A DNA stretch of 54,843 nt from a virus, in the IMG/VR virus record IMGVR_UViG_3300030110_001231, positions 1 through 54,843 of that record; one strand, written 5' to 3'. The translations under genes were made by a program, and so were the position numbers. Under the pieces are notes generated by a model. That model saw only the letters and a program-made list of their open reading frames with translations, searched no databases and was not told the origin of the DNA. Shown piece after piece: positions 1-54,843 of this stretch. Position 1 is the first letter of the stretch. Every line of letters begins with the position of its first letter.

Positions 1-643
1 ATGGTAAAACAACACTTCCATCAATATTATTAACCTCTGCCATATATCCATCAAAGTTTTGTGTTGTAAATATTGAAGTGCCTATCTCGTGTTCTGTTGT
101 ACCCATCCAAAAATTATTTGCATAGTTTAGTGATGGGTAACTTGCTGTTGCAAAACTTGTAACTCTATCTCCGTCAATATAGATTCTTGCCCTGTCGGCT
201 TCAGTAGAGTTCGTGGTGTCAGATACAAATAATAAGTGGTACCATTTACTTCTATCCTCAAGTGTTCTATTGGTTTGTAATCTCCAAGCATAAGAACCAC
301 TAACATAATTATAAAATTCTAAACTGTTGTCACCAGTAGAACTTAACTCAGCACCACCAAAATTACTTCCTGCACTACCAGCCGAAAATATCATTCTTCT
401 ACCATTGGAGGTATCAATACCTAATTTAATCCAACAACTAAATGTCCAAGTTTCCTCTGTACCAGCACCTGAAAAAGTCTTACCAAGTTTAGGGTCATCT
501 GGACTATTAAATATAACACTATTAGCAATCGTACCATTATCTGTAAAAGGTACGAACTTACCGACCCTCTGCCCAGCTCCGTTGCCTTCGTAGATTATTG
601 GAAAGAACTGTGTTTCGCCATTTGGTATTGTTGGTGTTGCCAT
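1..643 (-). CDS. LamG-like tail/fibre protein, 3' end outside window
   Basis: Open leftward frame of 214 codons with no stop before the window edge, so the C-terminus is missing. The start is an ATG at 643. The protein begins MATPTIPNGETQFFPIIYEG and has the concanavalin/LamG pattern also seen in the next gene: an N-terminal strand ending FNSPDDPKLGKTF, then TFSCWIKLG, a central KWYHLLFVSD, a RIYIDGDRVTSFA strand and GYMAEVNNIDG at the edge. It is clearly a paralogue of 645-2117. LamG folds bind glycans or proteins; in a phage tail they probably contact the host surface (inference). The last readable residues are VVLP. Confidence 0.75.
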   Translation of the reverse strand, partial: MATPTIPNGETQFFPIIYEGNGAGQRVGKFVPFTDNGTIANSVIFNSPDDPKLGKTFSGAGTEETWTFSCWIKLGIDTSNGRRMIFSAGSAGSNFGGAELSSTGDNSLEFYNYVSGSYAWRLQTNRTLEDRSKWYHLLFVSDTTNSTEADRARIYIDGDRVTSFATASYPSLNYANNFWMGTTEHEIGTSIFTTQNFDGYMAEVNNIDGSVVLP

Positions 644-644
644 A

Positions 645-2117
645 TTAATCAGCTCCTAAATTTTTTGAGCACAAAGCAAGATATCCACTTGGTACACTAT
701 ATTTAAAATTACCTACTCCATTACCATCTGCATTTCCTCCAGCAGTTATTTGCCCATTAAAAGTAGAATCTTGTCCGAAATTAAAAGTTACTAATGCAAC
801 TGCATCATTGGCTAATTCACTTTTTGGTAGCCATATTGTTCCATCTGTAAGGTCTTGAGTAGGTGAAGTAGAATCAAAATCAACTGAACCATAAGCACTT
901 CCATTTGTTGTTAATGTAAATGTATTATTGTCAAAATCAGTAGCAACTCCAACAACAACACTTGCTTGAAATGGTGTTAGTCCTGTACTTGTACTTTCAT
1001 TAGAACCCCATACCCAACTTGAATATGCACTTGTTGTATGTCGTTGATTAACACCAAAATCTCTCCAACCACTACCACTACTTGTAGCAGTTTGAGTGTT
1101 TTCTGAATCTATCCAACCAAGTCCTAATGCCTCTACTGCTGGATATGTTGTAGTATAAAGTTCATAATACCATTTTCCAGATGTTACTCCCATAGTTCCA
1201 AATGCAAATCCATTTGTGTTGCCACTTGGTTTTGATATAGAAGAAAGATTTACACCACTAACTCCTCTAACAGTTACTCCACTATCATAAGAAGGTTTGC
1301 TTATTGGGTTTAATACACAAAAATTATTTGTAGGTGAGTCAAAAACTTGGTCATGTGCTGCAAGTCCACTAGAACTAAAATCATTACCTTGTCCTGATTC
1401 ATCGTCTCCAAGGTCAGCACTATCTCTTCCATCAATATGAAAACCATTAGTGCCAAATGTCAGACCACTAACATCTTTGGGGACCCAAATCCCATTACTA
1501 TTAAATTCACCAAAGCTATTACAATCTGTTGCAGTACCATCAAGAAACACAATTTCTGCCATATAAGCATCTCCATGTACTGTACTACTAGTAAATCTTT
1601 GTATCATCCACAAAAAACTACTAGCATTAACCATAGTATCTTGACTTTTTCTTCCTGATATATTATTAACTGCAAAACTTGTAACTCTTTGACCATTTAC
1701 ATAGAGTCTTACAGCTTCACTTCCTACTGCATTATCTCGGTCATTTACTAAGACAATATGATACCATGCTGAAAAATCCCTAAACAGTTGATTTGTTTCA
1801 AATGTAGATGCTGAAGATTCGTTTGACCAATATCTTAATTTTAAATCTCCATTTAAGTGAAAATAATCTCCAGCATTTCCTCCACTATCATCTGTTGATA
1901 AAAAGAAACAACCACCACTTGAATTTGTACCAGCAGCATTTGCACCTAATTTAAGCCAGAAACTATAAGTATGAGTTCTTCTATTTGATGCTGAACCACC
2001 AAATGTTTTAGTTAGATATGCACTATCAGGATTATTAAACCTAATTGATTGGTCTATAGAGTGTGTGGTTGTGCCTGATCCACTTGCACCTAAAAGAACA
2101 TTATTTTGAAATACCAT
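645..2117 (-). CDS. LamG plus SPRY-like tail/fibre protein
   Basis: A 490-aa protein. Residues about 20-260 match the LamG/concanavalin-like pattern of marine phage tail proteins (YSFWLKLGA, AWYHIVLVNDRD, VRLYVNGQRVTSFAV, AYMAEIVFLDG, NGIWVPKDVSG). Residues about 285-430 look like a SPRY/B30.2 beta-sandwich (SGKWYYELY, LGLGWID, VGVATDFDNNTFTLTTNG). Both are binding folds, so a receptor-binding or virion-decoration role is likely. It lies between a paralogue (1-643) and a fibre-like gene (2132-3070) in the leftward structural operon. The SPRY half is absent from the visible part of the paralogue. Confidence 0.75.
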   Translation of the reverse strand: MVFQNNVLLGASGSGTTTHSIDQSIRFNNPDSAYLTKTFGGSASNRRTHTYSFWLKLGANAAGTNSSGGCFFLSTDDSGGNAGDYFHLNGDLKLRYWSNESSASTFETNQLFRDFSAWYHIVLVNDRDNAVGSEAVRLYVNGQRVTSFAVNNISGRKSQDTMVNASSFLWMIQRFTSSTVHGDAYMAEIVFLDGTATDCNSFGEFNSNGIWVPKDVSGLTFGTNGFHIDGRDSADLGDDESGQGNDFSSSGLAAHDQVFDSPTNNFCVLNPISKPSYDSGVTVRGVSGVNLSSISKPSGNTNGFAFGTMGVTSGKWYYELYTTTYPAVEALGLGWIDSENTQTATSSGSGWRDFGVNQRHTTSAYSSWVWGSNESTSTGLTPFQASVVVGVATDFDNNTFTLTTNGSAYGSVDFDSTSPTQDLTDGTIWLPKSELANDAVALVTFNFGQDSTFNGQITAGGNADGNGVGNFKYSVPSGYLALCSKNLGAD

Positions 2118-2131
2118 TTATACCTCTTGTA

Positions 2132-3070
2132 TTATTTAACATCTAGTGATGCCGCCATATGCACACTAGAACTCGATAACACAACGTAGTCAATACGGTC
2201 AACGGCAGAAGCTGTCGTTGTCAATGTCGGAGCCGTGCCTCCAGCAAAATCGTAAGCAGCATTAAATGATAAAGTTCTTGATCCAGTACCATCCTGTCGT
2301 ATAAAGAAGCTTCCTGTCTGTCCAGATTGAACATTTGTTGGAGCACCGAGATTTCTACTACCACCTAATCGAACATCAAAGTTCTGACCACTGTTAAAGT
2401 TTACTGAGATTGTTGATGCATCAGTTAATGAAACAATGTCAGCTACAGCCGACTTTGTAATTCTTAATTGTTTACCCAGTGAATCAACAGCACTAACGGA
2501 TATAGCTGTTGTTGCAAATAACTTGGTAGTATCTGTGACTGAGCTTGAAATACTTGTAGCAGTCATACGAGTAGCTGCAACTGCCGTAGCCGATACCGTA
2601 CCACCTACTGTAATAGGGCCAACGGCACCACCCTCTGTAGATAAAGCACTGACCCCAACTGGGTCTACAGAATTATGTACATTTTTTCCATCACAATAAA
2701 TAAACTTTGAACCACCACGAGGGGCAATAACATTTGTTGTTGTTACGGCTGTTTTTAATTTAACGGTGTATGTACCACCTGTTGTTTGGTTATCAACAAC
2801 GTATAACTTTTCAACACTAGGAACTACAATCGTAGAGTTTGACCCCAATGTTCCTTCAATTCTTAATACAGCATTACGAGACTGATCAGCCGAGCCATTA
2901 GAGGCTGTTAATGATGTTGTGGCTCCTGTTGTACTGACAACGACTACACCACCAATGGCTTCGTCAACCATGTCAATAACTTGTTGGTTAAGACGATCAC
3001 CCCAAGTGTTTGCATTTTCGCCATCAGCTTGTTTCTCTAATCTTAATCTTGTTGTATAACTACTAGGCAT
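2132..3070 (-). CDS. Tail fibre-like structural protein
   Basis: A 312-aa protein starting MPSSYTTRLRLEKQADGENA, followed by NTWGDRLNQQVIDMVDEA. I recognise this N-terminus from tail-fibre or virion proteins of marine phages. The rest is rich in Thr, Ser, Ala and Val and in short beta-strand-like repeats (YTVKLKTAV, SFFIRQDGTGSRTLSFN), as expected for a fibre-type protein. The conserved N-terminus probably attaches it to the tail while the distal part is variable (inference). The start ATG is 3 bases after the stop of the gene at 3073-3735. No enzymatic motif is seen. Confidence 0.65.
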   Translation of the reverse strand: MPSSYTTRLRLEKQADGENANTWGDRLNQQVIDMVDEAIGGVVVVSTTGATTSLTASNGSADQSRNAVLRIEGTLGSNSTIVVPSVEKLYVVDNQTTGGTYTVKLKTAVTTTNVIAPRGGSKFIYCDGKNVHNSVDPVGVSALSTEGGAVGPITVGGTVSATAVAATRMTATSISSSVTDTTKLFATTAISVSAVDSLGKQLRITKSAVADIVSLTDASTISVNFNSGQNFDVRLGGSRNLGAPTNVQSGQTGSFFIRQDGTGSRTLSFNAAYDFAGGTAPTLTTTASAVDRIDYVVLSSSSVHMAASLDVK

Positions 3071-3072
3071 AA

Positions 3073-3735
3073 TTAATTACTTCCTTTTACTAATGTATTA
3101 TCGCCTCCAGCTGGTGAGGCATTATTTCTCATATCATCCTGTCTTGTCCTTCTGGCTTCATTTAATAAGTCAGTAAAGGCTCGTTGATACTCTTGTTCCC
3201 AAATCTGAGCCGCAGAGTAATTTTTCATAAACATACAAGCTTCCTTCATACTAGCATAAAACAATGCATTAGAACAATATTTGGTAAAGAAATTCTCTTG
3301 GTGCACTGAGGTTGCTGCTGTTGGTTGGACAATATAAGACATTTCACAATCATAGGCCGACACTGGTGTGGGAGCTATCAGTAAATTATCAAAGCCAAAG
3401 TTGGCATAATATCTAGGCACTCCTATACTTGTTCGTTGCGGCCAATAATCATTTAAATATTCATCGGTCTTTTGTAATAAATTAATACGTGTACCGTCAG
3501 ACTTTATAATATTTAAATTTTTTATAATTAAGGTGTTTAATGGTTTAGTAATAAACGGATCTCCAATAACCGTATTTGATGTTGCATATTGTACGACACC
3601 ATATGAATCTATTTCTCTAGTTAGTCTTGCTTCAGCTCTTTCTATAAAAGCTGGGATGTCTCCAACAAACTCTGTGCTGGTATCTTCACTTGTTGTTTTG
3701 ATTCTGTTTACTAATTGGTTGTATGTTATACTCAT
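3073..3735 (-). CDS. Head-tail adaptor-like protein
   Basis: A 220-aa protein. The N-terminal helical signature (PAFIERAEARLTREIDSYGV) and the later LLIAPTPVSAYDCEMSYI segment resemble the adaptor/neck proteins of podoviruses related to phage SU10 and P22 gp4. Such proteins form the ring under the portal. It overlaps the upstream gene by an ATGA (3732-3735), which suggests translational coupling. A second protein with a related pattern lies at 5433-6125. The family assignment is from memory of the motif, so the exact ring it forms is uncertain. Confidence 0.6.
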   Translation of the reverse strand: MSITYNQLVNRIKTTSEDTSTEFVGDIPAFIERAEARLTREIDSYGVVQYATSNTVIGDPFITKPLNTLIIKNLNIIKSDGTRINLLQKTDEYLNDYWPQRTSIGVPRYYANFGFDNLLIAPTPVSAYDCEMSYIVQPTAATSVHQENFFTKYCSNALFYASMKEACMFMKNYSAAQIWEQEYQRAFTDLLNEARRTRQDDMRNNASPAGGDNTLVKGSN

Positions 3736-4706
3736 ATCTTCTTAGCCTTCCATATTTCAGAACCACCAGCAAAAACTTTCGGTGTCCATATTCCTCTTAT
3801 GTGTGTTCTAAATCTAGCACTAACTCCTGTTAATACCAAGTTACCATCACCGTTTATGTTCGGCGATATAACTCTTGTTCTAATTACTGGTTGGAAATTT
3901 GCCTTACCTCCCATATTTGCATGTGCACTACATTGATAGTATAACGTAGTTGGTCCACTATTTACAACAAAGATTTGTGTATAAGCTCCAGCATTACCCG
4001 GAGTCCCTACTGTATAAACATTAGTTGAAAAAAGTGTACTTCTAGCTGCATCTAAATAAAATCGTAATGGATGACCATCATTAGAACTATCGGATTGATC
4101 AAAGGTATATAATCCACGACCCTTAACTAAATTTAAACCATACTGTTGTCTACCGTCTATAAAATATTTGTTAGCTCCTCCTACATTTACAACCGTTACT
4201 TTAAATGTCTTACCACCATTGTATATTACTGGGTTAGCTCCAGCCCCAACATTTTCATTACCTGTTGAGAATGTTGCCGATGCTTGTGATGGAATAACAT
4301 TTGTTCCAAAAAAGGCTACAGCATCTCTTAATGTAAAACTTGGTGATAGTCCTGTTAAAGAAACTTTTGGACTACCTGTGACTGATGCACTTCTTAATGT
4401 AGTTACTAATGCTACCCCTGTAACATTATGTGTTTTAATAACTTCGACTATTGCTGATCGTAAACTAAATCCTATATTTGCTCTGGTGACAGATACATTA
4501 GCATTAGCTGCTGTGGTTACATTACGAAGAGATAAACTTATTCCTGCGTTAGTTACAAAAGCCGTGCCCGGAATAGTTACTGCTACGGAACGAACAGTAG
4601 TGGATAGTGAAACTCCTGTTACCGTAACCGATCGATCTACAACACTACGGTTCCATGCACCTGAGTTCCAAGTATTTCTACCGTATCCACTGGTAATCAC
4701 AGTCAT
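3732..4706 (-). CDS. Virion protein with cupredoxin-like domain
   Basis: A 324-aa protein in three parts. Residues about 25-135 hold degenerate repeats of roughly 28 aa with a recurring V-x-L-R-S/D-A core (STTVRSVAV, ISLSLRNV, FSLRSAIVEV, TTLRSASVTG, FTLRDAVAF). Residues about 165-290 resemble a cupredoxin fold: a histidine in DGHPLRFYLD and a late TLYYQCSAHANMGG loop with Cys-x2-His-x2-Met, reminiscent of type-1 copper ligands. The C-terminus returns to the repeat type (LVLTGVSARFRTHI). Position among tail genes indicates a structural role. Whether copper is bound cannot be told from sequence; the His-Met spacing is shorter than in plastocyanin. Confidence 0.6.
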   Translation of the reverse strand: MTVITSGYGRNTWNSGAWNRSVVDRSVTVTGVSLSTTVRSVAVTIPGTAFVTNAGISLSLRNVTTAANANVSVTRANIGFSLRSAIVEVIKTHNVTGVALVTTLRSASVTGSPKVSLTGLSPSFTLRDAVAFFGTNVIPSQASATFSTGNENVGAGANPVIYNGGKTFKVTVVNVGGANKYFIDGRQQYGLNLVKGRGLYTFDQSDSSNDGHPLRFYLDAARSTLFSTNVYTVGTPGNAGAYTQIFVVNSGPTTLYYQCSAHANMGGKANFQPVIRTRVISPNINGDGNLVLTGVSARFRTHIRGIWTPKVFAGGSEIWKAKKI

Positions 4707-4723
4707 TATTGATTACCTATGGA

Positions 4724-5161
4724 CTACGATAGTGTGATAATAGCAGTGGCAGCAGCAGCAGCTGGGAATGAAATCGTAAATGTACCGTTAGTTGATACTT
4801 TATCAGACCCAAAGTCTAAGACAGCAATAGCTTTATTACTATTAGATGAATTATATATTAGTGCTCCTCTAGCTGAGAATGTTGTACTTGTAAAAGATAT
4901 ATCAGCAAAATCAATAATTGCTGTTCCACCAGAAGCAGATGTTGCACCTAGTGAAATAGTTACACCAGTTAGTGTACCACCTCCAGGAGCATATCCACCA
5001 CTTGATACAACTTCATTAGACGTTGAGTACGCAGCCGTACCCGCAGATAATGAAGCTACACTTGTGAATAAAGCTATCTTTAAGGTATCGGTTTTAACCT
5101 GATGCCCTTCTTGTAAAACTTCCGACTTAAAGGAATTACATACAGCTTGTGTTATGGCCAT
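4724..5161 (-). CDS. Small beta-rich virion protein
   Basis: A 145-aa protein rich in Ser, Thr, Ala and Gly, with strands such as KIALFTSVASLSAGTAAYS and GVTISLGATSASGGTAIIDF. This composition and the LKIALFTS motif are familiar from small structural proteins of marine phages. The specific role (fibre, head fibre or tail decoration) is unknown. It is in the leftward structural operon, 2 bases downstream of 5164-5433. No enzymatic signature is seen. Confidence 0.55.
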   Translation of the reverse strand: MAITQAVCNSFKSEVLQEGHQVKTDTLKIALFTSVASLSAGTAAYSTSNEVVSSGGYAPGGGTLTGVTISLGATSASGGTAIIDFADISFTSTTFSARGALIYNSSNSNKAIAVLDFGSDKVSTNGTFTISFPAAAAATAIITLS

Positions 5162-5163
5162 TT

Positions 5164-5433
5164 TTAGTTACCTCTCTTTGTAAATGTTGAATCATCAGGA
5201 CTCCACCCAGCATCACCAGTTGTAGCTAGTACAGTATCTGGACGTGCATCCCTCAAGTTTTCATTGTCATCAATTCTTGGAGTTTTGTTTTGTGGATGAT
5301 CAATAATATTATATCGCCCATCCGTTTCCGAAGCTCCAACAACTAATCCCGTAGGCTCTTTGACTCTATCAGAATATCTAAATCGAAATCCTGATCGATC
5401 GCAGATAAAGTATGCATACTTACCTCTTGCCAT
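5164..5433 (-). CDS. Small conserved structural-region protein
   Basis: An 89-aa protein beginning MARGKYAYFICDRSGFRFRY. The CDRSGFRF motif followed by a charged, Pro- and Asp-rich tail is recurrent in marine podoviruses next to adaptor genes. It overlaps the upstream gene by one base and so is part of the tail/neck transcript. Only one cysteine is visible near the N-terminus, so a zinc site is not supported. Function unknown. Confidence 0.55.
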   Translation of the reverse strand: MARGKYAYFICDRSGFRFRYSDRVKEPTGLVVGASETDGRYNIIDHPQNKTPRIDDNENLRDARPDTVLATTGDAGWSPDDSTFTKRGN

Positions 5434-6125
5434 TATAACCTAAACGATGGCTTAATCAAAAGACTCGCCCTTTCTTTATCAGCATACATTGCTGAGGTTA
5501 GTTCTTCTTCATACATCTGTTTTAACATACTGGCTCGTTCTGACGTAATGCCTGGTCTTTTAATAGACATCTTATAGGCAAGACCAGTTGATAAGCACGG
5601 TAAGAATCTGAATGGTATGTCTGCATCTTGATTAGATTTAGTTATATCTTCTACTTTATTAAAGCTAAAGTATGATAATAATGGTGTGCCACCTGTAGTC
5701 GTAGCATCTGGAGTAGGCCACAAATATAATTCTGCTGCATCTCTTAATCTATTAACAGCATATTGTGTCGGTCTACCTGTTTGTGTTTTGTTTGTAATTC
5801 TTTGATAAGCTTCCATTGTGATTCGAGATAAAGCTAAGTCTGTATCTGTTGAGCCACTAACAGTTCTATGGACAAGTTCAGTTATATCTATAAGTGAAGT
5901 GGGTAATGTATATTTAGCTGTGCCACTTGTAATATCTAATGTAGCAATGTTTTGTTTCCATAGTAATATACCACGGTTCATCCAATCGATAAGGAGAAGG
6001 TTAAGTGTACGTCGTGCTTCTAATGGTTCAAACCCTAGAGTCTGTTCACCACCTAACATAGACATAGCTTCTTCAATTACGTCAGCTATATCTAGATTGA
6101 ATGTTGTTGTGCCTGAAGTTGCCAT
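5433..6125 (-). CDS. Tail accessory / adaptor-like protein
   Basis: A 230-aa protein. It starts with a helical segment (NLDIADVIEEAMSMLGG), then LEARRTLNLLLIDWMNRGIL, a beta core and the AAELYLWPTPD motif common in podoviral neck or stabilisation proteins. It resembles the gp4/SU10-adaptor type and is likely to sit between portal and tail. A second adaptor-like gene (3073-3735) lies downstream, so the pair may form successive rings of the neck (inference). Confidence 0.6.
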   Translation of the reverse strand: MATSGTTTFNLDIADVIEEAMSMLGGEQTLGFEPLEARRTLNLLLIDWMNRGILLWKQNIATLDITSGTAKYTLPTSLIDITELVHRTVSGSTDTDLALSRITMEAYQRITNKTQTGRPTQYAVNRLRDAAELYLWPTPDATTTGGTPLLSYFSFNKVEDITKSNQDADIPFRFLPCLSTGLAYKMSIKRPGITSERASMLKQMYEEELTSAMYADKERASLLIKPSFRL

Positions 6126-6126
6126 A

Positions 6127-6561
6127 TTATCCTCTAAATTTATTTGAGAATGATGGATTAACTATACCACCAACATTGTATTTAACTTTACCGCCACGAG
6201 CTTTCATCCTAACAGTTGCCTCTGAGTCTATAGTTGTTGGGTTTTCTTCAATCATATCTCTATACATATTCATTTTTCTTTCTCGTGTAGTTTGTCCTTC
6301 GTTACGAGTATATTTCTTAGATCCTCCTCTTGCTTTTTTTAATTCTCTAAAAAGTTGTAAACCCTCTTCATTTCTTTTTTTATCTAACATATCTTCGCCT
6401 TTTTTAATATTGTCTATGTCGTCTTTTGTTTTTGTCTTTTTCTTTTTTAAACTTTTTACAAAACCTTCTAGATCTTTTACTTTAACAAATTTTTTAGCCG
6501 CTTTTTTACCGACAGTTGTAGCAAGTTTACCAAGACCTGCTGCTATAATTGGACTTACCAT
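6127..6561 (-). CDS. Lysine-rich small protein with C-terminal GG-NPS tag
   Basis: A 144-aa very basic protein (LKKKKTKTKDDIDNIKKG). It has an N-terminal Gly/Ala-rich amphipathic stretch (SPIIAAGLGKLATTVGKKAA) and ends with ARGGKVKYNVGGIVNPSF. The C-terminal GGIVNPS is shared with the neighbour at 6573-6902 (GGTVNPSYG), pointing to a common tag or duplication. A GGAG ribosome binding site precedes the ATG. Function unknown; location suggests a minor virion or late protein. Confidence 0.6.
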   Translation of the reverse strand: MVSPIIAAGLGKLATTVGKKAAKKFVKVKDLEGFVKSLKKKKTKTKDDIDNIKKGEDMLDKKRNEEGLQLFRELKKARGGSKKYTRNEGQTTRERKMNMYRDMIEENPTTIDSEATVRMKARGGKVKYNVGGIVNPSFSNKFRG

Positions 6562-6572
6562 ATTATTTCTCC

Positions 6573-6902
6573 TTACCTATCGTCGAAGTCAGTTCCGTAT
6601 GATGGGTTTACCGTGCCACCAGTAAAGAATTTGTTTTTCTTTGGTTTGTTTGGTTTTGTTTGATCGTATAATTCTTTAAGAATTTGTCTTCCTTCAGTAT
6701 CTTTTTTATATACTTTATCCATAGCCTCTCTCACATCTGGTGGTAATGGATTAGGTTTAGGTTTAGGTTTTGTTTTCTTTGTCTTTCTATAAACCGGTAA
6801 TGGAGATTGTCTATTTTTAAAATCACCCCTAGCTTTTTTCTTCTTATACTCCTCTTCTGTGAGTGTTATTGAATCTAATTTTTTATCCATATTATCTGTC
6901 AT
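6573..6902 (-). CDS. Lysine-rich small protein with C-terminal GG-NPS tag
   Basis: A 109-aa basic protein from the ATG at 6902, which overlaps the previous stop as ATGA. A longer version from 6920 is possible but lacks a ribosome binding site. Lys/Pro-rich stretch TKKTKPKPKPNPLPPDV in the middle; C-terminus FFTGGTVNPSYGTDFDDR. The tag resembles that of 6127-6561. Function unknown. Confidence 0.55.
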   Translation of the reverse strand: MTDNMDKKLDSITLTEEEYKKKKARGDFKNRQSPLPVYRKTKKTKPKPKPNPLPPDVREAMDKVYKKDTEGRQILKELYDQTKPNKPKKNKFFTGGTVNPSYGTDFDDR

Positions 6903-7570
6903 TTCTTTTTCTTTCCCCATTCATATAGGTTATCAAATGTTGTTTCCCAGTCCATATAACTATCGTGTTGTTCTGCGGAGTGTTCCCACTGTGACGGTAC
7001 AAAGTCTGGTGGTCCTTCTCCAACAACCCATAGTGCAGGATTGGTTACACGTACACGATTGTTTGGTAGTGCTACTATACAACCTTTATACGGACCCGAT
7101 GTTAATTCCAACACATGTGATTGTTTGTGCTGTGCTGGATCATCCGATATATAACTGTCGGTATAGTCAACCGTAAACATATACTTACCATTATAGAACT
7201 CACCTGCTATCTTACACAACCACGGACTTGAACTAATTCGATCCATTCTGATGATGGCATGATTACGACTGGAGCAGTCCCAAGGCTGGGCTAAATGAGT
7301 CTGTATATTTGGTGGCCATTCATCGAACGGTGTGTCCCCCACTAAAGAAGTTATTGGTATACGTGCCCACATAGCTCCACCGTGGGGATTAGGGTGGTCT
7401 TCGCCACATCCTGTAAACACAACTTGAAAACTCAAACAACGGTCTGGGATAGTGCACACTGCAAAAGCCAAAGCATGGAGAAACTCTCCTTGGTATTTCT
7501 CGTGGTTATGTGTGAACTCTTTCCTCACCCAACACTTAAAGTGTGGGATGTTAGAAATTGTATAAGCCAC
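6899..7570 (-). CDS. Conserved hypothetical protein, Cys/His/Trp-rich
   Basis: A 223-aa protein starting with GTG at 7570; no in-frame ATG occurs for most of the N-terminal half, and the GTG touches the preceding TAG. It contains FKCWVRKEFTH, FTGCGEDHPNPHGGAMWARI and several Trp-rich loops, and ends in WGKKKK. Its base composition is more GC-rich than its neighbours. I have seen this type of protein in marine phage late regions but know no function. It is flanked by small lysine-rich genes. Confidence 0.55.
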   Translation of the reverse strand: MAYTISNIPHFKCWVRKEFTHNHEKYQGEFLHALAFAVCTIPDRCLSFQVVFTGCGEDHPNPHGGAMWARIPITSLVGDTPFDEWPPNIQTHLAQPWDCSSRNHAIIRMDRISSSPWLCKIAGEFYNGKYMFTVDYTDSYISDDPAQHKQSHVLELTSGPYKGCIVALPNNRVRVTNPALWVVGEGPPDFVPSQWEHSAEQHDSYMDWETTFDNLYEWGKKKK

Positions 7571-7866
7571 TATTTAACCTTGCCACCTCGTCTCATGTAC
7601 TTGGAAGTCTTACCACCTTTAGCCATATACTTAGATGTTTTACCTCCACCCTTCATTCTATATTTAGATGTTTTACCGCCGCCCATAAGTTTGGCTTTAC
7701 CACCTTTTTTCATTTTACCTTTACCGTCAGCTGCAAAAGCTGGAACCATTTTTCCATTCTGTTTAACCATAGGCATTTTACCACCACCAGCAGCTTTGTA
7801 TTTAGTGCCTTTGGTTCTACCGCCAGCCATCATTTTTTTCTTTGTTGGTTTCTTTTTCATTACCAT
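7570..7866 (-). CDS. Repetitive GGGKTSKY basic protein
   Basis: A 98-aa, extremely basic, Gly/Lys/Met-rich protein. The C-terminal half is a tandem repeat of a 10-13 residue unit: GGGKTSKYRMK, GGGKTSKYMAK, GGKTSKYMRR, GGKVK. The N-terminal half carries related pieces (AGGRTKGTKYKAAGGGK). No enzymatic motif. Such peptides could bind nucleic acid or membranes, but nothing in the sequence decides between these. GGAG lies 9 bases before the first ATG (7866); a second ATG is at codon 3. Confidence 0.6.
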   Translation of the reverse strand: MVMKKKPTKKKMMAGGRTKGTKYKAAGGGKMPMVKQNGKMVPAFAADGKGKMKKGGKAKLMGGGKTSKYRMKGGGKTSKYMAKGGKTSKYMRRGGKVK

Positions 7867-7867
7867 T

Positions 7868-8326
7868 TTATAGTGCTCCTTGTAAGTACATTATTTCAAG
7901 TGTTAATATTATCACCGCCGCCACAACAGATACAGTTATTATAATTGTATTTTTGAGTCGACGTTTCTTTTCTGCTAATGCTTTTAAAGCTTGTTTTCTC
8001 CGAACTCTTTCACTAGCAATTTCTTTTTGTAGTCTTTCCCACTGTCCCGGAGAACCAAACAATAAAAACAACTCACGCATTTCATCACGAATACGTTTGG
8101 CTTCCTCTTTTCGAAAGTGAGCTTCGATTGCTGTCTGCTCAGTTCCTGTTAATTTCCCAAGTATACCACCCTTTTTTTCTGCTGCAAAACTTAATTCAGC
8201 TTCTGCTTTTGCTAGTTTTGTTATGGGTGAAACTAATGTACTTAAATCTCTACCAGCTTTCACGGCCGAGGATATAGCTGAACTAGCAGTCTTTAATGCT
8301 GCAAAAGCTGTCAATGGATCAATCAT
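7868..8326 (-). CDS. Coiled-coil protein with C-terminal membrane anchor
   Basis: A 152-aa protein. Residues 1-60 are Ala/Ser-rich (DPLTAFAALKTASSAISS). Residues 60-122 are a charged helix (KEEAKRIRDEMRELFLL, KQALKALAEKKRRLKN). Residues about 123-147 form one hydrophobic segment (NTIIITVSVVAAVIILTLEI). Similar proteins with a terminal anchor occur in late regions of marine podoviruses. It may be an internal virion or lysis-associated protein; the sequence does not decide. Confidence 0.55.
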   Translation of the reverse strand: MIDPLTAFAALKTASSAISSAVKAGRDLSTLVSPITKLAKAEAELSFAAEKKGGILGKLTGTEQTAIEAHFRKEEAKRIRDEMRELFLLFGSPGQWERLQKEIASERVRRKQALKALAEKKRRLKNTIIITVSVVAAVIILTLEIMYLQGAL

Positions 8327-8332
8327 CGTCGT

Positions 8333-8608
8333 CTAGCTCCTTCGTTTAGTTTTGACTTTTTGTTTACGACCACTTGCACTAATCGGATATCGTATTGATG
8401 TAGGCTTTGGTCCAACGTTAGTCTTGGATCTTTTTCTTTTGACTGCTGAAGATTTTTGTCCAGCAGACATTCTATTAGCTACTGCTTTTGGACGACAGAC
8501 TGGATACTTTCTTTTTGACGACTTAGCTGATTTACGACCACACTTTTTACCAGTAGATATATCAACCCAATCTTCTTTAAACCAAGTCTTTAAACCTTTC
8601 TTAGCCAT
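8333..8608 (-). CDS. Small basic protein of a marine-phage family
   Basis: A 91-aa Lys/Arg/Ser-rich protein starting MAKKGLKTWFKEDWVDISTG and containing GRKSAKSSKRKYPVCRPK and MSAGQKSSAVKRKRSKT. The GLKTWFKEDWVDI...YPVCRP...MSAGQK pattern is one I recognise from cyanophages and other marine phages (I believe a DUF family). Function unknown. Its ATG lies just inside the end of the small gene 8601-8699. Confidence 0.6.
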   Translation of the reverse strand: MAKKGLKTWFKEDWVDISTGKKCGRKSAKSSKRKYPVCRPKAVANRMSAGQKSSAVKRKRSKTNVGPKPTSIRYPISASGRKQKVKTKRRS

Positions 8609-8699
8609 TCTTTTTCTCTATATTATGTTTATCTGGCACTTTCCCATACCCAACAACTCTGTCCCATTCTCTTTGTGTGTAGTAGTTTTTTTTAATCAT
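8601..8699 (-). CDS. Micro-protein, 32 aa
   Basis: A short frame from ATG 8699 to TAA 8601: MIKKNYYTQREWDRVVGYGK, then VPDKHNIEKKNG. It begins one base after the stop of 8701-8958 and overlaps the next start by 8 bases, which is typical coupled spacing in this operon. The REWDRVVGYGKVP segment looks protein-like rather than random. No clear ribosome binding site is seen, so translation would depend on coupling. Confidence 0.5.
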   Translation of the reverse strand: MIKKNYYTQREWDRVVGYGKVPDKHNIEKKNG

Positions 8700-8700
8700 G

Positions 8701-8958
8701 CTATCTGTACTTAGTTACTTTTCGACGGTTGTTCATAACTTTACCACAACCACGAGCTATGCCACCATTCTTTAATTTAATCTTACCACCAGCAGCTTTA
8801 CTAGGCTTTGGTCCTCTAAAATCTTTTCTCTTTTTACCACCCGGTCCTTTTACTTTACCAGCACAAACTTTAGATGCATAAGCATTTGCATAAGCTGAAG
8901 GATAGACGGCGAACTTACGTTTAGCAGCAGCTTTACCTCTAGGACATAGCTTTGTCAT
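8701..8958 (-). CDS. Small basic Cys-containing protein of a marine-phage family
   Basis: An 85-aa protein: MTKLCPRGKAAAKRKFAVYP, then SAYANAYASKVCAGKVKGP and a Gly/Lys-rich tail with AAGGKIKLKNGGIARGCGK. The KLCPRGKAAAKRKFxVYPSAYAN signature recurs in cyanophages and other marine phages. Four cysteines (CP, VCAG, RGCG and its surroundings) could allow metal binding, but their spacing matches no zinc motif I know. Function unknown. Confidence 0.65.
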   Translation of the reverse strand: MTKLCPRGKAAAKRKFAVYPSAYANAYASKVCAGKVKGPGGKKRKDFRGPKPSKAAGGKIKLKNGGIARGCGKVMNNRRKVTKYR

Positions 8959-9064
8959 ATCTGTAACCCCATCTATTCTCTGATAAGTCCCACACTCTTT
9001 TTGTAGCTTGTGGAATTTTAACTAGTAAGTTATTAAATTTAATTACGTTTTTTGTTACTTGCAC
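8939..9064 (-). CDS. Possible micro-protein, 41 aa, GTG start
   Basis: A leftward frame from GTG 9064 to TAG 8939: (M)QVTKNVIKFNNLLVKIPQ, then ATKRVWDLSENRWGYRYDKA. A GGAGG sits 4 bases upstream. It fills the gap between two real small genes, overlapping both ends. The WDLSENRWGY segment looks conserved-protein-like. Short length and non-ATG start keep confidence moderate. Confidence 0.4.
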   Translation of the reverse strand: MQVTKNVIKFNNLLVKIPQATKRVWDLSENRWGYRYDKAMS

Positions 9065-9137
9065 ATTTCCTCCGTTTCTTTTTCTTGCTTGGTGGTTTTG
9101 TTACTTGTTGTCCTATATTAGCACGACTTATTACCAC
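9039..9137 (-). CDS. Micro-protein, 32 aa, very basic, GTG start
   Basis: A frame from GTG 9137 to TAA 9039: (M)VISRANIGQQVTKPPSKKK, then KRRKCASNKKRN. The ISRxNIxxQ...KPPxKKK pattern matches tiny basic proteins I recall from marine phages. It starts 2 bases after the stop of 9139-9360, with a partial site (TAGGT) 8-10 bases upstream. It may bind nucleic acid, judged only from charge. Confidence 0.5.
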   Translation of the reverse strand: MVISRANIGQQVTKPPSKKKKRRKCASNKKRN

Positions 9138-9138
9138 A

Positions 9139-9360
9139 TTAAATACCTACAAGTATCTTTGCAATAACTGATGTTGCTCCTGATTGCATAACAACTGTAG
9201 CACATACAGCACCAATGACTAACCATTTAACTTGAAAGATAGATTTTTTAACACAACCCATATCTGTTTTAAGTTCAGATACATCCTCACGTAACTGAGC
9301 CTCACGTTCAATGTGACGTGTTAATTCAAGTTTAAGATCTGTTAAATCTTTATCAGTCAT
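9139..9360 (-). CDS. XhlA-like holin/lysis membrane protein
   Basis: A 73-aa protein. Residues 1-45 form a charged amphipathic helix (DLKLELTRHIEREAQLREDV) and residues 48-72 one membrane segment (WLVIGAVCATVVMQSGATSV). This coiled-coil-then-membrane arrangement is that of the XhlA haemolysin/holin-associated family. It could cooperate with the three-span holin at 42677-43087. It follows the 39-aa membrane gene at 9364-9483 by 3 bases. Confidence 0.6.
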   Translation of the reverse strand: MTDKDLTDLKLELTRHIEREAQLREDVSELKTDMGCVKKSIFQVKWLVIGAVCATVVMQSGATSVIAKILVGI

Positions 9361-9363
9361 AGT

Positions 9364-9483
9364 TTAGAATATCCAACACCATAATAGTAAACCAACTATT
9401 GCGGCTATGTACCAATGTTTTTTACACTCGGTACATTTAACTTTCTCTTTTATTTTTTCCCATATCATATTTATATCTAACAT
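9364..9483 (-). CDS. Small membrane protein, 39 aa
   Basis: A frame from ATG 9483 to TAA 9364: MLDINMIWEKIKEKVKCTEC, then KKHWYIAAIVGLLLWCWIF. An AGGAGG lies 8 bases before this ATG, inside the end of the upstream gene. It has a CxxC pair followed by a single C-terminal membrane span. Together with the next gene (9139-9360) it forms a two-gene membrane unit, possibly lysis-related (inference from position and topology only). Confidence 0.6.
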   Translation of the reverse strand: MLDINMIWEKIKEKVKCTECKKHWYIAAIVGLLLWCWIF

Positions 9484-9779
9484 TTCCATCTCCTCCTTGC
9501 TTGACAGATTCTTTTATTAGGTGTCTTTCGACAGTTAACATTATGCATCTTGGCTTGACCCGCAGATCGTGCGCAAAATGACTTTCTTCTTTTCGCAGAT
9601 TTACTACCCTTTGCGACTTTACCAGTAACAGCAGTTTTTAATTTAGAACCAGGATTAGCACGACGGTAAGCAGCTACACCTTTAGCCGACATACCTGCGC
9701 CTTGTTTAGTTGGTCTAAAGTTACCAGACTTAACACTGGACTTTATACCCATGCCTTTCTTTTTCTTACGAACAGCCAT
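9477..9779 (-). CDS. Small basic protein of a marine-phage family
   Basis: A 100-aa Lys/Arg-rich protein with GNFRPTKQGAGMSAKGVAAY, RRANPGSKLKTAVTGK and AKRRKSFCARSAGQ, ending CQARRRWKC. I recognise the PTKQGAGM...YRRxNPGSKLxTAV...KRRKSFCARS order from cyanophages and other marine phages (I believe DUF6321). Function unknown. Conserved cysteines near the C-terminus suggest a small fold rather than a disordered tail. Confidence 0.65.
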   Translation of the reverse strand: MAVRKKKKGMGIKSSVKSGNFRPTKQGAGMSAKGVAAYRRANPGSKLKTAVTGKVAKGSKSAKRRKSFCARSAGQAKMHNVNCRKTPNKRICQARRRWKC

Positions 9780-9782
9780 GCG

Positions 9783-10064
9783 CTATCCTACAAAAAAAGT
9801 ACCAGCTACACTAACTCCTGCATTCATAGTTACGTGTAAATTTGTTTCGTAACGAATACCCGCATCTTCAATATATTGGTCGGACGAACCACCGGCAATT
9901 AGTCTTTGTTTCATAATAATTGATCCAGCGGCACCACCATCTCTTAATACAATATCAGTTGCTGAAGCCATACCATTTACTATGCTATATCCTCTAAGTC
10001 TACCCGGAATTGAATCTATCGTAGATGTAGATGTTGCGAATATTGTTTTTATATTTGTTGCCAT
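9783..10064 (-). CDS. Small beta-rich capsid-region protein
   Basis: A 93-aa protein beginning MATNIKTIFATSTSTIDSIP, with short strands (YSIVNGMASATDIVLRDGG, SIIMKQRLIAGGSSDQYI) and an ending LHVTMNAGVSVAGTFFVG. Similar small beta proteins follow capsid genes in many marine phages. A head-fibre or decoration role is possible but not shown. It lies just beyond the terminator hairpin that follows the capsid gene. Confidence 0.55.
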   Translation of the reverse strand: MATNIKTIFATSTSTIDSIPGRLRGYSIVNGMASATDIVLRDGGAAGSIIMKQRLIAGGSSDQYIEDAGIRYETNLHVTMNAGVSVAGTFFVG

Positions 10065-10083
10065 ATTTAATTCCTTATAAATA

Positions 10084-10108
10084 AAAGGGGTCTGTTAAGA
10101 CCCCCTTT
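10084..10108 (-). terminator. Intrinsic terminator after the major capsid gene
   Basis: Read leftward, a stem pairing AAAGGGG(G)TCT with AGACCCCTTT (one bulged base) encloses a 4-base loop and is followed by TTTTATTTAT. It lies 10 bases beyond the capsid stop codon. It probably reduces read-through into the small late genes, raising capsid mRNA relative to them (inference). Confidence 0.75.
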
Positions 10109-10118
10109 ACTAGTTAGA

Positions 10119-11078
10119 TTATGCTCCCGCAGAACCGTAATAAGATCTCCAGTCACTGAAACCAAAGCTATATCTTTCTCTAGCTTTGAATCTCAAGTTA
10201 CCAGTATCAAAGTCTGGCTCCATCTTTGTAGCTAATGGTGCTCTTACGAACATTTTAGCTCCATTTGGAACATCGGTTTTAATGAAGTACGCATTGGTAT
10301 CTGTAAACCTATGATTTACAAAGTAGCCTCTAGGAAGCATACCCATAGAACGTATAGCATTAACGTCATTGACGTTTGTTACACCATCTTTGTTAGTTGG
10401 TCCAGTTCCATTTGATGCAAAACCAAAATGAACAGGAGTTGTAGATAGTGTACTAGCTAATATTTTCTCAGCTGTAAACTGTAGGTTTGGTGGTATGTGC
10501 AAAGATTCTGCACGTGTACCAGTTAAGATACCTCTGTCGTCTTGTGTATTTTGAACAGCAATCAAGGCAGTTTCTAGTGTTGTTTCAGAAAGATCTGAAG
10601 CAGCTAGTAAGTTGTCTTGAGTACCACCCACGACAGGGTGACTGTTAGAGAAGAATGCGACTCCATCTCCACCAGCAAAGTTTGCGTTAAAACCATTGTT
10701 AAACACATTTGCGGCTTTTACTTGTCTAGTAGTAGCCATTGCTCTAGCAAGACCTCTTGCACGAATTTTTGCAAATGTATCATACAAGTTATCTTCCATT
10801 GCTTCCTCAGTTACTGCGAAAGCAAGAGCTACGGTTTCGTGTGAGTAACGGCTTGTGAACGATTCTGAAGCAGAATCATACTGTACCGCTGCACCTTCTG
10901 ATTTAGTCGGTGCTTCACCAAAACCAGTGAAAAGAACTTCTTCTTCAAAAGCTCTATCCGAGTTTTCAATCTCAAACAAAGGAACGTGTTCGTCCTCTAT
11001 TGAGCCATACTCCAATCCAAAGACTGCGTTTAATCCAGGAAGGAGCTGTTTAGCAATATTACCTCTATTTATAGCCAT
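10119..11078 (-). CDS. Major capsid protein, HK97 fold
   Basis: A 319-aa protein with the pattern of Mu gpT-like/HK97-type major capsid proteins: N-terminal MAINRGNIAKQLLPGLNAVF, the E-loop-like EEVLFTGFGEAPTKSEGAAV, the spine helix region EEAMEDNLYDTFAKIRARGL, FFSNSHPVVGGTQDNLLAA and a C-terminal ERYSFGFSDWRSYYG. It is preceded by GGAGGGAATATATT before the ATG and followed by a strong terminator. The scaffold is encoded separately (12266-13249), so an N-terminal delta domain is not needed. Neighbours are a decoration-like gene, scaffold and groES. Confidence 0.85.
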   Translation of the reverse strand: MAINRGNIAKQLLPGLNAVFGLEYGSIEDEHVPLFEIENSDRAFEEEVLFTGFGEAPTKSEGAAVQYDSASESFTSRYSHETVALAFAVTEEAMEDNLYDTFAKIRARGLARAMATTRQVKAANVFNNGFNANFAGGDGVAFFSNSHPVVGGTQDNLLAASDLSETTLETALIAVQNTQDDRGILTGTRAESLHIPPNLQFTAEKILASTLSTTPVHFGFASNGTGPTNKDGVTNVNDVNAIRSMGMLPRGYFVNHRFTDTNAYFIKTDVPNGAKMFVRAPLATKMEPDFDTGNLRFKARERYSFGFSDWRSYYGSAGA

Positions 11079-11091
11079 AATATATTCCCTC

Positions 11092-11688
11092 CTATGCTAA
11101 GTTGGCAATCGAGACCGTGGAACCAAGTCCGTAGTGATCTCTATGCTGGTTAATTTTAACTTCAATATTTGGGAATGCATCAGTTGCGGCTTCACCCGGT
11201 AACGTAGACCTTCTCAAAAGTCTTAAAGTCTTTGCTTGAACAGAGCCTGATCCGCCTTTTAAGCTAAATCCAGACATACCTGTGATTGTAGATCCAGCAC
11301 CTAATGATACATCCATGTTCAAGTGAAGCTGAGTGTCTGCCACTGAAGCGCCTGCTTGAATTTCAAATGTAGCATTTGGATCATCAATGACTAGGGCTTT
11401 TGCTTCGCCTTGTCCGTGATGAACTTGTCCTGCTGGAAAGTAGTTATTAAAGGTTGGTTGCTTTGTATTTGGATCAGTCCAATTAGCACCCATAAAAACT
11501 CCTGCAACTATATCCGTTGCGGCTGAGACCTTATGCACCTTGCCACTAACAATCTTTACCAAGTCACCTTGGAAAATTGCAGTCGCATGAGCTGCTTTAA
11601 CCCCATACTCATTCATACCACTGGTATTATAAGCACCGCCACGCATTCTAGAAGGTTGGAGTCCTCTAAAGTTTTTCGATGTTGCCAT
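11092..11688 (-). CDS. Capsid-associated (decoration-like) protein
   Basis: A 198-aa protein from the ATG at 11688, which has AAGGAGG just upstream; a longer frame would need a TTG inside that site. Features: MRGGAYNTSGMNEYGVKAAH, FQGDLVKIVSGKVHKVSAA and VAGVFMGANWTD, a small beta-barrel-like pattern similar to head decoration or P22_CoatProtein-associated proteins. It sits immediately upstream of the capsid gene. Exact role uncertain. A near-perfect palindrome (11718-11730) lies in its leader. Confidence 0.55.
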   Translation of the reverse strand: MATSKNFRGLQPSRMRGGAYNTSGMNEYGVKAAHATAIFQGDLVKIVSGKVHKVSAATDIVAGVFMGANWTDPNTKQPTFNNYFPAGQVHHGQGEAKALVIDDPNATFEIQAGASVADTQLHLNMDVSLGAGSTITGMSGFSLKGGSGSVQAKTLRLLRRSTLPGEAATDAFPNIEVKINQHRDHYGLGSTVSIANLA

Positions 11689-11739
11689 CTCTTCCTCCTT
11701 CAAAAGTAAGTGTTTAAGTTAAATTTTAACCGACACCCT

Positions 11740-12237
11740 TTATTTATCAAAGTGTGTAGGTCTACCTGTGGTAACTTTTGATCGACTATTGTTAGAGATT
11801 GGCATACGAGGATCGTTCTTGCTCATAAGCTGTCTGTTGATTGCATCAGTTTGGGATTGTGTGAAATCATTTACATGTTTCTTATACCCCTCTTGGTTTT
11901 CTATAGTGTTTGTTGCTAAAGCTACATCACCACGGATAACAAGCTTACCAAGACTACCAACAGATTGGTTTTGGAAACCAGCACTTAATTCAGGAACATC
12001 TTCAGGTCGGACAAAATCCCATCCTTCAAATTGTTTTTCCTGTACATTCTGATCATCATAAGTACCCTTTAAAGAAACTCTAATCCATCTAAGAGTAAGA
12101 CCCTTTTCTGCAAATCGTTTAGTTACTTCTTCAGGTATCTTTAACCAATTCTTTTTCTCATATACACCTCGTTGTCTTTGAGATGTAGTTTGTGTTGCAC
12201 GAGTCACTTTTACGTCATTTGTTTTTGGTGTAGTCAT
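11740..12237 (-). CDS. Conserved protein of capsid cassette, unknown function
   Basis: A 165-aa protein from ATG 12237 (MTTPKTNDVKVTRATQTTSQ). A TTG two codons earlier has a better-spaced AAAGG, so the start may be there. Residues 25-80 contain KKNWLKIPEEVTKRFAEKG, LTLRWIRVSLKG and FEGWDFVRPEDVPEL, a pattern I have seen between scaffold and capsid genes of marine podoviruses. No enzymatic motif. A role in head assembly is inferred from position only. Confidence 0.55.
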   Translation of the reverse strand: MTTPKTNDVKVTRATQTTSQRQRGVYEKKNWLKIPEEVTKRFAEKGLTLRWIRVSLKGTYDDQNVQEKQFEGWDFVRPEDVPELSAGFQNQSVGSLGKLVIRGDVALATNTIENQEGYKKHVNDFTQSQTDAINRQLMSKNDPRMPISNNSRSKVTTGRPTHFDK

Positions 12238-12265
12238 AATCAATTATTACCTTTCATTATCCACG

Positions 12266-13249
12266 TTATATATTTACTGTAGTGTAATCATCACCGGCCT
12301 TCTCGACCTTGGCTTTCTCTCTAGCATACACATCAAGTGGTACATTCATTTTTTTAGCAAGTCGAACATCTTCTTGAGACAATCGAATCTTACCTTTAGA
12401 TGATGCTGAAGAACGTGACTTTCCAGCAACCACTTGAGCAGGTTTGTTTGTTGGTTCTTCCTGCTGACCAAACTTGTGAGGCATTTCTTTTTTTAGCCTT
12501 TTACTTATCTCAGTATAAAACTCTTCAGTCTCTGGATCAAAGCCCTCTGATAATAAATCTTCATTTATAATATGTGCGGCTTGTGTAGTAATCCTATCTT
12601 TATTATACCATTCACTGTTATCAGATATCCATTCTCTTGCTAACTTGTGTAGTTTTGGAGGTTGTTTAGGTTGCTCAGTTGGTTTAGATTCTTCTTCCTT
12701 TGCCTCAACTGTCTCAGTTTTCTTAGCTTGATCTTCTATGTAAAATCTCTTAGCTTCAACCATTCTAAGTTCTGTAGTTGCATCAGCAATTGCTTTTTGT
12801 GCCTCTAACAGTTTATCTTTATCACCTGAGTCATAAGCATTCTTATATCCTTCCTCAGCAAGTTTAAGCTTGTCTTTAGTTTGATTTTCATAACTAACTA
12901 AACTAGCTTTTTCTGTTTCTTGTACTTTTTGTGTTGAGTTTTGAAGTTGTGATTGAAGATCAGCAATCTGTTGTTGTTGCGCTTCGAGTTGTTCTTCTCT
13001 CTCTTTACGTTGTTTAACTAATTGTCTAATTCTTTTTTCAGCACCAGTAGTATTAATACCATCGAGTTCTTGAAGTTTAGAATCTATTGAATCTTCAGTC
13101 TCTTCTTTCTTAGTTTCAACTTTAGGTTGTTCTTTAGATTCTTCCGTAGTCTCTTCGACTTCGTATTCTTTTTCTGGTTCTTCTTGTTGGGGTTTTGAAA
13201 CGTCTATAGTTTGGTAGCCGTCGTCTTGTGTTGTATTTTCTTTATTCAT
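12266..13249 (-). CDS. Scaffolding protein
   Basis: A 327-aa highly charged protein. Residues 1-60 are acidic and disordered-looking (PEKEYEVEETTEESKEQPK), residues 70-180 form long coiled coil (KQRKEREEQLEAQQQQIADL), and the C-terminus is basic (SRSSASSKGKIRLSQEDV). An acidic, helical protein with a basic C-terminus just upstream of the capsid gene is the usual form of a podoviral scaffold, where the C-terminal helix-turn binds coat protein. GGAG precedes the ATG. Confidence 0.75.
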   Translation of the reverse strand: MNKENTTQDDGYQTIDVSKPQQEEPEKEYEVEETTEESKEQPKVETKKEETEDSIDSKLQELDGINTTGAEKRIRQLVKQRKEREEQLEAQQQQIADLQSQLQNSTQKVQETEKASLVSYENQTKDKLKLAEEGYKNAYDSGDKDKLLEAQKAIADATTELRMVEAKRFYIEDQAKKTETVEAKEEESKPTEQPKQPPKLHKLAREWISDNSEWYNKDRITTQAAHIINEDLLSEGFDPETEEFYTEISKRLKKEMPHKFGQQEEPTNKPAQVVAGKSRSSASSKGKIRLSQEDVRLAKKMNVPLDVYAREKAKVEKAGDDYTTVNI

Positions 13250-13302
13250 GTTTTCTCCGCAGTTACGAGTTACGATTACGTCAGTAGGCTAATTATATAA
13301 CA

Positions 13303-13725
13303 TTACTTACTGATATCCAAATAGTTAGGATCAAGATCCGCTGGGTCTGGGATAACCATTAACACTTGGTCATCAAACAACAACAACATTCTAATACCTT
13401 TGTAAAAGAATTTATCACCTTGATACTTACCATAAACAACATAGTCACCAGGTTTACACCATGCTCGACCTTTAAACTTATCTCTATCAGCATAGGCAAG
13501 TTCGCCTACTTTTAAAACACGACCAATAGTTGTTAAGTATCTAGCATCATCTTTAAATTTATCAGGTAATAAAATACCACCTTTTGTTTTTTCTCTAATT
13601 GCAACTGGTCTAATTAAAACATGGTAACCAGGAATGTTAGGTAATACCTTTGGATCAGGTGATTCTTTATGTGTAATCCAGTCATCGTTACCAGCTATGG
13701 CTGTTGCTACTCCTGCTGCTTTCAT
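13303..13725 (-). CDS. groES: GroES-like co-chaperonin
   Basis: A 140-aa protein. After a 30-aa extension, residues about 32-135 follow the Cpn10 pattern: GYHVLIRPVAIREKTKGGIL (first strand and mobile loop), TTIGRVLKVGELAY, WCKPGDYVVYGKYQG and RMLLLFDDQVLMVI. It would cap host GroEL and probably favours folding of the capsid protein encoded next door, as T4 gp31 does (known for that family; inferred here). It overlaps the start of its upstream neighbour by 4 bases (ATGA). Confidence 0.85.
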   Translation of the reverse strand: MKAAGVATAIAGNDDWITHKESPDPKVLPNIPGYHVLIRPVAIREKTKGGILLPDKFKDDARYLTTIGRVLKVGELAYADRDKFKGRAWCKPGDYVVYGKYQGDKFFYKGIRMLLLFDDQVLMVIPDPADLDPNYLDISK

Positions 13726-13922
13726 TCTTCGTCTTCTCCTTCATTGTATAAGTTTTTTTCTGCTAATTTAATTTCTTCAAGCGCAATCGTCAAGCCTTCA
13801 ATTATACCAACTTGATATTTATAGTCTGCATAATTTTCTGATGATCCAGTTGAAATAGTATCAACTAAATTATTTTTTACCGTTGTAATTTTTTCTGTGA
13901 GATAGTTAGCTACGGCATCCAT
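13722..13922 (-). CDS. Hypothetical small protein
   Basis: A 66-aa acidic, helical protein: MDAVANYLTEKITTVKNNLV, a YKYQVGIIEGLTIALEEIKL helix and an acidic end (EGEDEE). It overlaps groES by an ATGA and the sulfotransferase gene by 13 bases, so it is translated within that unit. No recognised family. Confidence 0.5.
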   Translation of the reverse strand: MDAVANYLTEKITTVKNNLVDTISTGSSENYADYKYQVGIIEGLTIALEEIKLAEKNLYNEGEDEE

Positions 13923-14527
13923 ACTTCATGCCTTTCAAATAATTCTTTTTCAGATTCATACATAGCATCAAGATATTCTTGTTTTATCATTGCATCTTGA
14001 ACACTGATAGGACCAGATGAGTCTCGTCCTCCAATAATTAATTTACCATGTTCGTATACTGAAGGTTCATCAAACTCTTCTCCAAGAGCATCTAACATAA
14101 TTATTAAATCATTACATAAAGTTTCCATGTACCCAATTTTAATATTTGGATAATGGTTTAAAGTGTAATGATCATAGTAATCTTTAACTACATTTTTATT
14201 CCCGACTATTTTAGTAAGGAATGTTTCATAATCCTCAGCTTGGCATTCACGTTCAAGTCTTAAATTGTCTTGCCAATTCCATTTATGACCTCTGGTGTTA
14301 GATTTTTTTCTAGAACGGTGGTGAAACAAACTATGCACAAATGTCATAGGATGTCTAAGGAATGCAAATGTTTGTTTAACTCTAACCTCTGGAGTATTGT
14401 GTGAATCATATATAGCATCTCCCACAGGCCTAGATTGTTTAACATAAGATAACAACATCTGTTTTACCCAACGACCACCAGTCTTGGGTACATGTATGAA
14501 TACACTATTTTTAAGTTCTATTGCCAT
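13910..14527 (-). CDS. Sulfotransferase-like protein
   Basis: A 205-aa protein with both PAPS-binding signatures: the 5'-phosphosulfate loop FIHVPKTGGRWVKQML (residues about 10-25) and the 3'-phosphate segment TFAFLRHPMTFVHSLF (about 53-68). These are the hallmarks of carbohydrate sulfotransferases, which move sulfate from PAPS to a glycan hydroxyl. The substrate is unknown. It follows an FkbM methyltransferase and a PhyH-type dioxygenase in overlapping frames, suggesting a short modification pathway carried in the structural operon. The block is visibly more AT-rich than its neighbours. Confidence 0.75.
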   Translation of the reverse strand: MAIELKNSVFIHVPKTGGRWVKQMLLSYVKQSRPVGDAIYDSHNTPEVRVKQTFAFLRHPMTFVHSLFHHRSRKKSNTRGHKWNWQDNLRLERECQAEDYETFLTKIVGNKNVVKDYYDHYTLNHYPNIKIGYMETLCNDLIIMLDALGEEFDEPSVYEHGKLIIGGRDSSGPISVQDAMIKQEYLDAMYESEKELFERHEVWMP

Positions 14528-15230
14528 TTAAAAACAAAAAGTCTCCATCAGTTATTTCTGGCATGGTTAAAGCTATCTTTATTCCATTCTCAATATTTTC
14601 TACTAGTTTTAGTCCTTGGCCTCTGTGATTATAAAAGCAAGTATAGCCTCTATCAAAACAAAATTTAAATGTAGTATCAACTGGGTATTTATTAAACTTA
14701 TCATATATCTCAATCATCAAATGTGGTTGATGTTTCTCTATAGTTTTCTTTGCACCATTTAAAACATCAAGTTCAGTTCCCTCGGTATCTATCTTAATAA
14801 AACAAATGTTATCTGCATGTTTGTGTTGTTTATCAACTGTGGAAACTTCTACATCTATTGGAAAACCATCCACTAAATTTTGAAATGATGAGTTGGATAA
14901 TCGATGACTGTCTACATAAAATTTATCTTTCCCAACTTTATTGGACATTGCGATATTATATGCACTAAAATTTAGATGATCATTTTTAATTTTACATAAC
15001 TGTTCGTAGACTGGAGGTACAGCTTCATAAGCATAGACGTGTCCAGAATGTAGTGCAAAAAATTTACTGTACTGACCAACCGCAGCACCGATATCTAAGA
15101 CAGTTCCCTCAGAATCAATATGGTCTTTGGTTTGCCCTAACATAAATTCTTTTACGTGAAGGTCATAATAATATGGGTTGAATACTCGTCGTTGTAAAAC
15201 TTCTTTAGATAGTGTGTTTAATAAACTCAT
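14511..15230 (-). CDS. FkbM-family methyltransferase
   Basis: A 239-aa class I SAM methyltransferase. Motif I GTVLDIGAAVGQYSKFFA is at residues about 42-59, followed by HVYAYEAVPPVYEQL, the FkbM-typical ICFIKIDTEGTELDVLNGAK and a HLMIEIYDK strand. FkbM enzymes O-methylate sugars or antibiotics. It overlaps both neighbours (4 bases with 15227, 17 bases with 14527), so the three cargo genes are translationally linked. Confidence 0.8.
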   Translation of the reverse strand: MSLLNTLSKEVLQRRVFNPYYYDLHVKEFMLGQTKDHIDSEGTVLDIGAAVGQYSKFFALHSGHVYAYEAVPPVYEQLCKIKNDHLNFSAYNIAMSNKVGKDKFYVDSHRLSNSSFQNLVDGFPIDVEVSTVDKQHKHADNICFIKIDTEGTELDVLNGAKKTIEKHQPHLMIEIYDKFNKYPVDTTFKFCFDRGYTCFYNHRGQGLKLVENIENGIKIALTMPEITDGDFLFLNGNRT

Positions 15231-16216
15231 GGTTTCATAATTACTTGTAATGCAATCCGTTCTCTAGTATCCACATGTGTCCCTCTGTGCCAACCAAAGT
15301 TCGGTTCAAATAATATAAAATTACTTTCATCAGATGTAAAGTGTTTTAATTTTTTATATAAATGTTTTGATACATCTGTATTATCTTTAAACTGCCTAGA
15401 AAAATATGAGTTCTTTCTAGCCCATAGAGGTAGTTGTGCATTTGAAGCTCGTTCTTCAACCGTTGAAAGAGTGTTAGCAAGTTGGTTGCTTTTGCAGAAT
15501 AACATTTCAACATCATCAAACTTCCAACGATGACTTTCTGGGATATAAGCAAACGGTCCATTTCCTCGTTGGACTGGATTAAGATAAATCATTGCTTTAA
15601 TATAACTGTATTTTGGATCAATGTGTAATGTATATAAATTATTTTTAGGTTTGTGCTTTTGATCCGTTTGAAAATATTCGTTGAAGGTATCCTCTTTATC
15701 ACTAACGTGTAAGTTAATATCTGTTATAGTGTAAGGTTCAGATAATATATTTAATTTTTTATAGATATCATTTAACTTATTATAAATTATGTGGTGGTTT
15801 GGTAGTCTTAATATTTTATCTTGAATCCTAGAATCTCTAACTGGATCAATAGATTTAAGATCAACTATTTCTTTTTCTAAACAATCAACCAAAGGATCTG
15901 TATCAATAATGGTGCTATAATATCCTAAGTCATCAAAACCTTTTGGTCCTTTATAGATAATGTTTTTAGATTTTAATTTTAATGTAAAGCCTGTTAAGGC
16001 AGACTGTAGTTGGTTTTTTAAAATAGGTGTAGGTTTTAATTGACTATATAAATTATTAATTGATAAAGAAAATAAATTTATATCTAAATTTTGTATAGCT
16101 CGTAATAGGTCATTGTATATTGATGGGTGATCATTTTTATTAGGTTCGTAACCTTCGTCATCAAAACAAACGGCAGGATCAGGAAGATCAATGCCGTGGT
16201 TTGTTATGCTACCCAA
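15227..16216 (-). CDS. PhyH-type 2-oxoglutarate/Fe(II) dioxygenase
   Basis: A 329-aa protein. The C-terminal half carries the iron and cosubstrate ligands of phytanoyl-CoA dioxygenase-like enzymes: LHIDPKYSYIKAMIYLNP (His198, Asp200), NGPFAYIPESHRW, and NFGWHRGTHVDTRERIALQ with the distal His (310 or 314) and an Arg (318 or 320). Such enzymes hydroxylate small molecules or glycans. The N-terminal 160 residues are not recognised. The only plausible start is TTG (16216), which overlaps the portal stop; no ATG occurs before residue 200. Confidence 0.75.
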   Translation of the reverse strand: MGSITNHGIDLPDPAVCFDDEGYEPNKNDHPSIYNDLLRAIQNLDINLFSLSINNLYSQLKPTPILKNQLQSALTGFTLKLKSKNIIYKGPKGFDDLGYYSTIIDTDPLVDCLEKEIVDLKSIDPVRDSRIQDKILRLPNHHIIYNKLNDIYKKLNILSEPYTITDINLHVSDKEDTFNEYFQTDQKHKPKNNLYTLHIDPKYSYIKAMIYLNPVQRGNGPFAYIPESHRWKFDDVEMLFCKSNQLANTLSTVEERASNAQLPLWARKNSYFSRQFKDNTDVSKHLYKKLKHFTSDESNFILFEPNFGWHRGTHVDTRERIALQVIMKP

Positions 16217-19200
16217 TGTCTACATCTTTCGTAAGATCTACAAAAGCTAATTTATTTGTAGCTCTTTTATTTGTTGCTTCATCTGGATTTGTATGATGAA
16301 GTTTATTATAGTAATCCATTAAAGCATCAATGCTGTCTTTTTCAATTATATCTTTAAGATATTTGTCTGAGCCTTTCTTTTGGAACATGTCGGCTTCAAA
16401 AAGTATCTGTTGTTTTAACGGATCTAGTTTTGTAGCATCACCGTGTTTGGCTGCATCTTCTGCCCAACTAGGTAAATTATCTTTACCAACTGTATTTTTT
16501 AATCGGTTAACGGCAGTCTTTAGTGCACCTTTTGTAAACTGGTATAGACCTGCCGCACTTGACGTAGGGTTCTTAGCCATTGGATTATTGTCGCTTTCCA
16601 CATCTTTAATATAGTTGCCCATGTTAACTATTTTTTTTTCAGCGCCTACTTGTCCCTCATCTATGCTGTCTAAGTTAAATCTTTGTAAATTTATATTACG
16701 AACGTCTTTTAGTAGTTTTTTGTCTTCGGCTGACATCGGTTCCTCCTGTACGGTTGTCTGTTGTGTTGGTATTTGTTGCGCCATCTTGGCTTGTTCTAAA
16801 AAATTTAGTGGTAAACCCTCGTCCTCCTTCTCTTCTTCTTTTGGTATTATGACGGGATTAGCCACTGGTGGTATTGTAGGATCTGGTTTTCCAACGGATG
16901 TGGCTTGATTAGCTGCCATCTTAAACATATCGGCTGCCACTGCTGGTCCTCCTGCCGATAGATTTTGTTGGTTATCCGTTGCTATTATCGTCTTATCCTT
17001 ATCCATCATCTTTAATAAATCCATAACAACTTTTGCTGTTACGTTTTCAGTATCTGATTTTTTCTTTTCATCAAGCTTTGCAGCTTCAACCATTGCATCT
17101 ATTTTTATCTCTTTTTCTTTAAGTTGTAAATCTTTTAGTTCTAGTTCTTTTTTATTTTCAATAGCTTGTTTTTGTATGTTTAAATTTTGTTGCTCTATGC
17201 TATCCAATCCACCTTGCGCTGCTAACTGGTTCGCTGTGAGAATCTGTTTGGCTGACTCTGCCATAATCATAGTTAGACTAGCGCCTTGGTCTACTTGACC
17301 CTCTTGCGCTTTCATTAGTCCACCCATCTGTTCTTGGAATCGAAGAACCATATGTTCACGAATGTTTGCTAGTAATATAGGTTCAACTTGTTTCATAATT
17401 GGGTTGGCACCATTGAGCGGGTCTTGCACGTAAGCGGTCTTCACGGCGATGTGAGCATCGTGGTCTTGTCCTGGAAAAGCTTTGATCGGCTGTCCACGTG
17501 TAGCTGACATGATATCGGCGAGAGGGTCCTGTTGCATGGCCTGTTTGGGTGCATTCATAAACCGTTCTGGATTATCAACATTAGCCGCGGCAAGAACCGC
17601 TTTGTTTACTTCTGGCATGTTGAAAGTTCCTGGTGGTGACTGTGAAGCCAACTGTAACATCAGCTGAGCTTGAGCGAGTCTGTGTGAGTTCGATGGAATG
17701 TTTGGGTCACTAACAGGAATGACATCGACACGGCCATCAAAATCTTGCTTGAATATCTCGGCAGACTGTCCTATAATGTCATAAGGATAAGCAGTCGGTA
17801 AAAACTCATTGTTTATTCTAGCTAATATTTTAAACTCGTCCTTTTGGGACTTGTGGAGTCGTTTGTGAATTGCTGAAAAAAACTTACCTGATGCTTCTAA
17901 TAATGCTAATGTCGTGCCAACCGGACCGTAGTTCGTTGCATCAGACACTACTTGATCTGTCGTGTCAGCAAATTTCTGGCCGGCAGTGGCTACAAAGCCT
18001 AGCATTTGATAAAGAGTCTGAGACGGTTCTTTATACGGGAGAGGAACTATGGACTTGCCCAAGTCTAGACCCGTTGACTCAACGTCACGAAACTCCCCCG
18101 GCATTATCGGAGAGTTATCCCCAACAACTCTGACACCTCTGGCTTTAAATCCACCTGGTAAATTAGAGAACTGACCTGCATCAATCAATGCTCTCATTGC
18201 TGCCGTTGCCGACATTGTAAGATTACCAAGAAAATGTATTAACCCTAGTCCGTAAAATCCAAAACCTGGTACAAACTTGTAACTAACAAAGTGTTCTCTC
18301 TTTACAAATCGTGAATCACCATCATTCCAGTTACGACGAATGCTTAAAACTTTTTTAGAACTTTTATCAATAGTAACGATGTAGGGATAAGCTACACCCG
18401 TTGGACTATTAAATGGTTCTGGTAAATCTAAATACAAATGTTGTTCAAGGAGTTGATAGCTTGGATCGTATGGGTTCTCATCGTATGCCGATAGTCCCAT
18501 AATCTGTTCTGCTTTAGATGTAATGTTACCTCTATCTGTTTTTTCTGGATCACCAAGATCAAGTTCGCTATACATACCCGCATCCATATCTTTTCGTAGA
18601 TCATTCTCGCTACGATAAATAACGTGAGTGTATCTATCAGCACGACGTAGATCAGATACTAAGTTTGATACATGGAACTGATCAATAGGTATGAACTCTG
18701 ATATCGGTCTTCCTAATGTTTCATCATAATAAACTTTTTTAACTGCCGTACCGATTAACGGTAGGTGGAATAACATCTTTTCAAACTCATCGAAATACTC
18801 TGGCATCTCTTCTGTGAGTTGATAGTTCATAAAATCTTTTACACGTTGCGCTTGTTTTTCTTTATCTGGAGTTTGTGATCCGACTACTTGAGTTTTAACT
18901 GGACCTTTACTTGGAAATAATTCTTGTGATGCCTTTGATTGAAACTTGACGGCATTTTCTATAATCAATGGATGTGTTGCAGTACAGGCCCCATCAAATG
19001 GTTCTGTTGTTTCTTCTAATTTAAGACCGAGTAAATCAAAGCCTCGTTCAAATGTCTGCTCCCATTCTTCTCTGGACTCTTTATCTGACTGATAGTTATC
19101 TAATACTGTATTGGATATTTCTTCTAGTTGATCCTCTTCCATTAAGTCAGCAAGGTTCGTATAGAAATCTTCACTGATAGAAGCCAGCATCTTACCACTG

Positions 19201-19379
19201 TTTTCGTTTAAAGCCATCTCAACTTCACCCGTCATTGGGTCTACGTTAACAGCTAAGTCTTCTTCTTGTTCTTCATTTATATTTACATCAATACCTAAAG
19301 ACTCAGACTGTGTATTAAGCTTGTCTTTAGCTACGTCAATTGGTGCAGTTATATCATTGGGATTCTTTTCTATTGCCAT
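16209..19379 (-). CDS. Portal protein with C-terminal lytic transglycosylase-like domain
   Basis: A 1056-aa protein. Residues about 60-700 resemble P22-type portals (FDGACTATHPLIIENAVKFQ, LPGGFKARGVRVVGDNSPI, ATNYGPVGTTLALLEASGKF). A helical, Gln/Lys-rich segment follows (QNLNIQKQAIENKKELELKD). The C-terminal 140 residues contain YIKDVESDNNPMAKNPTSSA then AGLYQFTKGALKTAV, the soluble lytic transglycosylase-type signature with a candidate catalytic Glu928. Normal portals are about 500-750 aa, so the extension is a fusion of a cell-wall-degrading domain to the portal. It probably aids wall penetration during DNA entry (inference). Confidence 0.85.
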   Translation of the reverse strand: MAIEKNPNDITAPIDVAKDKLNTQSESLGIDVNINEEQEEDLAVNVDPMTGEVEMALNENSGKMLASISEDFYTNLADLMEEDQLEEISNTVLDNYQSDKESREEWEQTFERGFDLLGLKLEETTEPFDGACTATHPLIIENAVKFQSKASQELFPSKGPVKTQVVGSQTPDKEKQAQRVKDFMNYQLTEEMPEYFDEFEKMLFHLPLIGTAVKKVYYDETLGRPISEFIPIDQFHVSNLVSDLRRADRYTHVIYRSENDLRKDMDAGMYSELDLGDPEKTDRGNITSKAEQIMGLSAYDENPYDPSYQLLEQHLYLDLPEPFNSPTGVAYPYIVTIDKSSKKVLSIRRNWNDGDSRFVKREHFVSYKFVPGFGFYGLGLIHFLGNLTMSATAAMRALIDAGQFSNLPGGFKARGVRVVGDNSPIMPGEFRDVESTGLDLGKSIVPLPYKEPSQTLYQMLGFVATAGQKFADTTDQVVSDATNYGPVGTTLALLEASGKFFSAIHKRLHKSQKDEFKILARINNEFLPTAYPYDIIGQSAEIFKQDFDGRVDVIPVSDPNIPSNSHRLAQAQLMLQLASQSPPGTFNMPEVNKAVLAAANVDNPERFMNAPKQAMQQDPLADIMSATRGQPIKAFPGQDHDAHIAVKTAYVQDPLNGANPIMKQVEPILLANIREHMVLRFQEQMGGLMKAQEGQVDQGASLTMIMAESAKQILTANQLAAQGGLDSIEQQNLNIQKQAIENKKELELKDLQLKEKEIKIDAMVEAAKLDEKKKSDTENVTAKVVMDLLKMMDKDKTIIATDNQQNLSAGGPAVAADMFKMAANQATSVGKPDPTIPPVANPVIIPKEEEKEDEGLPLNFLEQAKMAQQIPTQQTTVQEEPMSAEDKKLLKDVRNINLQRFNLDSIDEGQVGAEKKIVNMGNYIKDVESDNNPMAKNPTSSAAGLYQFTKGALKTAVNRLKNTVGKDNLPSWAEDAAKHGDATKLDPLKQQILFEADMFQKKGSDKYLKDIIEKDSIDALMDYYNKLHHTNPDEATNKRATNKLAFVDLTKDVDIG

Positions 19380-19381
19380 GT

Positions 19382-20923
19382 TTAATTAGATACCTTCCAG
19401 TAGGTTGCCTTATTTTTTTTATAAGTATTGTCATTATCACTATAATACGGATCATGGGGATGTTGCAAGTGCCAAGAATCTTTCATATAATGTATCGCCA
19501 TTACCATCGCATCCACTTGGTCGTCATGCGCCGCGTTCGGAAAACTGACGGCTTCATCAAATAATATTTGTGCCCACAGTTTATTTGGCAACCATACTCG
19601 ACCTGACTCTACCAAGGGTGAGGCAGCATAGGCTCTCGCTACTTTATCACGATCAGGAGTATACTCAAGTATTGGTAGACCCGCTCTTCGTAAATCTTGT
19701 ATTAACGATTGCCCACTGGCTTTCTTCTCTATTATTATAATGTCTGGGTCGTGTTCATCAAATGCATCTTGTGCATTACTTCGTAACTCTGGATATTCAA
19801 AACGACCTCGAACACTACCTAATAAAATTAAATTACCGATATCTCTTTCAGTTCCTTCACTATCTGTTTCGGTTGTAACAAAGATACCCCAAGTTTGAAT
19901 TACACTATAGTCTGCTGTAGTTCGTGTTGAAAAAGCAGTATCCATAGTTTGTATTATAAAATCACACTGAGGTGGATCTTTCTCATCCCATATTTTAAAC
20001 CACGATTTTTTAAGTATACCACCCTCTGCTGGTACAGGATTCTGCATATATAGTGATTCCCAATATCGTGAACCGTTGTGTCTGCGAATTTCTGCCTCAT
20101 CGTTTTCTAATATCTCTCTTGGTTTCCATTCTGGAAAATATGATTCACCAACTGGTAGGTTTAGTATCTTACTACTATTATCGTCAACCCACGCAGGTAT
20201 TCGTATAACTTCCCAGTTCAAAGCTTTATCTGTGTCATCACCTTGATTAGATAACAACCAACCACATATATCATCCTCGTGATATCGAGTGTTGATTATC
20301 ACAATAGAACCATTCGGCATAAGTCTTGTTCGTAAACCTGCTGGATACCACTCTTTAATATATCTTCGACCTGCTTCACTGAATGCATCTTCCTCTGACA
20401 TTACGTCATCAAGTAAAGCTACGTGCGCACCACGACCAGCAATCTGTGTTCGTACACCTGCTGCTACATATACACCATTCTTATTAGTTTGCCACTTACC
20501 TGCAGCCCTGACATCCGATCTTAACTTGACATCTTCAAAGATAGATTGATAATCTTGATCATTAACTACATCTCGAACACTTCTACCAAAGTCTGATGCT
20601 AGTTGATCACTGTGTGATACCGATAATATCTCGTGATTAGGGTGACGACCTAGATACCATGCTGGAAATAGTTTAGAACATATCAAAGATTTAGAACTAC
20701 GTGGGGGTAAGAAGACCATCAGTCGTTTAATATTACCTTGTTCTACTTGTTGTAGCTTTTTACTAATGACATCTATGTGTTTGCCCATTTTAAAGTCAGC
20801 AACTAACTTAGGTGCAAAGGCTTCTATGAATCCAGAGAAATTATCACGGACATTTTGGAATGCAAGGTAACGAAGTTTAGCAATATCTTCGTCGCTTATA
20901 GGTTCACTACTCTTTAGGTTCAT
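19382..20923 (-). CDS. terL: Terminase large subunit
   Basis: A 513-aa protein from ATG 20923; a TTG at 20938 is possible but unneeded. The ATPase half has a Walker A-like MVFLPPRSSKSLICSKLF (residues about 70-87), a Walker B HVALLDDVMSEEDAF and INTRYHEDDICGW. The nuclease half has QTMDTAFSTRTTADYSVIQ, DIIIIEKKASGQSLIQDL and AAHDDQVDAM. It packages DNA through the portal. The Walker A loop reads PPRSSKS, where the glycine usual before Lys is replaced by Ser. It overlaps terS by 17 bases. Confidence 0.9.
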   Translation of the reverse strand: MNLKSSEPISDEDIAKLRYLAFQNVRDNFSGFIEAFAPKLVADFKMGKHIDVISKKLQQVEQGNIKRLMVFLPPRSSKSLICSKLFPAWYLGRHPNHEILSVSHSDQLASDFGRSVRDVVNDQDYQSIFEDVKLRSDVRAAGKWQTNKNGVYVAAGVRTQIAGRGAHVALLDDVMSEEDAFSEAGRRYIKEWYPAGLRTRLMPNGSIVIINTRYHEDDICGWLLSNQGDDTDKALNWEVIRIPAWVDDNSSKILNLPVGESYFPEWKPREILENDEAEIRRHNGSRYWESLYMQNPVPAEGGILKKSWFKIWDEKDPPQCDFIIQTMDTAFSTRTTADYSVIQTWGIFVTTETDSEGTERDIGNLILLGSVRGRFEYPELRSNAQDAFDEHDPDIIIIEKKASGQSLIQDLRRAGLPILEYTPDRDKVARAYAASPLVESGRVWLPNKLWAQILFDEAVSFPNAAHDDQVDAMVMAIHYMKDSWHLQHPHDPYYSDNDNTYKKNKATYWKVSN

Positions 20924-21590
20924 CGTTTGACGATACAACTTTTAAACCAGCTATTTTTACTAAACGAGCCACATCTTTTTTCTTATCTCCCGTTTCAAAA
21001 CCAGTTGTCTTTACAGTTTGCTCTACTTTATCTACAAACATGCCTAAATGTTTGGCAATATGCTCCATAGATTTGTTAGCATTTGTAAAATCACTGTCTT
21101 GCATAGCTTCACTGTATACTTTAGCTAGTCTTTCTAGAACTTTTTCTTTTGTCCACGTAATTTTAGTTACGGCTTCGTCTTGATACTCCTTGATTCGCTC
21201 CATAACCTTTTCATTCTTCATAATTACCCTAGCTTTAGCCCTAGTTCGTGCATCATTCTTGTCTGGTTGGTAGCCTGCTGCTAAATATGCCTTAACTTCG
21301 TCCCCATGACCTGCAAATTCTATGCAGAATTTCTCTTGCATAGCGGTTAGTCCACGAAATGTAGGAACTTTTACGTTATTGTCTTCTGGTTTCTCTAACA
21401 TTCTCTTTTTATACTCCTCTGGGTTGGTTTTTTGTATCCTTCTTAGTCTTCTGCGCTCTAATTCTTTCTGTATTTCTTTTAATTCTTCGCCCCCTCCGTA
21501 TATTCTCGCCTTTCTTTTAACTTTATGCAAGTTAATTAACTCTTCTTCTGTCATTTTACCGTAGAGAATGTGTACTTTTTTCTTTGTCAT
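20907..21590 (-). CDS. terS: Terminase small subunit
   Basis: A 227-aa protein. Residues about 82-145 match the Terminase_2 DNA-binding pattern: LTAMQEKFCIEFAGHGDEVK, AYLAAGYQP and RTRAKARVIMKNEKVMERIK. The N-terminal 70 residues are very basic. It is the first gene of the leftward structural operon and directly precedes terL. It recognises packaging sites and regulates the large subunit. No clear ribosome binding site precedes its ATG; the leader is structured (see 21605-21732). Confidence 0.8.
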   Translation of the reverse strand: MTKKKVHILYGKMTEEELINLHKVKRKARIYGGGEELKEIQKELERRRLRRIQKTNPEEYKKRMLEKPEDNNVKVPTFRGLTAMQEKFCIEFAGHGDEVKAYLAAGYQPDKNDARTRAKARVIMKNEKVMERIKEYQDEAVTKITWTKEKVLERLAKVYSEAMQDSDFTNANKSMEHIAKHLGMFVDKVEQTVKTTGFETGDKKKDVARLVKIAGLKVVSSNDEPKE

Positions 21591-21604
21591 AGCTTTAAAT
21601 CTTT

Positions 21605-21641
21605 GAAGGGAGGATAATAACCCACAACTACCACTCCCTTC
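21605..21641. promoter_or_regulatory. Perfect 8-bp inverted repeat in the terS leader
   Basis: GAAGGGAG (21605-21612) and CTCCCTTC (21634-21641) pair perfectly around a 21-base loop. The distal arm ends 15 bases upstream of the terS ATG on the leftward transcript. It may occlude or present the weak translation start, or stabilise the leader. Confidence 0.5.
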
Positions 21642-21649
21642 TCTTTACA

Positions 21650-21732
21650 TACCAGTAGTCCAAAGCTGTAGGAGACGAATGGAGCTTCTAAACTTAGTTT
21701 ATTAGGATAAAACTAAGCGGATGTAACTGGTA
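21650..21732 (-). ncRNA. Candidate structured 5' leader with three-way junction
   Basis: Nested complementary segments: TACCAGT (21650-21656) with ACTGGTA (21726-21732) close the element. GTCC (21658-21661) pairs with GGAT (21719-21722). Inside are two hairpins: AAGCT/AGCTT (21663-21667, 21683-21687) and CTTAGTTT/AAACTAAG (21693-21700, 21710-21717). The predicted leftward +1 (about 21731) falls on the outer stem, so the element would form the very 5' end of the late mRNA. It lacks tRNA features. No known riboswitch recognised. Confidence 0.45.
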
Positions 21733-21737
21733 GAAAT

Positions 21738-21766
21738 AATATAAACGACTAATTGACAATATGCAA
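21738..21766 (-). promoter_or_regulatory. Candidate leftward late promoter
   Basis: On the minus strand TTGCAT, 17 bases, TATATT; the -10 matches sigma70 in 5 of 6 positions, the -35 in 3 of 6. Predicted +1 is about 21731, giving a leader of about 140 bases before terS. Its -35 region overlaps that of the rightward promoter, so the two may compete. Confidence 0.5.
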
Positions 21767-21781
21767 GTAATTGTTTATGGT
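21753..21781 (+). promoter_or_regulatory. Rightward early promoter, sigma70-like
   Basis: TTGACA (21753-21758), 17-base spacer, TATGGT (21776-21781). The -35 is a perfect consensus match and spacing is optimal. Predicted +1 is near 21788, just ahead of the GGAGATAGGAG ribosome binding site of the first early gene. Confidence 0.7.
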
Positions 21782-21809
21782 CTAGTTTTATGGAGATAGG
21801 AGAACTCAA

Positions 21810-21998
21810 ATGTTAAAACCACAAATATTAACTGTATGGTTTAGTAACGAACATATTAACTCTAATTTTTTAGACCAAGATAAACCAATGTCTAAAGAAG
21901 AGTACAGTAAATTTATTGAATGGGCAGAACAGAACGATTACTATGAAAAAATTTCGAAAGTAACCCAACATTTTGTAAATAAATTTAGAGAGCAATGA
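21810..21998 (+). CDS. Hypothetical early protein
   Basis: A 62-aa protein, first gene of the rightward operon: MLKPQILTVWFSNEHINSNF, then a helical KEEYSKFIEWAEQNDYYEKI. Strong ribosome binding site (GGAGATAGGAG) and the nearby TTGACA promoter suggest high early expression, as expected for a host-takeover or regulatory protein. No family recognised. It overlaps the methyltransferase gene by ATGA. Confidence 0.55.
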   Translation: MLKPQILTVWFSNEHINSNFLDQDKPMSKEEYSKFIEWAEQNDYYEKISKVTQHFVNKFREQ

Positions 21999-22594
21999 GA
22001 CCTGAAGAATTTTTATATAAGCCTATGGTTTTATTAGACCACCGTATTATGGAGTACCAATTCTGTATGCAGAACATACTAAACCCAAAAGGACACTATT
22101 TAGAATTTGGTGTGTATGAAGGTAAATCTATAAATTATTTAGCCAGTTTAAATAAGAAAGTAACATTTCACGGCTTTGATAGTTTTGAAGGACTACCCGA
22201 ACAATGGTTCATGGGTCATAAAGTTATTGAGAAGGGTCATTTTGCTATGAATGAATTACCAAAGGTAGTACCAAATGTAGTATTACATGAGGGTTGGTTT
22301 GAAGACACTATACCTATCTGGAAGAAAGATCATAATAACCACATATCATTTATGAATATTGATTGTGATTTATATACATCTACAAAAACTGTTCTTGAAT
22401 TATTAAATGATCAGATTGTTAGTGGTACATTAATACGGTTTGATGATTTGTTACCATCACCTATATCCCCTTATCCAAAATGGGAAGAAGGAGAATGGAA
22501 AGCTTTAAGTGAATGGTGTGTAAATTTTAAAAGAGAAGTTGTACCAATGGCCAGATCTTGGAAACAAGGTTGTATTATGAAAGTTGTGACATGA
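21995..22594 (+). CDS. TylF/macrocin O-methyltransferase-like protein
   Basis: A 199-aa class I methyltransferase. Motifs: GHYLEFGVYEGKSINYLA (SAM-binding, about residues 33-50), TFHGFDSFEGLPEQW, HEGWFEDTIPIW, ISFMNIDCDLYTST and GTLIRFDDLL, the order found in TylF/MycF-type sugar O-methyltransferases, where the IDCD and FDD acids bind metal. The target is unknown. It is one of four methyltransferase genes in the window and the second early gene. Confidence 0.7.
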   Translation: MRPEEFLYKPMVLLDHRIMEYQFCMQNILNPKGHYLEFGVYEGKSINYLASLNKKVTFHGFDSFEGLPEQWFMGHKVIEKGHFAMNELPKVVPNVVLHEGWFEDTIPIWKKDHNNHISFMNIDCDLYTSTKTVLELLNDQIVSGTLIRFDDLLPSPISPYPKWEEGEWKALSEWCVNFKREVVPMARSWKQGCIMKVVT

Positions 22595-22791
22595 TAAACA
22601 CAAGTATTGGAAGAGCTTTTATTTATACATGTGGACATATAGTCATAGCAATGAATGTTGTCTACTGGTTGACTGGTGCTTCATTGTTTGAAGCTGGGTT
22701 AGTTGCTTTAGTAGAACCATGTATTAATGGATGTTGGTATTATATACTTGATAGATATTGGACAACACAAATGAAAGCATCAGATGGTTGA
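22591..22791 (+). CDS. DUF2061-like small membrane protein
   Basis: A 66-aa protein from ATG 22591, which overlaps the previous TGA as ATGATAA; a TTG upstream gives a longer frame with no support. Two hydrophobic spans (FIYTCGHIVIAMNVVYWLTG and SLFEAGLVALVEPCINGCWY) and the ExGLVALVEPxxNxxWYYxLDRxW pattern fit the DUF2061 family of small predicted membrane proteins. Function unknown. Confidence 0.65.
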   Translation: MINTSIGRAFIYTCGHIVIAMNVVYWLTGASLFEAGLVALVEPCINGCWYYILDRYWTTQMKASDG

Positions 22792-23452
22792 AAGAATTAT
22801 GGATCCCAATAATATTAGGGCTGATCATTTAGAGCGATATAACTTTGCGGTAAAGAAAATAAAAGAGCTTGTTAGTAAGCCCGCTGATATTTTAGATATT
22901 GGTTGTGGTATTGGGTATGGTTCCTACATCCTACACAATATGCTTAATTGTGGGATAGATTGTATTGATAAATCAGAAGAAGCTCATGCTATATATCTAA
23001 AGTCGTATGCCGATAAAGCTCCAGGAATTAATTATATGGTTGAAGATTTTACCAAGGTGGACATTGAAAAACTACCAGTTAGCTACGATGCTGTTGTATC
23101 ATTTGAGTTTATCGAACACATACCACCAGACTTGGCACAAGGAGTCTTTGATTTAGCCGCAGAGAAATCAGATATATTCATAGTGTCATCTCCGAATGAA
23201 TGTGTGCGCCCCCACCAACTACCACCAGTCAATGAGTTTCACTATAAGCACTACACCCCAGTCGAGTTCGAGGCTATGGGTAAACAAGGTGGGTTCACTG
23301 ACGTAGACTTCTTCTGTCAGACTAGTGGGAGCCACCCTATGGTAAGACCCGGCCTAGAGCGAGGTAAGTTTATGATCGGTGTATTTACAAAGTCTAAAGT
23401 TTTAGGTAGGGGTATGGGTACCCTAAATTTAGAAGCAAGGGGCCATATTTGA
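22784..23452 (+). CDS. Class I SAM-dependent methyltransferase
   Basis: A 222-aa protein with motif I ADILDIGCGIGYGSYILH (residues about 34-51), an acidic GIDCIDKSEEA after the second strand, and YDAVVSFEFIEHIPP typical of UbiE/Methyltransf_11-type enzymes. Substrate unknown. Last gene before the hairpin at 23533-23577. Its 3' half is more GC-rich than its 5' half. Confidence 0.75.
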   Translation: MVERIMDPNNIRADHLERYNFAVKKIKELVSKPADILDIGCGIGYGSYILHNMLNCGIDCIDKSEEAHAIYLKSYADKAPGINYMVEDFTKVDIEKLPVSYDAVVSFEFIEHIPPDLAQGVFDLAAEKSDIFIVSSPNECVRPHQLPPVNEFHYKHYTPVEFEAMGKQGGFTDVDFFCQTSGSHPMVRPGLERGKFMIGVFTKSKVLGRGMGTLNLEARGHI

Positions 23453-23532
23453 AAATCTGCTCATTTTGTCTATGGTAGACACAATATATAAGAGCGCTGC
23501 ATAGGGTAATTTTTTTAGCCCCCAGTCTAGAT

Positions 23533-23577
23533 AGAGACTATCCCTACCCACCATTTAAGATGAGTAGGATAGTCTCT
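23533..23577. terminator. Large hairpin between convergent genes
   Basis: AGAGACTATCCCTAC (23533-23547) pairs with GTAGGATAGTCTCT (23564-23577), 14 pairs with one bulge. It separates the rightward methyltransferase from the leftward gene at 23583-23966. No strong T-run follows on either side, so efficiency as an intrinsic terminator is uncertain. Confidence 0.5.
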
Positions 23578-23582
23578 AGCAA

Positions 23583-23966
23583 TTACTTACTAGATACTTC
23601 TTTTTCAATTGTCACTGGCTTAGCAATTCCAGTAGCAGTATCAATGATAAAGGTTTTACCATTAATTTGAGTCACAACACCATTTGATTTTTTAGTCTTA
23701 GGTTGTTTCTCTTTTTTCTCTGGAATGAAAGTTTTCATTTCAGTAACTAAAGACAGAAAGTTTTTATCATTCAATGATTTAATATGAGTAAGCAACCATA
23801 CCATATTAGATGGGCTTGCCATAATGCCTCCTCTTTTGATGTTATCATTAAACAGTTTAATCATTGGTGTATTATACTCAGTGATTAAAGCAAAGTTTCC
23901 GTCTGCTATATCTTTTTCTCTATCAGTGAAAAGTTTATAGTCTTTTGGGTTTTTTGAAATTTTCAT
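23583..23966 (-). CDS. Lone leftward gene in the early region, unknown function
   Basis: A 127-aa protein beginning MKISKNPKDYKLFTDREKDI, with a helical middle (PSNMVWLLTHIKSLNDKNFL), a Lys-rich linker (PEKKEKQPKTKKSNG) and a short beta C-terminus (VVTQINGKTFIIDTATGIAK). It is the only leftward gene within the early block and has its own promoters (24025-24053 and perhaps the repeats at 24102-24162). That arrangement is common for phage regulators, but no DNA-binding motif is visible. Confidence 0.55.
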   Translation of the reverse strand: MKISKNPKDYKLFTDREKDIADGNFALITEYNTPMIKLFNDNIKRGGIMASPSNMVWLLTHIKSLNDKNFLSLVTEMKTFIPEKKEKQPKTKKSNGVVTQINGKTFIIDTATGIAKPVTIEKEVSSK

Positions 23967-24001
23967 ATTTATATCCTTATGTTAAATGTTAATTTCAAGT
24001 T

Positions 24002-24018
24002 ATGGGAACCATTCCCAT
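24002..24018 (-). promoter_or_regulatory. 5'-terminal leader hairpin
   Basis: Leftward, ATGGGAA-TGG-TTCCCAT forms a perfect 7-bp stem with a 3-base loop. The predicted +1 of the promoter at 24025-24053 is 24018, the first base of this stem. Confidence 0.55.
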
Positions 24019-24024
24019 TCTAAG

Positions 24025-24053
24025 ATTTTAAGCAATTCAAAAAGCATTGTCAA
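24025..24053 (-). promoter_or_regulatory. Leftward sigma70-like promoter
   Basis: On the minus strand TTGACA (24053-24048), 17 bases, TAAAAT (24030-24025). The -35 is perfect and the -10 matches 5 of 6. Predicted +1 24018; it drives the lone leftward gene 23583-23966, whose ATG is about 50 bases downstream and has AAGGA upstream. Confidence 0.7.
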
Positions 24054-24101
24054 ATCATTAATTATTTTTTTTGAATCTAGATTAATTTTTTGAAAAGCTG
24101 C

Positions 24102-24162
24102 ATTTATACTACACCTGGAATTGTGTACAATTATTTATACTACACCTGGAATTGTGTACAAT
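24102..24162. repeat. Perfect 30-bp tandem repeat
   Basis: Two identical 30-base copies at 24102-24131 and 24133-24162 (period 31), each beginning ATTTATACTACACC and ending GGAATTGTGTACAAT. On the minus strand each copy reads TTGTAC, 16 bases, TATAAA, which could be a weak promoter, so the pair may be duplicated promoters or tandem operators for the lone leftward gene. Confidence 0.75.
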
Positions 24163-24450
24163 ACTATTTAGATTTAGATTGTCATTTCTAAATTAAATCT
24201 AGTTTTAAATCTAATTTAAATTTAAATCAAATCTAGATTAGAGTATCATACGAAGAAGATTCGCTAGTCTAGTTTAGAATCATTCTAAATACATAGAAAA
24301 TCCCTAGTTTAATCAGGGAATATCAGCGCAGTTAGAATCAGAAACTGCAATAATTACAGTAAGATAGTCTAAGACTTAGTGCATTTTGTTGTTGCAATTG
24401 GTCGGCTTTTCGGCTACCATCGGAAAATCAAGGCTTTTTGCCAAAATTTC

Positions 24451-24476
24451 TTGGTATTTAGTTTAGATATTATAAT
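24451..24476 (+). promoter_or_regulatory. Rightward promoter with perfect -10
   Basis: A perfect TATAAT at 24471-24476. The -35 is poor: TTGGTA at 14 bases or TTCTTG at 17 bases. Predicted +1 is 24483, at the start of the 13-bp inverted repeat 24482-24539. Confidence 0.5.
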
Positions 24477-24481
24477 AACTT

Positions 24482-24539
24482 ATACACTATTCTAGGGCAT
24501 TCTATATTTCCTTCCCTTATCAGCTTTAGAATAGTGTAT
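24482..24539 (+). promoter_or_regulatory. 5' leader hairpin, 13-bp perfect stem
   Basis: ATACACTATTCTA (24482-24494) pairs with TAGAATAGTGTAT (24527-24539) around a 32-base loop. It ends immediately before the AACAAAGGAGA ribosome binding site of the first small early gene, and starts at the predicted +1. Confidence 0.65.
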
Positions 24540-24557
24540 TAACAAAGGAGATATATT

Positions 24558-24875
24558 ATGGGAACTGTAATAAAGTCAACAGCTAGTAAGAACATAGGTC
24601 TTAAGAGAAGTTGGGGTGGAGAACAATATAAAGGTCAAACGGTCAGTATTGTTAATCGTAAAAACAAGTTCAATAAAATATTAAAGTCTGGAAAACCTAA
24701 GCATCCATATGAGGATATATTCATTGACGATGCATTAAGAATAAACAGACATCAAGCAAAGTTTCTTATTAAAATCCTTAGAACTAAACTTGTCAGCAAG
24801 AAGTTAGCTGCTGATTTAGAGAAATGGGTTAAAGGTAAGGAAGAACCAGACTACTCAGTGAAGTGGTTAGGATAA
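24558..24875 (+). CDS. Hypothetical early protein
   Basis: A 105-aa basic protein: MGTVIKSTASKNIGLKRSWG, then RKNKFNKILKSGKPKHPYED and a helical DALRINRHQAKFLIKILRTK. It has the operon-typical AAAGGAGATATATT before ATG. First of a run of small early genes behind a hairpin leader. No family recognised. Confidence 0.55.
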   Translation: MGTVIKSTASKNIGLKRSWGGEQYKGQTVSIVNRKNKFNKILKSGKPKHPYEDIFIDDALRINRHQAKFLIKILRTKLVSKKLAADLEKWVKGKEEPDYSVKWLG

Positions 24876-24899
24876 TATAAACTTAACAAAGGAGATAAC

Positions 24900-25175
24900 A
24901 TGACTAATTTAATTATGGTTCGTAAAGACTTTGAAGCATTAGCATCTAATTGGATTGACGATGAAGAGAGATATTACTCAGAAAGTTGTCACGATATTAT
25001 GGCTGATGTTAGTTACAAAAACTGTGAGTATCATGAGAAACTTGTCAAAGGAGAGATAGAACCTTTTGAAATTCCCACAAGTAAGTTAGCCGATGGATAC
25101 GATTATACTCATCTTAGACATCTAGAGGATTACTTTAGCCAAGAACAATTCTATAACAAAGGAGATATATTATGA
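24900..25175 (+). CDS. Hypothetical early protein
   Basis: A 91-aa acidic protein rich in Tyr, Asp and His (NWIDDEERYYSESCHDIMAD, GYDYTHLRHLEDYFSQEQF). Ribosome site AAAGGAGATAAC. Its final codons contain the ribosome site of the next gene, which starts in an ATGA overlap. Function unknown. Confidence 0.5.
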   Translation: MTNLIMVRKDFEALASNWIDDEERYYSESCHDIMADVSYKNCEYHEKLVKGEIEPFEIPTSKLADGYDYTHLRHLEDYFSQEQFYNKGDIL

Positions 25176-25444
25176 GTAGATGTTTAGACGACATCTTTGA
25201 TATTCAAGATGCAATTGTAGTGCTAGAAAAACTTGAATTAGATAGTCCAGTACACCACGAAGAACATACTGAAGAAACTAGAAAATCAAAATTTAGAGTG
25301 TTGTTTGATTTATATGACCAACTAGAGTCACATATAGAACACGACATTGAACACTATACTAAGTCAGAGATTAAGAAACTGTATCATCAAAGGTTTATTG
25401 ATAAATACGATATATTAGACAAAACAGAACAAGGAGATAACTAA
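25172..25444 (+). CDS. Hypothetical early protein
   Basis: A 90-aa acidic helical protein: MSRCLDDIFDIQDAIVVLEK and YDQLESHIEHDIEHYTKSEI. His/Glu-rich. Overlaps the previous stop (ATGA) and the next start (TAATG). Function unknown. Confidence 0.5.
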   Translation: MSRCLDDIFDIQDAIVVLEKLELDSPVHHEEHTEETRKSKFRVLFDLYDQLESHIEHDIEHYTKSEIKKLYHQRFIDKYDILDKTEQGDN

Positions 25445-25620
25445 TGGATATTCAAAGAGAAAGACTAATAACTAAAGTACTAGAGCAACCACTTGAAGAG
25501 TTGCTTAGACAGTTAGATACTAATGAAGTTCAAGTATTATTCATATACATCAATAAGGTAGTAGATAAGAAAATGAAAGACCGATTTGATAAAGATATGG
25601 CTAAACTTAAACAAATATAA
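25444..25620 (+). CDS. Small helical early protein, 58 aa
   Basis: Frame from ATG 25444 to TAA 25618-25620: MDIQRERLITKVLEQPLEEL, then LRQLDTNEVQVLFIYINKVV. It has AAGGAGATAACTA upstream. Its length and helix pattern resemble the 54-aa product of 26730-26894 (LDETYEQSVDELKNWL), so the two may be distant paralogues. Function unknown. Confidence 0.6.
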   Translation: MDIQRERLITKVLEQPLEELLRQLDTNEVQVLFIYINKVVDKKMKDRFDKDMAKLKQI

Positions 25621-25633
25621 GGAGATAATGACG

Positions 25634-26323
25634 ATGTTGACTGAAAATAAAATACTCTACTATCTCAAACACGAGGTAGTAGATTACAAAAACCTAACAG
25701 TTAAGGAACTTAAACAACTGAGGAAGTTGGTATGGACTTTGACATCTAAGATGCCGTGTCCTAGTCTATCAATATCAGCTTTTCTATGTAGAGTTGGAGA
25801 CAAGCTATCCAAGATTAAGGATAGTGTTTGTTATTTTTGCTATGCTAGACGAGGCTTTTACCACATGCCTAATGTCAAAGCAAAGCACCAACAGATGCTA
25901 GAGTTTATGGAATCTAAATACTTTGTTGATGTTATGGTGCAACTCAACTCAGAACTATCATTCTTTAGATGGTTTGATAGTGGTGATATTCAGAGTCTAG
26001 ATATGGCAAAAGATATCTTAGACATCTGTGAACAAACACCAAACTGCAAGTATTGGATACCAACTAAAGAGTACAAAGATTGGAAGACTATATTAAAATC
26101 TAGGTCTTTACCTAGTAATGTTGCTCTTAGGTTTTCAACACCAATGAACGACACACCACCACTAGACAAAGCACCACTAACTACAACTGTCTTTACATCT
26201 GAGGATAGTTTAGGTGCAGTTGGTGTCAAGTGTGGTGCTAGTTACAAAGACAAGTATGAATGTGGCGACTGTCGTGCTTGTTGGGATACTAATATCAACA
26301 ATGTCGCTTATGCTAAACACTAA
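25634..26323 (+). CDS. GP88-like Cys-rich phage protein
   Basis: A 229-aa protein from ATG 25634 (AAGGAG 9 bases upstream; an ATG at 25628 is too close). It has MPCPSLSISAFLCRVGDKLS, SVCYFCYARRGFYHMPNVK, FFRWFDSGDIQSLDM, YWIPTKEYKDWK and a C-terminal KYECGDCRACWDT. This order is that of the phage family I know as gene product 88 (GP88). Clustered cysteines (CYFC and CGDCRAC) suggest a metal or Fe-S site. The biochemical role is not known to me. Confidence 0.7.
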   Translation: MLTENKILYYLKHEVVDYKNLTVKELKQLRKLVWTLTSKMPCPSLSISAFLCRVGDKLSKIKDSVCYFCYARRGFYHMPNVKAKHQQMLEFMESKYFVDVMVQLNSELSFFRWFDSGDIQSLDMAKDILDICEQTPNCKYWIPTKEYKDWKTILKSRSLPSNVALRFSTPMNDTPPLDKAPLTTTVFTSEDSLGAVGVKCGASYKDKYECGDCRACWDTNINNVAYAKH

Positions 26324-26338
26324 CAAAGGAGATAACTA

Positions 26339-26758
26339 ATGCCAAAGGTAGCAATTTATAGAAACTTACAAAAGAACTGTTTGTCTATTCAATCTAGAGA
26401 ACAAGTTAGTTACGGATTAATTATCGGTTATTGTAAATCGATATTCCTTAAACGATCTAAGTTTGTTGTTAGAGAAAAAGGTAGACTAAGAGTTCTTAAA
26501 GAGGGTAGAAAGAATGTCCATGCTTTTATAGTAGGGGAATGCCCTAGCTTAAAGCAATGGAGTTGGCTAAGAGATATCAAGATGGGTGGTAACCCTACGA
26601 CTAAAGTATTCTACAACCCTTACAAATATTCAACCTTTGTGGATAAGGATGGCAACCCAGTCCATAAAGCAAGAGCCGTACTGGTTAATACTAACTACAT
26701 TGATGCCGATATTACAAAGGAGATAACTAATGACTACTACTCAAGAAATAAGATCTAA
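26339..26758 (+). CDS. Conserved phage hypothetical protein
   Basis: A 139-aa protein with a pattern seen in many unrelated phages: VAIYRNLQKNCLSIQSREQ at the N-terminus, then SKFVVREKGRLRVLKEGRKN and VHAFIVGECPSLK, followed by a basic, Tyr/Asn-rich end. It directly follows the GP88-like gene, with AAAGGAGATAACTA before ATG. Function unknown. Confidence 0.6.
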   Translation: MPKVAIYRNLQKNCLSIQSREQVSYGLIIGYCKSIFLKRSKFVVREKGRLRVLKEGRKNVHAFIVGECPSLKQWSWLRDIKMGGNPTTKVFYNPYKYSTFVDKDGNPVHKARAVLVNTNYIDADITKEITNDYYSRNKI

Positions 26759-26894
26759 AATATTAGATGAGACATATGAACAATCAGTTGATGAGTTAAA
26801 GAATTGGCTACTAGACTCTTCTGACCATCAAGAACTTGTTAGACTTGTCAATGAAGTGGTACGAGTAAAGTTTATAGCAAGGGAGAAAGACTAA
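26730..26894 (+). CDS. Small helical early protein, 54 aa
   Basis: Frame from ATG 26730 to TAA 26892-26894: MTTTQEIRSKILDETYEQSV, then DELKNWLLDSSDHQELVRLV. Ribosome site AAAGGAGATAACTA lies in the end of the upstream gene, which it overlaps by 29 bases. Similar in shape to 25444-25620. Function unknown. Confidence 0.6.
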   Translation: MTTTQEIRSKILDETYEQSVDELKNWLLDSSDHQELVRLVNEVVRVKFIAREKD

Positions 26895-27094
26895 TGAAAC
26901 TAGAAGCATTTAAGATAGCATATCTATCTAACATATTAAAAAAATTCTGCACTAATGAAAGCCTACCTTTTATGAGTGCCGATGACTTATTACACGACCC
27001 AACAATAACTAAGACACCACTACAAACTAAGTGGTTGCAGTATTATTGTGAGTGGTGGAATGAGTGTATTATTAACCCACAAACAAAGGAGTAA
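26894..27094 (+). CDS. Hypothetical early protein
   Basis: A 66-aa protein: MKLEAFKIAYLSNILKKFCT, then LPFMSADDLLHDPTITKTPL and a Trp-rich end (YYCEWWNECI). The FMSADDLL...L..KWLQYY pattern suggests a small globular helical fold. Starts at the TAATG of the previous gene. Function unknown. Confidence 0.5.
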   Translation: MKLEAFKIAYLSNILKKFCTNESLPFMSADDLLHDPTITKTPLQTKWLQYYCEWWNECIINPQTKE

Positions 27095-27097
27095 ATC

Positions 27098-27490
27098 ATG
27101 GGTTTTGAACGACAAGAACTAAGAAAACTTAGAGAAACATTACAACAAGTAATTGATGGTACATTTACCTACAATGAAAGACATGGAGTCGGAGACTTCC
27201 TTAGTAATTATAAACTTGATATTGGTAACTGTAGCTACAACGACTCGAAAGCTACGTTCAAACTTGAAGTAACTATCAAGGGTGCTAAGAGTGAAGAGAG
27301 AGTAGAACTTGAAAAGAATGCAGACTACTTTGGACTTGACCTTGATAAGGATCATCCAGAGTGGATACTTGTAGGTTACAATCGTAAAGCTAGAGGATAT
27401 CCAGTACTAATGAAAAAGAAAAGCAATGGTAAGACTTACAAGTTTACTCTTGAGAGTGCTAAACAAATGTTCAAAAAGGAGGTAGCATAA
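27098..27490 (+). CDS. Conserved phage hypothetical protein
   Basis: A 130-aa protein. The middle resembles a widespread small phage family: NDSKATFKLEVTIKGAKSEE, a LDLDKDHPEWILVGYNRKAR strand region and KTYKFTLESAKQMF at the end. AAAGGAG precedes the ATG. Function unknown. Confidence 0.55.
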   Translation: MGFERQELRKLRETLQQVIDGTFTYNERHGVGDFLSNYKLDIGNCSYNDSKATFKLEVTIKGAKSEERVELEKNADYFGLDLDKDHPEWILVGYNRKARGYPVLMKKKSNGKTYKFTLESAKQMFKKEVA

Positions 27491-27738
27491 TGGAACTAGA
27501 AACACTAGGCAATAAGGTGTCAGATATATTTGATGCCATCGGTCGAATAGAAATGAAGTTACAAGACATTGATGACAGAGTAAATGAACTGTACTCTAAG
27601 GTCAACGATGGTCAGACAGAGATCAGAGATGAGATTCACGATGTCTATGTGACTTGCGATGGTATAGATTCCGAAGTGAAAAACATTGAGGGATACTGTT
27701 CATCTATCAACTCGAACATCGACCAACTGAAAGACTGA
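27490..27738 (+). CDS. Coiled-coil protein
   Basis: An 82-aa acidic, all-helical protein with heptad spacing (IGRIEMKLQDIDDRVNELYS, IRDEIHDVYVTCDGIDSEV). Probably oligomeric. Last gene before the promoter/hairpin unit at 27739-27851. Function unknown. Confidence 0.55.
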   Translation: MELETLGNKVSDIFDAIGRIEMKLQDIDDRVNELYSKVNDGQTEIRDEIHDVYVTCDGIDSEVKNIEGYCSSINSNIDQLKD

Positions 27739-27766
27739 TTGACTTTCGCTAGATTAATTATATCAT
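27739..27766 (+). promoter_or_regulatory. Rightward sigma70-like promoter
   Basis: TTGACT (27739-27744), 16-base spacer, TATCAT (27761-27766): 5 of 6 matches in both boxes. Predicted +1 27773 lies in the 5' arm of the large hairpin 27766-27833. Confidence 0.65.
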
Positions 27767-27851
27767 AGTTAGTCTAGTGGGGTAGTGTCCTTTTTTATAT
27801 ATCCTTTGTGGCACTATCCCACTAGCCTAACTATAACTCGGTGATAGTTAG
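27766..27851 (+). promoter_or_regulatory. Leader with two mutually exclusive hairpins
   Basis: 27766-27790 is complementary to 27810-27833 with two mismatches or wobbles and one bulge; TTTTTT lies in the loop. CTAACTAT (27827-27834) can instead pair perfectly with ATAGTTAG (27844-27851). Transcripts starting at 27773 lack the TAGTTAG partner, whereas read-through transcripts contain it, so folding could depend on RNA origin. The ribosome site AAAAGGAG of the next gene starts 18 bases after it. Confidence 0.6.
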
Positions 27852-27885
27852 GTGGTATAACCCACACCGAAAAGGAGACGACACT

Positions 27886-28215
27886 ATGTCACACATAGGA
27901 AACGATGCTTGGTATGAGCAACAACAAGATACTTTCTTAGAGGATTATGGTTCTTTAATCAATGTTCTACAAGAGTATCATCAAGTTATGGCGAATCAAT
28001 CTGATAAGTCAGAGAATGAGATATCATTTGAAGTTATTAGGGTAGCTTGTAAGCTATTTCCTAAATGGAAAAAGCTTTTACCAACTGACATACTTGAGAA
28101 AGCTATGGACTTTTACGATGACTACTTAGAATCTGGTGGTTTTCATAATGGTAAATATAAATCCGAAGAGGGAGAAGAGATTCTTCCTAGCTACTTCGAA
28201 CCAAGGGATGTTTAG
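27886..28215 (+). CDS. Hypothetical early protein
   Basis: A 109-aa acidic protein from ATG 27886 (MSHIGNDAWYEQQQDTFLED), with AAAAGGAGACGACACT upstream; a GTG further 5' lies in the hairpin and is not used. Helical, with RVACKLFPKWKKLLPTDILE in the middle. First gene after the structured leader. Function unknown. Confidence 0.55.
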   Translation: MSHIGNDAWYEQQQDTFLEDYGSLINVLQEYHQVMANQSDKSENEISFEVIRVACKLFPKWKKLLPTDILEKAMDFYDDYLESGGFHNGKYKSEEGEEILPSYFEPRDV

Positions 28216-28217
28216 AT

Positions 28218-28307
28218 ATGTATAAATTACTCGGTGCATTTGCACTCTATGGTTTTGTAATATTAATTATCTTTCATATACTTTTATGGTTCACAACAAA
28301 CTTTTAA
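28218..28307 (+). CDS. Single-span micro-membrane protein, 29 aa
   Basis: Frame from ATG 28218 to TAA 28305-28307: MYKLLGAFALYGFVILIIFH, then ILLWFTTNF. Almost entirely one hydrophobic helix. It starts 2 bases after the previous stop. Ribosome site weak (AAGGGA, 11 bases upstream). Comparable to 41240-41329. Confidence 0.5.
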   Translation: MYKLLGAFALYGFVILIIFHILLWFTTNF

Positions 28308-28316
28308 GGAGACACT

Positions 28317-28649
28317 ATGCCAATTAGAAAATGGAATAAACTTCATGTCGTAACCCACAACGATATGTATCTAGTATCCGTAGGTGCTAGTCTATTAGGT
28401 GAGATAACTGAGTCATACGATAACCTACTTCGTATGCTTGGCACACCTAGAGATGAGAACACTAAGTGGGTGAGTTGGGGTTTACAGTTTGATACAAACC
28501 TCAGCTCTGTAATTACAATACATACACCAGACGAGGACAAACACATTGATGTTTGGGATCGTAAACGATGGTATGTGAGTGGTCACAATAAAACATACTA
28601 TAAAAATTTCTTAAACAAGTTACATCAATTTAGAAAGGACGCACTATGA
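28317..28649 (+). CDS. Hypothetical early protein
   Basis: A 110-aa basic protein (MPIRKWNKLHVVTHNDMYLV, IDVWDRKRWYVSGHNKTYYK) with alternating strands and a helical end. AAGGAG precedes the ATG. Overlaps the next gene by ATGA. Function unknown. Confidence 0.5.
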   Translation: MPIRKWNKLHVVTHNDMYLVSVGASLLGEITESYDNLLRMLGTPRDENTKWVSWGLQFDTNLSSVITIHTPDEDKHIDVWDRKRWYVSGHNKTYYKNFLNKLHQFRKDAL

Positions 28650-28978
28650 CAAAAGCTACAAGCTTTACACTCGAGCAACTAAACCAAAAGCAGCAAGAGG
28701 TACACAATCTTCAGATGCAATTGAAGAAGTGCATTAAAGAGCGAGATGCTCTTAAAGAAAAAGCACCTACTAGAATGTATCGTTATGTTGTAACTGAGAC
28801 TGTAGAAAGTGAACGATGGTTCGATGCTCACTCTGATGAGGATGCTCGACAACAATTACAACAAATGAAAGATGGTGCTATCGATTGGGACTTAGAACAA
28901 CACGATGCTGAAATGGTAGATGAAACATTATTCTACTGTCCAGATAGTGGTGAGGGTCACGAGGAGGTGAAGATATGA
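28646..28978 (+). CDS. Hypothetical early protein
   Basis: A 110-aa protein. An N-terminal coiled coil (LEQLNQKQQEVHNLQMQLKK) is followed by a small domain (YRYVVTETVESERWFDAHSD, EDARQQLQQMKDG). The second half resembles the short phage domains that start with a YxVTxxV strand and end DEA. It overlaps both neighbours by 4 bases. Function unknown. Confidence 0.5.
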   Translation: MTKATSFTLEQLNQKQQEVHNLQMQLKKCIKERDALKEKAPTRMYRYVVTETVESERWFDAHSDEDARQQLQQMKDGAIDWDLEQHDAEMVDETLFYCPDSGEGHEEVKI

Positions 28979-29196
28979 GTATTGTACCAACGAAACAAGA
29001 CTTAAGGTGGGCAAGTAGTCACTACCTATGTGAAACTTTACCATCAGACTATGACGAATGGTCTGATAAAAAACTTGATAAGTTTATTGAAGATAATGCT
29101 TGGGAGTTTTTCGAATATGCAGACCCTAAATTTATATGGGAACAAATTGAATCACTTGCTTGGAGTATGAGACAATACCTAAAGGAGGGCATATGA
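28975..29196 (+). CDS. Hypothetical early protein
   Basis: A 73-aa acidic, Trp-rich protein (SSHYLCETLPSDYDEWSDKK, AWEFFEYADPKFIWEQIESL). Its final codons hold the AAAGGAGGG site of the methyltransferase gene, which starts in an ATGA overlap. Function unknown. Confidence 0.5.
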   Translation: MSIVPTKQDLRWASSHYLCETLPSDYDEWSDKKLDKFIEDNAWEFFEYADPKFIWEQIESLAWSMRQYLKEGI

Positions 29197-30146
29197 AACA
29201 TAAACTATTAGATTTATTTTCTGGCATCGGTGGGTTCTCTCTTGGTGCAGAGGCTAACGGCATACCAACTGTAGCCTTTGTAGAGAAAGACCCATTCTGT
29301 CAGAAAGTATTACGTAAACATTGGAGTAACACACCAATCATATCTGATATTAGAACAGTGAAAGGAGAAGATTATGAAACAGATGGAGTTACAATTGTCA
29401 GTGGAGGATTCCCATGCCAACCATTCAGTCAAGCTGGAAAAAGAAAAGGGACAGATGACGACAGATATCTCTGGGATGAAACTCTTAGAGTCGTTACCGA
29501 AACAAAACCAAGGTGGTTTATTGGAGAAAATGTTGACGGACTTGTTAACATCCAAGACGGCATGGTACTCAGACAAGTGCAAGATGACTTGGAAAAAGAG
29601 GGTTTCAAAGTCCAATGTCTTGTTGTTCCAGCTTCAAGCATCGGTGCTTGGCACCAAAGAAAAAGAGTCTGGATCATTGGACACAATGTATCCAACACCA
29701 TCGGCGAGTTGTCAGATGGATGTAGTGGCACCACCAGACACAGTGAATCAGAACTCAAAGGGATGGTCAGTGACGAGGCTAAAAACTGGAACAAAGTTTG
29801 GAGCGAAACTGAACGATGTGATCAACAAACTGGATCACGAGGGAATGTATCCGACACCACTGTCAAGGGATTGGAAAGACATGGGTCACAATCCTCTGAC
29901 TTGCAAGAGTCCAAGGAGAGACAAGACAGTTCCGACCGAGGTTCTCAAGGACAACATACATGGTGGCAAACTGAATCCAAACTTCGTGGAGTTCCTCATG
30001 GGATATCCTACGAACTGGACAAAGATAGAGCCAATCGAATAAAGGCACTCGGTAATTCCATAGTGCCACAGATTGCCTATCAATTATTTAAATCAATAGT
30101 AACTGTAACAAAGGAGGACAATCATGAGCAAGTCTATTGGTGCTGA
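29193..30146 (+). CDS. dcm: DNA (cytosine-5) methyltransferase
   Basis: A 317-aa protein from ATG 29193 with AAAGGAGGG upstream. It has the C5-methyltransferase motifs in order: I LLDLFSGIGGFSLGAE (residues 5-20), IV VSGGFPCQPFSQAG with catalytic Cys75, VI GENVDGL, VIII ASSIGAWHQRKRVWIIGH, and IX/X ANRIKALGNSIVPQIAYQLF at the C-terminus. The recognition region is Ser/Glu/Gln-rich with VSNT and VSDT repeats. It probably protects phage DNA from host restriction. Residues from about 60 onward overlap a second coding-like frame (29374-30042). Confidence 0.85.
   Translation: MKHKLLDLFSGIGGFSLGAEANGIPTVAFVEKDPFCQKVLRKHWSNTPIISDIRTVKGEDYETDGVTIVSGGFPCQPFSQAGKRKGTDDDRYLWDETLRVVTETKPRWFIGENVDGLVNIQDGMVLRQVQDDLEKEGFKVQCLVVPASSIGAWHQRKRVWIIGHNVSNTIGELSDGCSGTTRHSESELKGMVSDEAKNWNKVWSETERCDQQTGSRGNVSDTTVKGLERHGSQSSDLQESKERQDSSDRGSQGQHTWWQTESKLRGVPHGISYELDKDRANRIKALGNSIVPQIAYQLFKSIVTVTKEDNHEQVYWC
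29374..30042 (+). CDS. Overlapping gene inside dcm, YPTP-repeat phage protein
   Basis: A 222-aa frame fully inside dcm (+1 frame), starting ATG 29374 with AAAGGAG ending 6-7 bases upstream. Its sequence resembles a family I recall from many phages: WYSDKCKMTWKKRVSKSNVL then LFQLQASVLGTKEKESG, MYPTPSASCQ, MYPTPLSRDWKDMG and GGKLNPNFVEFLMGYPTNWT. In the dcm frame the two YPTP segments read VSNT and VSDT. Either both frames are translated, or the familiar pattern is a by-product of conserved dcm codons. Function unknown. Confidence 0.55.
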   Translation: MKQMELQLSVEDSHANHSVKLEKEKGQMTTDISGMKLLESLPKQNQGGLLEKMLTDLLTSKTAWYSDKCKMTWKKRVSKSNVLLFQLQASVLGTKEKESGSLDTMYPTPSASCQMDVVAPPDTVNQNSKGWSVTRLKTGTKFGAKLNDVINKLDHEGMYPTPLSRDWKDMGHNPLTCKSPRRDKTVPTEVLKDNIHGGKLNPNFVEFLMGYPTNWTKIEPIE

Positions 30147-30309
30147 CCCAAGAATCATACATTGCGAACAAGCAATGAATGACTGCCGTCATCAAGCACG
30201 AATGTGTAGGGTTGATGGTAATACTAACGAGGCTATGTGGTATGAGACACAAGCCGAATACTACGAAGAAATGCTACTGCAAGGTAGAGAATATGAACCA
30301 CTATTTTAA
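30124..30309 (+). CDS. Hypothetical early protein
   Basis: A 61-aa protein: MSKSIGADPRIIHCEQAMND, a helical CRHQARMCRVDGNTNEAMWY and YYEEMLLQGREYE. AAAGGAGGACAATC precedes the ATG. Overlaps the end of dcm by 23 bases. Function unknown. Confidence 0.55.
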   Translation: MSKSIGADPRIIHCEQAMNDCRHQARMCRVDGNTNEAMWYETQAEYYEEMLLQGREYEPLF

Positions 30310-30320
30310 GGAGAACAATA

Positions 30321-30476
30321 ATGGATATAAAAAAAGTATACAGTAATAAAACTCTAAAAGACTTAGAGAAAGAATATGAACATCTGAACATATTTGATTT
30401 AGTAAAGATGAACTTCACATTAGAAGCACATCAATCGGCAGTTAAAAAACTAATCAAAAAAAATAGGAGTGCATAA
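30321..30476 (+). CDS. Small basic helical early protein, 51 aa
   Basis: Frame from ATG 30321 to TAA 30474-30476: MDIKKVYSNKTLKDLEKEYE, then HLNIFDLVKMNFTLEAHQSA and a Lys-rich end. AAGGAGAACAATA upstream. Starts and ends in tight register with neighbours (TAATG). Function unknown. Confidence 0.6.
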   Translation: MDIKKVYSNKTLKDLEKEYEHLNIFDLVKMNFTLEAHQSAVKKLIKKNRSA

Positions 30477-30688
30477 TGGATCCAGTATCTTTAATCATAG
30501 GTATAACAATGAACCTATACACGTTAAACAATATGGATTTCTTTCATCAACGATCTGCCAACAACAAGACTATGAACTGTCGTTGGGAGTATGTTGGTAA
30601 GAAAAAACCAGACCCACAGAACCCAAGCCTCACACTCTTGGGTGATGTGTATTATAAACAACACTGTGTGAAAAAGGAGACAGACTGA
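30476..30688 (+). CDS. Hypothetical early protein
   Basis: A 70-aa protein with a weakly hydrophobic N-terminus (MDPVSLIIGITMNLYTLNNM) and a C-terminal domain with two cysteines (CRWEYVGKKKPDPQ, YYKQHCVKKE). The order hydrophobic stretch, C-x-W-EYVG, C could be a small exported protein, but a signal peptide is not clear. Ribosome site AGGAG. Confidence 0.5.
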   Translation: MDPVSLIIGITMNLYTLNNMDFFHQRSANNKTMNCRWEYVGKKKPDPQNPSLTLLGDVYYKQHCVKKETD

Positions 30689-30957
30689 TGTTAAGTGAAC
30701 CAGAACAAATACCTAACGATGATGATGATTGTAATGGTGAGTATGAAAGAGAACTTGCCGAGAAAGAACTAATCAAAGTCATAACCAAACTTGAAAAGAA
30801 AATAACCGACAAACAGAACTTATTTGTTGGGGCGATGTGTACCTTGATGGATGCTTGTTATTTTCATGCACCGACGGACTCAAGTGCAGCACATTTAATA
30901 TTAACTACACATCAAAGAGTGCTAGAAGCAAGAAAGGAAGCGAGTGAAGATGACTAA
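30688..30957 (+). CDS. Hypothetical early protein
   Basis: An 89-aa acidic protein (EQIPNDDDDCNGEYERELAE, ITKLEKKITDKQNLFVGAMC, then HAPTDSSAAHLILTTHQRVL). Starts at the TGATG junction with the previous gene, with AAAGGAGACAG upstream. Function unknown. Confidence 0.5.
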   Translation: MLSEPEQIPNDDDDCNGEYERELAEKELIKVITKLEKKITDKQNLFVGAMCTLMDACYFHAPTDSSAAHLILTTHQRVLEARKEASEDD

Positions 30958-31243
30958 AGAACTGTTTGCTTTATATCTCACGTTCTCTAGTCCAACTGGA
31001 GATCAAGAGAGGTTTGTTCGAGGAGTGCCTAACTGTGAGAACCTACAACCAATCGTTGAACAAGAGTTTGAACGATTGAATATTAATCGAGATGGAATAA
31101 ACTTTGGACATATGTGTATCGGTTGGGAGTTCCATCTCATAAGACAACAAGCACAAGAACTGCAGCACAATAGATTAACGACACCACCACAACCACAAGT
31201 AACATCAAGACCTTGTGTTGTGCCAATAGAAAGGAGTGAGTAA
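30950..31243 (+). CDS. Hypothetical early protein
   Basis: A 97-aa protein from ATG 30950, preceded by AAAGGAAG; a GTG 6 bases earlier is less well spaced. It includes MTKELFALYLTFSSPTGDQE and HMCIGWEFHLIRQQAQELQH and a Pro/Gln-rich tail (TTPPQPQVTSRP). Function unknown. Confidence 0.5.
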   Translation: MTKELFALYLTFSSPTGDQERFVRGVPNCENLQPIVEQEFERLNINRDGINFGHMCIGWEFHLIRQQAQELQHNRLTTPPQPQVTSRPCVVPIERSE

Positions 31244-31452
31244 TGATTGAACCAGTGATCATTAGTTTTTGGATAGAGATAAACTCAAGACTTTATCACA
31301 AAACTATTACAAAAGTTTATAATGAATGTGAGCCTATAGTCGAAAAATTATATGAACAGTATGAGAAATCTAAACATAAACTTGTAGCCGTAAAGTGTGA
31401 TACTTTTCAGGACTATAAAGCTAAGATGGAGTACTTCGATGACGAAAGGTAA
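31243..31452 (+). CDS. Hypothetical early protein
   Basis: A 69-aa protein: MIEPVIISFWIEINSRLYHK, YNECEPIVEKLYEQYEKSKH, then LVAVKCDTFQDYK. Starts in a TAATG junction, with AAAGGAGTGA upstream. It overlaps the next start by 14 bases. Function unknown. Confidence 0.5.
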   Translation: MIEPVIISFWIEINSRLYHKTITKVYNECEPIVEKLYEQYEKSKHKLVAVKCDTFQDYKAKMEYFDDER

Positions 31453-31645
31453 TGGTGAAGACATACAAGACGACAAGATTCTTACTGATGTAGAGATGGT
31501 CTATGCATTGGCTAAGATAAAACACTTCAAAGATGTGGTGCAAAGAATATCAATTAAAAGTTTTTCTCAAGAACAATACTTTGATCTTGTCGATGCAATC
31601 TTTGAAGATATATTTAACCCACTAAGTGATAAGGAGAAACAATAA
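31439..31645 (+). CDS. Hypothetical early protein
   Basis: A 68-aa acidic helical protein from ATG 31439 (MTKGNGEDIQDDKILTDVEM, then FSQEQYFDLVDAIFEDIFNP). The longer frame needs a GTG deep in the upstream gene. No strong ribosome site; likely coupled to the gene it overlaps. Function unknown. Confidence 0.5.
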   Translation: MTKGNGEDIQDDKILTDVEMVYALAKIKHFKDVVQRISIKSFSQEQYFDLVDAIFEDIFNPLSDKEKQ

Positions 31646-31962
31646 TGGGAGACAAAAAAATTGCAGTGCAAGATATCATTGAGTTGTTGGAAGAACCAAT
31701 AGACTTAATCAAAACAATTACTACGGATCCAATAGAGATAGAACATATTATAAACTATGCTTTGTATGAATATCTCTATCCACCTAAACGATCGGCACGA
31801 GATAGGATTATTAAACCAAAGGTTACATCTAAGGTTGTTGATCCAAAAGACGTACCATTTAAGAGTCAATTTAAAAACTCACACACAATCGCCATCACTG
31901 ATGACCGACCTTGTGATACTGAGGCACCAAATGTTGTAAGGGTAGATTTTAGTAATGACTAA
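31645..31962 (+). CDS. Hypothetical early protein
   Basis: A 105-aa protein: MGDKKIAVQDIIELLEEPID, IEHIINYALYEYLYPPKRSA, then a Lys/Pro-rich, Asp-rich C-terminus. AAGGAGAAACAATA before ATG. Overlaps the HNH gene by 8 bases. Function unknown. Confidence 0.5.
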   Translation: MGDKKIAVQDIIELLEEPIDLIKTITTDPIEIEHIINYALYEYLYPPKRSARDRIIKPKVTSKVVDPKDVPFKSQFKNSHTIAITDDRPCDTEAPNVVRVDFSND

Positions 31963-32440
31963 GTGTAAACGAGAGGGTTGTTCTCAACCAGCTAAGAAAG
32001 TTTATTGTTCGATTTCTTGTGCTGCCGTTGTGAACAACTCTTTATACAAGAAGAAGATTCGCCGTGATCCAGGTCATTACCACTGCGCCTACTGTAATAC
32101 AAAACACGATCGCCGTAGTAACACGATGAACAAGTATTGTGATAATGTCTGCCAACAAAAGCATCGCAAACATATTCGCAATGTAAAAATAGAACGAGAT
32201 GAGAATATGGGTAGGTCTGTTGGTAAGAAGAGACAGATCATATCTTATCTCAAGGATAATAACCGATGGCATTGCAACCAGTGTGGGGCAACAGAAGAGG
32301 AGGCACCGATGGAGTTCCATCATATCGATGGGAACCGTCACAACAACCGTCTGTCAAACTCGATGGTGCTATGCCGTAATTGTCATGGGAGGACACAGAA
32401 CTTCAAGGCTAAAAATAAAGGGTGTGGTCACTATATATAG
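31955..32440 (+). CDS. HNH endonuclease
   Basis: A 161-aa protein. Residues 1-60 hold a Cys-rich zinc-like module (KCKREGCSQPAKKVYCSISC, HCAYCNTKHDRRS). The C-terminal part is a HNH domain: WHCNQCGATEE, MEFHHIDGNRHNNRLSNSMV and LCRNCHGRTQNF, with the two CxxC pairs and the HH/N/H catalytic set. It cuts DNA. It may be a homing or packaging/host-DNA nuclease. It lies just upstream of the 20-bp repeat array (32441-32540). Confidence 0.8.
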   Translation: MTKCKREGCSQPAKKVYCSISCAAVVNNSLYKKKIRRDPGHYHCAYCNTKHDRRSNTMNKYCDNVCQQKHRKHIRNVKIERDENMGRSVGKKRQIISYLKDNNRWHCNQCGATEEEAPMEFHHIDGNRHNNRLSNSMVLCRNCHGRTQNFKAKNKGCGHYI

Positions 32441-32540
32441 TTCTAATAGTTATCTATAGATACTAATAGTTATCTATAGGTACTAATAGTTATAAAGAGA
32501 TACTAATATATTATATATAGAAGCTAATAGAACTATGATT
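32441..32540. repeat. Tandem 20-bp repeat array, iteron-like
   Basis: Five consecutive 20-base units start at 32441, 32461, 32481, 32501 and 32521. The core is CTAATAGTTATCTATAG; units 1 and 2 are nearly identical and units 3-5 progressively degenerate. The array is AT-only apart from a few bases and sits directly upstream of the replication gene promoter. Iterons bind initiator proteins or form an origin in other systems; here that is inference. Confidence 0.75.
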
Positions 32541-32629
32541 AGATTAACATTAGACTAATACTAGACTATATATAGTCCCCCTCTGTATATGGGGATAGGC
32601 TATCACTGATTTCGAAATCTGGCAACCCC

Positions 32630-32658
32630 TTGACAAAAATAAATAGAGGAGATATTAA
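32630..32658 (+). promoter_or_regulatory. Promoter for the replication genes
   Basis: TTGACA (32630-32635), 17-base spacer, TATTAA (32653-32658, 4 of 6). It lies 37 bases before the primase-helicase ATG; AAGGAG precedes that ATG. A short C/G hairpin (CCCC/GGGG, 32577-32595) lies upstream and may end upstream transcription. Confidence 0.6.
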
Positions 32659-32694
32659 TAGGGCAAGACCCGCAAAAATAATAAGGAGACGACT

Positions 32695-34380
32695 ATGACA
32701 GTAAACCAAAACCCATTTGTAAGACACACCGCTTGTGAACAATGTGGATCATCTGATGCTAATGCTTTATATGCTGATGGCAGTCGGTATTGTTTCTCGT
32801 GCCGAACCTACACCGAACCTCCCAAGGACAAGACCCAACTTGAGGAACTGCTCGGAGATGACACAAAAATTCAAGCCGAAATTACTAAGATTATTTCTTT
32901 AGGTAATAGTAAACCAATACTCGAAAGAAAGATAAGTGAAAAGACTTGTGAGTTTTTTGGAGTAACTACAACTAACAGTGATAAACCTAATCTTTATAAA
33001 CACCACTATCCATACTTTGATGATGAAGGTAATCACATCGCTACAAAGCTCAGAAGAGTAGTTGACAAATCATTTAGTGTAGAAGGTAAAACTGGTAAAG
33101 CCTTGTTGTTCGGCCAACAACTATTTAGTTCTAACAATTCTAAAATTATAACTATCTGTGAGGGTGAGATAGATGCCTTGTCAATCTATGAAATGATGTT
33201 GCCTAAATCTTATCCAGTGGTCAGTGTTAGAACTGGTGCAGCTGGAGCTTTCACCGATTGTAAGAAACAATACGAATATATAAACAGTTATGAAAAGATA
33301 TACCTATGTTTTGATAACGATGAACCAGGTCGTGAGGCTAGTAAAAAAGTAGCCGAACTATTTCCTCCAAAGAAAGTACACATAGTTAATCTAGGTTTAA
33401 AAGATCCAAATGATTATTTAGTACAGAATAAGAAGCATGATTTTATGACTAGATTTTATGCTGCACAAACATATACACCAGAGGGTATTATACTTGGTGA
33501 GAATACATGGGATCTTATTGCTAATGAAAAGGTAATCGAATCAATACCTTATCCGTGGGATGGTATGAATACTATGACCTATGGTATGAGACTCGGAGAG
33601 TTATGTACCTATACTGCGGGGTCTGGGATAGGTAAGTCTAGTGTAATGAGAGAACTAGCTTATCATATAATAAAGAACAGTAATCATTCAGTTGGTTGTT
33701 TATTCTTAGAGGAATCTGTTGAACGAACAACCAAAGGTATCATGTCTGTACATGCCAACAAACCACTACACCTACCATTCTGTGAATCAACTATGGAAGA
33801 GAAACGTACAGCATGGGAGGCTACTCTTGGTACAAACAAGATAAGAATGTGGGATCACTTTGGTTCCACCGATATCGATAACATTATATCTAAAGTACAG
33901 TACCTAGCTAGTGGATTAGATTGTAAGTTTATTATACTTGATCACTTGACTATGATTGTGTCGGCAATGACTGGTGACAATGAGAGAAGAGCAATCGATA
34001 GTATAATGACACGACTCAGAACTTTAGTCCAAGAACAGAACATACATCTAATGTTGGTATCTCATTTAAGTAGACGAGCCAGTTCTGATAGTGGACACGA
34101 GGAGGGTGCGATAGTTAGTCTGTCACAACTCAGAGGTTCACACGGTATTGCGCAACTCTCTGACTTTTGTTTCTCATTAGAAAGAAATGGACAAGCAGAG
34201 GACATGGAGAAGAGAAACCAAACTACGGTTCGTATATTAAAGAACAGATTTAGTGGAGAGACTGGACCATGTTGTTGGTTACAATGGCATAAGGATAGTG
34301 GTCGCTTGACTGAAATATCTAACCCAAAATCTAAAGACAACGATGACTTCAGGGAGGTGAATGATGGATTCAAAGTTTGA
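32695..34380 (+). CDS. T7 gp4-type primase-helicase
   Basis: A 561-aa protein. Zinc ribbon Cys14/Cys17/Cys33/Cys36 (TACEQCGSS, YCFSCRTY), TOPRIM core ICEGEIDALSIYEM and YLCFDNDEPGREASKKV, then a DnaB/RecA-type helicase with Walker A TAGSGIGKSSVMREL (about residues 305-319), Walker B-like FIILDHLTMIVS and IHLMLVSHLSRR, and QLRGSHGIAQLSDFCFSLER. It unwinds DNA and makes primers at the fork. It overlaps polA by 17 bases. Confidence 0.9.
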   Translation: MTVNQNPFVRHTACEQCGSSDANALYADGSRYCFSCRTYTEPPKDKTQLEELLGDDTKIQAEITKIISLGNSKPILERKISEKTCEFFGVTTTNSDKPNLYKHHYPYFDDEGNHIATKLRRVVDKSFSVEGKTGKALLFGQQLFSSNNSKIITICEGEIDALSIYEMMLPKSYPVVSVRTGAAGAFTDCKKQYEYINSYEKIYLCFDNDEPGREASKKVAELFPPKKVHIVNLGLKDPNDYLVQNKKHDFMTRFYAAQTYTPEGIILGENTWDLIANEKVIESIPYPWDGMNTMTYGMRLGELCTYTAGSGIGKSSVMRELAYHIIKNSNHSVGCLFLEESVERTTKGIMSVHANKPLHLPFCESTMEEKRTAWEATLGTNKIRMWDHFGSTDIDNIISKVQYLASGLDCKFIILDHLTMIVSAMTGDNERRAIDSIMTRLRTLVQEQNIHLMLVSHLSRRASSDSGHEEGAIVSLSQLRGSHGIAQLSDFCFSLERNGQAEDMEKRNQTTVRILKNRFSGETGPCCWLQWHKDSGRLTEISNPKSKDNDDFREVNDGFKV

Positions 34381-36061
34381 CACAGTAGTTCTAGACATAG
34401 AAACAGATAGTCTCAATGCTACTAAGATACATTGTATATGTGTCCAGGACTATGCTACTGGAGAACAGAAAGACTTTATACAAGAGCAAGGATGTCAAGA
34501 GTTCAAAGAGTTTCACAACCATGAACGTAAATACATTATGCATAATGGTATAAGCTTTGACGGCCCAGTATTAGAAAGACTTCTAGGTATCACAATACCT
34601 TTAGAAAATATTATTGATACACTTCTTATATCACAGATGATCAATGCACACATAGATGGTGGTCATAGTTTAAAATCTTGGGGTAAGAAACTAACACGAG
34701 GTGGTAAGCTAGAGTTCAAAGACTTTGAAGAATACTCAGAAGAGATGCTCAAGTATTGTCAACAAGATGTACATGTCACTCGTAAACTAATGCAACATCT
34801 AGCGCCAAAGATAACACGGTTCAGTGTTGATAGTGTACGTATGGAACATCGCATCAGAAGAATCATAGACCAACAAGAGAAGAATGGATTCTATTTAAAT
34901 ATAAACAAGGCACATGATTTGTTAGAAGAGTTGAAGACAAAGTCAGAAGATTTAAATAAAGATTTACAAACTATCTTTCCAACAATCTACACCCCACGAT
35001 TTCATAAGACAACCAACAAACCATTGAAGGATCACGTTGATGAGTTCAACCCTAGTTCTCGTAAACAAATAGCAGAACGATTGCAAAAGAAATATGATTG
35101 GGTGCCAAGCAAAACTACACCAACTGGTCTACCAGTTATTGATGAGAAAGTTTTAAAAGAGTTGGAGTACCCAGAGGCTAAGATGATAGCTGAGTATCTG
35201 TTGTATGAGAAACGTGTATCACAAATTAAATCATGGTTAAAGAATGTTAAAGATGATAGTCGAGTACACGGTAGAGTTATCACACTTGGTTGTGTCACAT
35301 CTCGCATGAGTCACTATGGTCCTAACATGGCACAAGTACCAGCAAGTTACTCTCCGTATGGTAAGGAGTGTCGGTCACTATGGACTATAGAAAACCCAGA
35401 CAAGTATTGTTTAGTTGGTTCTGATGCCAGTGGTCTAGAGTTACGATGCTTTGCACATTACTTAGAGAACCCAAAGTTTACAGAGCAAGTGGTTGACGGA
35501 GACATACACACCTACAACCAAAACATTATAGGATTAAAGGATAGACCAACGGCGAAGACTTGGGTCTATGCATTTATCTATGGAGCTGGAGATGCCAAGC
35601 TTGGTCAGATAGTTGGCGGCGATACAGTTGCTGGTCTTGCTAGTCGTAAACGATTTATCAATAAAGTTAAAGGTATGAAGACACTGACAAACAATCTTAT
35701 TAATTTATTACGACAACGGAAGCGCAAGTATGGAGAGTACCAATTGGTTGCACTTGATAAAAGAATTCTACTTGCTCGATCTATCCACTCCAGTTTGAAT
35801 ACACTTATTCAAGGAGCGGGTGCAATTATATGTAAGCAATGGTTACTTAATATAATTGATGAGGTCGACAAGCAGAACGTGGATGCTAAGCCAGTGGCTA
35901 ACGTCCATGATGAGGTGCAGTTTGAAGTCCGTAAGGAACAAGCTGTAGATTTTGGTAACATAACAAAGGAGGCAATGAAACGTGTAGAAAAACAATTTGA
36001 CTTACGATGTCCACTAGATAGTGAGTATTCAATCGGCACGACTTGGAAAGAAACTCACTGA
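34364..36061 (+). CDS. polA: Family A DNA polymerase, T7-like
   Basis: A 565-aa protein from ATG 34364 (GGGAGG 6 bases upstream; another ATG at 34361). The 3'-5' exonuclease has TVVLDIETDSL (Asp11, Glu13), IMHNGISFDGPVLERLL and YCQQDVHVTRKLM. The polymerase has motif A LVGSDASGLELRCFAHYL, motif B RPTAKTWVYAFIYGAGDAKL and motif C VANVHDEVQFEV. At the position of E. coli Pol I Phe762 it has Tyr (in WVYAFIYG), the form reported for virulent phages. It is shorter than T7 polymerase (704 aa); no thioredoxin-binding insertion is evident. Confidence 0.9.
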   Translation: MDSKFDTVVLDIETDSLNATKIHCICVQDYATGEQKDFIQEQGCQEFKEFHNHERKYIMHNGISFDGPVLERLLGITIPLENIIDTLLISQMINAHIDGGHSLKSWGKKLTRGGKLEFKDFEEYSEEMLKYCQQDVHVTRKLMQHLAPKITRFSVDSVRMEHRIRRIIDQQEKNGFYLNINKAHDLLEELKTKSEDLNKDLQTIFPTIYTPRFHKTTNKPLKDHVDEFNPSSRKQIAERLQKKYDWVPSKTTPTGLPVIDEKVLKELEYPEAKMIAEYLLYEKRVSQIKSWLKNVKDDSRVHGRVITLGCVTSRMSHYGPNMAQVPASYSPYGKECRSLWTIENPDKYCLVGSDASGLELRCFAHYLENPKFTEQVVDGDIHTYNQNIIGLKDRPTAKTWVYAFIYGAGDAKLGQIVGGDTVAGLASRKRFINKVKGMKTLTNNLINLLRQRKRKYGEYQLVALDKRILLARSIHSSLNTLIQGAGAIICKQWLLNIIDEVDKQNVDAKPVANVHDEVQFEVRKEQAVDFGNITKEAMKRVEKQFDLRCPLDSEYSIGTTWKETH

Positions 36062-36064
36062 CTG

Positions 36065-36091
36065 TTGACACCACTGACAGTATGATATACT
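36065..36091 (+). promoter_or_regulatory. Promoter for ssb
   Basis: TTGACA (36065-36070), 15-base spacer, TATACT (36086-36091, 5 of 6). The spacer is short. Predicted +1 is 36098, the second base of the UUCG hairpin at 36097-36116. Confidence 0.6.
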
Positions 36092-36096
36092 GTTCA

Positions 36097-36116
36097 AGTG
36101 TTTCTTCGGAGACACT
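36097..36116 (+). promoter_or_regulatory. UUCG-tetraloop hairpin at 5' end of ssb transcript
   Basis: AGTGTTTC-TTCG-GAGACACT: eight pairs (one G-T wobble) closed by the very stable C(UUCG)G loop, followed by AACTTTT. It could stop polA transcripts and also form the 5' end of mRNA from the promoter at 36065-36091. Confidence 0.65.
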
Positions 36117-36149
36117 AACTTTTACAAACTTTTATATAAGGAGAAAACT

Positions 36150-36653
36150 ATGCCAGTAATATCTGGAACCGCATACTGGGCGAAAGTCCACCAACCACAT
36201 TACGATCAATACAATGAACAAGGTATCTTTTCTATTGACGTAACCGTAGATACAAAGACTAAGAAACAACTACAAGACTTGGGTCTTGGTCCTCGTATTA
36301 AAAACAAGGGTGACGAGAGAAACGATTTCGTTACTGTTAAAAGAAAGTACACTCGTAAAGATGGTACAAAGAACTCTGCACCTCGTGTTGTAGATTCTAA
36401 GAAAACACCTATTAGTTCTGATGTTTTGATCGGCAATGGCTCACAAGTTAATGTAGCTTTTGACACATACGATTACAACGTCGGCGGTAATCAAGGTGTT
36501 GGGTCGTCTTTAAAAGCTGTGCAAGTAACGAAACTAGTTGAGTACAGTCCCTCTGAAAATTTAGATGAGTTCGGCGAAGAGTCTGGATACCAGGCCACAA
36601 CGAACGGCGCATCTAATAAAGACGGATTGGAAGACGATAAGCTTCCGTTCTAA
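36150..36653 (+). CDS. Single-stranded DNA-binding protein
   Basis: A 167-aa protein. It starts MPVISGTAYWAKVHQPHYDQ, has an OB-fold-like beta core (GIFSIDVTVDTKTKKQL, VNVAFDTYDYNVGGN, VGSSLKAVQVTKLVEY) and an acidic C-terminal tail ending GLEDDKLPF, the aromatic-tipped acidic tail found in bacterial SSB and T7 gp2.5. It would coat single strands and recruit polymerase. Own promoter and hairpin leader upstream; AAGGAGAAAACT before ATG. Confidence 0.75.
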   Translation: MPVISGTAYWAKVHQPHYDQYNEQGIFSIDVTVDTKTKKQLQDLGLGPRIKNKGDERNDFVTVKRKYTRKDGTKNSAPRVVDSKKTPISSDVLIGNGSQVNVAFDTYDYNVGGNQGVGSSLKAVQVTKLVEYSPSENLDEFGEESGYQATTNGASNKDGLEDDKLPF

Positions 36654-37516
36654 TGTCTGATAAGAAAAGCATAGATACTCTTGTAAAAGATATTTACAAA
36701 TTGTTTGATGAAGGTAACAATAGAAAACCAACACCACATGATTTAAATAACTTTGCACAAAGTATGAAAGATGCTGTTCTTACTTACTTAACAGAAAAAC
36801 AATCTGGTAGCCGAGGTATTCGTATGTCGAGCCTCGGCAAACCAGATCGTCAATTATGGTATGAGCTATACAAACCAGAACTAAGAGAACATATGCCGTC
36901 TCATGTACGAATTAAGTTTTTATATGGGCATATGTTAGAAGCATTATTATTATTACTATCTAAAACGGCAGGCCATACTGTCACCGATGAACAGAAAACT
37001 TTAAAGCTTGAGGGTGTAACTGGACACCAAGATGCCGTGATAGATGGAGTTGTTGTTGACGTTAAGTCGGCATCACAGTTTGGTTTTAGAAAATTTAGAG
37101 ACAATGATATTACTCCAGAGACAGATGCCTTTGGGTATCTCCACCAGATTGCAGCATATTCAGAGGCAAACAATAATGACAAGGTAGCTTTTCTTGCTAT
37201 TGATAAACAGAGTGGAGCACTAGCATTGTGCCGTCCAAATAAATCTGATGTACCGAATGCACGAGAAAGAATTAAACATTTAAGAGTTGCGCTAAAAGAT
37301 AAGAACAAACCACCACCAAAATGTTATGATGAAGAACCAGACGGAGTCTCTGGTAATATGAAATTAAGTATCGGTTGTTCTTATTGCGCATACAAAGTTG
37401 ACTGTTGGTCTGATGCAAATGATGGCCAAGGCTTACGTAAGTTTATTTACAGTAAAGGACCACGATGGTTAACCAAAGTGGTTAGTGAACCAAATGTTTC
37501 AGAGGATATTCCGTGA
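36653..37516 (+). CDS. PD-(D/E)XK exonuclease
   Basis: A 287-aa protein with the nuclease core: IKFLYGHMLEALLLLL, then VTGHQDAVIDGVVVDVKSAS (Asp and DVK) and GYLHQIAAYSEANN (QxxxY). The C-terminus has CSYCAYKVDCW. This is the Cas4/RecB-like nuclease type used in phage genome degradation and recombination, in the position of T7 gp6. Only three clustered cysteines are seen, so a Cas4-type Fe-S cluster is not established. Starts at the TAATG of ssb. Confidence 0.75.
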   Translation: MSDKKSIDTLVKDIYKLFDEGNNRKPTPHDLNNFAQSMKDAVLTYLTEKQSGSRGIRMSSLGKPDRQLWYELYKPELREHMPSHVRIKFLYGHMLEALLLLLSKTAGHTVTDEQKTLKLEGVTGHQDAVIDGVVVDVKSASQFGFRKFRDNDITPETDAFGYLHQIAAYSEANNNDKVAFLAIDKQSGALALCRPNKSDVPNARERIKHLRVALKDKNKPPPKCYDEEPDGVSGNMKLSIGCSYCAYKVDCWSDANDGQGLRKFIYSKGPRWLTKVVSEPNVSEDIP

Positions 37517-37995
37517 GTGTTCTTAGAAAAGAAAAAGGATTTTATAGATCTATCTTTGAAGCCACCGTCTGTGCTAAACTAGATGAAGACAAAGTTAAGT
37601 TTGAGTATGAGACTTTAGTAATACCTTATGTTGTTCCAGAGATTAGAAGGACATACACTCCAGACATTATATTATCAAATGGTATTATAATAGAACTCAA
37701 AGGACAGTTAACAAAAGAAGATAGAGCCAAACATTTATACATAAAACAACAGAGACCAGACTTAGACATTAGATTTGTGTTACAAAATTCTAGGAATAAA
37801 CTTTACAAAACTAGTAAAACAACCTATGGTGATTGGCTTAGTAATAATAATTTTATATGGGCAGAAAGATTTGTGCCAGTGGAATGGATAGATGAAAGAC
37901 CAAAAGAAATCAACACAACAGATATATTCGTTAAATCTAAACCAAACCCGGATTGCTTTAGACCCTACACTAGATACGATTACCGAGGGAAGTAG
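37513..37995 (+). CDS. T7 endonuclease I-like junction resolvase
   Basis: A 160-aa protein with a GTG start that overlaps the exonuclease stop (GTGA). Catalytic residues are in exact T7 gp3 spacing: Glu16 (GFYRSIFEATV), Asp51 (YTPDIIL), Glu61 and Lys63 (GIIIELKGQ), i.e. 35, 10 and 2 residues apart as in T7 Glu20/Asp55/Glu65/Lys67. It resolves branched DNA before packaging. A C-terminal extension of about 25 residues is not recognised. Confidence 0.85.
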   Translation: MSVLRKEKGFYRSIFEATVCAKLDEDKVKFEYETLVIPYVVPEIRRTYTPDIILSNGIIIELKGQLTKEDRAKHLYIKQQRPDLDIRFVLQNSRNKLYKTSKTTYGDWLSNNNFIWAERFVPVEWIDERPKEINTTDIFVKSKPNPDCFRPYTRYDYRGK

Positions 37996-38302
37996 AGAGG
38001 GAGAGAATGAAAGAGCAATGTTCAGAGCCGTTATCTATCAAGCTTTATTGGATGCTAGTAATGAAAACGAAAATGTTTCTAAGGAGTCTGTGCAAGTTAG
38101 GGAGGATGCTGTTCGATGGTTTAGTAAAAGTGTCGGTGTTACTGCTACTTGGTTTGTTGATGTGTGTGATCTTGCTGGCCTTAATTATCAGCAAGTTCGT
38201 TCTTTCGCTAGGAAACTTATTGATGAGCCTGCCAACACAAACTTTCAAAGAAAAAGATTAAATGTTTTATTAAACATGACCCACAAAGAGGAGACAAAAT
38301 GA
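37892..38302 (+). CDS. Conserved phage hypothetical protein
   Basis: A 136-aa frame whose first 35 codons overlap the endonuclease gene. The region TLDTITEGSREGENERAMFR then AVIYQALLDASN resembles a small helical phage family. The conserved part begins before Met43 (38018), so the longer start at ATG 37892 is preferred, but it is uncertain. It ends at the ATGA of the DUF3310 gene. Function unknown. Confidence 0.5.
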   Translation: MKDQKKSTQQIYSLNLNQTRIALDPTLDTITEGSREGENERAMFRAVIYQALLDASNENENVSKESVQVREDAVRWFSKSVGVTATWFVDVCDLAGLNYQQVRSFARKLIDEPANTNFQRKRLNVLLNMTHKEETK

Positions 38303-38529
38303 CAGATGATTTCGTAAACAACCCACCCCACTACAAATATAATAGTAAAGGTATCGAGTGTATTGAAGCCATCGAAGCTGCACTTACACCTGAAGAATAC
38401 CGTGGATATCTACGTGGACAGGTTATGAAATACACGTGGAGATGTAATTACAAAGGTAAACGATTAGAAGATTTACAAAAAGCTCAGTGGTATTTAAATA
38501 GATATATTGAATTGCTAGAAAAAGAATGA
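38299..38529 (+). CDS. DUF3310 protein
   Basis: A 76-aa protein matching DUF3310: VNNPPHYKYNSKGIECIEAI, YLRGQVMKYTWRCNYKGK and QKAQWYLNRYIELL. DUF3310 is the C-terminal domain of T7 gp1.7, a nucleotide kinase, and occurs alone in many phages. Here only the domain is present. It lies among nucleotide-metabolism genes just before RNR. AAAGAGGAGACAAA before ATG. Confidence 0.85.
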   Translation: MTDDFVNNPPHYKYNSKGIECIEAIEAALTPEEYRGYLRGQVMKYTWRCNYKGKRLEDLQKAQWYLNRYIELLEKE

Positions 38530-38756
38530 TAGTATCTGAGGTTCCGATACTTGAAATAATTTGTTCACTGACCGCATGTGTATCAGTTTATTTGTATGGT
38601 AACGGATCACTGAAAGCACCCTTGTTTGGAATTTGTTCACAATTTTTTTGGTGGACATGGACAATACAAGAGGGTCTATACTTTATGATGATGCTGAATG
38701 TGGTAATGACATTAACACATATTAGAAATATAATTAAAATGAAAGGGAGACAATGA
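38526..38756 (+). CDS. Small membrane protein
   Basis: A 76-aa protein with three short hydrophobic segments (LEIICSLTACVSVYLYG, APLFGICSQFFWWTWT, GLYFMMMLNVVMTLTHI). The GNxxLKAPLFGICSQxxW pattern recalls short PnuC-like or cyanophage membrane proteins. It lies between DUF3310 and RNR with 4-base overlaps on both sides. Function unknown. Confidence 0.6.
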   Translation: MIVSEVPILEIICSLTACVSVYLYGNGSLKAPLFGICSQFFWWTWTIQEGLYFMMMLNVVMTLTHIRNIIKMKGRQ

Positions 38757-40681
38757 CGACTTTACCAACTGTTTATCAACAATTTATACACAAGTCTAGA
38801 TATGCTAGATGGCTACCAGAACATACAAGAAGAGAGGACTGGCACGAAACTGTTGCTCGCTACTTTAATTTCTTTGAGAAACAAATAGAAAAGAATTGTC
38901 AATACAAAATAGATAAGAAGACAAGAGAGTATCTTGAAAATAAAGTTTTAAACTTAGATGTTATGCCATCGATGAGAGCATTGATGACTGCTGGGCCTGC
39001 CTTGGAAAGAGAAAATATAGCAGGATATAATTGTTCTTATGTACCTGTAGATCATCCAAAAGCTTTTGATGAAATACTGTATGTACTTATGTGTGGAACA
39101 GGAGTTGGTTTTAGTGTTGAAAAAAAATATACAGAACTTCTGCCTAGTGTGGCTGATGATTTCCATGATACAGAATCTGTGGTCGTGGTCAGGGATTCTA
39201 AACTTGGTTGGGCAAAAGCATTTCGGGAGGTCATTACATTATTGTATGCCGGGCAAATCCCCAGGTGGGATATTTCTAACGTGCGACCTGCAGGGGCACG
39301 ACTTCACACTTTCGGTGGAAGAGCTTCGGGTCCTACACCGCTCGTGGATCTCTTCAACTTTGCAAAAGAAACCTTTATTAAAGCGAAGGGTAGAAGACTA
39401 ACTCCTCTTGAGTGTCACGATCTTGTCTGTAAAGTAGGTGAGATTGTTGTAGTTGGTGGTGTTAGACGGTCAGCTATGATTAGTTTATCTGATCTTAATG
39501 ATAGGGATATGAGAGATGCTAAGTCTGGTGAGTGGTATAGAGTTGAATCACAAAGAGCTTTATCAAATAATTCAGCCGTGTATGAAACAAAGCCAGATAA
39601 CATCGGTACCTTTATGGAGGAGTGGTTAGCTCTGTACAAATCTGGTAGTGGTGAACGTGGTATCTTTAATAGAGAAGCCTCAAAAAAAGTAGCAGCACAA
39701 AACAAAAGAAGAGATATTAATTTTGAATTTGGAACCAACCCATGTTCGGAAATAATTTTACAACCTTTTCAATTCTGTAACTTATCTGAAGTCGTTGTTC
39801 GTGAAGATGATAAGGAAGAAGAGTTACTTGATAAGGTAGAAGCCGCAACTATACTTGGTACTATGCAGGCTACATTAACAAACTTTAAATACTTACGTAG
39901 ACAATGGAAAGATGCGACAGAAAAAGAAAGACTTCTTGGTGTATCTTTAACTGGTATTATGGATCATAAAATATTATCTGGGGATGTGTTTAACCAAGCT
40001 ATATTGCCAGACTTATTAAAAAGATTGAAACAAAAAGCTGTGGATGTAAATAAACTATGGGCAAAAAAATTTGGAATAAACCAAGCAACGGCTATTACAT
40101 GTGTTAAACCATCAGGAACTGTATCACAATTAGTGAATGCTGCATCTGGTATACATGCTCGACATAACGAACATTACATTAGAAGAGTGAGAGGTGATAA
40201 GAAAGATCCATTGACAAAGTTTTTACAATCACAAAACATACCGACTGAAGACTGTGTTATGAAACCAGATGCAACTGCTGTCTTTTCTTTTGTTGAGAAA
40301 GCACCGAATGGTTGTATAACTCGTAATAAAAGATCGGCACTTGAACAATTAAATCATTGGCTAGTATATGCCAAGTATTGGTGTGAGCATAAACCAAGTA
40401 TAACTATATCCGTTAATGAAGATGAGTGGTTAGGTGTAGCTGATTGGTGTTGGAGAAACTTCGATGATCTAAGTGGTGTATCTTTTCTACCAAACTTTGG
40501 ACACGTATATCAACAAGCACCATACGAAGACATTGATAAAGACGGATACAACAAGTTAAAAAAGAATCAACCAAACAAAATTAACTGGAATGATTTAGCA
40601 CTATATGAACAAGATGATAACACAAAGTCCTCCCAAACTCTTGCTTGTAGTGCTGGTTCATGTGAGGTCGTAGATGTATAA
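38753..40681 (+). CDS. nrdJ: Adenosylcobalamin-dependent ribonucleotide reductase (class II, monomeric)
   Basis: A 642-aa protein with key residues of Lactobacillus-type RTPR: Cys94 (AGYNCSYVP), NPCSEIILQPFQFCNLSE with Cys331, Glu333 and Cys342 (the 11-residue Cys-Cys spacing equals that of Cys408/Cys419), and a C-terminal ACSAGSCEVVDV with the CX4C redox pair. It makes deoxynucleotides using vitamin B12 and needs no second subunit. It is shorter than the 739-aa prototype. It supplies dNTPs for phage replication. Confidence 0.9.
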   Translation: MTTLPTVYQQFIHKSRYARWLPEHTRREDWHETVARYFNFFEKQIEKNCQYKIDKKTREYLENKVLNLDVMPSMRALMTAGPALERENIAGYNCSYVPVDHPKAFDEILYVLMCGTGVGFSVEKKYTELLPSVADDFHDTESVVVVRDSKLGWAKAFREVITLLYAGQIPRWDISNVRPAGARLHTFGGRASGPTPLVDLFNFAKETFIKAKGRRLTPLECHDLVCKVGEIVVVGGVRRSAMISLSDLNDRDMRDAKSGEWYRVESQRALSNNSAVYETKPDNIGTFMEEWLALYKSGSGERGIFNREASKKVAAQNKRRDINFEFGTNPCSEIILQPFQFCNLSEVVVREDDKEEELLDKVEAATILGTMQATLTNFKYLRRQWKDATEKERLLGVSLTGIMDHKILSGDVFNQAILPDLLKRLKQKAVDVNKLWAKKFGINQATAITCVKPSGTVSQLVNAASGIHARHNEHYIRRVRGDKKDPLTKFLQSQNIPTEDCVMKPDATAVFSFVEKAPNGCITRNKRSALEQLNHWLVYAKYWCEHKPSITISVNEDEWLGVADWCWRNFDDLSGVSFLPNFGHVYQQAPYEDIDKDGYNKLKKNQPNKINWNDLALYEQDDNTKSSQTLACSAGSCEVVDV

Positions 40682-41240
40682 AACATTTGTGACCATACCC
40701 AAAGCTGTTCCAGAAAAGTTATGCGATGAAATAATTAAAGAATCGCCTAGCTATTCTGAGCAGCTAGCCGGTGTCATGTGGAAAAAAGCAGCCGACTTAA
40801 AAAAAGATAGGAACTCAAAGTTAAGATGGTTCCCTCTCGATCATTGGATCGTTCCTAAGTTATGTGAAGTTGCATCAGAAATAAATAAACAAGACTATGG
40901 TTTCAATGTAACTAACTTACAGTGCCCACAATTTACAGAGTATAAAAAAGGACAACACTATCAATGGCACCGAGATATCTATCCACCAGAATCTGATGGA
41001 CCTTATCCTGGATTAATAAGAAAGTTATCTATGGTTGTACAACTATCTAACTTTGAAGATTATAAGGGTGGTATATTACAAATTAAAAATATGGATGGTA
41101 AGATTGAACCAATTGAAGGATTCAGAAACAAAGGTGACATGATTATATTTCCATCATTCTATCTTCATAGAATTAAAGCAGTAACAGAAGGAACACGACA
41201 CAGTTTAGTGTGTTGGTTTATGGGCCCACCGTTTAGATAA
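40674..41240 (+). CDS. 2-oxoglutarate/Fe(II) oxygenase, prolyl-hydroxylase type
   Basis: A 188-aa protein with the P4H/PKHD pattern: HYQWHRDIYPPE (His99, Asp101), GLIRKLSMVVQLSNFEDYKG, NKGDMIIFPSFYLHRIKAVT (His165) and EGTRHSLVCWFMGPPF (Arg175 as 2OG ligand). Such proteins are frequent in marine phages; targets may be proteins or DNA bases. It overlaps RNR by 8 bases. Confidence 0.85.
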   Translation: MYKTFVTIPKAVPEKLCDEIIKESPSYSEQLAGVMWKKAADLKKDRNSKLRWFPLDHWIVPKLCEVASEINKQDYGFNVTNLQCPQFTEYKKGQHYQWHRDIYPPESDGPYPGLIRKLSMVVQLSNFEDYKGGILQIKNMDGKIEPIEGFRNKGDMIIFPSFYLHRIKAVTEGTRHSLVCWFMGPPFR

Positions 41241-41329
41241 TGGATAAATTTTTGTGGACACTTCTTAAATTTTTATTGTATGTATTAGCTATACAATTTA
41301 TATTAATTTTTATGCTGTCTATCACATAA
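41240..41329 (+). CDS. Single-span micro-membrane protein, 29 aa
   Basis: Frame from ATG 41240 to TAA 41327-41329: MDKFLWTLLKFLLYVLAIQF, then ILIFMLSIT. Nearly all hydrophobic. It overlaps the previous stop (TAATG) and the next start (TAATG), strong positional evidence for a real gene despite its size. Function unknown. Confidence 0.6.
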   Translation: MDKFLWTLLKFLLYVLAIQFILIFMLSIT

Positions 41330-41676
41330 TGAATATTGTTACACGACCTTGGGGACATTACAGAGTATTAAAACAAACCCCAACTAGAGTTATAAAAATA
41401 TTACATGTGTATCCAGGTCGAGGAATGTCTATTCAATATCATAAACATAGAGATGAGCACTGGAAAATACAAAGTGGTGAAGCAACGGCGCTCATAGACG
41501 ACCACTGGTGGACATTTCTACCCGGTCATAGAGTTTATATCCCAAAAAATACTCTTCATTGTCTACGAGCTTCTAATAGCCATGTACGGGTTTTTGAGGT
41601 TTGGGAGGGTGAGAAACTAGATGAAAACGATATAATAAGGATAAGTCATGATTATAGTAGTGAGTGGGGGCTTTGA
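41329..41676 (+). CDS. Mannose-6-phosphate isomerase-type cupin
   Basis: A 115-aa single cupin matching the C-terminal domain of type II mannose-6-P isomerase/GDP-mannose pyrophosphorylase: TRPWGHYRVL, IKILHVYPGRGMSIQYHKH (metal His38, His40), HWKIQSGEATALI, VYIPKNTLHCLRA and RVFEVWEGEKLDENDIIRI. It may interconvert fructose-6-P and mannose-6-P. The pyrophosphorylase half is absent. It pairs with the nucleotidyltransferase that overlaps its end. Confidence 0.8.
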   Translation: MNIVTRPWGHYRVLKQTPTRVIKILHVYPGRGMSIQYHKHRDEHWKIQSGEATALIDDHWWTFLPGHRVYIPKNTLHCLRASNSHVRVFEVWEGEKLDENDIIRISHDYSSEWGL

Positions 41677-42064
41677 CCCTCTACATTCTGGACACATAAG
41701 TATGTTTCGCCAAGCACATTTGTTTGGAGAAGTGTGGGCAATAGTAAATACGGATGAATGGTTACAAAGAAAAAAAGGATTTGTAATGTTACCGTATAAA
41801 GAACGAAGTGAGATTGTTAGTTCAACACAATTTATTTATAAAGTTATTAAAGCAAAAGATAATGATGATACTGTTGTTAATAATTTAAAAGACATAGGCC
41901 GACATTTTGCTTTTGCTAATGGCGGTGATAGAGTTCCAACTTCTACACCAGAAATGGAATACTGTTTAAAAAATAATATACCTATGCTGTTTAATATTGG
42001 TGGTAAGAAAACTATGTCATCATCAGATATAGCTCGTAATTTACTTGACCAAGCTACCAAATAA
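41648..42064 (+). CDS. Cytidylyl/adenylyltransferase-like enzyme
   Basis: A 138-aa protein with the nucleotidyltransferase HxGH motif in IVVSGGFDPLHSGHISMFRQ (His13, His16), a FVMLPYKERSEIVSS segment, FANGGDRV and a C-terminal KKTMSSSDIARNLL (the S-S-x-x-I/R type end). It resembles RfaE/HldE-type sugar- or glycerol-phosphate nucleotidyltransferases. Substrate unknown. Last gene of the rightward block. Confidence 0.75.
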   Translation: MIIVVSGGFDPLHSGHISMFRQAHLFGEVWAIVNTDEWLQRKKGFVMLPYKERSEIVSSTQFIYKVIKAKDNDDTVVNNLKDIGRHFAFANGGDRVPTSTPEMEYCLKNNIPMLFNIGGKKTMSSSDIARNLLDQATK

Positions 42065-42098
42065 TATATAATTTTAATTGAAACAACGTCGTCAAAAG

Positions 42099-42141
42099 AA
42101 TCTCTAGGAGTGGGACTGGAAACTGTAAGCTCCTAGAGATT
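42099..42141. terminator. Terminator between convergent operons
   Basis: AATCTCTAGGAG (42099-42110) pairs perfectly with CTCCTAGAGATT (42130-42141), a 12-bp stem with a 19-base loop. Leftward it is followed by CTTTTG; rightward by TAACTTCTCTT. It closes both the early rightward and the leftward late operon. Confidence 0.75.
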
Positions 42142-42260
42142 TAACTTCTCTTACCATAGTACTTAACTGGATTTCTATAACCTAATATTTTGCTCTTGTT
42201 TCTCGGAAATCTTTCACCACTACAGTCTTGTAGTGTTAATACTTTAATCTGTCCCGCCAA
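42141..42260 (-). CDS. Possible last gene of the leftward operon, 39 aa
   Basis: Leftward frame from TTG 42260 to TAA 42141-42143, the stop abutting the terminator stem. Sequence (M)AGQIKVLTLQDCSGERFPR, then NKSKILGYRNPVKYYGKRS. AAAGGGA lies just before the TTG, but the initiation codon is non-standard. Overlaps the end of 42236-42544 in another frame. Likely real from composition and position, not proven. Confidence 0.4.
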   Translation of the reverse strand: MAGQIKVLTLQDCSGERFPRNKSKILGYRNPVKYYGKRS

Positions 42261-42544
42261 TCCCTTTGGTCTCCTCTCGGAGTTTTGATCTGTTTCTGAC
42301 ATGCAAAATCACTGTGTGTTGTTACAACCATAGTATCTTTATCCGTGCATGTATAAAAGCATTTGACAGAGTCTTCACCAAAAAAAGGTTCAACTATCTT
42401 TTCCTTGGTTAGTCTACAAGTTACGTGATATTGGTTTCGTTTATCGTAAAGTCTACCGTTGGTAGCTACAACTGAGTCGCAGAATGAAAGAAGTAAGGGG
42501 AGCGCTATGACTCCCACTACTATATTATTTTTCTGCACATGCAT
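42236..42544 (-). CDS. Small exported protein, unknown function
   Basis: A 102-aa protein from ATG 42544 (MHVQKNNIVVGVIALPLLLS); a longer frame needs a TTG. Basic N-terminus, hydrophobic core VVGVIALPLLLSFCDSVVA and a likely signal cleavage near VVA. The mature part has cysteines in HVTCRLTKEKI, VKCFYTCTDKDT and FACQKQIK that may form disulfides outside the cytoplasm. It lies next to the holin, so a spanin-like or superinfection role is possible, unproven. Confidence 0.55.
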   Translation of the reverse strand: MHVQKNNIVVGVIALPLLLSFCDSVVATNGRLYDKRNQYHVTCRLTKEKIVEPFFGEDSVKCFYTCTDKDTMVVTTHSDFACQKQIKTPRGDQRDWRDRLKY

Positions 42545-42599
42545 AGCTATTGATCTCAAGACCGACTGCTATTTCTGTGATAATTGGTTTAGACCACAT
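42525..42599 (-). CDS. pqqA: PqqA-like PQQ precursor peptide, 24 aa
   Basis: Frame from ATG 42599 to TAA 42525-42527. Residues: MWSKPIITEI, then AVGLEINSYACAEK. It aligns with PqqA of methylotrophs (Methylorubrum: WAAPIVSEICVGMEVTSY): W2, P5, the EIxVGxE block, Glu15 and Tyr19. In PqqA, the Glu and Tyr in E-x-x-x-Y are crosslinked by PqqE to build pyrroloquinoline quinone. A TGGAG site lies 5 bases upstream. It overlaps the start of 42236-42544 by 20 bases. No pqqB-F gene is present, so host enzymes would be required. Confidence 0.65.
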   Translation of the reverse strand: MWSKPIITEIAVGLEINSYACAEK

Positions 42600-42676
42600 A
42601 TCAACTCCATTTGTTTATAGGTTAACAAACAGTGCTGGTTGCCATTAAGTGACCGCAGTCCACTGATCTTTATATA

Positions 42677-43087
42677 TTACTTCTTCATGTTCTCTCTTGC
42701 AACACCTTTTGTCTTTTCCCAACTACGGAGTCCACCCATTCCAAGTAATGCGATGGTTAAAGAGATAAGCTCACCAGTATCTACAAAGTTGGGCATGTTT
42801 ATTTCTGGTGCAAACAAGGCTGTGAACCAAGTCATAAGTGGTAATATAAAAAAGTTTACAAACAAACCAATAGCACACACCCACATGATAGCTGGACGTG
42901 CACCAGCGACAAACATACTTGGATGTTTAGCTGCTTCAGTGTTTGCTTTGGCTTGCTCTTTTGCTAGAGCATTTGCATGTTTCTCTGACATCGTAGCAAT
43001 GTCGTGAGCTAGTCTATTTTTCTGATCTTTATCTTCTATAAATTTATCTAGTAGTCCTGTGACTGGACCAATAAGTGCTGTTAACAT
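42677..43087 (-). CDS. Holin, GTA three-span type
   Basis: A 136-aa protein. A charged N-terminal helix (DKFIEDKDQKNRLAHDIATM) is followed by hydrophobic spans (AIMWVCAIGLFVNFFILPLM, LISLTIALLGMGGLR) and RSWEKTKGV. The RPAIMWV..P...W.......P..DTGELISLTIALLGMGGLRSWEK pattern is that of the gene-transfer-agent/phage holin family with about three spans. It times lysis. An endolysin is not recognised nearby. Confidence 0.8.
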   Translation of the reverse strand: MLTALIGPVTGLLDKFIEDKDQKNRLAHDIATMSEKHANALAKEQAKANTEAAKHPSMFVAGARPAIMWVCAIGLFVNFFILPLMTWFTALFAPEINMPNFVDTGELISLTIALLGMGGLRSWEKTKGVARENMKK

Positions 43088-43404
43088 TATTCTTTAACTC
43101 CTTCTTCAAGTTTCTCTAGTATAACATTCTTTAACTGGTCCATCAAAACGTAAGCCATATGTAAATTTATACTGCCAGCAAAGTAATCAACTAGTGGACC
43201 TTTGTCATCAAACAAAACAGTAATCACACCTGTTGCGTTTTCTTTGTCAGCATCTTCTTTAATAATATCTAATTGATTTAAAACTAACTTATTGAAATGT
43301 TCTTTTGGTAAACTACCAACAGCCGAGGTTGTCATTATGTGTTCGTTTGTATCTTTAAAAAGATTTACAACAACATCCTTATCTTTATCTTCTTTATCAG
43401 TCAT
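43087..43404 (-). CDS. Hypothetical protein near holin
   Basis: A 105-aa acidic protein: MTDKEDKDKDVVVNLFKDTN, KEHFNKLVLNQLDIIKEDAD and TGVITVLFDDKGPLVDYFAG. It overlaps the holin and glycosyltransferase genes by 1 and 8 bases. No family recognised. Confidence 0.5.
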   Translation of the reverse strand: MTDKEDKDKDVVVNLFKDTNEHIMTTSAVGSLPKEHFNKLVLNQLDIIKEDADKENATGVITVLFDDKGPLVDYFAGSINLHMAYVLMDQLKNVILEKLEEGVKE

Positions 43405-44302
43405 TTAATAAATGTTTGTACGGTAACCCATGTGCCATCTCAGTCATTGTCCATTGTGTGTAAGCTAAATCATTGAACAGTTGTTGTCTATCCACCATCT
43501 TTGGATTCTCAATATCCTCTATGGAATGGGATGATATTGGATAAGCAAAGTTAAGATTACTAGGTGTAATAACAGGGACACCAGCAAGGAGACTATCCAC
43601 CGACCCTCCACTTGTAAACGATACTGTTGCCCAACAGTCTTCCAAATCCATAGCAATCGGATCTTTATGTCCGAACACCATCTTGACATCTTCTTGTTTC
43701 TCCACAAACTCTTCAAATTTAGATAGGTCATAAGATGATATTAACGGATGCATACGAATTCTAATAGGTCTCTTTGATAATTTTCTGCATTTAATTATTT
43801 CGTCTTGTAACCATTGTAGTATATCTACGTTAGCCGTCGCTGCATCTCCGGGCAGCTGCATAAGAAACATTATATGTTTACCATCTTTTCTCCAGTCTTT
43901 TATTTTAAGACCAAGGTCAGTTCGTATGATACCCCATCTATCTTTATCAGACTTTTTATTATTAAAGTAACCAAGTGTATCCATATAGTGTCCTTTACCA
44001 ACACGGTAATACCTATGATCCTCGGTTATAGTTCTACCAAGAAGGGGAGTTTCTACTACAAGCAAATCACCTTTATGTTTTGTTACAATATCTTTTTTTA
44101 ATAAGTGGTGTTGAGTATGCCTGTCTTTCCAAGACCCAAAGATTATAGCTGTATCACAATCCATATATTTAGTTGAGTTAGATAAGAACACAAGACTATC
44201 TGTTGTTTCTCTAATCCCATGAGTCATAGCTGTTAATGTGTTAATATGTGGTTGATGTGTTGCAGAGTTTAAAAACACTCCTACTACTTTACGGGATGTC
44301 AT
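43397..44302 (-). CDS. Capsule-type glycosyltransferase-like protein
   Basis: A 301-aa protein. The C-terminal part has the nucleotide-sugar-binding style segment DCWATVSFTSGGSVDSLLAG, VPVITPSNLNFAYPISSHS and FNDLAYTQWTMTEMAHGLPY, resembling capsule polysaccharide (KpsC/KpsS-like) or CMP-Kdo glycosyltransferase proteins. The N-terminal part holds LVFLSNSTKYMDCDTAIIFG. Probable role: adding sugars to host or virion glycans. It overlaps the next GT gene by 14 bases. Confidence 0.6.
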   Translation of the reverse strand: MTSRKVVGVFLNSATHQPHINTLTAMTHGIRETTDSLVFLSNSTKYMDCDTAIIFGSWKDRHTQHHLLKKDIVTKHKGDLLVVETPLLGRTITEDHRYYRVGKGHYMDTLGYFNNKKSDKDRWGIIRTDLGLKIKDWRKDGKHIMFLMQLPGDAATANVDILQWLQDEIIKCRKLSKRPIRIRMHPLISSYDLSKFEEFVEKQEDVKMVFGHKDPIAMDLEDCWATVSFTSGGSVDSLLAGVPVITPSNLNFAYPISSHSIEDIENPKMVDRQQLFNDLAYTQWTMTEMAHGLPYKHLLND

Positions 44303-45917
44303 CGAAGATCTCCTTGTATGTTGTTTTCTCTATCTTATCTTTTAGTCCGTCGTCCCATAGTGCCTTGACCAATCCATCACCATGTACGTGTATATCTAAA
44401 TCTATCTCTTCTCTTTGCATTAGTTTTTCAAAGTCTTGAGCTTGGGCTAATAGCTCACCCGTTGTCCAGTATGTTTTATTATCTTCACCTACCGATACCT
44501 TCAACCATTTCTTGCGACCGTCTTCAGCTAACTCATCTTTATTTTTTGGCTCACCATCTATACAAGAATCAAAACCATATAGGTGCATAGTTCTAAAACC
44601 AAGAGTGTGTAATAAACCTATTGATCTCATACCAGCACATGTACCACCTGTAATAAGTAGTCTATTTTTAAAAAAGTCCCATCCCTCTATTGCATTACAA
44701 TAAGCATCCCAAGCCACTACCTTTGCTTTCTTGTCAAGTAAATGCGTAACTACATCAGGGTTAGACATAGTTGCTACCCAATACATAACTCGTGGATGAG
44801 GATTAGCTAGTAGTTCTTTACGTACAAATCCGTGTGTAGATTTTTCATTGAAAGGTCTTGGATCAAGTATTGTACATGCCCAAGGTTGAATGTTATTTTC
44901 AAGAAGAGTATTGTGACTATGTTTAACACACACAATTCTTACCCCTCTGTTTTGTAATTGTTGTAGTTCTTTAAAACTTTTTTTAAGTGACGGACCAGCA
45001 GACACAATGGCTACCTCTTCGTTATTCCACTGACATCGTTTCGTTATAGACAAAGGCATACGTTTAGTATTCGTAAGAATATTCATACGGATATCTTCTA
45101 TTGGCATACAATCTTGAGGAGTTACAACAATAGGTTTCTTTGTGCTCTTCGGTTGTTGATATTGAACTTTAGTATTTGGTGCTTCTTGACTAGCTTGATC
45201 TTGTTTAAATTTTAACATGCCCTTGTTGTGATACATATATCTAACTAAAGGTGAGGCTTCAAAAGCATTAAGGTCAGCACAATATGGTGATAGGTTATGT
45301 ACCTGTAAACCATGCGCTTGGTGTAGATTCATAATTCTAGTAAACACAAAAGCATCGTGCCATTCTTTGTAGTTATATATTTCACCAGAGTCCCATACTC
45401 CAAACAAATCTGCAAACAATGCTTTGTTTAAGTCAGTCATTTGCATAGCCACAAAACCTGCTTCAATATAGTTTACAGCTTCACGACCAAGAACGGATAT
45501 GTCTTTATCTTTAGGAATCCACTCTTCAAGCTTTGCTTTCGGTATATCTTTATAAGTAACAGTGTCGGCATCAATCCATATACCCACATCACACTTGGGT
45601 GGATTCTTTACAAAGAACTCATACTCAGTGTATACTTTATATGCCCATCGTTTAACATCGGTTCTCCAGTTTGGAGCATCTTTTGGATCTTTAAATTTTT
45701 TAAAGAACTCACACAGTTCGGTGGACACAGACATCAGATCAATAAACTCAACCCTATCTTTATCGTATGATTGTAAACCTCTTTCAGGCCAGTCGTTATA
45801 GTAAGCATAAAGTTTAGTATCTTTAGGCCAGTGTTTAATAAAACTCTCTATGCAATCTTTGGCATAAAGATTCCAGTGATCGCCGCGAAACGACGTTACA
45901 AGTGAAAATGTAGGCAT
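44289..45917 (-). CDS. Two-domain glycosyltransferase: GT-A plus DUF115/MAF-like
   Basis: A 542-aa protein from ATG 45917 (MPTFSLVTSFRGDHWNLYAK), with AAGGA 6 bases upstream; a longer ATG start at 45977 lies inside the upstream gene. The N-terminal 250 residues have a GT-A-like DxD (DVGIWIDADTVTYKDIPKAK). The C-terminal half resembles DUF115/6-HMPK-like (MptE, flagellar MAF) proteins: EVAIVSAGPSLKKSFKELQQ, NRGVRIVCVKHSHNTLLENN, LLITGGTCAGMRSIGLLHTL. MAF proteins add nonulosonic acids to flagellin; the exact donor here is unknown. Confidence 0.7.
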   Translation of the reverse strand: MPTFSLVTSFRGDHWNLYAKDCIESFIKHWPKDTKLYAYYNDWPERGLQSYDKDRVEFIDLMSVSTELCEFFKKFKDPKDAPNWRTDVKRWAYKVYTEYEFFVKNPPKCDVGIWIDADTVTYKDIPKAKLEEWIPKDKDISVLGREAVNYIEAGFVAMQMTDLNKALFADLFGVWDSGEIYNYKEWHDAFVFTRIMNLHQAHGLQVHNLSPYCADLNAFEASPLVRYMYHNKGMLKFKQDQASQEAPNTKVQYQQPKSTKKPIVVTPQDCMPIEDIRMNILTNTKRMPLSITKRCQWNNEEVAIVSAGPSLKKSFKELQQLQNRGVRIVCVKHSHNTLLENNIQPWACTILDPRPFNEKSTHGFVRKELLANPHPRVMYWVATMSNPDVVTHLLDKKAKVVAWDAYCNAIEGWDFFKNRLLITGGTCAGMRSIGLLHTLGFRTMHLYGFDSCIDGEPKNKDELAEDGRKKWLKVSVGEDNKTYWTTGELLAQAQDFEKLMQREEIDLDIHVHGDGLVKALWDDGLKDKIEKTTYKEIFDDIP

Positions 45918-46681
45918 TTCATATCCTTCAATGTTGATCCATGTTGATAATCCATGTGAGCTTTTTCGGCAAACCATTTGTCTGAAAAATCACAATCGTT
46001 ATAACCATTCATCCACGGACCACCTAAAGAAAAGTGGACAGCCGATGGGGTTAATGGAGTATTCTCCTCCATAATACCTGGAACATAATTCCATTTTGGG
46101 TTTATTTCTCCTACACTATTAGGTCCTCTCGATAGCCATGCAAATTGATGGAGATCAAGACCTTTCATTTCGTTAACAGCATATCTTGTTAACTTTTTAT
46201 TAGTTTTATGATTCATATTAAATGCCATGAGAGAAGACCATAGTTTACAATTATATTTTGTTTGTATCTTATTGTCCATCTTCATAGTATTTTCTGGCTC
46301 GTAATTAAATTTAACTGTCATAACAGGATAATCATCATCAAGTTCATCAAGTAAATTTTTTATGTCATCGAGCCATAAGAAATCACAGTCACAAAAAATT
46401 ACCCATCCCTTTACTTTGTTGCGTCTTGCCAACTCTGGTATAAGAAACCGAGTATGGCTAAACTCAGTAGAGAAAGGGGCATTGTCCAACACATCCCAAT
46501 GTTGACCGTTCTTATCTATGCGCCACTCTCTATCAAATAATTTAAAGTATCGCAGATTGTTATGCATTAAGGGGGTAACGGCTACTGGGATTGACGATCG
46601 TCTAACAAGCGAGTGTTCACACACTTGGTATGCATCTATTTCTCTTGAGTCCCAACCGATCGCCACATGGACATCTTTCAT
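45896..46681 (-). CDS. GT8-like glycosyltransferase
   Basis: A 261-aa protein: VHVAIGWDSREIDAYQVCEH, SLVRRSSIPVAVTPLMHN, FSHTRFLIPELAR, a DxD in WVIFCDCDFLWLDDI, MKMDNKIQTKYNCKLWSSLM and PSAVHFSLGGPWMNGYND. This order fits a glycosyltransferase family 8-like group found in marine phages and bacteria. It starts the three-gene sugar cassette, 18 bases downstream of the giant virion gene. Confidence 0.75.
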   Translation of the reverse strand: MKDVHVAIGWDSREIDAYQVCEHSLVRRSSIPVAVTPLMHNNLRYFKLFDREWRIDKNGQHWDVLDNAPFSTEFSHTRFLIPELARRNKVKGWVIFCDCDFLWLDDIKNLLDELDDDYPVMTVKFNYEPENTMKMDNKIQTKYNCKLWSSLMAFNMNHKTNKKLTRYAVNEMKGLDLHQFAWLSRGPNSVGEINPKWNYVPGIMEENTPLTPSAVHFSLGGPWMNGYNDCDFSDKWFAEKAHMDYQHGSTLKDMKCLHFHL

Positions 46682-46698
46682 AAAGTTAAATATATATA

Positions 46699-49600
46699 TT
46701 ATTTTGCACGAGGTAAAGCTTTAATTCTTTCTTTTGTAGGAAGTTCTTCATCTTGTGGTAGATCAGATAATAACGATGCTGACCCTTCAAGTTCATTCTT
46801 AGCATTCTTTTCTCTTGTTGAGTTTTGTATTTCTATTTCTTTATGGGATTCATTATCTCTAAATACTTTTGCATTATATTCGTCTACATCATCAAAGATA
46901 TCTTTTATATCTTCAACGGCTTGGTTAGCGGCTTTTGTATTATCTGATAAAATGGCTCTGTTATAATCACCATCTGCCTTTTTTAATCGACCATAAAAAC
47001 TTCTTTTAAGCGCAGCATTTTCTTCTTTACCTATCTTCATTAAAAAAGCCACTTCTCTTTCTCTGGCAATATCTGCTGATGTAAAACCAAAACCTTTTAA
47101 CAATGAATCAAACTTATCAATACCTGGTTGGTCCTCAAAAACCTTAACATCTTCTGGCACCATGATTGTTTTTCCAAATTTAGTTCTATAACCTTGAGTG
47201 TCTAATAGTACACCCTCGTGAATACTCTTAATAAATTTAGGTGCAAATGCTGTATACATACGAGGATCATTAATTGATGCAAACGAAAATGAATCCATAA
47301 CACCTTGTCCAATACTTAAAACAGGTGGTGTAAATTTATTAAAACCAGCATCTCTATACAGTAAGTCTATAAAAGCCGCAGATAGTGGATGTGACCCTAA
47401 TCCCACACGTCGTCCTATATCTAAGTTTATAGCTCTAAATGTTCCGTTCTGTAATATCTCCGCTAGTTTAGGATTAGCACCTATATCGCTCATTAAATCA
47501 TAATATATTTGGTCTAAACTTATCTTCTCCTTACTAGCTCTATTGTATGATCGTTCAACAAAATCTTTTATATCTTCAATAAGAGGTAATCCTAAGAAAC
47601 CAGATGTTCCTATTAGCGCAAGAGCATATAAACCTAAAGCTTTCTGCCCATCTCGTCCATAAAGTCTACCTAATCGTGCCATTAATTCTAACATCATTGT
47701 TGGATATTCTGTAAATTGAAATATCCAAGATCCCCATCCACGAACCATTCGTGGTTTGACAGCACGACCATATAAAAACTGTGTTTCTTCAACAGCCATA
47801 CGAGCTATAATGTTTCTAAGCTCTGCATTTTGTGTATCTGTTAAGTCATCTAGTACACTACGCAATCCTTCAGGATCTGTTTTAAAAGCAGTCTCAACTC
47901 TGGCATTAAATAATTTATTGTTTTGTAAAATTTTAACAGCTTTTCTTAGCGCCTTTGGATCTTTAGTTAATCTATAACTAGATGCATAAGCCGCAAGACG
48001 GTTTATGGATTCTGTAGTTGTAAATAAAAAACCAAGTATTCTTGTAGCTTTTTGAAATGAAAATCTACGTGTTACTTTTTCACCACTAATAATATTATCT
48101 GACTCTCTATTTAAATATTCATTTACACGACCAGGACTTACCACCGTTCCAATAAGTTCTTCTGGGTTTTGAAATGCTGGTATGTCTGGAAATGCACTGG
48201 GTAATTTATCAAAGTCAATTTGTGTGTCTGTTTTTATACCCTTCAAAGGATTTTTTAAAGCCTTGCCTGTATCTTTTAAAGCCTTAATCATCTCTTTACC
48301 CGCTTTTAACGTGCCTCCATATGTGCCATTAAAGACGGCAGCAGGTATCGATTGGAATAGGTTCATTGATGCAGCACTAACATCAGTTAAATACCACATA
48401 AAAGCAGCTTGTCTAAACAAACCAAATTCGTAAGGGTCAGAACTTAAATATTCTCTTAGTTTTCCAGCATACTGTTGTTCGCCTTGACTCCCATCTTTTT
48501 CAACATCATCAAATGCTTCATTTAAACGTGAATCAAAAACAAAACCAGAGTTCCATGATGAATAAGTATGTAAATGTTTAGCAATAGAATCATCAACATT
48601 ATTAAAGTCATATCCTGGTACAAAATTAGCAGCTCGTAAGAATGTCGGTACTCCTTTTGATTCTTTCAAAGCTCTTGCTTTTGCTACCATTTTACTAATT
48701 GTTTCTCCCTTTGCTTTTGCGGCTTGTTGTATTTCTTTTATCCGTGCTTCAGTAGGTAAAAGATCAGTATCAGGGGACATGTAAGATGTTTGTGTAAAAT
48801 AATCTTGAGGTAATATAGATAGGAATCTGTCTAAACTTGTTTCAAATTGAGATGTTGCTTCTTTACGAACTTGGTTAAACGTGTTGTCTTGTATTCCAGT
48901 TACAGTAACAACAGATGTTCCCTCTTTTATTTTATTACCTTGTGAATCAACAGCATTTGTTGGAAGCTTAGTGTTAATTAAATCTTTGTATTGTTCTTGT
49001 AAATCTTTAACTGTTTGTTCGGCTCTTCTTTTTTCAGCTCTAGATTTTGTATTAAACATACTAGCTTTTGTTTCAAAACCGTCCCAATAAATAGTTTCTT
49101 TCTTATACTTTTGTCTTCCTAATTTGTCTTTTAAGTCACGACCTTGTTTGTCTTTCATTTTTACATATTGAGTTGCAGCTACAAATTTATCACCAGTCCT
49201 ACTAGTTGGTAGGTAATACATATCAAAGTATGCATCAAGTTTTTCAATACGATCCCCAGTTGTAAAAGCAAGAATTGATTCTGGTGTGTCTTGGTTATCG
49301 TTTCTTTCTTGTATGTCTTTAGCTAATTGTTTAAGTATAGGCCCTATGTCAGAATTAAATTGCCTTCCATTAACACCTGTTCCAAATGGTTGAGGTTGAG
49401 TTGCGGGTCCAAGATTAACATTTAATTTTAATATGGCTTTATCAATTGAACCTCGTAGTTTAGGAGGAGCATCTTGAACATTTTCTATAAAGTTTCTTAC
49501 CGACTCTAATATAACTTGATTACGTTCAAAATTTGCCATAGCTTGAACAGCTTTAACACCAATCATTTCATCTTCACTTAATTGAATACCTTCTTTTAAA

Positions 49601-52164
49601 ACAGGATCATCAGGTTTAAATACGGGTTTATCTCTATTATTTCGTTGTAACTCTTGAGCTGTAATGTTTTGAATTTTATTTGGATTTGAAGTATCCATTT
49701 GGGTTACCCTTGCATAAGCAATGGCTTTGGCAATTTTAACTTTACTTGGTTTAGGTAAATTATAAAAAGGTAATATTATCTTAGATAACTTTTCATATGT
49801 TATAGCTCTAAGTTCATCTTTACCAATAATAATTTCTGCAAGTTTTCCAAGAACATTACTTTTAGAAGCACGATCATATAGACTACTAACCCAACCTCGA
49901 AAGCCCATCCCCGCAGAATCTTTTAAACTACCCAAAGCTTCAGCACTTTTCTTTAATTTCTTCTCTTCAGCCTCTTGATCTTTTTTTGTACGTTTATCAC
50001 TAGGGTCAATCTGTCTATCAATTGACTCTAAATTTTTATCAACCTCCCTAACGGTTTCGTCTTGGGCAACTTCATTTTCCATAGCTGTCTCGGCTTGTTC
50101 TGGAGTTGTGTTTGTGTTAGCCTCTGGCGACGTTAATGGATTAAGAGTGGTAGTCTGGGTATATTTTTTACGATTAGACGATCTTTGGTTACGAACCTTT
50201 TGATTAATACTTGAAGCTGTGTTATCTACATCCATACCTAATGACACAGGTGTGGGGTTAATTGTTTCACGTGTTTCTGGAACAGTGTTCATAGCTTCTT
50301 TAAGTTGTTCAAGTTTTTTCTTTTGACCGGGCTTGGTGTTTGCCGTGTCTCTTAGATAATCTTGTGCTTGTTCCATTGATGTAAAAGCTTTTGCTGGTTG
50401 ATTAGTCGGTTCAGCAACATAAAAAGGTTTACCTGTTTGTTGTAATACTTGTTCAGACAGTCCAGCAGGAATCGCCGCACCAATAAATCCTGTTTGTTTT
50501 GGTGATTTAAAAGTTGTAACTTTACCAACTCTTTTGTTTTTATTATCACGAAAGTCTTGAGTCGTAGATTGTGCACCCTCATTAAATCCTTCTTTAAAAG
50601 AGTCTCGGTCTTTCTTATTCTTTAATGATCTAGCAATAGGATTTTTTTGGCTTGTTAATTTTTTATCTATTACCCCTTGTTTTGGTTGTCCATATACTTT
50701 GGGTTGTACAATTTGTTGTTGAAGTTTTTCAATTTTTTGTTGTTTCTTAATTCTTTCTTTCTTTTGTTTAGCTAAATTTCTAATTGTTCGAGAATCATCA
50801 GCTGATGGTATTAATAATCTTTTACCTTCTTGAGTAAGTTTATTGTCTTTAATTAGTGCATCATATATAGCATTCTCAACATCAGTGTTGTTTTCTAAAT
50901 ATTTTGCTAGTGGTCCTTCAAGTTGTTTTCTTATCTTTTTTTTGTTGATTACACCCGCACCTTGATTTGATATTACATTGTATATCTCTTGAATACCTGT
51001 AGCTGTTAATTGTTTTTTAAGTTGTTTTGCCTTTTTACCTCTTTCAATTTGGTTAGGTTCAGCATCATCTAAAATGTCTGTTTCTGGTTTAGTTAAATTA
51101 CCAAAGGTTGTTTCGTTAGGTGTCTTTTCTTCTTCATCTATCTTAGCCGGTTCTTGCCCCTTGTCTTTAGCTTCGTCAATAACTTTCTCATTTTTTTGTA
51201 AAGCATTGATACCCGCTTCAATAAGACCAGTCGGACCTTCAGCTATACCCTCAAGCAGAACTTCACCTGGTTTGGTTATGCTACCCTCAGATGACACTTG
51301 AGCTACGGCTTCACCCATAGCGCCCAAGCTACCACCGACACCAATCTCACCTGTACTTGCCGCAAGTTTAGCGCCAAGACCAGTCTTGCCTGCATTCTTA
51401 GTCATACGTAGAATCTGACCAGCAGCACCGAAAGCTAACGCATCAAAGATACCAATAGGTATACCACGGTCTAAACCTTTTTCTCTAGCTTCACCGAGTA
51501 TGGACTCATCGTTTAAAGCATTAACAACTTCAAGAGGATCATTAACATCAACACCAGAATCTTTAAACGAATCTGTAAATGACATATTATATTCAGTTGC
51601 AAAACTTGCTGAGCCTAATGAACCAGCATTTAGTAATGTTGATAAAAATGGTCCAGCTCCTAAACCTCTTGTAGTCACAGCCGTTGCTGCTACCACACCA
51701 AGTGCGGGAACATATGTTCCTAACGATTGTAGTATGAGTGGAACAAGAGCCGTTGGTTTACTGGCTATAATCTTTGCCGCTTCACCAAATGTTTCGGCTT
51801 CAGATGCCTCAACTAAAGCTTTAAATTGTTCTGGATTATCCCTTACTATTTGATCTTGAAGATTTTGTATTCTCTTCTCATACATTCTTGTATTGTATGC
51901 TGCTTCTTCTTGGTCTCGTAAACCAAGATCAGCAAGACCTAAATTTAAACTTTGTTGGAATTGACGGAAACCAAGTTCTATGTTTTGACCGGGTATGATG
52001 GCTTCTGAAAAACTATCTTCAAGAACACCTTCTTGTATAGGCACATTTAATCTGTTTTCAATAACCTTATAGTTATCATCGATGTATTCTTTTATCTGGT
52101 TATCTGTATACTCGTCTGGGAAATTAAGTGTTCCATAATCCCCATATTGAACTTTGCGAACCAT
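46699..52164 (-). CDS. Giant internal/ejection-type virion protein
   Basis: An 1821-aa protein beginning MVRKVQYGDYGTLNFPDEYT, a typical N-terminal targeting segment of phage internal proteins. Residues about 130-300 contain hydrophobic, glycine-rich segments (IIASKPTALVPLILQSLGTY, VVAATAVTTRGLGAGPFLS). Residues about 400-800 are lysine/glutamine-rich coiled coil (NLAKQKKERIKKQQKIEKLQ). The C-terminal 500 residues contain AAFMWYLTDVSAASMNLFQS and GWGSWIFQFTEYPTMMLELM, resembling polyvalent-protein-associated C-terminal regions. Probably injected with DNA to form a conduit (inference). No catalytic motif found. Confidence 0.7.
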   Translation of the reverse strand: MVRKVQYGDYGTLNFPDEYTDNQIKEYIDDNYKVIENRLNVPIQEGVLEDSFSEAIIPGQNIELGFRQFQQSLNLGLADLGLRDQEEAAYNTRMYEKRIQNLQDQIVRDNPEQFKALVEASEAETFGEAAKIIASKPTALVPLILQSLGTYVPALGVVAATAVTTRGLGAGPFLSTLLNAGSLGSASFATEYNMSFTDSFKDSGVDVNDPLEVVNALNDESILGEAREKGLDRGIPIGIFDALAFGAAGQILRMTKNAGKTGLGAKLAASTGEIGVGGSLGAMGEAVAQVSSEGSITKPGEVLLEGIAEGPTGLIEAGINALQKNEKVIDEAKDKGQEPAKIDEEEKTPNETTFGNLTKPETDILDDAEPNQIERGKKAKQLKKQLTATGIQEIYNVISNQGAGVINKKKIRKQLEGPLAKYLENNTDVENAIYDALIKDNKLTQEGKRLLIPSADDSRTIRNLAKQKKERIKKQQKIEKLQQQIVQPKVYGQPKQGVIDKKLTSQKNPIARSLKNKKDRDSFKEGFNEGAQSTTQDFRDNKNKRVGKVTTFKSPKQTGFIGAAIPAGLSEQVLQQTGKPFYVAEPTNQPAKAFTSMEQAQDYLRDTANTKPGQKKKLEQLKEAMNTVPETRETINPTPVSLGMDVDNTASSINQKVRNQRSSNRKKYTQTTTLNPLTSPEANTNTTPEQAETAMENEVAQDETVREVDKNLESIDRQIDPSDKRTKKDQEAEEKKLKKSAEALGSLKDSAGMGFRGWVSSLYDRASKSNVLGKLAEIIIGKDELRAITYEKLSKIILPFYNLPKPSKVKIAKAIAYARVTQMDTSNPNKIQNITAQELQRNNRDKPVFKPDDPVLKEGIQLSEDEMIGVKAVQAMANFERNQVILESVRNFIENVQDAPPKLRGSIDKAILKLNVNLGPATQPQPFGTGVNGRQFNSDIGPILKQLAKDIQERNDNQDTPESILAFTTGDRIEKLDAYFDMYYLPTSRTGDKFVAATQYVKMKDKQGRDLKDKLGRQKYKKETIYWDGFETKASMFNTKSRAEKRRAEQTVKDLQEQYKDLINTKLPTNAVDSQGNKIKEGTSVVTVTGIQDNTFNQVRKEATSQFETSLDRFLSILPQDYFTQTSYMSPDTDLLPTEARIKEIQQAAKAKGETISKMVAKARALKESKGVPTFLRAANFVPGYDFNNVDDSIAKHLHTYSSWNSGFVFDSRLNEAFDDVEKDGSQGEQQYAGKLREYLSSDPYEFGLFRQAAFMWYLTDVSAASMNLFQSIPAAVFNGTYGGTLKAGKEMIKALKDTGKALKNPLKGIKTDTQIDFDKLPSAFPDIPAFQNPEELIGTVVSPGRVNEYLNRESDNIISGEKVTRRFSFQKATRILGFLFTTTESINRLAAYASSYRLTKDPKALRKAVKILQNNKLFNARVETAFKTDPEGLRSVLDDLTDTQNAELRNIIARMAVEETQFLYGRAVKPRMVRGWGSWIFQFTEYPTMMLELMARLGRLYGRDGQKALGLYALALIGTSGFLGLPLIEDIKDFVERSYNRASKEKISLDQIYYDLMSDIGANPKLAEILQNGTFRAINLDIGRRVGLGSHPLSAAFIDLLYRDAGFNKFTPPVLSIGQGVMDSFSFASINDPRMYTAFAPKFIKSIHEGVLLDTQGYRTKFGKTIMVPEDVKVFEDQPGIDKFDSLLKGFGFTSADIAREREVAFLMKIGKEENAALKRSFYGRLKKADGDYNRAILSDNTKAANQAVEDIKDIFDDVDEYNAKVFRDNESHKEIEIQNSTREKNAKNELEGSASLLSDLPQDEELPTKERIKALPRAK

Positions 52165-52165
52165 G

Positions 52166-54397
52166 TCACTCTGTGCCTGTTTGACCTGGTGGTTGGAATA
52201 TTATTGGAACACCTGTTTTAGATGTAAAAGCAGACGGAGCTATGTTAGCTAAGTTAGAAGTAGTCTCAAATACTGAACTCATTCTACTATTTACATAATC
52301 TGTTATTAATTTTTCCTTTTTGATTTCTAAGTCACGTCTTTCTTTTTCACTAAGGTCTATTCTTTGAAGTTTAAGATCAATTTGTCGCACACCTGGTGCT
52401 TTTTCAAGAGCTTCTGTAACGAACTTTTGCCTCATTTTCAATCTTTCGGCCTTTTCTTTTCCAAAACCTGATAAATACTCAGCTTCAGCTAGTTTTGCTT
52501 CCGTACGTGCTTCATAGAATGGTTTTTCTATGCCAAACTTTTTCTCAAATTGTTCAGCAGACATACCCATAGTTATTGCTTTAGCCATATCATCTCCTCT
52601 AGCTTTCTCTCTGCCCATTTCAATAGCTGCAAGGTTTTGAGCAGATTGTTGAGCCGCTGCAAGATCTTCACTTTTTCCACTAAGTGCTGGAATCATACCC
52701 AGAGCCGCCGCAGTTTTACCAATATCTACACCTGTGTCTTCTTTAAATACTTCGGCAAGATATCTGTTCATAAGATCTTTGTTGTATTCATATGGATCAG
52801 ACTCAGGAACAGTTGGTTCTGGTCTTACCTCTGTCGGTGTTGTAAATTCTGTAGTGCCAGTTTCCGTGTCAGTGCCAGTGCCAGTTTTAGTATCAATAGT
52901 TACACCACTCGGTAATTGTCCTAAAACTTTTTCACGAGGTGCGGCTTCTACTTCTGGAATTGTTTCCTCTGTTGTTTCTTCTGTTGTTTCTTCTGTTGTT
53001 GGCATAACGTCCATTTGTTTTGCTTCATCTAAAAGCAACCTTTGTTTTCTAGTTTTATCTTTAAAATCTTCAAACCTTGGACCCGCAATAGTGCTTAAAA
53101 ATTCGTTTATGGATTGCCTTTGTTCTAACGGTTGAAATCTTTTTTCTTTTTGTGCCTCTTTATAAGCTTCTTCGTCACCACCATATAACATTCTAATTGC
53201 ATTTTCCCTTTGCCTAGCTTGTAGTGCAGCATCATTTACTCCGTAAATACTACCACCGTTATCGTAGTTCATCTTACCACCAACATAAGCATTAATAACT
53301 TCTTGTGGATCAAAGCCCATATTCTCTACAACTTGTGGAGCTTTGGATGCTAACTTCTTGAGACCTGGATTATCGGGGACATCACCACCTTCGGCAAATA
53401 GTCCCACACCTTTACCCGCACCGTAGATACCTAATGCACCTAGACCAAGACCAGCCGCTTGTTGTCCAAATGTCGGTGGTGCTTGTTGTGCTTGGGATGT
53501 TGTGTATGTCGATACTGGTAAATTAAATCCACGAAGTACAGATGACATCTCTTGTACTTGTTGTTGTGGATAGGTTGTCTCTCTGGCAAAATCTTCATAA
53601 CCAATATCTAATGCTCTTTGTTGTTGAGCTTGTTGTGTACCACCTACAGTTTCAAGCGCACCCAACCCAGCTAATCCTAACTGTTGTTGTTGGGCACCAA
53701 GACCTGCAAACTGTTGACCAGCCGCAAGTGATGCTGCTCTATCAGCAGACAACTGATTCATAGCTTGTTGATAGGCTTGTTGCGAACCAACGGCTTGAAT
53801 GTCGGCGAGTCTTTGACCAGTCTGTCTACCTAATTCTGTTTCAGCTAAAGCTTGTCGTGATCCACCAAAGGCACCAGCACCAACGGCCGATGCTCCTATT
53901 TGTTGTTGTAGTTTATTAGCATCTCGTAAGGCTTCTCTTTTTTGTATATCAATAACAGATTGTTGGTATGGACTCATACGTGCAGCAATAGCCGTAGGGT
54001 CTGTTGATTGTTGAGCGGCTTGAGCTGTAAGTAAATCAGCCGTAGCTATATATGGTTTGTAACCACCTACCATTTGTTCTACACCCTGATAGGCTTGTTG
54101 TTGTTGTTCAGTTGGTAAAGCTAGTCTTTGTCCTTCGTATCTTTGAAACGGTTCTGTTGTAACACCTTCGGCTCTTTCAAATAATCTTTCTAAATACGGT
54201 TGGAAATATTCAGGTATATTACTTGTTTGTTGAGTCATTGTTTGAGGAGGAGGGGGAGGAGGTGAGCCACCACCACCACTACCACCAAAGCATACATTCA
54301 TACACTCATCAGGTGATGCATTATGAAATGGATTGTCTTCCATTCCTACACCGTATTGTTGTTCAGAAATTTGTAATCGTTTTAATAAGTCAGCCAT
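52166..54397 (-). CDS. Large Gln/Ala-rich internal virion protein
   Basis: A 743-aa protein. N-terminus MADLLKRLQISEQQYGVGME; a Gly/Pro linker (FGGSGGGGSPPPPPPQTM) near residue 40; residues 95-300 are long Gln/Ala-rich helix (QQQQAYQGVEQMVGGYKPYI, VGAGAFGGSRQALAETELGR); LFAEGGDVPDNPGLKKLA and MNYDNGGSIYG contain the GG tags seen in small late proteins; near residue 480 EETTEETTEETIPEVE is a tandem repeat. Helical C-terminus. Likely an ejection protein or tail-tip component; it precedes the giant gene by 1 base. Confidence 0.6.
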   Translation of the reverse strand: MADLLKRLQISEQQYGVGMEDNPFHNASPDECMNVCFGGSGGGGSPPPPPPQTMTQQTSNIPEYFQPYLERLFERAEGVTTEPFQRYEGQRLALPTEQQQQAYQGVEQMVGGYKPYIATADLLTAQAAQQSTDPTAIAARMSPYQQSVIDIQKREALRDANKLQQQIGASAVGAGAFGGSRQALAETELGRQTGQRLADIQAVGSQQAYQQAMNQLSADRAASLAAGQQFAGLGAQQQQLGLAGLGALETVGGTQQAQQQRALDIGYEDFARETTYPQQQVQEMSSVLRGFNLPVSTYTTSQAQQAPPTFGQQAAGLGLGALGIYGAGKGVGLFAEGGDVPDNPGLKKLASKAPQVVENMGFDPQEVINAYVGGKMNYDNGGSIYGVNDAALQARQRENAIRMLYGGDEEAYKEAQKEKRFQPLEQRQSINEFLSTIAGPRFEDFKDKTRKQRLLLDEAKQMDVMPTTEETTEETTEETIPEVEAAPREKVLGQLPSGVTIDTKTGTGTDTETGTTEFTTPTEVRPEPTVPESDPYEYNKDLMNRYLAEVFKEDTGVDIGKTAAALGMIPALSGKSEDLAAAQQSAQNLAAIEMGREKARGDDMAKAITMGMSAEQFEKKFGIEKPFYEARTEAKLAEAEYLSGFGKEKAERLKMRQKFVTEALEKAPGVRQIDLKLQRIDLSEKERRDLEIKKEKLITDYVNSRMSSVFETTSNLANIAPSAFTSKTGVPIIFQPPGQTGTE

Positions 54398-54807
54398 TTT
54401 GTTCTCTGTATAAATTGTTGGTTATCGAAACCAAGCTTATCGCATACTTTATTCCATTGTACACGACCAGTTAATTCAATGCCATCCAACTTTAATTCTT
54501 TAGCTAAGTCTTCAAGCTTCTTAAATATTTGTTTACCCACACGAAAGTTAAGGTTTCTTCCAAAGATAAACAATATTTCTAATAATCGTTTTGCTGTTGG
54601 ATAAACATTTATTTTTATTACATAACCTGCGATTATTCTACCATTATGTTTTATTCTTAACAAACCTAACACTCCTGTTTCAATATGTTGTCTAAGTATT
54701 TCTGGTGTGTATTTATTGTCAAACGGTATTCGTTCAATCTCCACTGGAAATAACATAAACAATTCTTCAATATCATCAAAAGATTTAACCTCTTCAACCT
54801 CAAGCAA
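54382..54807 (-). CDS. GNAT acetyltransferase-like protein, uncertain N-terminus
   Basis: A 141-aa frame starting TTG at 54807: (M)LEVEEVKSFDDIEELFMLFP, TGVLGLLRIKHNGRIIAGYV, LEILFIFGRNLNFRVGKQIF, KKLEDLAKELKLDGIELTGR and VCDKLGFDNQQFIQRTKWL. Strand and helix order, including GFD near the end, fits small GNAT proteins found next to podoviral tail genes. In the true frame an in-frame TGATGA lies just upstream and no ribosome site is seen, so the start is doubtful. It overlaps the next gene by 16 bases. Confidence 0.6.
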   Translation of the reverse strand: MLEVEEVKSFDDIEELFMLFPVEIERIPFDNKYTPEILRQHIETGVLGLLRIKHNGRIIAGYVIKINVYPTAKRLLEILFIFGRNLNFRVGKQIFKKLEDLAKELKLDGIELTGRVQWNKVCDKLGFDNQQFIQRTKWLTY

Positions 54808-54843
54808 CCGCTGTTCTCATCAACTGTCCTAGTCCCCTAGTTA

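What the first reader, a model, noticed from the sequence alone, without database searches (positions are those of the whole stretch)
3732..4706. Cupredoxin-like copper site in a tail protein
Seen: GHPLRFYLD and TLYYQCSAHANMGG give His, Cys, His and Met in the order of type-1 copper proteins, inside a beta-rich virion protein with repeated 28-aa flanks. The Cys-x2-His part matches plastocyanin; the His-Met gap is shorter. Inference: a metal- or glycan-binding virion module.
Basis: partly seen in the sequence, partly recalled or inferred. Interest (0 to 1): 0.55.

Follow-up and report, generated by a model that had tools for sequence, protein, structure and literature searches.

The report
Blue-copper module in marine phage tails
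A virion-cluster protein of an uncultured ocean phage carries a domain predicted with high confidence to be a blue-copper (cupredoxin) fold with all four copper-binding residues, and the same module recurs in structural proteins of other marine phages, so these particles may carry copper.

Summary
Confirmed, with one detail wrong. The 324-aa minus-strand ORF (3732-4706) holds a ~110-aa module with ligands H212, C259, H262, M265. AlphaFold2 on 144 relatives gives a confident all-beta domain (pLDDT 91.6); its best solved matches are rusticyanin and copper nitrite reductase. Profile-profile comparison with ten PF00127 copper proteins gives E 1e-8 and pairs all four ligands. In 25 copies from 24 phage loci found by tblastn (median identity 37%), seven columns never vary: the four ligands and three aromatics. 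The loop, Cys-x2-His-x2-Met, has amicyanin's spacing. The window protein itself has no Pfam hit.

The module is a mobile cassette: tail, baseplate and other structural proteins of pelagiphages, cyanophages and a methylophage, plus bacterial lipoproteins and adhesin-like proteins. Cupredoxin membership is well supported by sequence and predicted structure. Copper loading, redox activity and function are untested; zinc or an empty site is the main rival. None of the papers listed by my searches describes a cupredoxin in a virion protein.

The parts
3732..4706 (-). Gene for the 324-aa protein that carries the module; its stop codon overlaps the start of the next gene by 4 bases (3732-3735)
3885..4214 (-). 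Cupredoxin module, residues 165-274; only copy in the 58,972-base record at E up to 0.001
   Evidence: profile match 5.6e-46; AF2; Foldseek and VIA; hhalign
4071..4073 (-). Codon of H212, first His ligand (GHPLRF)
   Evidence: sequence; 144 of 144, 25 of 25
3930..3932 (-). Codon of C259, Cys ligand, only Cys in the protein
   Evidence: sequence
3921..3923 (-). Codon of H262, second His ligand
   Evidence: sequence
3912..3914 (-). Codon of M265, axial Met ligand; Gln in 2 of 76 non-redundant genome-contig copies
   Evidence: sequence
4233..4631 (-). N-terminal repeat region, residues 26-158, offsets multiples of 22 aa
   Evidence: only the best pair beats shuffles; no confident fold, residues 1-158 below pLDDT 50
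3073..3735 (-). Next gene, SU10-like head-tail adaptor; puts the module gene in the virion cluster
   Evidence: PF24175 E 3.4e-21
5164..5433 (-). 89-aa upstream gene; its homologues are joined to the same module in 16 of 238 module-bearing frames
   Evidence: blastp E up to 1e-3; frame count

Best explanation
The module is a cupredoxin domain with an intact type-1 copper ligand set (H212, C259, H262, M265; short C-x2-H-x2-M loop), spliced as a mobile cassette into a repeat-containing tail or neck protein of a phage related to the pelagiphages HTVC023P and HTVC027P. Supported by homology and structure prediction: fold, family, complete ligand set. Inferred: (1) it binds copper in the finished particle; (2) because virion proteins are made in the host cytoplasm, where free copper is very low, the metal is taken up after lysis; (3) the site serves as an extracellular metal module on the particle that stabilises the domain and takes part in contact with the host surface, rather than as an electron carrier in a metabolic chain.
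For: AF2 model of residues 156-278: pLDDT 91.6, pTM 0.86, nine strands; H57 (=H212) just before a strand, C104 (=C259) the last residue of a strand, H107/M110 in the next loop, as in cupredoxins (arrangement recalled). Foldseek: rusticyanin E 3.6e-4, probability 1.00. VIA-align: Z 9.4 copper nitrite reductase, 8.9 rusticyanin over 110 residues at 3.1 A. hhalign of A2 with ten PF00127 proteins: 95.6%, E 1.1e-8, all four ligands paired with plastocyanin's; control with the protein's own repeat region E 0.57 (a small alignment of 13 rows). 19 of 144 relatives hit PF00127 at E up to 0.1, best 2e-5. The Woeseiaceae copies in L206 and L204 lie, by my conversion of coordinates, at the places that pass Pfam's cut-off (24.5 and 24.0 against 21.2 bits). 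Ligands invariant in 25 of 25 phage copies. Met is replaced by Gln in 2 of 76 copies, the swap named for stellacyanin in PMC4059628 (passage). 138 of 144 modules have a single Cys, so no disulfide within the module explains it. Virion context: adaptor gene, tail and baseplate PHROG labels.
Against: No metal was measured. The window protein has no Pfam match up to E 10; PDB sequence searches give nothing significant. Ligand distances could not be read. Foldseek TM-scores to solved cupredoxins are about 0.4-0.6 and the E-values modest; the VIA scores are only a little above the 7-8 that the tool calls typical for models without a clear match. Cys/His2/Met can hold other metals or stay empty. As far as I recall, cupredoxins are loaded outside the cytoplasm, which a phage protein reaches only at lysis. 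Position in the particle is inferred from labels and gene order.
Confidence: 0.6

Rival explanations
1. The site holds zinc (loaded in the host cytoplasm) or stays empty, and only stabilises the fold of a tail protein.
For: Virion proteins are made in the cytoplasm, and the ligand set tolerates other metals (both recalled). Metal sites in phage fibres are precedented: iron in T4 gp37 and predicted in alterophage R22Y (PMC11705849, abstract and passages).
Against: Order and spacing are those of copper sites, and the axial Met, weak in zinc sites, is kept in 25 of 25 phage copies.
Confidence: 0.2
2. Trojan-horse use: copper-loaded modules are recognised by host outer-membrane metal-uptake receptors, as proposed for iron-loaded phage tails.
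For: The module sits in proteins labelled tail fibre or baseplate in several phages; parallels the iron hypothesis (PMC11705849).
Against: No receptor evidence; hosts as unlike as SAR11, picocyanobacteria and OM43 would need suitable copper receptors. This protein has no HxH motif.
Confidence: 0.1
3. A redox role: the site passes electrons at the host surface or removes oxidants around the particle.
For: The structural neighbours are redox proteins.
Against: No redox partner was identified; I did not search the whole record for one beyond PF00127, which is absent.
Confidence: 0.07
4. The domain is only a structural or adhesive beta-sandwich, and the ligands persist by descent.
For: Two module-bearing phage proteins carry immunoglobulin-type labels (P-HM2 note PF07686; MED4-213). 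Degenerate copies exist in L215.
Against: Of the seven invariant columns in the tblastn-found phage set four are the ligands; copies that lost a ligand other than Met-to-Gln are 2 of 147 non-redundant copies (71 viral, 76 genome).
Confidence: 0.05

Closest known systems
Cupredoxins of the plastocyanin/azurin family (PF00127): amicyanin, pseudoazurin, plastocyanin
   Same: Fold, His...Cys-x2-His...Met order, aromatic-x-Cys before the loop; C-x2-H-x2-M spacing as in CTPHPFM, the loop named in the title of PDB 2vmj (that this loop is amicyanin's is recalled)
   Different: A cassette inside a phage structural protein instead of a secreted soluble electron carrier; Pro (in some phages Gln, Ala or Gly) after the first His where L240's plastocyanin has Asn; a GTPGxxGAYT stretch; the window sequence is below Pfam detection
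Rusticyanin and cupredoxin domains of copper nitrite reductases and laccases
   Same: Best structural matches
   Different: 16-19% identity to rusticyanin entries in the Foldseek alignments; longer ligand loop in rusticyanin (recalled)
Iron-binding HxH tail fibres (T4 gp37, alterophage R22Y; PMC11705849, passages)
   Same: Metal site in a phage fibre
   Different: Other metal, fold and motif; no HxH here
PHROG 30742, 677, 27200 (marine phage tail proteins)
   Same: Their profiles match this module
   Different: Labelled tail fibre, baseplate connector or unknown; no copper function named

Membership tests
Cupredoxin superfamily | Cupredoxin-type beta-sandwich | tested here: met
   predicted model: pLDDT 91.6; Foldseek probability 1.00 to rusticyanin; VIA Z 8.9 over 110 residues
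Cupredoxin superfamily | Type-1 ligands His, Cys, His, Met in order, Cys at a strand end, conserved | tested here: met
Cupredoxin superfamily | Ligands within bonding distance of one metal | not testable with these tools
   model coordinates are not exposed
Cupredoxin superfamily | Binds copper with a type-1 spectrum | not testable with these tools
   needs purified protein
Pfam PF00127 Copper-bind | Sequence above the curated score | tested here: not met
   window protein and module: no match. 19 of 144 relatives match at E up to 0.1 and two genome places pass the cut-off: the link is by relatives and profiles
Amicyanin-type ligand loop | Cys-x2-His-x2-Met spacing | tested here: met
   144 of 144 in A2; 22 of 25 phage copies by my reading, the other three one residue longer
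HxH iron tail-fibre sites | His-x-His motifs | tested here: not met
   none in the 324 aa

The most novel reading that the evidence does not exclude
Phages of abundant ocean bacteria (SAR11, Prochlorococcus, Synechococcus, OM43) carry blue-copper centres on their tails or baseplates: particles leave the host with empty type-1 sites, load copper outside, and use the metal-loaded module in host contact, so that phages are part of the marine copper-ligand pool.
Probability: 0.25. Interest if true: 0.82.

Novelty: new variant of a known kind. Interest (0 to 1): 0.6.

Why it matters
If the sites hold copper, virion proteins would be a new place for type-1 copper, and marine phages, already proposed as iron-binding ligands through HxH fibres (PMC11705849, passages), would be copper-binding particles as well. 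It gives a concrete, testable function to an unlabelled module found in structural proteins of many marine phages, and ties them to surface-type proteins of SAR86, Woeseiaceae and flavobacteria that use the same cassette.

Tried and rejected
Glycan binding: no support in the window protein. HxH iron site: absent. 28-aa repeat: not found. Direct sequence links to solved cupredoxins are too weak to use: pseudoazurin E 0.2, first of 5, with A1 and 0.43, third of 5, with A2, next to unrelated chains. PF25489 (At5g54830-like; 20 of 144 relatives, best E 0.0013) was not followed. Plasmids: no match at E 0.01. NCBIfam: nothing relevant in 19 members. The whole-protein AF2 model is poor outside residues 159-275 (mean pLDDT 51.9), so no fold is claimed for the repeats. 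A FastTree tree of A2 put 39 copies that I called bacterial surface proteins in five pure clades (28 copies) plus 11 scattered; that sorting was by eye, whose output was cut, so no argument rests on it.

Selection and dropped rows. Scans used seed patterns, one of which in each contains Cys-x-x-His. Check of that bias: of 37 copies without the seed, 35 cover all four columns; 31 are HCHM, 2 HCHQ, 1 HNNY, 1 VCHM; the viral ones are 10 of 10 HCHM. Only the best 80 loci were kept of 141 and 533. A2 left out copies over 90% alike, copies under 80 residues and all copies of L215, which include the degenerate ones; one A2 row (L003) equals the window. The phage set left out hits weaker than 1e-10, including a second Syn1 stretch (8e-6) whose printed part lacks the Cys-His part. 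The 24 module-bearing phage loci are a hand-picked, mostly one-per-phage part of the listed hits.

Literature: searches (0 papers; 524, 20 listed; 5, all listed; 2,071, 15 listed; 1 listed; 43, 25 listed; 21, 10 listed), combining cupredoxin, plastocyanin, plastocyanin-like or copper-binding with phage, tail fiber, virion, bacteriophage or cyanophage. None of the listed papers is, by title and abstract start, about a cupredoxin in a virion protein; unlisted ones were not seen, and most subscription journals are not held. Passages only were read of PMC4059628, PMC11705849, PMC3037559, PMC9004378 and PMC3909814.

Full report
What was seen. The gene is a 324-aa ORF on the minus strand, 3732-4706, in a 58,972-base virus record. 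Its stop codon overlaps by four bases the start of the next gene, an SU10-like head-tail adaptor (PF24175, E 3.4e-21). By large terminase the nearest phage records include pelagiphages HTVC027P and HTVC023P, phage 023Pt_psg01 and DSL-LC04, at 37-39% identity. The proposed ligands are H212, C259, H262 and M265; C259 is the only Cys and M265 the only Met besides the start.

Is it more than chance? tblastn of the protein finds 119 of 50,697 phage records; by name they are Synechococcus, Prochlorococcus, cyanophage, Pelagibacter, Methylophilales and uncultured marine phages. No record covers 80% of the query, and the 60 listed match within residues 155-314, under labels such as tail fibre, virion structural, baseplate or hypothetical. 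Among copies made non-redundant at 90%, the four residues are HCHM in 71 of 71 viral and 72 of 76 genome-contig copies; the exceptions are HCHQ (L182, L215), HNNY and VCHM (both L215). In A2 (144 rows) the only invariant columns are His, Cys and His, with Met in 143 and Gln in one. The check that does not use motif seeds is the phage set: of 26 phage loci fetched, 24 were taken for a module match (23 with the window protein, P-HM2 with a relative's module) and two for their adaptor gene. The 24 hold 25 copies, median pairwise identity 37%, minimum 20%. Seven columns are invariant: H, C, H, M and three aromatic residues. The residue after the first His varies there (Pro, Gln, Ala, Gly), so it is the His itself that is held.

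Fold. AF2 on A2 gives pLDDT 91.6 and pTM 0.86. Foldseek against solved structures has seven matches at E up to 0.001: six rusticyanin entries and a copper nitrite reductase. Multicopper oxidases and laccases follow, with one other family, SO1698, from rank 11. The second look gives Z 9.4 (nitrite reductase) and 8.9 (a rusticyanin mutant); the tool warns that best scores of 7-8 are common without true kinship, so this is support rather than proof, but the 50 entries shown are copper nitrite reductases, rusticyanins, laccases and ascorbate oxidase, aligned over most of the domain. In BFVD 66 viral models match at E up to 0.001, among them proteins of S-TIM5, P-SSM2, P-TIM68 and S-RIM14.

Family. 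The window protein has no Pfam match up to E 10. The family as a whole does connect: 19 of 144 relatives match PF00127 at E up to 0.1 (which ones is not told), and the Woeseiaceae copies in L206 and L204 lie at the places that pass Pfam's cut-off in genome scans (coordinates converted by hand). hhalign with ten PF00127 proteins gives 95.6% and E 1.1e-8, pairing H, C, H and M with the plastocyanin ligands; the control with the protein's own repeat region, a smaller alignment, gives E 0.57. Profile searches of PDB sequences stay insignificant. The loop C-x2-H-x2-M has the spacing of CTPHPFM, named in the title of PDB 2vmj and, from memory, amicyanin's.

Architecture. In the window the module follows repeats with offsets in multiples of 22 aa. 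Elsewhere, among 140 viral copies in closed frames, 104 are internal, 29 N-terminal and 7 C-terminal; these counts include near-identical and twice-fetched contigs. Homologues of the upstream gene 5164-5433 are joined to the module in 16 of 238 module-bearing frames. Around the adaptor gene of HTVC027P and HTVC023P no module is found in the 14.6 and 14.5 kb fetched. On genome contigs it occurs in frames that begin with a lipoprotein-like ACGGGG stretch (SAR86, Woeseiaceae), two of them only 167 and 182 aa from stop to stop (L218, L205), in frames of over a thousand residues in flavobacteria and other Bacteroidetes, and in phage-like tail proteins (read by eye). It is therefore best seen as a mobile extracellular cassette.

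How it probably works. Supported by computation: fold, family and a complete, strictly kept ligand set. Inferred: which metal, when it is loaded and what it does. Phage proteins are made in the cytoplasm, and I recall no cupredoxin that is loaded there; loading after lysis is the likelier course, and a zinc-loaded or empty site is the main rival. A surface metal module that stabilises the domain and takes part in host contact fits fibres and adhesin-like proteins alike. Virion location rests on labels and gene order; 'virion structural' labels of T4-like cyanophages trace in part to the S-SM1 virion proteome (PMC3037559, passages), but I did not see the module proteins in its table.

Novelty. 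None of the papers listed describes a cupredoxin in a virion protein. Against full novelty: PF00127 already reaches some relatives, so automatic annotation may name copper binding for them. Public labels seen here are tail fibre, structural, unknown or immunoglobulin. I call it a known kind of domain in a new setting.

Noticed in passing
window 5164-5433: 89-aa gene; a homologue in L181 has a zinc-ribbon-like Cys pattern (by eye), and homologues are joined to the cupredoxin module in 16 frames.
   Followed up: partly
window 13303-13725: Reads like a GroES co-chaperone; HTVC027P has a gene so annotated upstream of its capsid gene. By eye, no family search.
   Followed up: no
L203, L215, L247 (contig of 189,106 bases, Prochlorococcus single cell): The contig has the size and look of a T4-like cyanophage genome; it holds several module copies, some degenerate, and a plastocyanin-like gene.
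   Followed up: no
L245, L250: PF00127 proteins with SHPFYIKT where plastocyanin has APHN, in look between plastocyanin and the phage module.
   Followed up: partly
BFVD matches: Giant-virus 'beta-sandwich proteins' (LCMAC201, LCMAC202, LCPAC304) match the module's fold at E 7e-6 to 3e-5.
   Followed up: no
L276 (P-HM2); MED4-213: Module-bearing phage proteins carry immunoglobulin-type labels (PF07686 as V-set is recalled), possibly a misreading of the cupredoxin fold.
   Followed up: no
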